Positions 1 to 25,003 of a stretch of 25,003 bases of DNA are shown here, piece after piece; positions within the stretch are counted from its first letter, which is position 1; each line of letters starts with the position of its first letter. This DNA comes from a virus. A model generated the notes under the pieces. That model had not been told where the DNA came from, did no database searches, and saw nothing but the letters and a program-made list of their open reading frames with translations. The stretch lies in the IMG/VR virus record IMGVR_UViG_3300048006_000071, positions 1 through 25,003 of that record; one strand, given 5' to 3'. Position numbers and translations under genes: made by a program.

Positions 1-542
1 TATTCAAAGCCAATGTTTACACTGCCGCTTAAAACTCCAAAATGCTGAACTCTTTGCCAGTCTCCAGTTAAAGTTATATCCTTTGTGTTGGTTCCAACCC
101 GAATTTGAAAATCTTCTCCTATTGTACTTCCAACGCCTTTAACATAAATACTTAAACAATGTACGCCCGTGAAATTTTTAGATTGGTATAAAAATGGGTC
201 GGTGTTTTGAGCCGTCCAAGACCAAGCCTCATTACCCCCGTTCGGGTCTGATACTCCTTTTGTAAACACTCCCGCTTTTGGCGACCAATCCGAATCGCTA
301 AAGTTGTTTGATTCGGTGTACAAATTTTCCCGATATTTTTTTATAAGCCCATCACTTCCAATTCTTGTGGCCGCCGCGTTGCTTCCTCTATCAAATGTAA
401 AATCCGCACGGGTTTGGTCATAGCCCGAATTTTGGTCGGTGCTATCCGGTGCGCGGTTTCCGCTTGGTAGTACGTTGTATAATTTTCCCGCCTCGTAGGT
501 GCTGGGCACCATTAAAAGGCTTGCTTTGTCAATTAGTGCCAT
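1..542 (-). CDS. Partial tail/receptor-binding-type protein (N-terminal 180 aa)
   Basis: The reading frame starts at ATG 542-540 and stays open to the left edge, so only the N-terminal 180 residues are visible. The N-terminus MALIDKASLLMVPSTYEAGK followed by LYNVLPSGNRAPD, a DFTFDRGSNAAATRIGSDGL stretch and then ENLYTESNNFSDSDW matches a start I recall from tail-end proteins of Bacteroidetes phages, which continue into a beta-sandwich carbohydrate-binding-like domain. The later part (FLYQSKNFTGVHCLSIYVKG, then VGTNTKDITLTGDWQRVQHF) fits such a jelly-roll. The ATG overlaps the stop of the upstream LamG gene as TAATG, so the two are probably translated together. I infer a role in host-surface recognition; the C-terminal part is unseen. 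Confidence 0.75.
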   Translation of the reverse strand, partial: MALIDKASLLMVPSTYEAGKLYNVLPSGNRAPDSTDQNSGYDQTRADFTFDRGSNAAATRIGSDGLIKKYRENLYTESNNFSDSDWSPKAGVFTKGVSDPNGGNEAWSWTAQNTDPFLYQSKNFTGVHCLSIYVKGVGSTIGEDFQIRVGTNTKDITLTGDWQRVQHFGVLSGSVNIGFE

Positions 543-1300
543 TAGCTTAGTGCATTTATGGCCGCCGTGATGGCCGCCTTGTTTTCGATTGTTGCGTCTT
601 TATCCGTTGCGAGTTGCTCCATATTGGCGAGCGATGCCGCCGGGCTTGTGATGTCGTCTAAACTATACCACGCTTGTAACCCGTTTGATTCCGCACCTTC
701 TAAACCTTCGTAAGATTTCCACATCACGGAATTGATTTCATCGCTTGAAAGTGCGCGGTTCCATATCGCGACGTTTGCGAGGTTGCCTTTAAAGTAGTTG
801 GCTAAGGAATAAGATTGCGCACCTATTCTCGCGTCGGTTGTTGTTGATATTGATAAACTTGCAGATTGAGACACTATCAATGAGCCATTAACGTAAAGCC
901 TCAATTTGCTTCCGTCATATGTTGCGCTAACAAAAATCCATTCGTTTTGATATGTACTCCCACTCGTTACAACAACATTTTGAATTTTATAATAAATTTG
1001 ACCATCACTTAAATTAAGAACATAAATTCCATCTTCGTCCGCATCTCTTTGGTCAAAAATAAAACCTAATTGTGAGCCATCAATATATGACCAAAAAGAA
1101 ATGGTGTGATTTGTCGGGGCTAATATCGCTCCCGTATCAATAAAATCACTCGTCCCGTTGAATTCGGCCGAGCCTTGGGCTGGGAAGGTTAGGCCAGCAG
1201 TCGTGAACTTGTTAAACATAACCAGTCCATTTTTGATAATTGCCGAACCCGCGCTGAACAACCCTCTCCGTAGGAGGTAGTAAAATTGAGATTGTTTCAT
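542..1300 (-). CDS. LamG/concanavalin A-like domain tail protein
   Basis: 252 aa. The central part reads as a laminin-G-like jelly-roll (LamG_3 type): AEFNGTSDFIDTG, then HTISFWSYIDGS, NEWIFVSATYDGSKLRLYVNG and finally YFKGNLANVAIWNRALSSDE, the standard closing motif of the fold. Such domains bind glycans or proteins, and in phage tails they usually sit on receptor-binding or decoration proteins. The N-terminal 30 residues (MKQSQFYYLLRRGLFSAGSA) are a separate short segment that may anchor it to the tail. It is preceded by a 51-bp gap with a promoter-like TATATTTA, and its stop overlaps the next ATG (TAATG). Family assignment is firm; the ligand is unknown. Confidence 0.8.
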   Translation of the reverse strand: MKQSQFYYLLRRGLFSAGSAIIKNGLVMFNKFTTAGLTFPAQGSAEFNGTSDFIDTGAILAPTNHTISFWSYIDGSQLGFIFDQRDADEDGIYVLNLSDGQIYYKIQNVVVTSGSTYQNEWIFVSATYDGSKLRLYVNGSLIVSQSASLSISTTTDARIGAQSYSLANYFKGNLANVAIWNRALSSDEINSVMWKSYEGLEGAESNGLQAWYSLDDITSPAASLANMEQLATDKDATIENKAAITAAINALS

Positions 1301-1324
1301 TCATCTTCGTCTTTATATGTTTTG

Positions 1325-1340
1325 TAAATATAAGTATCGC
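1325..1340 (-). promoter_or_regulatory. Promoter-like site upstream of the LamG gene, sharing a 15-mer with the portal leader
   Basis: On the minus strand the gap reads GGCGATACTTATATTTACA. TATATTTA (1325-1332) resembles the Bacteroidetes -7 box TAnnTTTG. The 15-bp word GCGATACTTATATTT (1326-1340) recurs exactly in front of the portal gene (12307-12321). No TTTG -33 box is visible 19 nt upstream. The site lies 25 nt ahead of the LamG ATG, which suits a promoter. Transcription from here is inferred. Confidence 0.45.
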
Positions 1341-1351
1341 CTTACGGCTTT

Positions 1352-3826
1352 TTATTTTTCCTTCTTCTGAATCACGAACCACTTGTTTGAACCCGAACGG
1401 CCCAACAATGTGACGCCATCCAATGGCCGATTCAATACATAGTTGGCTTCTTCATCAATACGCCCACCCGATTGCGGTGCAATTGTGATTGTTTTGTTTG
1501 CCGCAATAGTGTCATCGGTTTTAAATTGCAGAATCACGCCATCTTCTGCTTCGGGTAGTGTGATGGTGTACGTTCCGTTTTCCCCCGAATAGGTGAGGAA
1601 ATTAAAATGCTTACTTACCGCCAACGTTTCCGAACCGCTGCCGGTTGCCGTGATGTCATTGATGGTGACATTCACCCGCGCCGTTGTTGTGAACTCACCA
1701 ACCGATGTGGCCGCCAGTGTTGAATTGCCCGTGACATCCAATGTTCCCGTGACGTCGGTATCGCCAGTGACATCAAGGTCATTCCCTACCGTTACATTGT
1801 TGTCTACACTCGCATCATTAGCATTGAAATCATTAACATCCAACGCTGCAATGTTTATCTCTCCCGTGCCGTTATTTCCACCAATACTAAATACTGGATC
1901 AGCCGGCGTTCCCGTGTCGGTGTTTGCTATAGTAATGGCCTCTTTGGATATTGCAAACCATTCACCATCCCATTCATCAGAGTTGGCGGTAAATCTACCA
2001 CCAAGTTGCAACCAATTCTTACCCTCAAAGATTAAGCGCGTCATAAAGTTGTGGCTGCTGAAAATACTACCCTCGTACTTTTGCACGGGTGTGTTCATTA
2101 AAGAAAGGAACTCATTGGCAACAAGTCGCTGCGCCGTGTTATAGCTTCCGCTATTGCCTTCTCGCCATCCCGTTGTCAATGTGCGCGATGTTAAGGAATT
2201 TCTTTTGTACAAGCTACCCTCCGTTCCCGGCCCGTCAAAGACTTTGGTTTCGCCAAGATCGTAAATAATACCACTACCATTATCTGCGTTTGTTGTTGTA
2301 GAGCGAATATCATAGCCGTTGGTTCCTACTGATTTTTGTATGGATACAATCTCAGTTTTCCACGTTGCGCTGTTTCCAGCGTTTATCACCTTTGTAGTGC
2401 CATCCGCTTTGATGAACTTATTGCTATTGAATTGCACGGTGATATCACCATCCGTTTGCAAGTACGGCGTTACTATAGTAACGGTGCCCGAGGCACGTTG
2501 GAATCCAAAATCACTGCGTTCAACAAACCTACCCGCCAACACTTGATATCCGCCATCTGCTTGCGTTGTTGTCCACGTTTGGCTTATTGGTGTCAGTTTG
2601 TTGTGGTCACGCTCTAAATAGTAGACCGTCGTGCCATCATCTTGGATAACATCAACATCAAACATATACCACAAAAACTGCGGGGTGTCCGTTACATTAG
2701 CGGTCAGCGTTACCTTATAAGTAAAGGTTATCTCAAGGAAGTTGTTGACACCTGTGCCGGGAGTAAACCCTAAATCAATCAAGGGGCTTGAGTTGTGCGT
2801 AGACACAACGCCCGCATAATCTATCCCTTTCTCTGATGTTCGAATCTGCACCTCATTAACAGCGGGGAGGAAGTTGAAGATATTACCAGCCAGGCGCGCC
2901 TTGTTGCTTGTTTGATTAAGTGTCTTATCTCTCGTTACACTTTCATAGCCTATAAGGTTGCCGTCTCTTCTATAGCTGAACTCTTTTAAAGAGCTGCCAT
3001 CACGCTGAAATATTTGCTCTGCTCTATAGCTACCATTTGAGAAATAAAAGCGCAACCCGAATATCCTACACACCCCTACAAGAACATCATAGTAGGAGGC
3101 AAGGTTTACACTACCATCAGAATTGAAGGTGTGGAATACATTAACATCAACCGAGGTGGTATCTAATGAATTCTCGTTAGCGTTGTAAGTATGTTGTTGG
3201 CTCCACCAGTTGTTTATCATTTTTAGTGCGGGCCACTCGGTTGGTAAAATGTTAAAGCTGTACGCATTAAAGATTGCGCTCGAGAATAAGCTCTTAATCG
3301 TTCTTAGCCCCTCTTGCGCCTCAACATTCTTGAGCTTGGCAATACCATCGTTTGCTTCTATCTGCAAAACGTAAGGCTCCGCAGCATCTTCTATTTTAAC
3401 AATGTCTTGGAGGATGTAGCCACCCCAAAAGAAGTCAAGATATACAAGCTCCTCTTCATCGGGTGAAAAGTTCATCACTAAGCCATCATCCGATACCTTT
3501 GAGGTGTTGTACCACTTATCAGAATCTTGGCCATCGTATTGGCCCTTCCAAATCTTAACGTAGTAGCGATTCTCTTGGTAGTTCTTAAAGTCAGTCTCAA
3601 AGGCTCTTGTTGCAGCATCCTTGATGTACATACCAAAGGAAACACTTGAGCCAATGACGGGGCTGTAGATGTTGTCAGTTTGCCCCGAGTAGTTCAGCTC
3701 AAAGCCGCCACCCGTGACGCTGAACCTATCAGGATCATTACCCGTATAGTCCTCATCCCATATCTCTATCAAGTAGAAGTTTCCGTGGTCGCTTCTAAAT
3801 TCTCCGTATAATTTTGGGTTTGCCAT
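1352..3826 (-). CDS. Tail-tip / baseplate structural protein
   Basis: 824 aa, directly downstream of the tape measure, where siphovirus distal tail and tail-associated hub proteins are encoded. The N-terminal half is rich in beta-strand-like segments (YLIEIWDEDYTG, FELNYSGQTDNIYSPVIGSS) and fits the baseplate-hub type long proteins of Bacteroidetes phages. Near residues 680-715 a run of short repeats, DVTGDTDVTGTLDVTGNSTL, resembles the beta-helical or shaft repeats of tail fibres. The C-terminal about 110 residues (TLPEAEDGVILQFKTDD, IAPQSGGRIDEE) look like a fibre head or knob. No peptidase or lysozyme motif was recognised. Start ATG at 3826 overlaps the tape-measure stop as TAATG. The role is inferred mainly from position and composition. 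Confidence 0.7.
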   Translation of the reverse strand: MANPKLYGEFRSDHGNFYLIEIWDEDYTGNDPDRFSVTGGGFELNYSGQTDNIYSPVIGSSVSFGMYIKDAATRAFETDFKNYQENRYYVKIWKGQYDGQDSDKWYNTSKVSDDGLVMNFSPDEEELVYLDFFWGGYILQDIVKIEDAAEPYVLQIEANDGIAKLKNVEAQEGLRTIKSLFSSAIFNAYSFNILPTEWPALKMINNWWSQQHTYNANENSLDTTSVDVNVFHTFNSDGSVNLASYYDVLVGVCRIFGLRFYFSNGSYRAEQIFQRDGSSLKEFSYRRDGNLIGYESVTRDKTLNQTSNKARLAGNIFNFLPAVNEVQIRTSEKGIDYAGVVSTHNSSPLIDLGFTPGTGVNNFLEITFTYKVTLTANVTDTPQFLWYMFDVDVIQDDGTTVYYLERDHNKLTPISQTWTTTQADGGYQVLAGRFVERSDFGFQRASGTVTIVTPYLQTDGDITVQFNSNKFIKADGTTKVINAGNSATWKTEIVSIQKSVGTNGYDIRSTTTNADNGSGIIYDLGETKVFDGPGTEGSLYKRNSLTSRTLTTGWREGNSGSYNTAQRLVANEFLSLMNTPVQKYEGSIFSSHNFMTRLIFEGKNWLQLGGRFTANSDEWDGEWFAISKEAITIANTDTGTPADPVFSIGGNNGTGEINIAALDVNDFNANDASVDNNVTVGNDLDVTGDTDVTGTLDVTGNSTLAATSVGEFTTTARVNVTINDITATGSGSETLAVSKHFNFLTYSGENGTYTITLPEAEDGVILQFKTDDTIAANKTITIAPQSGGRIDEEANYVLNRPLDGVTLLGRSGSNKWFVIQKKEK

Positions 3827-5448
3827 TAGCCTCCGATTCCGCTTAGTCTATTTCTATTTCTTCCAGCACGCTCTTGCATCAATATGAAGTCACTACCTCT
3901 AAGCATTCCGATGATATTCATACCACCTTCTCCGCTACCAAAGCCGCCTCCGTTAAATCCAAAGCCGCCACCTAATTCGCCAAACATACCACTAAACAAA
4001 TCGCCAAAGCCCATTCCCGCCTTGCTGAACATCGCCTTGCCAGCCATATTGGTTCCACCAAATGCAATGGTCAGTATTGTAGCAAGTATTGCAGCAGCGG
4101 CAGCCGTAGCAAGTAATTGTGCTGCCATCATTCCAAGCTGTTGTAAGAACACCTCGTTAAACCTACCCATACGAGTTTCCCCTTCTTCTAACTTAGAAAA
4201 AGCAGCCTCAAAAGAAACTCTTAGCATATTCCCGAAAATCATAAACTCATCTCTAAACTCTCTAAATTTATCAATGGTATTTCTGAAGCTATGGTCAAAG
4301 GTATCGCCAAAGTTCTCAGTGGTTTCCTCAAGCTCTTCAAGCTCCATATCAACCTCAGCAAAACCTAATAAGTGTGCAAGGTTTCTGCTTGTGTCTTCTC
4401 CAGGATTAAAGGCTTTGTCTATTTCGTGGCTTACCTTTTGAAGTGTAGGGAGTAGCTCTTCAAGTTTGTTGTTGTATGCTTCAACGGCTTCTCTTTGTTT
4501 CTTTGCACCCTCTTTAGCTTGAGTTTGCATTGCATCAAACTTGTCAGCCCAAGCGGTAACGCTCGGTAAGCCATTGTCAAATTCAGTATTTAACTCCTCA
4601 ACCTCTTCCTTAGTATCACCAAGCAAAGAGAGAAGTGCTTTGGTAGGGTTGGTTACTAAATCTAAACCAAACTTAGTGATGTTGAAGTAAGATTGTACAG
4701 CAGTAAATAATCTCTTGTAGCCTTTCTCTTGGTCATCAAGAATAAAGTTGACGGTGCTAAGTCCCTTATTGGTTTGGTCAAGGAAAGCAGAATAGACAGG
4801 TAGCAGCTTCTCACCAATTTCAGTCTTCAAGTTGGTGATTGAAGCACGCTGCTGGTCTACCTTCATTGAAGTAGTTGTAACGCGCTCGCCAACCTTATTA
4901 AACTCATCTTCCATTATCTGACCAACGGCAGCAGCCATAGAGCCAAGCTCTTTGGTCTTTTCTTGCAGCTCAATAGTAGATATACCAAGGTTGTCAAGAA
5001 TCTTAACCGATTCTCTACCCAAACCAGTTACGAAAGAGTCAACCATATAGTCAACACTCTCACCCGTAGCTTGTGCTCTACGCTGTGCAAACTCCAAACC
5101 TTTTGCAAGTACATCCATAGGGATGCGGAAGTTTTCGGCCCTTACAGCCGTCTGCATCAGCTTTAAGTCATCAACGGTGCCCGCTGTGGCTTCTCTAAGG
5201 TTGTCAAGTAGGTTGGGGTCATTGAGTCGATTAAAAGCCGCCTCAACGCCTTCCATCTTTGAGGCAAGCTCTACCGATTCAGCAGCAAACTGCTGGATGA
5301 TATCAATTGCAAAGGAAGCGCCAATCACTCCCCCTAAAGCACCAAAACCACCGCTTAACTTCTTTAAGCTGTGGTCGATGTTGCCCATTGCACCGCGGAA
5401 CTGCTTTAAGTCCGCGCCAATCTTAAAATCTATATCCGTACGGCTCAT
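3826..5448 (-). CDS. Tape measure protein
   Basis: 540 aa. The N-terminal 60 residues (IGADLKQFRGAMGNIDHSLK, then GALGGVIGASFAIDIIQQFA) match the common start of phage tail tape measure proteins. Long helical, Gln/Lys/Glu-rich segments follow. An Ala/Leu/Ile-rich hydrophobic stretch (MMAAQLLATAAAAAILATIL) lies around residues 435-460, as expected for the segment inserted into or across the host membrane. The C-terminus is Gly/Phe-rich. Tape measure length sets tail length; at about 0.15 nm per residue, 540 aa would give a tail near 80 nm, shorter than lambda. Its ATG overlaps the stop of the frameshift ORF upstream (ATGA). Placement between tail chaperones and tail-tip protein supports the call strongly. 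Confidence 0.88.
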   Translation of the reverse strand: MSRTDIDFKIGADLKQFRGAMGNIDHSLKKLSGGFGALGGVIGASFAIDIIQQFAAESVELASKMEGVEAAFNRLNDPNLLDNLREATAGTVDDLKLMQTAVRAENFRIPMDVLAKGLEFAQRRAQATGESVDYMVDSFVTGLGRESVKILDNLGISTIELQEKTKELGSMAAAVGQIMEDEFNKVGERVTTTSMKVDQQRASITNLKTEIGEKLLPVYSAFLDQTNKGLSTVNFILDDQEKGYKRLFTAVQSYFNITKFGLDLVTNPTKALLSLLGDTKEEVEELNTEFDNGLPSVTAWADKFDAMQTQAKEGAKKQREAVEAYNNKLEELLPTLQKVSHEIDKAFNPGEDTSRNLAHLLGFAEVDMELEELEETTENFGDTFDHSFRNTIDKFREFRDEFMIFGNMLRVSFEAAFSKLEEGETRMGRFNEVFLQQLGMMAAQLLATAAAAAILATILTIAFGGTNMAGKAMFSKAGMGFGDLFSGMFGELGGGFGFNGGGFGSGEGGMNIIGMLRGSDFILMQERAGRNRNRLSGIGG

Positions 5449-5777
5449 TTACCAAACACCTTTTTAATTGCCTCTTGCACCTCTTCGTATGTTGCAGCCT
5501 TGTGTACTCTCTTCTTGCCATCCCAAGGGAATACAACCAAGTCTTTCGGGCCTAATCTTTTCTTCGTATGTGGTGCAATGTTTACCGCTGCTTGCCACCT
5601 CGTGGTTTCCCATACCAATTCAGTCTCATACTGAATGCGGTTTTGGAAGCCCTCTCTTTTGTTTTGGAATTGTCGCGGAGTCATATTGTAGAACTCCTCA
5701 ACACTCATTCCCATCTCACCCAAACCTATCGCTTCCAATGCATCCCAATCAAGGGATTCCGAGGATTGGGTGTTTAC
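5445..5777 (-). CDS. Tail assembly chaperone, frameshift-extension part (gpT analogue)
   Basis: This is the second half of a G/GT-type chaperone. In the -1 frame relative to the upstream chaperone ORF the sequence is open from codon GTA (5777-5775) to the TGA at 5447-5445, 110 residues. It starts VNTQSSESLDWDALEAIGLG and continues SVEEFYNMTPRQFQNKREGF. There is no ATG at its head, only a TTG at 5738 and internal ATGs at residues 22 and 24, so independent initiation is unlikely. The position just before the tape measure, and the slippery site with stem-loop at its start, indicate expression as a fusion of 105 + 110 = 215 residues. In lambda the T part of gpGT contacts the tail tube protein while the G part binds the tape measure. 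Confidence 0.8.
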   Translation of the reverse strand, partial: VNTQSSESLDWDALEAIGLGEMGMSVEEFYNMTPRQFQNKREGFQNRIQYETELVWETTRWQAAVNIAPHTKKRLGPKDLVVFPWDGKKRVHKAATYEEVQEAIKKVFGK

Positions 5778-5783
5778 TTTTTT
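5744..5783 (-). promoter_or_regulatory. -1 programmed ribosomal frameshift signal
   Basis: On the minus strand the end of the upstream chaperone frame reads GCT GAA GAA AAA AAG TAA. The heptamer A AAA AAG (5783-5777) is in the phase for -1 slippage and is the most efficient slippery sequence known in bacteria (E. coli dnaX type). After a 6-nt spacer (TAAACA) comes a perfect 7-bp stem, CCCAATC (5770-5764) with GATTGGG (5750-5744), around a 13-nt loop. Slippage continues in the long -1 frame of the downstream ORF. An AGGAG lies 6 nt upstream of the heptamer; a Bacteroidetes host may not use it as a stimulator. All of this is seen directly; efficiency is unknown. Confidence 0.88.
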
Positions 5784-6091
5784 TCTTCAGCTCCTGGCTT
5801 CACAAAGGAGGCAACAAACAATTCCATACACTGCTGAATGATGCTCATATCCTCATCAAGCAAGTCGGCAATGTCATCAGCGCTAAGATCGAAGGCTTGC
5901 TTCTCTGCTCGTGCACCGTCTTTCATTCCCGCCCATACCAAATTGATGGCGTGGTCGATGCTTATGTTTTCTCCTATCTTTTCAAGCTCTTGCAATCCAA
6001 TGCCGCTGGCATTGCAAAACAATCTTAATGCATTGAACCCGTACTTTACAGGGTATGTCTTTTCGCCTACTTTTATCAAGTTTGTTTCCAT
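5774..6091 (-). CDS. Tail assembly chaperone (gpG analogue)
   Basis: 105 aa between the major tail protein and the tape measure. It begins METNLIKVGEKTYPVKYGFN and shows the pattern of phage tail assembly chaperones: a short beta-like N-terminus with a YPVKYGFNALRLF motif, then helices ending in an acidic segment (LSADDIADLLDEDMSIIQQC). Such proteins coat the tape measure during tail assembly and are not part of the virion. The last codons carry the A AAA AAG slippery site directly before TAA, so a fraction of ribosomes should shift into the downstream frame. It starts after a terminator hairpin, so its transcripts come from read-through or from an unseen promoter. The leader ACACAACA before ATG has no Shine-Dalgarno. 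Confidence 0.82.
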   Translation of the reverse strand: METNLIKVGEKTYPVKYGFNALRLFCNASGIGLQELEKIGENISIDHAINLVWAGMKDGARAEKQAFDLSADDIADLLDEDMSIIQQCMELFVASFVKPGAEEKK

Positions 6092-6104
6092 TGTTGTGTG
6101 TGAT

Positions 6105-6133
6105 GTTAAAATAGGGAGGCCGAAGCCCCCCTA
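6105..6133 (-). terminator. Rho-independent terminator after the major tail gene
   Basis: On the minus strand, immediately after the major tail protein stop, TAGGGGGGC and GCCTCCCTA form a 9-bp stem (one G-U pair) closed by a UUCG tetraloop, C(UUCG)G, and followed by TTTTAAC. The short T-run suggests partial termination. That would make abundant tail-tube mRNA and less mRNA for chaperones and tape measure. Confidence 0.75.
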
Positions 6134-6139
6134 CTGATA

Positions 6140-6559
6140 TTATGATTGAGTCCCTTGAGTTAAGGTGCTTGTTCCTTGAAATGAGAAAGAGAACGTTGCG
6201 TTATCTTCTACTCCAGCATCGGTTGAGAACTCAGTGAAGAAACCACTACCGCTGTAGTATTTCTCGTCAGTTGCTGCTGAACCAAACTCAATAGCTACCG
6301 CAGCGCGGGTGCTTAAAAGAGTGTAGATTTCATCAGGCGTTGTTTTCCCAGTGTTGTTATACACTACCAAACCCTCACCCGATAGAGTCCACGATTTTTG
6401 ACCTTCCAATACTTCCATCCAGCCTGCGCTGTCTTTCGTGGAAATATCACGAGTTGCCATTGTTACGCTTAAAGAAGCGCTTGTCATTTTACCGACAAGT
6501 TCACTACCGACCTTTAATACTACGTCGGTGCTATTCATTACTGATGTACTTGCTGCCAT
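6140..6559 (-). CDS. Major tail (tube) protein
   Basis: 139 aa. The sequence has the features of the TP901-1/HK97-type tail tube family: an N-terminal strand region (STSVMNSTDVVLKVGSELVG, then KMTSASLSVTMATRDIST), the KDSAGWMEVLEGQKSWTLSG motif, and a beta-rich C-terminus (FFTEFSTDAGVEDNATFSFS). It lies between the DUF3168-type tail completion gene and the chaperone genes, the standard position. The leader AAAAATTAAAAAAG before ATG is A-rich, as in strongly expressed Bacteroidetes genes. A terminator hairpin follows directly, consistent with the need for many copies. Confidence is high. Confidence 0.85.
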   Translation of the reverse strand: MAASTSVMNSTDVVLKVGSELVGKMTSASLSVTMATRDISTKDSAGWMEVLEGQKSWTLSGEGLVVYNNTGKTTPDEIYTLLSTRAAVAIEFGSAATDEKYYSGSGFFTEFSTDAGVEDNATFSFSFQGTSTLTQGTQS

Positions 6560-6571
6560 CTTTTTTAATTT

Positions 6572-6961
6572 TTATGATTTGACTATTCTAAACACTAAAT
6601 CAACTGATACCGCAAAAGTCTCCTCATCAACATTGAATACCTCACTTTGAGTATCAAAGCCACACGATTGAACATTTACGCCCCCAATTGTTTCCTTCAT
6701 TCGCACAAAAGTTGTGCGTATATTTTCAACGGCAGTTTGTAGCGTGCCGTAGTTATCTCCTATTAAAGTCAGCTCAATGTTGACTATATCAATATGGCTG
6801 TCGGCATCTTTCGATCCTTCAGGTCGGATGCTTGTAGTATCGTAAATGCAAAAAGGTCGGGCACTCGTTTGCGCTCCAACCAAAGGATAAACACGGCCAG
6901 CGAAAACGTTGTTTAAGCTGCTGGTATTATCGAACTTGTACTTTATTACTTTACCAATCAT
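6572..6961 (-). CDS. Tail completion / terminator protein (DUF3168-like)
   Basis: 129 aa. The pattern fits the DUF3168 (lambda gpU/HK97 gp10-neighbour) family: an N-terminal helix, NNVFAGRVYPLVGAQTSARP, then FCIYDTTSIRPEG, an alternating strand DIVNIELTLIGDNYGTLQTA, and a C-terminal strand TFAVSVDLVFRIVKS. These proteins form the ring that caps the tail tube and joins it to the head connector. The gene sits between the gp10-like gene and the major tail gene, the usual place. Its ATG overlaps the upstream stop by a few bases, so translation is coupled. Confidence 0.78.
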   Translation of the reverse strand: MIGKVIKYKFDNTSSLNNVFAGRVYPLVGAQTSARPFCIYDTTSIRPEGSKDADSHIDIVNIELTLIGDNYGTLQTAVENIRTTFVRMKETIGGVNVQSCGFDTQSEVFNVDEETFAVSVDLVFRIVKS

Positions 6962-7494
6962 TTCAAGCCCATTCTTTGCCCAAACTTGAGCTTGTTTATC
7001 TCTCTTGTGATTTCCGTTCTAAATACACGGACAAACCTCACATTCACCCTTGTCTTTGCAGCAGCCATTGCCTTCTGCGCAAAGTTTAAGTTTTGACCTT
7101 GGTATCGCTTTCCTTGATTGCCTCCAACTCTTAACCAGCCGAAGTTTATCATCCCAGCGTACCAACCGCCTTTCTCTGCATCTTTATATCTACCGCTTCT
7201 GCGTGGCCCAACACTCATACCTACTACATCTTTTTTTTGTAGGTGCTTGGGTGTCTTTATACCGACACTTCTGCGCAGTTGTCCAGGCTTTATCTCATAG
7301 GCTATCTTGCCGTTTCGATATACTTTAAACACCTCATCAGCATCAGTGATGTTGCGCTTATAAGAGTCAACCATAGGCGGCAGTGATTTCTTCCCTACTT
7401 TCTTGAGTATCCTCTTCTTGAGTCTATCATCAAGTTTGCGGAGCTTCTTCATCACCTCAGCGACACCCTCAACTCTTACCTTTACGTTTTCCAT
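6958..7494 (-). CDS. HK97 gp10-like head-tail / neck protein
   Basis: 178 aa from ATG 7494. It opens MENVKVRVEGVAEVMKKLRK followed by LDDRLKKRILKKVGKK, the typical start of the HK97 gp10 (phage minor tail / neck) family, and is strongly basic throughout. The C-terminal part is also typical (LNFAQKAMAAAKTRVNVRFV). An upstream in-frame ATG at 7518 exists, but 7494 was chosen because it overlaps the previous stop as TAATG, a junction used repeatedly in this genome, and because homologous starts begin at this point. The protein is thought to take part in joining head and tail. Confidence 0.8.
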   Translation of the reverse strand: MENVKVRVEGVAEVMKKLRKLDDRLKKRILKKVGKKSLPPMVDSYKRNITDADEVFKVYRNGKIAYEIKPGQLRRSVGIKTPKHLQKKDVVGMSVGPRRSGRYKDAEKGGWYAGMINFGWLRVGGNQGKRYQGQNLNFAQKAMAAAKTRVNVRFVRVFRTEITREINKLKFGQRMGLK

Positions 7495-7823
7495 TACTGC
7501 GCATCTGACCATAAGCATACAATCTTTAAGAATGCCTTGCGGGCATCTGCGGATTGTATCGCTTGAATCTTATATGTATTGTTGTTGTATAAAATACGCA
7601 TCTCCTCATCAACATCAGTGCGGTAGCGAATAACAAACTCCACCTTTTTAGTGGCTGCTATCATATCGCCATCTTCACCCTCGCGCCCTACTTTCTCAAC
7701 CACGTTGGCCCATACTGAAGCAAGGGTAGAGAAGCTCTTCACTTGTTGCCCAAAGCTATCCGTAGTTTCACTAAAGTTTTTAATAGTGATTCTACGATCC
7801 AGTTGTCCAGCTTGGTCTATCAT
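7494..7823 (-). CDS. Head closure / head-tail joining protein
   Basis: 109 aa. AGQLDRRITIKNFSETTDSF followed by GQQVKSFSTLASVWANV is the signature start of the phage head-tail joining family (SPP1 gp16-like stopper, Phage_H_T_join). The rest alternates strands (KKVEFVIRYRTDVDEEMRIL, YNNNTYKIQAIQ). These proteins close the portal channel after packaging and present the surface for tail docking. The gene is between the gp6-like adaptor and the gp10-like gene, in canonical order, and starts at ATG 7823, the last base of the previous stop codon (TAATG-type overlap). Confidence 0.82.
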   Translation of the reverse strand: MIDQAGQLDRRITIKNFSETTDSFGQQVKSFSTLASVWANVVEKVGREGEDGDMIAATKKVEFVIRYRTDVDEEMRILYNNNTYKIQAIQSADARKAFLKIVCLWSDAQ

Positions 7824-8392
7824 TAGAATGTAAAGATGCGGAATGGGTTAAACAGGTACTCCGATGCTGTTGGCATTTTTCTCACTCGGTCATCTCTCTT
7901 ATCATATAAGTCGCTGATGATTAGGAGCATCCCTTGCTTTAATGGCGTTGGGATACTATCAACAGCGGTGCCTACTACATAGCGGGCAATGACTTGATTG
8001 ATGATTCCGTTTGTCGCAAACCATCCAGCAGTAGAAGCTATTCTCGCTGGTTCACTTATAGTATCAGAAACGTAGTAAGATGATGCAACCGTCTCTTCCG
8101 AGCCAATCTCATCAACATACTTAAGGCTTGTGATTGATTGCACTGGGCCTCTTGATAGGTAGATGATGTCTTTGCTTACCGCATTCTTATAATTAGGGAA
8201 GCCATCAAAATACTCATCAATGGTAGTAGTAACCAAGATGCGGCGAGTATACTGCTCACACATCTCACGCGCAGCAGAAATGAGTGCGCCTATGAGTGCA
8301 TCATCATCACTACCATCAACACGCAAGAAGTTCTTCGCCTCCGTTAATGTAATCGGCTCGCTTGCCGCTGGTGTTACTACTGAATAGGCCAT
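7823..8392 (-). CDS. Head-tail connector (gp6/gp15-like adaptor)
   Basis: 189 aa. PITLTEAKNFLRVDGSDDDA followed by LIGALISAAREMCEQYTRR is the typical N-terminus of head-tail connector proteins of the HK97 gp6 / SPP1 gp15 type. Later come SRGPVQSITSLKYVDE and a long helix LKQGMLLIISDLYDKRD, also conserved. In the virion, 12 or 13 copies bind beneath the portal. The gene follows the capsid gene with one small gene in between and is coupled to both neighbours by overlapping stop and start codons. Confidence 0.84.
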   Translation of the reverse strand: MAYSVVTPAASEPITLTEAKNFLRVDGSDDDALIGALISAAREMCEQYTRRILVTTTIDEYFDGFPNYKNAVSKDIIYLSRGPVQSITSLKYVDEIGSEETVASSYYVSDTISEPARIASTAGWFATNGIINQVIARYVVGTAVDSIPTPLKQGMLLIISDLYDKRDDRVRKMPTASEYLFNPFRIFTF

Positions 8393-8580
8393 TACCTTTT
8401 CTCTTTACTTTTTGGTTTTGACACGGTCTTCTTTGCACGCGTTTTAGGTGGCTCTGCAACTGCATCGCAGAACCCAGCGTTCAAGAACTCCATTGCTCTA
8501 TCGCTGGGGAGTTCCACCTCCGCGCCTTTGCGGAAGCGGAACCCATTGCCAGCAACAGTCTTTTTAAAGACTACTTTCAT
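8392..8580 (-). CDS. Small basic protein between capsid and connector genes
   Basis: 62 aa. MKVVFKKTVAGNGFRFRKGA then EVELPSDRAMEFLNAGFCDA gives a short beta-type domain with an A-x-E-F-L-x-A-G helix. This is a pattern seen in small proteins encoded just after the major capsid gene in many HK97-like phages. The C-terminus is a Lys/Arg-rich tail (TRAKKTVSKPKSKEKR) that looks disordered. Function is not established; a head decoration or connector accessory role is possible from position. Its stop is adjacent to the connector ATG and its start is 2 nt after the capsid stop, so it is clearly part of the operon. Confidence 0.7.
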   Translation of the reverse strand: MKVVFKKTVAGNGFRFRKGAEVELPSDRAMEFLNAGFCDAVAEPPKTRAKKTVSKPKSKEKR

Positions 8581-8582
8581 CC

Positions 8583-9782
8583 TTATGCTTGGATCAAGTG
8601 CTTCACTGCACGGCTATCCAATACAGCAGAGTCACTTCTTTTGTAGCTTACAAAGCCAACCTCGAGCTCGTCAGCGAAACGCTCATTTAAGCGTAGCATC
8701 TGAATACCACCAGCATTGCGAACAACAAACTTGCTGAAGTCAGCAGCTATCATTGTTTTCTTACCAGTCGTGATTGCTGATTCCATATCGTTATTCACAT
8801 AAACTGGAATACCGAAGATGCGGTCAGGCTGCCCAGCTTCCATCGATGGGATGAAGATTGGGAAGTCGTTTGCAGCGCCCAGGCCTAAAGCTCTCACGGC
8901 AGCGATAACGTTATCGTGAGCCATAAGACCGAAGCCAGGCTTGTTGCGATAAGAGGAATCCACGCTATAGATGAGGTCTAATAAATCGTCTGCGGTGATT
9001 GCCGTGGCTCCAGCACAGGTGTTACCTAAAGCTGAACCAGTAACCAAACCTTGAGGTTGAGAAGAACCAGTACCAGTAGTGAAGGCAGCATTAGTTGCAC
9101 GAGCAATACGCTCACCCATAGCTTCAACCAAGAACGCGTTCAAGTCGAAAGCAGAGTCTTGCAACAATTGCTGAGATACTTTTACCAATGAGCTGTAGTT
9201 GTAAGCAGAAAGCTGCTTGTTACCAAAGGTCATATCTTGTACCGTTACAGCAGCAGCTTCAGCAGTTAAGCCAGCATCAGTTGCAGTATCGTTGATTGTT
9301 GGGTAATCCAACAAGCCACCTGAAGCAGTGTTCAACTTCTTAGCCAAACGCTCTACTTCACCAGTGAAGGCAGTAGCAACATCAAGCTCATTGCTGAACT
9401 CTTGAGGTACTAAGAAACCACCTAAGCTATCAGTACCAGCGATTTGAGTCGCAGTACCACGCTTTTGTACCATTGAGCGCTCTTCAGCAGACAATGAACC
9501 AAATCCGTGACGTAGGTATTTAGAGAATGCAGCAGATGCGTTTGCTTTAGGAGCAGCAGCACGAGCTTCGCCTTCCATTGAGGCAATCTCTTTTTTCATC
9601 TCAGCATTGCGCTCGATGATTTCAATTTCTTGCTTGAGGCCACGAGCATCTGCTTCGATAGCTTCAAACTTTGTTTTTTCTTCGCCCGTCATTGAGCGAC
9701 TTTCAGCGTGTGCACCAGCTACAATTGCATCAGCATCTTTGATGAGCTGCGCACGACGACCTCTTAATTCGATGTTTTTCAT
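8583..9782 (-). CDS. Major capsid protein (HK97 fold)
   Basis: 399 aa. Residues 1-105 form a charged helical region (RSMTGEEKTKFEAIEADARG, LKQEIEIIERNAEMKKEIAS) that corresponds to the scaffolding-like delta domain removed by the prohead protease. The mature part follows with the HK97 family motifs: TDSLGGFLVPQEFSNELDVA, VSQQLLQDSAFDLNAFLVEA, and the TGTGSSQPQGLVTGSALG loop region. The C-terminal RRS-D-SAVLDSRAVKHL-type end (YKRSDSAVLDSRAVKHLIQA) is also characteristic. It directly follows the protease gene. It would form the T=7-type shell; whether HK97-like cross-linking occurs cannot be told from this reading. Confidence 0.9.
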   Translation of the reverse strand: MKNIELRGRRAQLIKDADAIVAGAHAESRSMTGEEKTKFEAIEADARGLKQEIEIIERNAEMKKEIASMEGEARAAAPKANASAAFSKYLRHGFGSLSAEERSMVQKRGTATQIAGTDSLGGFLVPQEFSNELDVATAFTGEVERLAKKLNTASGGLLDYPTINDTATDAGLTAEAAAVTVQDMTFGNKQLSAYNYSSLVKVSQQLLQDSAFDLNAFLVEAMGERIARATNAAFTTGTGSSQPQGLVTGSALGNTCAGATAITADDLLDLIYSVDSSYRNKPGFGLMAHDNVIAAVRALGLGAANDFPIFIPSMEAGQPDRIFGIPVYVNNDMESAITTGKKTMIAADFSKFVVRNAGGIQMLRLNERFADELEVGFVSYKRSDSAVLDSRAVKHLIQA

Positions 9783-9783
9783 C

Positions 9784-11067
9784 TTAATCGAGTTTTAAAA
9801 GTTTGAGTTTATATTCAAAGATTTCAATATCAGACATTTCCTCCGCCTCAGCTTGCACCTCAACTTCAGCACCCTCTGATTCGGGTGTATCTTTTCTCAT
9901 CATTAGCTCACTTGTTGCATCCGGGTACGCGGGTTGCGCAACTGGCGATACATCAAGAAGCCTTGATACTTTTTCTATTATTCTATAGGTTTTTCCATCA
10001 CGCTCTTCCCAGCGGTCGCTCTCAATCAAGAAGGCGAATGAACTTTGGTTCACATCACCTCTCTTCATCAATTCAACCAAATCTTTTGCGTATGAAGTAT
10101 TCGGTAGGTCAACCTCATAGTAGAGTCCTCGCTCATCACTACTAAGGCGTAAGGTTCCGCTGGACACTCTACCAAGTAATAAATTCTCATCGTGATTGAA
10201 ATAAGCGCGTGTATCGTTATCCATTACATCATCAAAGGCTCCCTTTGCAATCTGCTCGTAGAAGCCTCCCATCCATTCACTGTCGCTGTTGTAAACAGCA
10301 GCATAACCCCTAATGGTTTCACCTTCGTACTCAGCGCTCTCCATACGGAACTCACGCTTCTCAATGATAGCCTTGTGGCTACGCACCTCAGCATCAAACT
10401 TCTCTAAAGTAGAGAAGCGGTGCGCGACATTAAGCGCCGGTTTGCGCTCGATGTAGGCCTCCTCTTCCGAAGAGTAGCGGTATATTCTAATGAGTGCCGC
10501 TGGATCATCAGCAGTGCCATTGACCTTAAAGCCACTATCTGCCTCGATTTCTCCATCTCTTTCGATTTGAATGATAACACCGTAAGCGCTTCCGCCGCTT
10601 GTGCTCCAACGTACAAAATCACCTACGCTCAATGCATCAGGTTCTGCACGCTCCTCATCTTTATATCCAGCCTCTTCCATCTCACCCTTACCGAATGTGA
10701 TGACAATTTCCTCATCAGTCTCAACAACTGACTTGATGTGGCGCTCGTTTTTATTTTCTTCCATTCCTTCTATCGTTCTTTTTGCCCAGCGCAGCATCTC
10801 ATCACCGCCCCAAGCTGCATACATAATAGAACCGCAAATCTCCTTGCCGTCCTCATCAGTGAACTTACCTTGGTCGTAGGTCTTCGCTCTACTCAAAAAG
10901 CTGTAAGTTCTTACAAGCGTTTCATCGCTGAGGTTTTCTTTACCCGCGATTTGGTTTGCTCTTGCCCATCCTACAGGTGTACCACAATCCGTACCATTCT
11001 CCTCACGGAAGTCTAAAGCACGTTGTGCATTGTTTACTGCTGCTTGTGGATAGTCATTGTATGGCAT
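9784..11067 (-). CDS. Prohead protease with N-terminal and Tudor-like extra domains
   Basis: 427 aa, about twice the usual length of HK97 gp4-type proteases. Residues about 235-395 are the peptidase U35 domain: EGETIRGYAAVYNSDSEW, GAFDDVM, FNHD with likely catalytic His292, and QSSFAF with Ser342 or Ser343. Upstream is a separate N-terminal domain at 10-100 (NNAQRALDFREENG, GTPVGWARANQIAGKENLSD), known in phage serine proteases of the XkdF kind. A second one at about 145-215 (LSVGDFVRWSTSGGSAYGVI, DDPAALIRIYR) resembles the hypervirulence-associated Tudor-like DUF2945 domain. The protease cleaves the capsid delta domain and itself during head maturation. Gene order portal-protease-capsid is canonical. 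Confidence 0.85.
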   Translation of the reverse strand: MPYNDYPQAAVNNAQRALDFREENGTDCGTPVGWARANQIAGKENLSDETLVRTYSFLSRAKTYDQGKFTDEDGKEICGSIMYAAWGGDEMLRWAKRTIEGMEENKNERHIKSVVETDEEIVITFGKGEMEEAGYKDEERAEPDALSVGDFVRWSTSGGSAYGVIIQIERDGEIEADSGFKVNGTADDPAALIRIYRYSSEEEAYIERKPALNVAHRFSTLEKFDAEVRSHKAIIEKREFRMESAEYEGETIRGYAAVYNSDSEWMGGFYEQIAKGAFDDVMDNDTRAYFNHDENLLLGRVSSGTLRLSSDERGLYYEVDLPNTSYAKDLVELMKRGDVNQSSFAFLIESDRWEERDGKTYRIIEKVSRLLDVSPVAQPAYPDATSELMMRKDTPESEGAEVEVQAEAEEMSDIEIFEYKLKLLKLD

Positions 11068-12275
11068 TACTCAGCAGCGTTATCAGTTCCCGCTTCAACC
11101 ATATTCATAGGTTGTAAGTAAATATCTCCTCCATCAATTGGGTCAAGGCTTTCGTGTTTGCGTATATCATTAACGCTCAACCATCCCCATTGTCTTGCCG
11201 TTGCATAGCTTGAGTATCTGCTTGAGATATCACCGCGAAGAAGCCCATCCATATTGATACGGATAAAATAATCCTCTTGGCCAGGGAATAACTTGCGGTT
11301 AAACTCTGCCTCCCAACGCTTTACCCAAGGGAGTATCGTGTTGCGCTGGAACTGGATGCCTTGTTCCTCAATGTTGGCTCGAGTGCTTGAGTTCTCTAAT
11401 GATCCAAGATAAGCCAATGGGATACGGAAAAACCTTGCAATGTCTTCTACTCCAAACTTACGCGTTTCTAAAAACTGCGATTCTTGTGGTGAGATGCTGA
11501 CCTTTTGCAAGTTCATTCCTTCTTCCAATATAGCGGTCTTATGTGAATTGTCAAGACCGCTGTACCTACGTTGCCAAGAAGCCATTAAACGCTTATAGGC
11601 TTCATCTGATAGGCGGCCAGGATGCGTGAGCACCGCGCTTACGTTTGCGCCATTACCAAAGAATGAGCCACCGAACTGGTCAGCAGCCAAACCAAGGCCT
11701 ATGCTTTCTCTTGCTGCCTCTATTACACTCTTACCAATGATACCGTCAAACGATAACCCTAAAATGTGTATCATCTCAGTATCATCAAAGGTCTCTTTAC
11801 CTTGGTCGATGTTGTAGAACTTCTCATCCTTGTAGACCTTAACCTCAACGCGGTCGGGGTGTACTGGAATCAGTTTAACGGGCTGGCCCGCTTCGTTTCT
11901 ACGAATCGCAATAAATGCATTCCCGTGCAAACAAAGGTGCGCCTGACAAACCTCTCTAAAGTTAAAGTCCGTCATCATCCCGTTCGGGTGGTGTATGAGC
12001 TTATTGATTGGGTGTGCTGATGCGTTGCGGGTGCTATCGCCTACATCTTGCTTCACTGCCCACGGCAATGATGCTATAGTCTCGGAAATAACACGAACGG
12101 CACCAAATACCGCAGAAAGGCGCATAGCACTATCCTCAGTGATTGCAATACCCGTTTTTGAGGCCGCGCCGTCAAACATCCAAGAAGCGGGATTCGCTAA
12201 TGATGTTGAGGGGTTATTAGGCGAAGAGCGGAATGCTCCAATGATACGCCCAAATAGATTCTGATTCTCGGCCAT
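11067..12275 (-). CDS. Portal protein (HK97 family)
   Basis: 402 aa. TEDSAMRLSAVFGAVRVISE followed by TIASLPWAVKQ is the conserved start of the HK97-type portal core (Phage_portal). It is followed by HPINKLIHHPNGMMTDFNFR and LCLHGNAFIAIRR. The C-terminal part has FRIPLAYLGSLENSSTRANI then EEQGIQFQRNTILPWVKRWE, the typical stem and crown region. Twelve copies form the DNA channel at one capsid vertex. Its ATG is 30 nt after a TATATTTG promoter-like box and follows a strong terminator, so head genes probably begin their own transcript here. The stop overlaps the protease ATG. Confidence 0.9.
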   Translation of the reverse strand: MAENQNLFGRIIGAFRSSPNNPSTSLANPASWMFDGAASKTGIAITEDSAMRLSAVFGAVRVISETIASLPWAVKQDVGDSTRNASAHPINKLIHHPNGMMTDFNFREVCQAHLCLHGNAFIAIRRNEAGQPVKLIPVHPDRVEVKVYKDEKFYNIDQGKETFDDTEMIHILGLSFDGIIGKSVIEAARESIGLGLAADQFGGSFFGNGANVSAVLTHPGRLSDEAYKRLMASWQRRYSGLDNSHKTAILEEGMNLQKVSISPQESQFLETRKFGVEDIARFFRIPLAYLGSLENSSTRANIEEQGIQFQRNTILPWVKRWEAEFNRKLFPGQEDYFIRINMDGLLRGDISSRYSSYATARQWGWLSVNDIRKHESLDPIDGGDIYLQPMNMVEAGTDNAAE

Positions 12276-12305
12276 AAAGTAGTGTGTACTTTGTAATTAC
12301 ATCAC

Positions 12306-12321
12306 CAAATATAAGTATCGC
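12306..12321 (-). promoter_or_regulatory. Probable promoter of the head operon
   Basis: Minus strand AGCGATACTTATATTTGGTG. TATATTTG (12306-12313) is an exact match to the Bacteroidetes -7 consensus TAnnTTTG. The -33 position, 19 nt upstream, is a T-run from the preceding terminator with no clear TTTG. The exact word GCGATACTTATATTT also precedes the LamG gene, hinting at a second recognition element just upstream of the -7 box. Confidence 0.6.
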
Positions 12322-12330
12322 TAAATGGGA

Positions 12331-12363
12331 ATAAAAAAACCCCCTCAAATCAATGAGGAGGTT
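12331..12363 (-). terminator. Strong Rho-independent terminator before the portal gene
   Basis: Minus strand AACCTCCTCA (12363-12354) pairs with TGAGGGGGTT (12347-12338) over 10 bp with one T-G pair and a 6-nt loop TTGATT, followed by seven T residues running into ATT. It ends the transcript of the 66-aa gene and separates it from the head operon. Confidence 0.85.
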
Positions 12364-12408
12364 TGCACCGCTAAGAACCAAATAGAAATTAATAAACCAA
12401 AACCAATA

Positions 12409-12609
12409 CTAAAACGGATGCGGTGAGTGAGCAAAGCTATCTATTTCAATCCTATTACGCAAGGCGCGAACGGTAAATCTCATTCGTACATTCTCACGCA
12501 CGATATCTTGCAAAACAGCAACACCGTTTCTGATGCTGATGATCTTATACTGCCACCCAAATCTTTTCGAGAGCAAGTAATCTCCAATAGCTAAATTCAT
12601 TTCTTTCAT
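12409..12609 (-). CDS. Small hypothetical protein between terminase and portal
   Basis: 66 aa from ATG 12609; an in-frame TTG two codons earlier at 12615 is a less likely start. The sequence MKEMNLAIGDYLLSKRFGWQ, then YKIISIRNGVAVLQDIVREN, reads as a compact beta-barrel-like domain (an SH3- or KOW-like pattern: G-D-Y-L, W-Q-Y-K-I, N-G-V-A-V-L) with a basic C-terminal half. It is not a family I recognise. It forms its own unit, with a well-formed Bacteroidetes promoter upstream and a strong terminator 46 nt downstream. That placement, with a dyad over the promoter, would suit a small regulator; this is a guess from context. Confidence 0.65.
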   Translation of the reverse strand: MKEMNLAIGDYLLSKRFGWQYKIISIRNGVAVLQDIVRENVRMRFTVRALRNRIEIDSFAHSPHPF

Positions 12610-12634
12610 AATCAAGAGTTTTGTTGTTGTCCTC

Positions 12635-12680
12635 TAAATATACAAAAAAATAAATACGAAACAAATGCCCCAGCGTTTGT
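12635..12680 (-). promoter_or_regulatory. Bacteroidetes-type promoter with overlapping dyad (operator-like)
   Basis: Minus strand: TTTG (12665-12662), 19-nt spacer, TATATTTA (12642-12635), a near-exact match to TTTG-N19-TAnnTTTG. The 66-aa gene ATG is 25 nt downstream. A 20-bp imperfect palindrome, ACAAATGC CCCA GCGTTTGT (12661-12680, 8 paired positions with one G-T), covers the -33 box and could be a repressor site. The promoter match is strong; the operator role is inferred. Confidence 0.7.
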
Positions 12681-12685
12681 CAAAG

Positions 12686-12825
12686 ATGCAAGTATCTATT
12701 TACCTACGGAGGAGGCTATGCCTCCGTAGGGAAATAAATACAAAGACAAATACCTTTATTTTTTATTTTTTTTCTCTATATATAGGAGGAACAAAAAGAA
12801 AATTAACAGGTAAATGTTAATAACG
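12686..12825. repeat. 140-bp intergenic element, copy 1 (hairpin, A-tract, inverted repeat)
   Basis: Nearly the same 140 bp recurs at 24862-25003. In plus-strand order it holds ATGCAAG; a 50-nt hairpin (12692-12741; outer 16-position stem with one mismatch and one G-U, inner perfect GGAGG/CCTCC); an AT-rich 32-bp block (12754-12785) identical in both copies and ending TATATATAG; and a 7-bp inverted repeat ATTAACA-N6-TGTTAAT (12802-12821). Read on the minus strand, that last repeat is followed by T-rich sequence like a weak terminator. It overlaps the end of the 49-aa gene. It lies between the large terminase transcript and the 66-aa gene promoter. Confidence 0.85.
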
Positions 12826-12966
12826 CTCTTTTTGTATCGTGTAGCTTTTACCCTCAAAAATGAGTTCAACGGAGTAGTTATTCCCTCCCTCGTGTCTTAA
12901 AAAAGGAGACAATCCTGGAACATCGAAGAGCAGCAACCCAACCTTTTTGGCTTCATCTATGGTCAT
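12817..12966 (-). CDS. Small 49-aa protein after large terminase
   Basis: ATG at 12966-12964 overlaps the terminase stop as ATGA, the coupling used across this genome, and the frame runs 49 codons to TAA at 12819-12817. The protein begins MTIDEAKKVGLLLFDVPGLS and ends LIFEGKSYTIQKERY. It reads as a normal small alpha/beta protein, not random translation, with two strand-like segments (NNYSVELIFEG, KSYTIQKERY). No family is recognised. Its last three codons and stop (CGT TAT TAA) lie inside the 140-bp repeat and are present in the other copy too. Confidence 0.65.
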   Translation of the reverse strand: MTIDEAKKVGLLLFDVPGLSPFLRHEGGNNYSVELIFEGKSYTIQKERY

Positions 12967-14510
12967 AAGAATCGGATTTCTTGACTTTCATAAGTGCTGA
13001 CTTTCGATACATCAGAATTCTCAACCGTCATCTTTTCACCCAGCGCCATTATCATTGCAACAACGCCATCAATCTTATCGCCAGCTTTTGCTTTAGAGAA
13101 CTTCACGTTCTCAGCATCATCTTTCTTCACCACAACATTCCCTACCATCCATCTAAGCATAGAGTGACCGCCGTGGTGCAATGCTGCCTTCTTAATCAAT
13201 ACCTCAGCATTCTTGATTGGGCCACTCATAGATACAAACCCTTGACCGAACGGGTCCATATCAACACCCTCATCTACAAGCTGCTGTACCAAAGAGTTGG
13301 AGTTCCACCTGTCAAAAGCGATGCTCTGCACATCAAACACATCAGCGGCCTCCAATATCTTCTGCTTGATAACGCCATAGTCAGTGCTGTTGCCATCGGT
13401 AACAATAAGCTCACCTTTAGATACAAAGCTGTCGTACGATCCACCCGTTTGCACCCTTCTGCGCTCCACGGCGGCCTCACTTACAAATAGATAGGGCAAC
13501 ACCTTGATACTGCCATCATCCCAAGGGAATACCAAAACAAAAGCAGTGACATCCTCAACGGCTGCTAAATCTAAACCGCCATAACAAGGCCTCCCTTTTA
13601 ACTCTTCTAAGTGTACACTACCCGAGCTTTTCATCCATTCATCATCAGATATCCAGCCACTTAAACTATTCACCCATTGGTTTAGGTGCAACTGCCTAAA
13701 TGCAATCTCACTGGACGGTAGGCTCTTTGCCTCTTGGCTCATCTTTCTGAAATACTCGGGCTTGATGCTCACATCAAAGTTAGGGTTTGCCTTTCGCCAA
13801 GTCTCCTCACTATGGATATCATCATCAAGAGAGGCCTCATATATAAGTGGCAAGAAAGTGCTGTCCTCAATGATTCCGCTGCGCACCTTCTTCCCATAAT
13901 CATAAAGCTCATAGCAAACGCTGTTAGGATCGAAGAGGCCCGCAGTAGAGATGCCGAACATAAGCGGCTGGGAACGTGCACCCATAGATGTAGCCATCAC
14001 ATCCCAAAGCTCACGGTTTTTAGCAGTATGCACCTCATCATACAATACCGCACTCGCATTGCTCCCGTGCAAAACACCAGCATCCGCAGCGACAGCTTTA
14101 AGGAATGAGTTGGTGCCGTTAAGAACAATCGAGTTGCGGTACACCTTACAAGCGCGCTCGAGTACAGGTTGATTCCGAACCATTTGCTTACATACGTCAT
14201 AGATAGCATTTGCTTGGTCGCGTGATGAGGCGCATACATATATCTCCGCTCCTGGCTCTTTCTCTACGAATAGTAAAGCCAAACCAATAGCAGCGAGTAG
14301 GTTACTCTTTCCATTCTTACGCGGGATGAACACAAACGAGGTGCGGTACTGCCGAGTACCGTCTTGGTTTACCGTACCAAAGAGTTGGCGGATGTATTCT
14401 ATCTGCCACTCCTCTAATATGAATGGCTTATTCGCTAAGTCACCCTTAACGTGGGTGCAGACCTTTTCTATAAATCTGATGACCCTATCTGCTTTGTTGC
14501 TGTCGTACAT
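12963..14510 (-). CDS. terL: Terminase large subunit
   Basis: 515 aa, Terminase_1 (HK97 gp2-like) family. The ATPase has Walker A PRKNGKS at residues 63-69 (SFVFIPRKNGKSNLLAAIGL), Walker B VLYDEVH at 155-161, and the coupling motif GISTAG at 186-191. The nuclease domain begins with GGLDLA (Asp314) and ends with a conserved Asp in GDKIDGVVAMIMALG. The enzyme powers DNA packaging into proheads and cuts the genome. It normally follows the small subunit directly; here a methyltransferase gene intervenes. Start ATG 14510 is 2 nt after the methyltransferase stop. Downstream, a 49-aa gene, the repeat and a 66-aa unit separate it from the portal. Confidence 0.92.
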   Translation of the reverse strand: MYDSNKADRVIRFIEKVCTHVKGDLANKPFILEEWQIEYIRQLFGTVNQDGTRQYRTSFVFIPRKNGKSNLLAAIGLALLFVEKEPGAEIYVCASSRDQANAIYDVCKQMVRNQPVLERACKVYRNSIVLNGTNSFLKAVAADAGVLHGSNASAVLYDEVHTAKNRELWDVMATSMGARSQPLMFGISTAGLFDPNSVCYELYDYGKKVRSGIIEDSTFLPLIYEASLDDDIHSEETWRKANPNFDVSIKPEYFRKMSQEAKSLPSSEIAFRQLHLNQWVNSLSGWISDDEWMKSSGSVHLEELKGRPCYGGLDLAAVEDVTAFVLVFPWDDGSIKVLPYLFVSEAAVERRRVQTGGSYDSFVSKGELIVTDGNSTDYGVIKQKILEAADVFDVQSIAFDRWNSNSLVQQLVDEGVDMDPFGQGFVSMSGPIKNAEVLIKKAALHHGGHSMLRWMVGNVVVKKDDAENVKFSKAKAGDKIDGVVAMIMALGEKMTVENSDVSKVSTYESQEIRFL

Positions 14511-14511
14511 A

Positions 14512-15495
14512 TTAAAAAAGGCTTTGCTGTTTGCTCTTCTCTTGCTGGTGCTTTAATCTATTCATTGCAACCTCGTGATATTTCTCGTCTATCTCAAAAC
14601 CTATAAAGTTGCGATTCTCTTTTTGCGCCATTGCGCATTCCGTTCCACTACCAGCAAATGGAACCAAAACCAAAGCATCCGCCTTGGAACAAGTCAACAT
14701 TAAAGCGCGGGTTAGTTTTTCTGGCTTAATCGTATCGTGCTGGTATGTTTTATTAGTATTTGTGTTAAACTGTAAAACCTCATTCAAATTTAAGAAGTTG
14801 CTGAATGGTCTGCGCAGCTCTTCGTATTCTTTGCGCAGCTCTTCGTATTCTTTGCGCAGCTCTTCGTAATCACGATTGAAGAATCCAGTTTTTTGAAGTA
14901 ATTCATATTTCTCTTTTGTGGGTATTGAGAATTGCTCTTTGTTTCTTTTTGAGAATCCAAAATAATGACTGCAAGTCGATCCATAAGTATCGCACATTTC
15001 TCTAAGTGTTAATCCAGTCTTTTCGTGCTCTTCATCTAAATACTTTTTGATAGGCATAAAGAGTTCGGGGTTTGCAAATATCATATAAGCACCACTTTTA
15101 TCTTCGCCTTTATCATACATCAAGATGCGCTCAGTGCATATCGGAAAACTTCTAACGCTATCTCCCCCGGTGCTTCCAAACATACCACCCCTAAGATTAT
15201 ATTTATACCAAATCAAGCTATTTATTAAACTAAAATGTTTATCGAATATGATTTGAGCATAAGCTATACGCTTGTCATCGCCATACCAAAATAAGGTACC
15301 GTTATCTTTCAGCACCCTCTTGCATTCAATTGCCCACTTTTCTACATCTTTAAGGTAGTCATCAAAGGAGTCCCATATAAAGTCAAAATCACCCTTCACT
15401 TCAAAGTATGGTGGGTCTGCAATTATTAAGTCAACGGATTGGTCAGGTAGTCCATTGTTCATCCAGTCGCTGTTGTGTATTGTATTTATCTCCAT
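14512..15495 (-). CDS. DNA N6-adenine/N4-cytosine methyltransferase, beta class
   Basis: 327 aa, N6_N4_Mtase family. The catalytic motif DPPY is at residues 27-30 (VDLIIADPPY) and the SAM-binding motif PFAGSGT at 279-285, followed by FIGFEIDEKYHEVA. Catalytic motif first and SAM motif last defines the beta class, with the target-recognition region between (about 130-250). Within that region YEELRKE is repeated about three times (residues 210-228), encoded by a 21-bp tandem DNA repeat, and would form a short charged helix. No restriction partner is adjacent, so it is probably an orphan phage enzyme protecting DNA from host restriction or marking it for packaging. It sits between the terminase subunit genes. 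Confidence 0.88.
   Translation of the reverse strand: MEINTIHNSDWMNNGLPDQSVDLIIADPPYFEVKGDFDFIWDSFDDYLKDVEKWAIECKRVLKDNGTLFWYGDDKRIAYAQIIFDKHFSLINSLIWYKYNLRGGMFGSTGGDSVRSFPICTERILMYDKGEDKSGAYMIFANPELFMPIKKYLDEEHEKTGLTLREMCDTYGSTCSHYFGFSKRNKEQFSIPTKEKYELLQKTGFFNRDYEELRKEYEELRKEYEELRRPFSNFLNLNEVLQFNTNTNKTYQHDTIKPEKLTRALMLTCSKADALVLVPFAGSGTECAMAQKENRNFIGFEIDEKYHEVAMNRLKHQQEKSKQQSLF
14811..14869. repeat. 21-bp tandem repeat, about 2.8 copies, inside the methyltransferase gene
   Basis: Units TGCGCAGCTCTTCGTATTCT-T start at 14811, 14832 and 14853; the first two are identical and the third matches for 16 bases. On the coding strand each unit encodes the heptad YEELRKE, keeping the frame. Such repeats are prone to slippage by whole units, which would lengthen or shorten the protein without breaking it. 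Confidence 0.9.
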
Positions 15496-15496
15496 A

Positions 15497-15946
15497 TCAC
15501 TCTCCTAATAAATCTTCTAAACTATCAATCTTCTCGGGTGTGCTCAACTTGGCTCTTGCCGCTGCGGTAAGTCCAAACTCGGGGAGCATCTTTTTGATTC
15601 TATCCCACGCACCATTCATCATTGCAAGCTCGGGCCTTGGTCGATGCATCTCATCACCTTGTGCTGTGGTGGTCGCATAGGTTGGGCCTAATCTTTTAAT
15701 CACTGCTCGGCTTGCGCAATAGTCCTCCCACGCATCGCTTATCATTTGCAATGCGATGGCATCAAGTTCTGCAACAACGCCAAGATCATCAAGGTGCTTA
15801 ACCAACCAGTCAAAAGTCTCCTCTGCACTTTGGTAGGTTGGGAGCACTGGGCGGCCTTGCACTTCAAGGCGCTCTTCGTGACGGTCTTTTCTATAAGTAT
15901 CTGCTGCCTTCAGCATCGCTGTTGGCTTTGGTTTTCTTCCTGGCAT
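15497..15946 (-). CDS. terS: Terminase small subunit (P27 family)
   Basis: 149 aa. MPGRKPKPTAMLKAADTYRK followed by a DRHEERLEVQGRPVLP stretch is the hallmark N-terminus of P27-type small terminases (Terminase_4), with the central helices ELDAIALQMISDAWEDYCAS and a C-terminal segment EFGLTAAARAKLSTPEKIDS. The subunit binds the packaging start site and recruits the large subunit. P27-type small terminases with a nearby HNH nuclease are typical of phages with cohesive ends, suggesting cos packaging here. Its stop is 1 nt from the methyltransferase ATG. A 128-bp gap precedes it. Confidence 0.88.
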   Translation of the reverse strand: MPGRKPKPTAMLKAADTYRKDRHEERLEVQGRPVLPTYQSAEETFDWLVKHLDDLGVVAELDAIALQMISDAWEDYCASRAVIKRLGPTYATTTAQGDEMHRPRPELAMMNGAWDRIKKMLPEFGLTAAARAKLSTPEKIDSLEDLLGE

Positions 15947-16074
15947 AGTGCCTATATTTTATCATTTTATTCGGGAACACTGCCCGACTTTTACCCTTTT
16001 CATTTCGACTGCGTGCAAAGAAGACGGGGGTGGCGATGTAAGTGCGTTGTACTCAGACATTTACAACCCCCCTC
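15947..16074. other. Intergenic region upstream of small terminase, possible cos region
   Basis: In this otherwise tightly packed stretch, 128 bp lack a recognisable gene. It contains a C6 run (16067-16072) and a G5 run (16026-16030), a perfect 6-bp inverted repeat GTTGTA (16046-16051) / TACAAC (16062-16067) with a 10-nt loop, and only a 32-codon ORF (15962-16060, minus). In HK97-type phages the cohesive-end site lies between the HNH nuclease and small terminase genes, which is where this is. The cos role is inferred; no end sequence can be read from the DNA alone. Confidence 0.35.
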
Positions 16075-16458
16075 CTATAGTCTTGTTGAGCTGTCAATAC
16101 CTAAGTATCCTACTGCCTTGGAGGTTACGCTCTTGTCATCGAACGCTGTACTCTTTGGCATTGTCTCATTCTCGTACCACACTGGCGCCTTAATGCTTAA
16201 GAGGCTCCAGCAGTAGATGCCTTTAGGTGTAGAGCAAACATAATACACAACAAAGCCAAAGGTATCTGCCTCACGCATCAGCGCCTTGTACTTCTGCTGC
16301 TCTATCATCATATCATCATAGTGCTTGGCTCTACACTTCAGCTCTACGAGCGCTTGGTATTTGATGCTGTACCCATCGAAGGAGCAGTACCCTTGCGTTG
16401 GTTGTAGGTCATCAATGTACTTAGCCTTGATGTAGTTAAACAGCTTCTCCTCGTTCAT
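16075..16458 (-). CDS. Predicted PD-(D/E)XK nuclease-like protein
   Basis: 127 aa. The segment CSFDGYSIKYQALVELKCRA has the spacing of a PD-(D/E)XK active site: Asp28, then E39-L-K41, followed by a helix with Glu53/Gln54 (MMIEQQKYKALM). The rest alternates strands (FGFVVYYVCSTPKG, IYCWSLLSIKAPVWY). The family was not identified further, so catalytic activity is a prediction from the motif. It overlaps the HNH gene stop as ATGA and precedes the small terminase, so a link to packaging or end processing is possible. The C-terminal residues have no recognisable motif. Confidence 0.6.
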   Translation of the reverse strand: MNEEKLFNYIKAKYIDDLQPTQGYCSFDGYSIKYQALVELKCRAKHYDDMMIEQQKYKALMREADTFGFVVYYVCSTPKGIYCWSLLSIKAPVWYENETMPKSTAFDDKSVTSKAVGYLGIDSSTRL

Positions 16459-16742
16459 AGGTGTGCCTCCTTTCCACTCTTAACGTTGTGGCATCGATGG
16501 CACATCGTTTGTAGATTGTCCCAGCTCAACTCATCGCCTCCTAATCTGATGGGTGTGATGTGGTCAACGACCTCACCGATACCATTGCACTCAATACATA
16601 GCGGCTGCTCTTTGATGAACATAGCACGCAGCTTACGCCACCTTGTAGTGTTGTAGAACTTGTTGCGCTCCTTACGATCCTGGCTGTGCTGTTGACTGCC
16701 TTGGAGCCAAGGGCGCTGCTTTCTTTTCGGTGAGTTAGGCAT
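16455..16742 (-). CDS. HNH endonuclease (packaging-associated type)
   Basis: 95 aa from ATG 16742; an upstream in-frame start at 16784 would overlap the previous gene by 50 bp and adds a non-conserved segment. The core is FYNTTRWRKLRAMFIKEQPL, CIEC (Cys49, Cys52), VVDHITPI (Asp60-His61), DNLQTMCHRCHNVKSG (Asn76, Cys81, Cys84, His85). This is the HNH motif with its structural zinc site, in the arrangement of HK97 gp74-like proteins. Those HNH proteins are encoded next to terminase genes and stimulate cos cleavage by the terminase. The gene overlaps both neighbours by a few bases. Confidence 0.88.
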   Translation of the reverse strand: MPNSPKRKQRPWLQGSQQHSQDRKERNKFYNTTRWRKLRAMFIKEQPLCIECNGIGEVVDHITPIRLGGDELSWDNLQTMCHRCHNVKSGKEAHL

Positions 16743-16992
16743 TGTTCCGTTGTTCAAGTTCATAAATATCGGAGTCAAAGTCATTAATATATATAGGTGT
16801 TTTTTCTCCTATGTAAGCAAACCAAATGTTATACTCACAATGCTCAATGGCATCTTCAACACTCATACCTTCATTAGATACTAATTTCCCAACCATCATA
16901 ACCTTTGAATATACAATTCTATTATCATCAGTTGAACCTATGATAGCGTAGTCAAAGCCATCAACAAAAATACTATTATCATCTATTGGCAT
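16735..16992 (-). CDS. Hypothetical acidic protein
   Basis: 85 aa, strongly acidic. It begins MPIDDNSIFVDGFDYAIIGS and continues VYSKVMMVGKLVSNEGMSVE, then DAIEHCEYNIWFAYIGEKTP. The pattern G-x-D-x-A-I-I-G near the start and MSVEDAIEHCEYNIW in the middle is seen, to my recollection, in small uncharacterised phage proteins; no function is known to me. The ATG overlaps the C5 methyltransferase stop by 14 nt. Its base composition is AT-richer than its neighbours, which may indicate separate acquisition. Confidence 0.65.
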   Translation of the reverse strand: MPIDDNSIFVDGFDYAIIGSTDDNRIVYSKVMMVGKLVSNEGMSVEDAIEHCEYNIWFAYIGEKTPIYINDFDSDIYELEQRNNA

Positions 16993-18148
16993 TGTAGATA
17001 GGTATTAGTTGCTGTGCTACTGCCTTGACTACATCAACGGTGACAGCGTTACCGCATTGTTTGTAGCGCTGGGTGTTGCTCATCTTCTTAACCTCACCAT
17101 CATAGATGCCGTACTCGGTATGGTTATCGGGGAAACCTTGGAGCCTCTCACACTCTATAGGTGTAAGCCTACGGATGCGGTAGTCTATAACATATTGGTC
17201 GGTATTGCCACCGCTACCGCTTGATGAGTGTATTGTTCCCGCCTCATCTTTTAGGTGTCGGTCAGTAACCTTGCCTTTAGCATCTCTTGTGTAGCCTATA
17301 ATTTTAGGCTGCACCACACCTTGCTGCCCAGTAGTCTCTAAGGTATGCGCCACACCTTTGCCTACTCTTCCTCTTTGCGTTTCGCTGTTGGGTTGATACA
17401 ATCGTATTGCATCACCATCTTCAGCCTCTTGGTATCCTTTCTTATTGGCTACCTTAATCTTGAGCGGGTTCACCTCTACAAAGGTGTCTTCGCTTCCGTA
17501 TCCGACGTGAGCGGGCAATGCTCTTGCGATAGAATCCTCAGCTTTGCTACTTGCCTCCCGTTGTGATTTGTTCCGCTTCTTTTGATCAGATAATTCTGCA
17601 CCTTCTCCGATAGGAAAAACTCCTCCCCAATCTCCTCGGGGGGTTGTAGAATATCCGACAAGGTAGATGCGCTCTCGGTTTTGGGGTAGAAACCACGATG
17701 TATTAAGCAGTTGCCATTCAAGTCTATAGCCCCCAATGTTGCTAAAGGCTTGGAGGATTGCCGCAAAATCTTCGCCATCGTTTGAGCTGAATGTTCCCTT
17801 AACATTCTCCCACACAAAAGCTCTTGGTTGGCATTCGGTGATAAGGCGTATTGCTTCAAGGATAAGGCTACTTCGTTCTCCGTCCATCCCTTTACGCTTT
17901 CCAGCGAGGCTAAAGTCTTGACAAGGAGAACCGAAAGTGATGAGGTCGATGTTGGGGAGGTCTGCTCCTCGAACATCAGTAACTGAGCCGACATATGTTG
18001 CATCTTTAAATTTGTGTTGATATACTGCTACTGCGTGCTTATCTATTTCCGAGAAGTAACTCGTAACCTCATAGCCAGCACGTTCAAAGCCAAGGTGGAA
18101 TCCTCCGATACCACTAAAGAGGTCGAGTTGATTGATCTTAGTAGACAC
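16979..18148 (-). CDS. C5-cytosine DNA methyltransferase
   Basis: About 389 aa from GTG 18148, opening MSTKINQLDLFSGIGGF; a TTG at 18184 would add 12 residues but overlaps the upstream zinc-ribbon gene by 47 bp. All key motifs are present: I FSGIGGF (about 11-17), IV GSPCQDFS with catalytic Cys (about 76), VI VWENV (about 114), VIII QNRERIYLVG (about 156-165), IX RRLTPIECERLQGFPDN and X QCGNAVTVDV near the C-terminus. The region between VIII and IX is the target-recognition domain. The enzyme transfers methyl groups from SAM to cytosine. No cognate restriction gene is nearby, so anti-restriction is the likely purpose. It is intact and probably active. Confidence 0.9.
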   Translation of the reverse strand: MSTKINQLDLFSGIGGFHLGFERAGYEVTSYFSEIDKHAVAVYQHKFKDATYVGSVTDVRGADLPNIDLITFGSPCQDFSLAGKRKGMDGERSSLILEAIRLITECQPRAFVWENVKGTFSSNDGEDFAAILQAFSNIGGYRLEWQLLNTSWFLPQNRERIYLVGYSTTPRGDWGGVFPIGEGAELSDQKKRNKSQREASSKAEDSIARALPAHVGYGSEDTFVEVNPLKIKVANKKGYQEAEDGDAIRLYQPNSETQRGRVGKGVAHTLETTGQQGVVQPKIIGYTRDAKGKVTDRHLKDEAGTIHSSSGSGGNTDQYVIDYRIRRLTPIECERLQGFPDNHTEYGIYDGEVKKMSNTQRYKQCGNAVTVDVVKAVAQQLIPIYNANR

Positions 18149-18284
18149 TATGCTCGCAGTCTTGGCACACTGGTTCTGAATCAATCAGTGCATAGTTCTC
18201 AGTTTCTTTGCCGCACTCTGCGCAGCATTCGCTGTCCGTAGTCCACGGGTTGCCATCATCAAGGTAGCTGTCGGGAAATGTCAT
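18138..18284 (-). CDS. Small zinc-ribbon protein (48 aa)
   Basis: ATG at 18284-18282 overlaps the stop of the upstream gene as ATGA; the frame ends at TAA 18140-18138. The protein has MTFPDSYLDDGNPWTTDSEC followed by CAECGKETENY and VCQDCEH: two CxxC pairs (Cys21/Cys24 and Cys40/Cys43, with an extra Cys20) 15 residues apart, an obvious zinc knuckle. Such mini-proteins are common in phages, often as DNA- or protein-binding accessory factors, but no specific role can be given. It overlaps the start of the cytosine methyltransferase. Confidence 0.72.
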   Translation of the reverse strand: MTFPDSYLDDGNPWTTDSECCAECGKETENYALIDSEPVCQDCEHSVY

Positions 18285-18589
18285 AGCTTGTTGTTTTTAG
18301 TTGTTGTTGTTATTGTTTTATCTATGATGTACTTAGCGCGCTCACTCCATTCGGTTGGGTTGTAGCGGTACTCAGTGAATCCAAAGTGGATGTAGAAATG
18401 GTTGTGTACCGTGTTGGTATCAAGTCGGAAAGGTTCACCATCGCGGGGCATCACGGGCTTCTTATTAGCATCGCGGTACTCTTTCTCACAATGCTTGCAG
18501 CGCGCTCTTCTGCCATCTCTACCTCTCTCTAATGGGTAGAAGTCCTCAATGGGGTGCTCTTTCTTACACTTGATGCATTCACGTTTCAT
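18281..18589 (-). CDS. Zinc-ribbon protein, HNH-associated type without HNH core
   Basis: 102 aa. MKRECIKCKKEHPIEDFYPL followed by RRARCKHCEKEYRDANK is the two-CxxC ribbon (Cys5/Cys8, then a second pair about 25 residues on) that often precedes HNH nuclease domains in phages. The expected HNH residues are absent: the rest (LDTNTVHNHFYIHFGFTEYR, YNPTEWSERAKYIIDK) has scattered His residues but no recognisable H-N-H pattern. It may be a nucleic-acid-binding factor or a decayed nuclease. The gene is coupled to both neighbours by short overlaps. Confidence 0.68.
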   Translation of the reverse strand: MKRECIKCKKEHPIEDFYPLERGRDGRRARCKHCEKEYRDANKKPVMPRDGEPFRLDTNTVHNHFYIHFGFTEYRYNPTEWSERAKYIIDKTITTTTKNNKL

Positions 18590-18812
18590 TCTCTATTCTT
18601 TTTTCTATGGCGGTTTTTCTATATTTCTTGATGTGTGTGACCTCACCTGTGCTGTCATTCTTTACAAAGCGAATGGCGTGGCCGATGATTGCCGTATCGT
18701 TTACTTCCTTAATTAATGGAAGCATCTCTTGCTTGCGCACAGGCTTCTTCTCGCCTATGTGCATATCTACAATGAGCTGTGCTATCTTATTTCGTGTCTT
18801 TAGGTCTATCAT
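18579..18812 (-). CDS. Hypothetical basic protein
   Basis: 77 aa, basic. MIDLKTRNKIAQLIVDMHIG, then EKKPVRKQEMLPLIKEVNDT, and a strand pair IGHAIRFVKNDSTGEVTHIK. The helix-strand pattern, with TAIIGHAIRFVKND near the middle, may be a small winged-helix-like DNA-binding domain, but I do not recognise a family. ATG overlaps the primase-helicase stop as ATGA, and the C-terminus overlaps the next gene by 11 bp. It is probably a replication accessory factor by position only. Confidence 0.65.
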   Translation of the reverse strand: MIDLKTRNKIAQLIVDMHIGEKKPVRKQEMLPLIKEVNDTAIIGHAIRFVKNDSTGEVTHIKKYRKTAIEKRIENET

Positions 18813-20776
18813 AAATCAATAGGGTCTTCACCATCTTTAGGGCCAAGCGCTACAATCTTGGGGCGCTTACCATCCCAATGTATTATACTATTTTCTTCCA
18901 TCAATGCCAAAACCTTCTCAGCATCCTTGCGCTTGCAGTCCTCCGTATCGCGTATGAAAGTGGCAGCATCGCCTTTGCTCTTACCTAATATCTTGGCGGC
19001 AATGCGGTGCTTATCCTCATCAGTCCAAACGCGTGTCTTGTTGTAGAACTCATCAACCTCAACCTCGCTGAACTCAACAAGATCAAAGCCACCAATACTC
19101 ATCTCAATCGCTGGCGGTTCTATGTTCCTTGTGTACTCGGGTGTGATTTCAGTGATATCTCTATTGTGCTCACTCTTCTTAGCGCTGAAGGTGCTCTCGC
19201 TCTTCTGAACGATATACTGCCCAAGGTGTCCCTTAGCATTTCTATCGTTCTTATTCTCGTGCAGCACAACGGTGATATGGCAGTTGTATTCTGCTGTCCA
19301 TTTCAGTAGCTTAGAGGCTATTGCTGTGGCTTCCTCCTCATCATTCACACCCTTAGAGGCTACATCAGCAATACCATCGATGACCATATACCCGATGTTC
19401 TCCTCCGTTCTAAAGATGTAATCTATTGCAGCGAGTCGGAGCGCGTTTGTATCCAAGCTGCGGAGCTTGATGTACTCGATATGGTCGTAGTTGATGTTGT
19501 TTTGAAGTCCAGCCATCTCGTGCACCCTCTTCTTCGCCTTAGCGGCGTGGAAGTCCCCTTGCTCGGTGTCAATATATAAGACCTTACGCGGGTAGATATA
19601 CCCTCGGAGGTGCTCACATACCATTGAGTCCGATGATGCTGCCGCTGCGAGTGCTGATAGGAAGAAACTCTTGCGGCTCTTCGCTTTTCCTTGCACGAGG
19701 CTAAAGTTTCCAAAAGAGCCGATGATGTAGCTGTTCTGACCAAAAACCATCTCAAGAGCTTTAGGAGGTTGGGATACTTCAATAGTAGAGTCAACGCGTA
19801 GCTTTGCCAGTAGCTGGCCCATCTCTTCTTGTACTTCTTCATCATCTAAATCTATATTAAAGTCGTTCGGTGCATTTAACTCATAGCGCTTGCCGTAGCC
19901 TTGCTGTCTTATATCCTTGATGGCCTCATCAAAGCTACCGCCGTGTTCTAATAAGGTATAGCATTGGAAACCGTCGTAGGGCATCTCAGCCTCAAAGGCG
20001 CTGCTTGTTGTCCACGGCCAAAACAGCTCGGTGTCTTTAAATATCACGCCACTTGTTTTGCTGTCCGTTGATCCAGGGCGCAGCAGATAGATGTACTTGC
20101 TGCTTTCCCCTACTATTGTCCAGCCGTAGCGCTGTAAGATATCAAGGGCTGTGTGTGTTGCTCTAAACTCACCCCACGGCGTTTGGTCTTGCGTTTGGAT
20201 GTCACCGATGCGCTTGCTTTCGACAACCACTTCCTTCTGCATCTCATCCATTGTACGGGCTACCCGGAAGATAACGTCGCGCTCCACGGGGCTGATTCGC
20301 TTAACGTTGGTTATCTTCCCGAGTATCTTGTACCCTTTGCTTGGGTAGGTAACGATTTGACCACCTCGGCCTCTCGTTTCAAAGGTCACCTCACCATCTA
20401 TATTACGAGCGAGCTTTTGATTGCCCGCTATCTCATCGCATTTAAATATCCAATGGAACCCACCGCTGCGCGTGGTTTGTATAATCATCTTATCCTTAAG
20501 GCCAGGAGATTCCTCCTCGAGCCTCTCGCAGAAGACCTCATACTCCTTACCTCTAAAGTGCTTGGCATCGATATCAAGGCATTGGATGCCATCGAAGCCC
20601 ATCACTAAACCTATGCTCCCCGTGTTTTGGAAGAGGCTCTCGGCTTCTTGGAGTCCCATAGGCTCCACACCATACTGCTGCCAATTCCTTATGCTTGGGC
20701 GCTTCTCCCCATCAATAAGTGGGATGGGGCTAAAGCCGTGCGCAAGGTATTTCTTAGCTATTGTTGTTGTATTCAT
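18809..20776 (-). CDS. Primase-polymerase / RecA-fold helicase fusion
   Basis: 655 aa. Residues 1-170 are an archaeo-eukaryotic-type Prim-Pol domain: HGFSPIPL, catalytic LDID (Asp68, Asp70), GGFHW (His108), and FETRGRGGQIVTYPS (131-145). A linker domain (about 205-300) follows. Residues 345-540 are a RecA/RepA-like ATPase: Walker A position GKAKSRKS (363-370), VLYIDTEQGD (399-408), Walker B YMVIDG (463-468), and a motif VVLHENKND (503-511). The Walker A lacks the second Gly (Arg at 368), a variant I associate with AAA_25-type helicases of Bacteroidetes elements. The protein would prime and unwind DNA at the phage origin. ATG overlaps the upstream nuclease stop. Confidence 0.87.
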   Translation of the reverse strand: MNTTTIAKKYLAHGFSPIPLIDGEKRPSIRNWQQYGVEPMGLQEAESLFQNTGSIGLVMGFDGIQCLDIDAKHFRGKEYEVFCERLEEESPGLKDKMIIQTTRSGGFHWIFKCDEIAGNQKLARNIDGEVTFETRGRGGQIVTYPSKGYKILGKITNVKRISPVERDVIFRVARTMDEMQKEVVVESKRIGDIQTQDQTPWGEFRATHTALDILQRYGWTIVGESSKYIYLLRPGSTDSKTSGVIFKDTELFWPWTTSSAFEAEMPYDGFQCYTLLEHGGSFDEAIKDIRQQGYGKRYELNAPNDFNIDLDDEEVQEEMGQLLAKLRVDSTIEVSQPPKALEMVFGQNSYIIGSFGNFSLVQGKAKSRKSFFLSALAAAASSDSMVCEHLRGYIYPRKVLYIDTEQGDFHAAKAKKRVHEMAGLQNNINYDHIEYIKLRSLDTNALRLAAIDYIFRTEENIGYMVIDGIADVASKGVNDEEEATAIASKLLKWTAEYNCHITVVLHENKNDRNAKGHLGQYIVQKSESTFSAKKSEHNRDITEITPEYTRNIEPPAIEMSIGGFDLVEFSEVEVDEFYNKTRVWTDEDKHRIAAKILGKSKGDAATFIRDTEDCKRKDAEKVLALMEENSIIHWDGKRPKIVALGPKDGEDPIDL

Positions 20777-21132
20777 TTGATTCGTTTCCAGTTGTTGAGC
20801 TGTTGTGTGTGTCTCTTGGGGTTCATTGTTATAGTGCGGCGGTTGTTCAGCTCCCCCTTGCTGAAGATATAAAACTGATGCTGTACCCTATCGTGCAGTA
20901 TAATGTAGTCGACCTCAGCATAGTAGTTGAAGTCGGCTTTAATCACCGTGTGCTGGTTGTCGGCGAATGTTCCGCTTTTCACTTGCACCGTTTTAACCTT
21001 CCCCTCTTTGTAGATGATAAGATCGAACGGGTTTTGATGTGTAAAGGGAAAAGCCACGGCCCAGCCGTGCTCTAATAGTAGAGCAGCTACTTGCAGCTCA
21101 GAGGTTGCCCCATCAGTTATGTGTGACTTCAT
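20773..21132 (-). CDS. PD-(D/E)XK nuclease, PDDEXK_5 / resolvase-like
   Basis: 119 aa. DGATSELQVAALLLEHGWAV followed by FPFTHQNPFDLIIYKEG and KTVQVKSG gives the motif set of the PDDEXK_5 group: Glu12, Asp37 and Q50-V-K52, where Gln takes the place of the usual Glu. Members resemble Holliday-junction resolvases and some homing endonucleases. As part of a recombination-replication cluster, it could cut branched DNA. It overlaps the upstream VRR-NUC gene by 20 bp. Activity is inferred from motif conservation. Confidence 0.75.
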   Translation of the reverse strand: MKSHITDGATSELQVAALLLEHGWAVAFPFTHQNPFDLIIYKEGKVKTVQVKSGTFADNQHTVIKADFNYYAEVDYIILHDRVQHQFYIFSKGELNNRRTITMNPKRHTQQLNNWKRIK

Positions 21133-21547
21133 TGATTTTGCTTAGGTAGTCATCGTAAGATTTGGCTATAAAATACACACCGCCAGCGGCATTGATTTCT
21201 TTTTCTATAAGTTTTTGGTCAGCGCTTTGGCGGTCTTTACCAATCTTCACCTCTATACCTATGAATCGGCCATTGATGATGCCAATGATATCGGGCACGC
21301 CTTTCTTTTGTACTCCAGCGCGGTAAACTCCCCGTTTTTTATCATATACTGCCCCATTATTGATACGGTAGGCTACACCCTCGCGGATGTGGTACATATC
21401 CCAAATAATGGTCTTAGTGAGTTCATTGGCTGTAGTATCCTTAAAGCGCTTCTTTACCAAAGCAAAGGGCGGTACATCGGGGTGCTTCTCTGCCTTAAGC
21501 TGCGTGGCCAGGGCACTAAGTTCTTTAAGATTCTTCGGTATCTGCAT
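21113..21547 (-). CDS. VRR-NUC domain nuclease
   Basis: 144 aa. The active-site pattern is RINNGAVYDKKRGVYRAG then KKGVPDIIGIINGRFIGIEV-K: Pro85-Asp86, Glu99 and Lys101, followed by QSADQK with Gln111. This is the VRR-NUC type of PD-(D/E)XK nuclease, common in phages and probably a structure-specific (flap or junction) nuclease. The N-terminal 45 residues (KNLKELSALATQLKAEKHPD) look like a separate short helical extension. It is the second of three consecutive recombination-type nucleases. The start overlaps the preceding small ORF. Confidence 0.82.
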   Translation of the reverse strand: MQIPKNLKELSALATQLKAEKHPDVPPFALVKKRFKDTTANELTKTIIWDMYHIREGVAYRINNGAVYDKKRGVYRAGVQKKGVPDIIGIINGRFIGIEVKIGKDRQSADQKLIEKEINAAGGVYFIAKSYDDYLSKINEVTHN

Positions 21548-21665
21548 ATTGTTTTCTTACGGCGTGTTCAATCATTCTTGAGATGTGGCTGCGATCCATT
21601 GCGCTGAAGTAGACCTTAGCCTCTTCCCAGCATAGGGCTTTTAAATCATTCTCCGAGTATGCCAT
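21525..21665 (-). CDS. Small 46-aa protein between exonuclease and VRR-NUC genes
   Basis: ATG 21665-21663 lies inside the end of the exonuclease gene (20-bp overlap) and the frame runs to TAA 21527-21525, 23 bp into the VRR-NUC gene. The protein reads MAYSENDLKALCWEEAKVYF then SAMDRSHISRMIEHAVRKQY, a plausible all-helical small protein. Without it there would be a 98-bp gap in a region where genes otherwise overlap. No family is recognised. The call rests on gap-filling, coupling and composition. Confidence 0.55.
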   Translation of the reverse strand: MAYSENDLKALCWEEAKVYFSAMDRSHISRMIEHAVRKQYADTEES

Positions 21666-22263
21666 CTTCGTACTTCTTTAGTTTATCATAGAAGGTAAGG
21701 TAGGCATCAAGGGCTGCGCTTATTTCGTGCATCATATCATCGCGGAATACTCGACAAACGTGCAGCTTGCAACTCTTGAGGCGCGGGTCATAAGATACAA
21801 AATCTAACCACTCTAAATCTTCGTTTACTACGAAGTAGTGAAGCACTTGATATTTGTATTCGTTTGGCACCCTACCAATGCGCATATATTCTATGTGCTT
21901 CTTACTGCTGGGGCACTTCACCTCAACGGCACCTTTATACTTGCCATCTACATTGATAAGGCCATCGGGAGATACAGCAATGAATGGGTAGTCCTTATGC
22001 ACGCAGAAGCCTATCTCATCAACTATCCTCCCCGTTGTCTCTTCATATACTCTAATGGCTTCAGGCTCATAGAGTATGCCGTGGCGCATTGCATCAGAAG
22101 TAAACCCCTCGGGGATAACACCTGTGAGGCGCTCTGCGATAAGCTCATCAATAAATGGGAGGTTGTTTTTAGAGAACACACTCTTGGCTCTCGATCCAGT
22201 AATCACTCCGAGGCGTGCCTCAAACCATTCCTTACTGCGTTGCTGTAGTTCTAATATCTTCAT
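21646..22263 (-). CDS. YqaJ-type recombination exonuclease (lambda Exo-like)
   Basis: 205 aa. QQRSKEWFEARLGVITGSRA is the family's opening motif (RS-x-E-W-x-x-A-R-x-G-x-x-T-A/G-S). Then come MRHGILYEPEAIRVYEE (Glu66), SPDGLI (Asp100), VEVKCPSSKKH (Glu114, Lys116) and YKYQVLHYFVV (Gln139). All catalytic positions of the YqaJ/lambda exonuclease fold are present and length is typical. It resects double-stranded ends 5' to 3' for single-strand annealing. No Bet/RecT/Erf annealase is encoded nearby; the SSB-like protein or a host protein may serve. It follows a 48-aa gene with a TGATG overlap. Confidence 0.88.
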   Translation of the reverse strand: MKILELQQRSKEWFEARLGVITGSRAKSVFSKNNLPFIDELIAERLTGVIPEGFTSDAMRHGILYEPEAIRVYEETTGRIVDEIGFCVHKDYPFIAVSPDGLINVDGKYKGAVEVKCPSSKKHIEYMRIGRVPNEYKYQVLHYFVVNEDLEWLDFVSYDPRLKSCKLHVCRVFRDDMMHEISAALDAYLTFYDKLKKYEDGILGE

Positions 22264-22409
22264 CAGTCTTTTTCTATTCCGTTCTCCTTAAGGTCGCGGT
22301 TGTTTAGTGCAATGATGCTGTTGCGGTTTATCTCCTTGGCTTTCTCTGCCAGTTCCTTGACGGTGCCCATTGCGTACCCCATCATCTTATCGAATGCTTC
22401 GTGTTTCAT
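22263..22409 (-). CDS. Hypothetical 48-aa helical protein
   Basis: From ATG 22409 the protein is MKHEAFDKMMGYAMGTVKEL followed by AEKAKEINRNSIIALNNRDL. An upstream TTG at 22454 was rejected because it overlaps the previous gene and a clean AC-rich leader (ACACAATAGCA) precedes the ATG. The sequence is helical and charged, with no known motif. It is coupled to the exonuclease (TGATG) and may be an accessory to it; function unknown. Confidence 0.62.
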   Translation of the reverse strand: MKHEAFDKMMGYAMGTVKELAEKAKEINRNSIIALNNRDLKENGIEKD

Positions 22410-22420
22410 TGCTATTGTGT

Positions 22421-22915
22421 TTAAAATGTTTCTTCTTTTATAAATGCCACCCAATGCGTTTGCATCTTCTTGCCACTCTTATGTCCGTACAATGGCTTCA
22501 CTTCAGTTAATTCAAGTATTTCCTTGATTGGTACTCGGCATTCATTCCACTTAAATATCAAAGTACCATTAGGCTTTAGAACTCGGAAGCACTCCTTGAA
22601 TCCTTGTCTTAGCATATCCCTCCATTCTCCCGATAGTGAACCATATTGCTTAGTTAGTAACGCAGTTGGATTCTTTTGCGGTATGTGTGGGGGGTCAAAG
22701 ACAATATGCCAAAAAGAATTGTCAGGTTGTTTTATATCAGTAAAGTCTCCTACAATATCGGGTCTAATTCTTAAAGTACCTCCATTGGGATAAGCAGCAT
22801 TCGGTCTTATATCATAATCCTCACATCTCCTGTCAAGATATAACGCTCTTTCATCGTGCTTATCAAACCACATACCTTTCGGGCCGCAGCAAACATCTAA
22901 TACCTTCTTGTTCAT
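22421..22915 (-). CDS. Class I SAM-dependent methyltransferase
   Basis: 164 aa from ATG 22915; a TTG-type extension to 23008 would overlap the previous gene. KVLDVCCGPKGMWFDKHDER is the SAM-binding loop (motif I, with the uncommon DVCCGPKGMWF form). RPDIVGDFTDIKQPDNSFWH is motif II/III, FDPPHIPQ the catalytic-position motif, and CFRVLKPNGTLIFKWNE the fifth-strand region. To my recollection this type is widespread in phages of Bacteroidetes and Firmicutes; the DPPH resembles DPPY of N-methyltransferases, but the substrate is not established. Its leader AACACAACAGCA has no Shine-Dalgarno. It is the third methyltransferase gene of the window. Confidence 0.8.
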   Translation of the reverse strand: MNKKVLDVCCGPKGMWFDKHDERALYLDRRCEDYDIRPNAAYPNGGTLRIRPDIVGDFTDIKQPDNSFWHIVFDPPHIPQKNPTALLTKQYGSLSGEWRDMLRQGFKECFRVLKPNGTLIFKWNECRVPIKEILELTEVKPLYGHKSGKKMQTHWVAFIKEETF

Positions 22916-22925
22916 TGCTGTTGTG

Positions 22926-23246
22926 TTAAAGGTTTTCTTTAGAATCTCTATATTCATCAATCTCTTGGCGGAGCATTGCCAGCTCTTCCAAGTCCATACC
23001 AAGAACAAGCTCTACATTGTACTGAATCTTAGTTAGTAGTTCGGGGTCTTGTTGATCCAGGGCGTTCAATGGGTTGGCCAGGTGCTTCTCCAATTCCCTC
23101 TCAAGCTGGCTCATCAGATGCTTTACCTTTTGCTTGTAGAACTTGGTGCCCTTCAACTCATCCATCTGCTCAAGAGATGCTTGAAGCAGCGCCACAAGTT
23201 TTACGGCCTCTTTGAATACGTTGTACTTATTTAGAACTTCACCCAT
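22926..23246 (-). CDS. Hypothetical helical protein (106 aa)
   Basis: Starts MGEVLNKYNVFKEAVKLVAL and continues LQASLEQMDELKGTKFYKQK, QLERELEKHLANPLN and DLEELAMLRQEIDEYRD. It is almost wholly helical, with Leu/Glu/Lys periodicity suggestive of a coiled coil or helical bundle. I do not recognise a family. It overlaps the 64-aa gene by 16 bp and lies between DnaA-like and methyltransferase genes. An interaction with the replication machinery is possible but unsupported by sequence. Confidence 0.68.
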   Translation of the reverse strand: MGEVLNKYNVFKEAVKLVALLQASLEQMDELKGTKFYKQKVKHLMSQLERELEKHLANPLNALDQQDPELLTKIQYNVELVLGMDLEELAMLRQEIDEYRDSKENL

Positions 23247-23425
23247 CTTCTTCTCCTTTCGTATTTACGGATGAGCTGTGCATTGTTATCCAATAGCTTT
23301 ACAACATCATCATTCCACTGCGTTCTGCTTGCTGTTAAAACCGTGTTGAGTGTTTCCCAGCGCAGCTCATTAATGTACTTATCGATGAAGCGTTTATGCG
23401 CCACCTTCCTAAATAGCTTTTTCAT
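23231..23425 (-). CDS. Hypothetical small basic protein (64 aa)
   Basis: MKKLFRKVAHKRFIDKYINE followed by LRWETLNTVLTASRTQWNDD and RKYERRRRWVKF: helical, basic, with an Arg-rich C-terminus that could bind nucleic acid. It overlaps both the DnaA-like gene (17 bp) and the 106-aa gene (16 bp), which supports its being translated. No family or function recognised. Confidence 0.62.
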   Translation of the reverse strand: MKKLFRKVAHKRFIDKYINELRWETLNTVLTASRTQWNDDVVKLLDNNAQLIRKYERRRRWVKF

Positions 23426-23987
23426 CTCTTGCTTTTTTCTCCTTATACATTTGAGTGAAGGCCGTCTTGTAATGGTCGCGCTCGGAGGTCACCTTACGCA
23501 CTGCCGTTTGCAGCATACGCATCTCTCTTTTAATCTCCTTGATTTCATCCTTAGCTGCGCGTTGCAGCTCTGCCATCTCTCTCTTCTTTTCCTTTACCTC
23601 AAAGCGTGCCTTACCTATCTCCTCACGCATCTCCAATTGAGACATCGGCTTATGGGTGTTGTCACCGAGATAGCTCTTGCAATAGTCATAAATCTCGCAG
23701 TACAGGTAGAAGGATACTTGGCGTTCTGATGGGTCGCTGTGGTAGCGTATTTGATGTTGCTTCACTGCGTGAATCACTGAGCAATGGCTCATACCTTTAT
23801 AGAATACCTCACCATTTTTAAGCACCTTGTAAGGAAAGAAGCGAGCGATCTCATTCATCGTGTGAATGGAACGTAGAGATACCATAATAGCGTTGCGGGC
23901 ATCGACCACATCCCTCCGCCGTGTGCGGAGAGATGAGTCAATACCGAAATGCTTATGCACCTCTTTTATCATATCATTTGCTATCAT
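23409..23987 (-). CDS. DnaA domain IV-like DNA-binding protein with coiled-coil tail
   Basis: 192 aa. Residues 5-80 match the C-terminal DNA-binding domain of DnaA: KHFGIDSSLRTRRRDVVDAR, then NAIMVSLRSIHTMNEIARFF, and MSHCSVIHAVKQ, which corresponds to the DnaA signature RDHTTVLHACRK. Compared with DnaA there is an insert of about 10 residues between the helix-turn-helix helices (YKVLKNGEVFYKG). The AAA+ ATPase is absent. Residues 115-192 are a long, highly charged predicted coiled coil (MREEIGKARFEVKEKKREMA, KREMRMLQTAVRKV). It could bind DnaA-type boxes, two of which lie in the adjacent non-coding region, and recruit or block the initiator. Coupled to the SSB gene by TAATG. Confidence 0.72.
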   Translation of the reverse strand: MIANDMIKEVHKHFGIDSSLRTRRRDVVDARNAIMVSLRSIHTMNEIARFFPYKVLKNGEVFYKGMSHCSVIHAVKQHQIRYHSDPSERQVSFYLYCEIYDYCKSYLGDNTHKPMSQLEMREEIGKARFEVKEKKREMAELQRAAKDEIKEIKREMRMLQTAVRKVTSERDHYKTAFTQMYKEKKARDEKAI

Positions 23988-24538
23988 TAGAACGGCAAAT
24001 CATCATCTTCCTCAGTAGCGAATGCTTCCGAGGCTGTAGCTACATCGGGAGTAGATGTAGGCACTTGCTCTTGCCCAGCTACCAATGGTTCAACCTTTAC
24101 ATCTTCCCAAAGGTCATCATCATCAGCACCGTTCACATCATTCAAGGATAGGATAATGCCCTTGTTGATGTAAGCAGTTAGGCCTTTCTTTCCCGCCATC
24201 TCCCAGCTCTTAATAAAGGCTTTGGCGCGTAGCGTTGTGCCATTGCCGATGAGATCATCAAACGGCATCTTTGAGGTGTCCCAAAGTTGTGGCGGGTTGT
24301 TGGTCTTTAAGCGCACCGTCGGATGCTCGTACTTGAGCGTTCCATCTTGGCGCTTAATGTTGACGTGCTCAAGAATCTTCATTGATTCAAGCGTTTTGAT
24401 GCTCTCCGCATCAAGGGTAAGTTCTACTTGATACTTACCGCTCATCTTGTTTGGGCCACTTTTCTCAGTGAGTTGTGCCCAATTGGTTGTGCCCGTTAAT
24501 ACCGCGGACACGCCCTTTGCAAAATCTAACTTTGCCAT
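23987..24538 (-). CDS. Phage single-stranded DNA-binding protein (SSB-like)
   Basis: 183 aa. The N-terminal about 145 residues form a beta-rich domain (MAKLDFAKGVSAVLTGTTNW, GKYQVELTLDAESIKTLES, TTLRAKAFIKSW) of the kind seen in phage ssDNA-binding proteins with an OB-like fold. An acidic, Pro/Thr-rich linker follows and the protein ends in DDDLPF, almost the DDDIPF tip by which bacterial SSB recruits replication and repair enzymes. This tip strongly supports the call. It is the first large gene after the control region, so it is expressed early. The leader TACAACAATT before ATG has no Shine-Dalgarno. Confidence 0.8.
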   Translation of the reverse strand: MAKLDFAKGVSAVLTGTTNWAQLTEKSGPNKMSGKYQVELTLDAESIKTLESMKILEHVNIKRQDGTLKYEHPTVRLKTNNPPQLWDTSKMPFDDLIGNGTTLRAKAFIKSWEMAGKKGLTAYINKGIILSLNDVNGADDDDLWEDVKVEPLVAGQEQVPTSTPDVATASEAFATEEDDDLPF

Positions 24539-24623
24539 AATTGTTGTAGTGTTGCCTCAATTATTAATTAGTAACGCTGTGAGGCATTTTCAGCGCTATG
24601 TGAATGCTTTATACTCAATATGG
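24539..24623 (-). promoter_or_regulatory. Leader of the SSB gene with inverted repeat
   Basis: This 85-bp gap contains a perfect 6-bp inverted repeat, TGCCTC (24553-24558) and GAGGCA (24581-24586), around an AT-rich 22-bp spacer, ending about 15 nt before the SSB ATG. It could be an mRNA stem-loop or an operator for autoregulation. No clear TAnnTTTG promoter is present, so transcription probably continues from upstream. Confidence 0.35.
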
Positions 24624-24749
24624 TTACAATACACCAAAGGCCCATAGAAGTGCCTTGTAAACGCATAAGAATGCGAATGTGCCAATACCTAATAGAATGG
24701 ATATCGTAGTGATGTAGCCGATGTTCTCGAATGTGTTGTACTTCTTCAT
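24624..24749 (-). CDS. Small single-pass membrane protein (41 aa)
   Basis: ATG 24749-24747 to TAA 24626-24624. The sequence is MKKYNTFENIGYITTISILL then GIGTFAFLCVYKALLWAFGV-L: a short positively charged N-terminus and one hydrophobic segment at residues 11-30, with a second short one at the end. It is placed 22 nt after an exact TAnnTTTG box with a matched TTG -33 element, so it is the first gene of the early transcript. Small early membrane peptides in phages often act in superinfection exclusion or on host membrane functions; none of that is shown here. Confidence 0.65.
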   Translation of the reverse strand: MKKYNTFENIGYITTISILLGIGTFAFLCVYKALLWAFGVL

Positions 24750-24771
24750 TTTAGTTGTTTTTGGTTATACC

Positions 24772-24802
24772 CAAACTTACACAATAAAATTTAATTCACA
24801 AC
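24772..24802 (-). promoter_or_regulatory. Bacteroidetes-type early promoter
   Basis: Minus strand: GTTG (24802-24799), 19-nt spacer, TAAGTTTG (24779-24772), an exact match to the -7 box TAnnTTTG. The TTG at -33 fits the Flavobacterium form of the consensus. It points at the 41-aa gene and the whole replication cluster behind it. Confidence 0.72.
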
Positions 24803-24819
24803 AATCAACAAAGAATTAA

Positions 24820-24963
24820 TTATCCACACCATTGTACACAGCTCCTTTTCATCTGCCTTAAATGCAAGTATCTATTTACCTACTCGGGGCCACAAGGCCC
24901 GATAGGGAAATAAATACAAATGCAGATTTATCTTTATTTTTTATTTTTTTTCTCTATATATAG
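24820..24963. other. Candidate replication origin (DnaA boxes plus AT-rich unwinding element)
   Basis: TTATCCACA at 24820-24828 is an exact DnaA box, and TTGTACACA at 24832-24840 is a one-mismatch version in the same orientation. Next to them are the 50-nt hairpin (24868-24917) and a 32-bp AT-rich block (24932-24963) suited to strand opening. The region precedes genes for SSB, a DnaA-like protein and primase-helicase. Origin function is inferred from this combination. Confidence 0.5.
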
Positions 24964-25003
24964 CAGCAGCAAAACAAAAATTAACAGGTTTTTGTTAATA
25001 ACG
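24862..25003. repeat. 140-bp intergenic element, copy 2
   Basis: Second copy of the element at 12686-12825, in the same orientation, reaching the window edge. Outer hairpin arms (24868-24883, 24902-24917) are identical to copy 1 except one base. The 18-nt centre differs completely (TCGGG..CCCGA instead of GGAGG..CCTCC) but still pairs, with single-base bulges. The 32-bp AT block and the inverted repeat ATTAACA-N6-TGTTAAT (24980-24999) are conserved, as is CGTTATTAA. In copy 1 that last stretch ends a gene with Arg-Tyr-stop, so a gene with the same ending may lie just beyond the edge. Confidence 0.85.

Follow-up and report, generated by a model that had tools for sequence, protein, structure and literature searches.

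Promoter-phased tandem DnaA boxes and a two-copy structured element at the early operon boundary of a putative Bacteroidota phage

Phage gene control in the host phylum Bacteroidota is little studied. The put RNA of phage HK022 is reportedly a two-hairpin leader RNA, located at the start of early operons, which resists termination. At the origin of phage lambda, DnaA influences transcription, and the promoters pR and pO are accompanied by DnaA boxes near pO (PMC3985674). In Flavobacterium, the -7 consensus TAnnTTTG of the Bacteroidota sigma-A promoter occupies the positions -12 to -5 (PMC9723704). The DNA stretch analyzed here (named the window) comprises an entire linear virus record (25,003 bases) and has the phage genes on the minus strand. 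As in lambda, boxes of the host DnaA type adjoin a phage promoter upstream of replication genes (PMC3985674). The lambda boxes are located downstream of pO, whereas those of the window lie upstream of the promoter and start at -61 and -73; the phylum and the promoter class are different, and the window has at most a candidate origin. Compared with Bacteroidota sigma-A promoters, the window shares the -7 element TAAGTTTG, the -33 TTG and the 19-nt spacer, with the tandem DnaA boxes as an extra feature. The likeness to the HK022 put elements (PMC9378689) lies in the two structured copies per phage near the starts of major transcription units. In contrast to put, the window element has a different stem architecture and no Rfam family match over its length, and it is positioned upstream of the predicted sigma-A start, so that its presence in a leader is only a possibility.

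Judging from the sequence, we consider it fairly probable that the locus controls the early (replication) operon of a Bacteroidota phage, with tandem DnaA boxes regulating a sigma-A promoter and a hairpin element that is separate. The sequence shows a sigma-A promoter of the host type that has two DnaA boxes at set positions and leads into the genes of the single-stranded DNA-binding protein (SSB) and of a DnaA-domain-IV protein. Host DnaA, or less likely the phage DnaA-domain protein, would bind the tandem boxes, and the bound protein would regulate, most likely activate, the transcription of the SSB-PrimPol operon, by which early expression would be tied to the replication state of the host. 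The adjoining element is one of two copies marking both operon boundaries; it probably works as RNA, folded within the sense transcript, to process or regulate the two operons. If this is true, Bacteroidota phages use the host replication initiator as an input to the early promoter.

The early promoter and the tandem DnaA boxes

The phage is placed with the Bacteroidota, the presumed host phylum, because of the promoter type and the PrimPol matches, which are to Cellulophaga and Flavobacterium phages. A close and near-complete relative (named G001, 29.8 kb) extends from terS round to just before the next terS, with the main genes all on one strand. Inspection of the G001 ORFs by eye, as opposed to an exhaustive domain search, revealed no gene for an integrase, repressor, RNA polymerase or Rep protein, and the phage is lytic-looking. 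In the window, the boxes are followed on the minus strand by an SSB-like gene (Gp2.5-like, PHROG 112; 183 aa, 23987-24538), the gene of a 192-aa protein with a predicted DnaA domain IV fold (23409-23987), and a PrimPol/AAA_25 helicase-like gene (655 aa, 18809-20776), a gene order that the initial annotation had described correctly. No SSB relatives were found in host genomes (GTDB contigs); in INPHARED, the SSB gave only weak matches and the DnaA-domain protein had no relatives. Two minor features are located elsewhere in the window. Three tandem 21-nt repeats at 14811-14873 lie in a DNA methyltransferase-like gene and encode a repeated EYEELRK, and a match to the Rfam family sR2 at 9846-9907 on the minus strand (E 0.0086, below the gathering score) lies within a coding region and is probably due to chance.

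A Bacteroidota sigma-A-type promoter precedes the SSB operon at 24772-24801 on the minus strand. The -33 TTG at 24801-24799 is separated by a 19-nt spacer from the -7 element TAAGTTTG at 24779-24772, which agrees with TAnnTTTG and an upstream TTG at about 19 nt, and the predicted start is near 24767. This promoter between the boxes and the genes had been overlooked in the initial annotation, as had a second copy of the hairpin and AT-rich region at 12676-12825 (see below). The exact DnaA box noted there, TTATCCACA at 24820-24828 of the plus strand, is indeed the single exact copy in the window and reads TGTGGATAA on the minus (coding) strand. The neighboring 9-mer at 24832-24840 (TTGTACACA, or TGTGTACAA on the coding strand) has the same orientation with 3 nt between, giving TGTGTACAA-tgg-TGTGGATAA in coding-strand order. 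It had been taken for a one-mismatch box, but it differs from TTATCCACA at two positions (that is, from TGTGGATAA on the coding strand), and at one only from the relaxed TTWTNCACA. The locus has two close DnaA boxes, the second of which is imperfect.

Measured on the minus strand, the exact box begins precisely 49 nt, and its neighbor precisely 61 nt, upstream of the -7 element. Relative to the predicted start they are placed at about -57 and -69, the exact box covering approximately -61 to -53. The 57-nt pattern TGTGGATAA-N40-TAnnTTTG occurs once in the window against 0 expected, and the tandem box pair was obtained in 0 of 2000 dinucleotide-block shuffles. Single boxes with at most one mismatch are not enriched in the window (4 observed, 6.5 expected). 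Within all the loci collected at that stage, we further surveyed -7-like sites preceded by a -33 TTG, allowing boxes with at most one mismatch; boxes were found at 49 nt in seven contexts and at 61 nt in one, with one stray at 117 nt. Because the spacing to the promoter is fixed, the boxes look like an early-gene switch rather than a shown origin, and a fixed promoter position that is kept in relatives is the sequence pattern of a DnaA-regulated promoter.

Among the relatives, the -49 box is exact in the clade of the window and has one mismatch in both L038 and L041, and the -61 box is exact in L038 and has one mismatch in L041. The two offsets are occupied by TGTGGATAA-ttg-TGTGGAGAA in L038 and by TGTGGACAA-cgc-TGTGGAAAA in L041. 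Two boxes 12 nt apart are retained in these three lineages, which are not fully independent because of their shared ancestry. In the distant L079, with an SSB identity of about 45%, an exact box is found at -49 of the SSB-proximal promoter. Boxes are absent from L035-L037, L078, G013, L008 and L009, yet, L078 aside, all of these are recorded as sharing the SSB and DnaA-domain genes, and the boxes of L080-L082 are degenerate. The control is therefore not essential to the phage family. L080 and L081 show TGTTAATAA at the same offset, as an UP-like element could give, which would fit the view that the 9-mers are just AT-rich sequence upstream of the promoter with a chance likeness to DnaA boxes. 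We hold such a chance resemblance to be quite improbable: the exact nonamer appears again at -49 in the distant L079, and the pair, kept 12 nt apart in three lineages, did not arise in the shuffles.

A viral-wide scan for tandem boxes at -49/-61 yielded 11 loci, 8 of them in this phage family. The three matches outside the family prove little alone, since a control scan with the spacing changed by +6 nt yielded 5 loci, which came from three contigs that carry real DnaA-box arrays. Three phages with no obvious kinship to the family, L192 (3129), L194 and L196, have TGTGGATAACTATGTGGATAAC-type tandem boxes at -61/-49 before TATCTTTG promoters. In 395 Bacteroidia genomes, the single-box -49 pattern was present in 21 genomes compared with about a dozen matches of the reversed control, a modest excess. 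Several tandem DnaA boxes were also observed upstream of an apparent ribonucleotide reductase gene in a Candidatus Kapaibacterium contig (L204, 6848-6916).

The 192-aa protein with a DnaA domain

The DnaA-domain gene directly follows the SSB gene in all relatives examined. An AlphaFold model of the 192-aa protein, built with 14 sequences, has a mean pLDDT of 86.9. Residues 1-110 best match DnaA domain IV over about 90 residues (1J1V, Z 10.2; 3PVP, 9.6; 1L8Q, 8.9), and the next matches, separated by a clear gap, are unrelated coiled coils with Z 6.7. The profile of the protein family finds 1L8Q and 1J1V at E about 0.004, and a Pfam match was obtained in 12 of 14 relatives, with the window protein below the gathering score (26 vs 31.5). 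At E <= 0.001, Foldseek by itself returned no match, and the DnaA assignment is based on a second look with VIA-align together with the sequence profile. By model and sequence, the protein combines a DnaA domain IV fold with a long coiled coil at residues 117-191. The phage protein differs from DnaA by the missing AAA+ domain, an inserted beta hairpin, the C-terminal position of its coiled coil and an altered base-reading motif (SHCSV vs DHTTV).

The location of this gene as the second of the operon and its fold raise another explanation, in which the boxes are an autoregulatory site and the phage DnaA-domain protein shuts down or activates its own operon. We regard autoregulation as unlikely. 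Besides the alteration of the base-reading motif, the motif of L035 is almost the same as that of L041, but L035 has no boxes, and L079, whose protein shares no more than about 17% identity, has an exact box. Because boxes differ where the motif is nearly the same, and a box stays exact where the protein is divergent, host DnaA rather than the phage protein is more likely to read the boxes.

The boxes as a candidate replication origin

The region had been proposed as a phage replication origin. The conserved and promoter-phased box pair beside the DnaA-domain-protein gene is the well-supported part of this proposal, and the origin itself is a hypothesis. The boxes are phased to the promoter. 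As an origin, the locus would have its boxes bound by DnaA or the phage DnaA-domain protein, which would open the AT-rich block; the PrimPol-helicase would start synthesis, perhaps at the hairpin, and the promoter would help by transcriptional activation as in lambda. The AT-rich run and the hairpin upstream of the boxes are present as annotated, adjacent to the boxes and the replication genes, the DnaA-domain protein is real, and lambda couples DnaA boxes, promoters and origin (PMC3985674). Nevertheless, we find an origin at the boxes doubtful. The AT block and the hairpin are repeated at 12.7 kb without boxes, and the boxes are absent from a number of relatives that share the replication genes (L035-L037, G013, L008 and L009). 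Moreover, the box phase tracks the promoter and not the hairpin, the distance from hairpin to box being variable (e.g., a 35-nt insertion in L031). In the GC-skew check proposed with the origin claim, the cumulative skew of the near-complete G001 rises without a turning point. A genome that has every gene on the same strand would be expected to show this, so skew cannot place an origin here. Replication may start near the early promoter as well.

The structured element at two operon junctions

The hairpin region next to the boxes is part of an element of about 140 nt that exists in two copies, with 24862-25003 recurring at 12686-12825 with 83% identity. The early copy lies at the lysis/SSB junction. 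The late copy lies between the terminase large subunit gene terL (12963-14510, minus strand) upstream and a portal-like gene (11067-12275, minus strand) downstream, which has a conserved position after terL and is presumed to encode the portal from gene order and size. In the coding direction, each copy consists of H1, then H2, then the long hairpin H3, all given here on the minus strand. H1 of the early copy is a small inverted repeat, TTAACA-N6-TGTTAA (24981-24998), and H2 contains the invariant CTATATATAG (24954-24963) in an imperfect palindrome running from T-rich to A-rich. The early H3 (24852-24927, 95.9 bits) has an outer helix ATCTGC/GCAGAT, internal loops and a long stem, and the late H3 (12676-12751, 89.6 bits) has an outer helix TTTGTC/GACAAA and a different stem. 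The late H2 and H1 together occupy 12776-12820, with CTATATATAG at 12776-12785 and H1 at 12803-12820. The distance from H1 to TATATATAG is 18 nt in all main-family copies. The late main-family copies that were read have no DnaA boxes, and the AT-rich run recurs without boxes at 12.75 kb. Since both recur without boxes at the late junction, the hairpin and the AT block belong to a junction element and are not box-specific.

The H3 stem contains one U.G pair and one C-U mismatch, both invariant, and two-sided changes were found in 9 of 23 pairs. In total, 30 cells changed on both sides compared with 10.2 in shuffles, and 96% of the cells pair, against 86% when shuffled and 38-51% with the partner slid; covariation in the stem is strong, and compensatory changes keep the helices. 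A covariance model, the source of the 95.9 and 89.6 bits of the window copies, scored copies outside its training set (L133, L058, L008 and L009) at 59-73 bits. Exactly two strong copies, at the lysis/SSB and terL/portal junctions, were detected in each of the window, G001, G003, G008 and G011. The RNA model gave weak matches in 2 of 295 Bacteroidia genomes.

Other readings of single parts of the element were also considered. An intrinsic terminator was rejected for H3, which has no T run and the wrong arm polarity (T-rich arm first, A-rich arm second); the sense strand after H3 reads TAAATAGATACTTG. For TTAACA-N6-TGTTAA as an operator, the arms also change in the distant copies L056 and L128, and a non-exhaustive inspection of the G001 ORFs found no repressor. 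For CTATATATAGGGAGA as a T7-like promoter, a single-subunit RNA polymerase was not recognized among the G001 ORFs.

An RNA role is our first choice because mispairs in the main family, read on the sense strand, are G.U and never A.C (16 vs 0), and because the late copy runs in the sense direction and extends over the stop of the gene upstream. The same two observations stand against the element acting at the DNA level, as a cruciform or single-strand hairpin in replication, recombination or packaging. We give such a DNA structure a tentative place, since distant copies are perfect palindromes without a G.U excess. The genomes of G016 and G017 each have their two strongest hairpins at this same pair of junctions, as palindromes of 24-26 bp that are unrelated in sequence, and beyond the main family, G.U mispairs are roughly as frequent as A.C mispairs. 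In L130 (1456-2501), a spanin-like lysis gene is followed by the element and then by a 66-aa gene and the portal, so that the lysis end is joined directly to the portal side and the early half is skipped. This join, which would suit a DNA-level structure, is seen in a single contig and may result from recombination between two copies or from mis-assembly. Stems at the portal junction are widespread: in a set of 66 portal loci, the median score was 32 for the best stem upstream, compared with 17 within the gene downstream and 14 in shuffled sequence, and such a stem is missing in a few loci (L142-L144 and L175).

A broader view, which we put forward as a possibility short of probable, is that this is a previously undescribed two-copy boundary element, its sequence wholly replaced between lineages, whose copies would serve together as a switch or a processing signal dividing early and late units, with host DnaA gating the early promoter. 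Two hairpins that hold their position despite sequence turnover indicate strong selection on structure at operon boundaries.

The last base of the window record (25003) is one position beyond the early copy and L025 starts inside a copy, which suggests that assemblies may break at the element hairpins. Downstream of the late copy, a terminator-like hairpin with a T run at 12300-12362 follows the 66-aa gene, and a second TATATTTG promoter is located after it, immediately before the portal gene.
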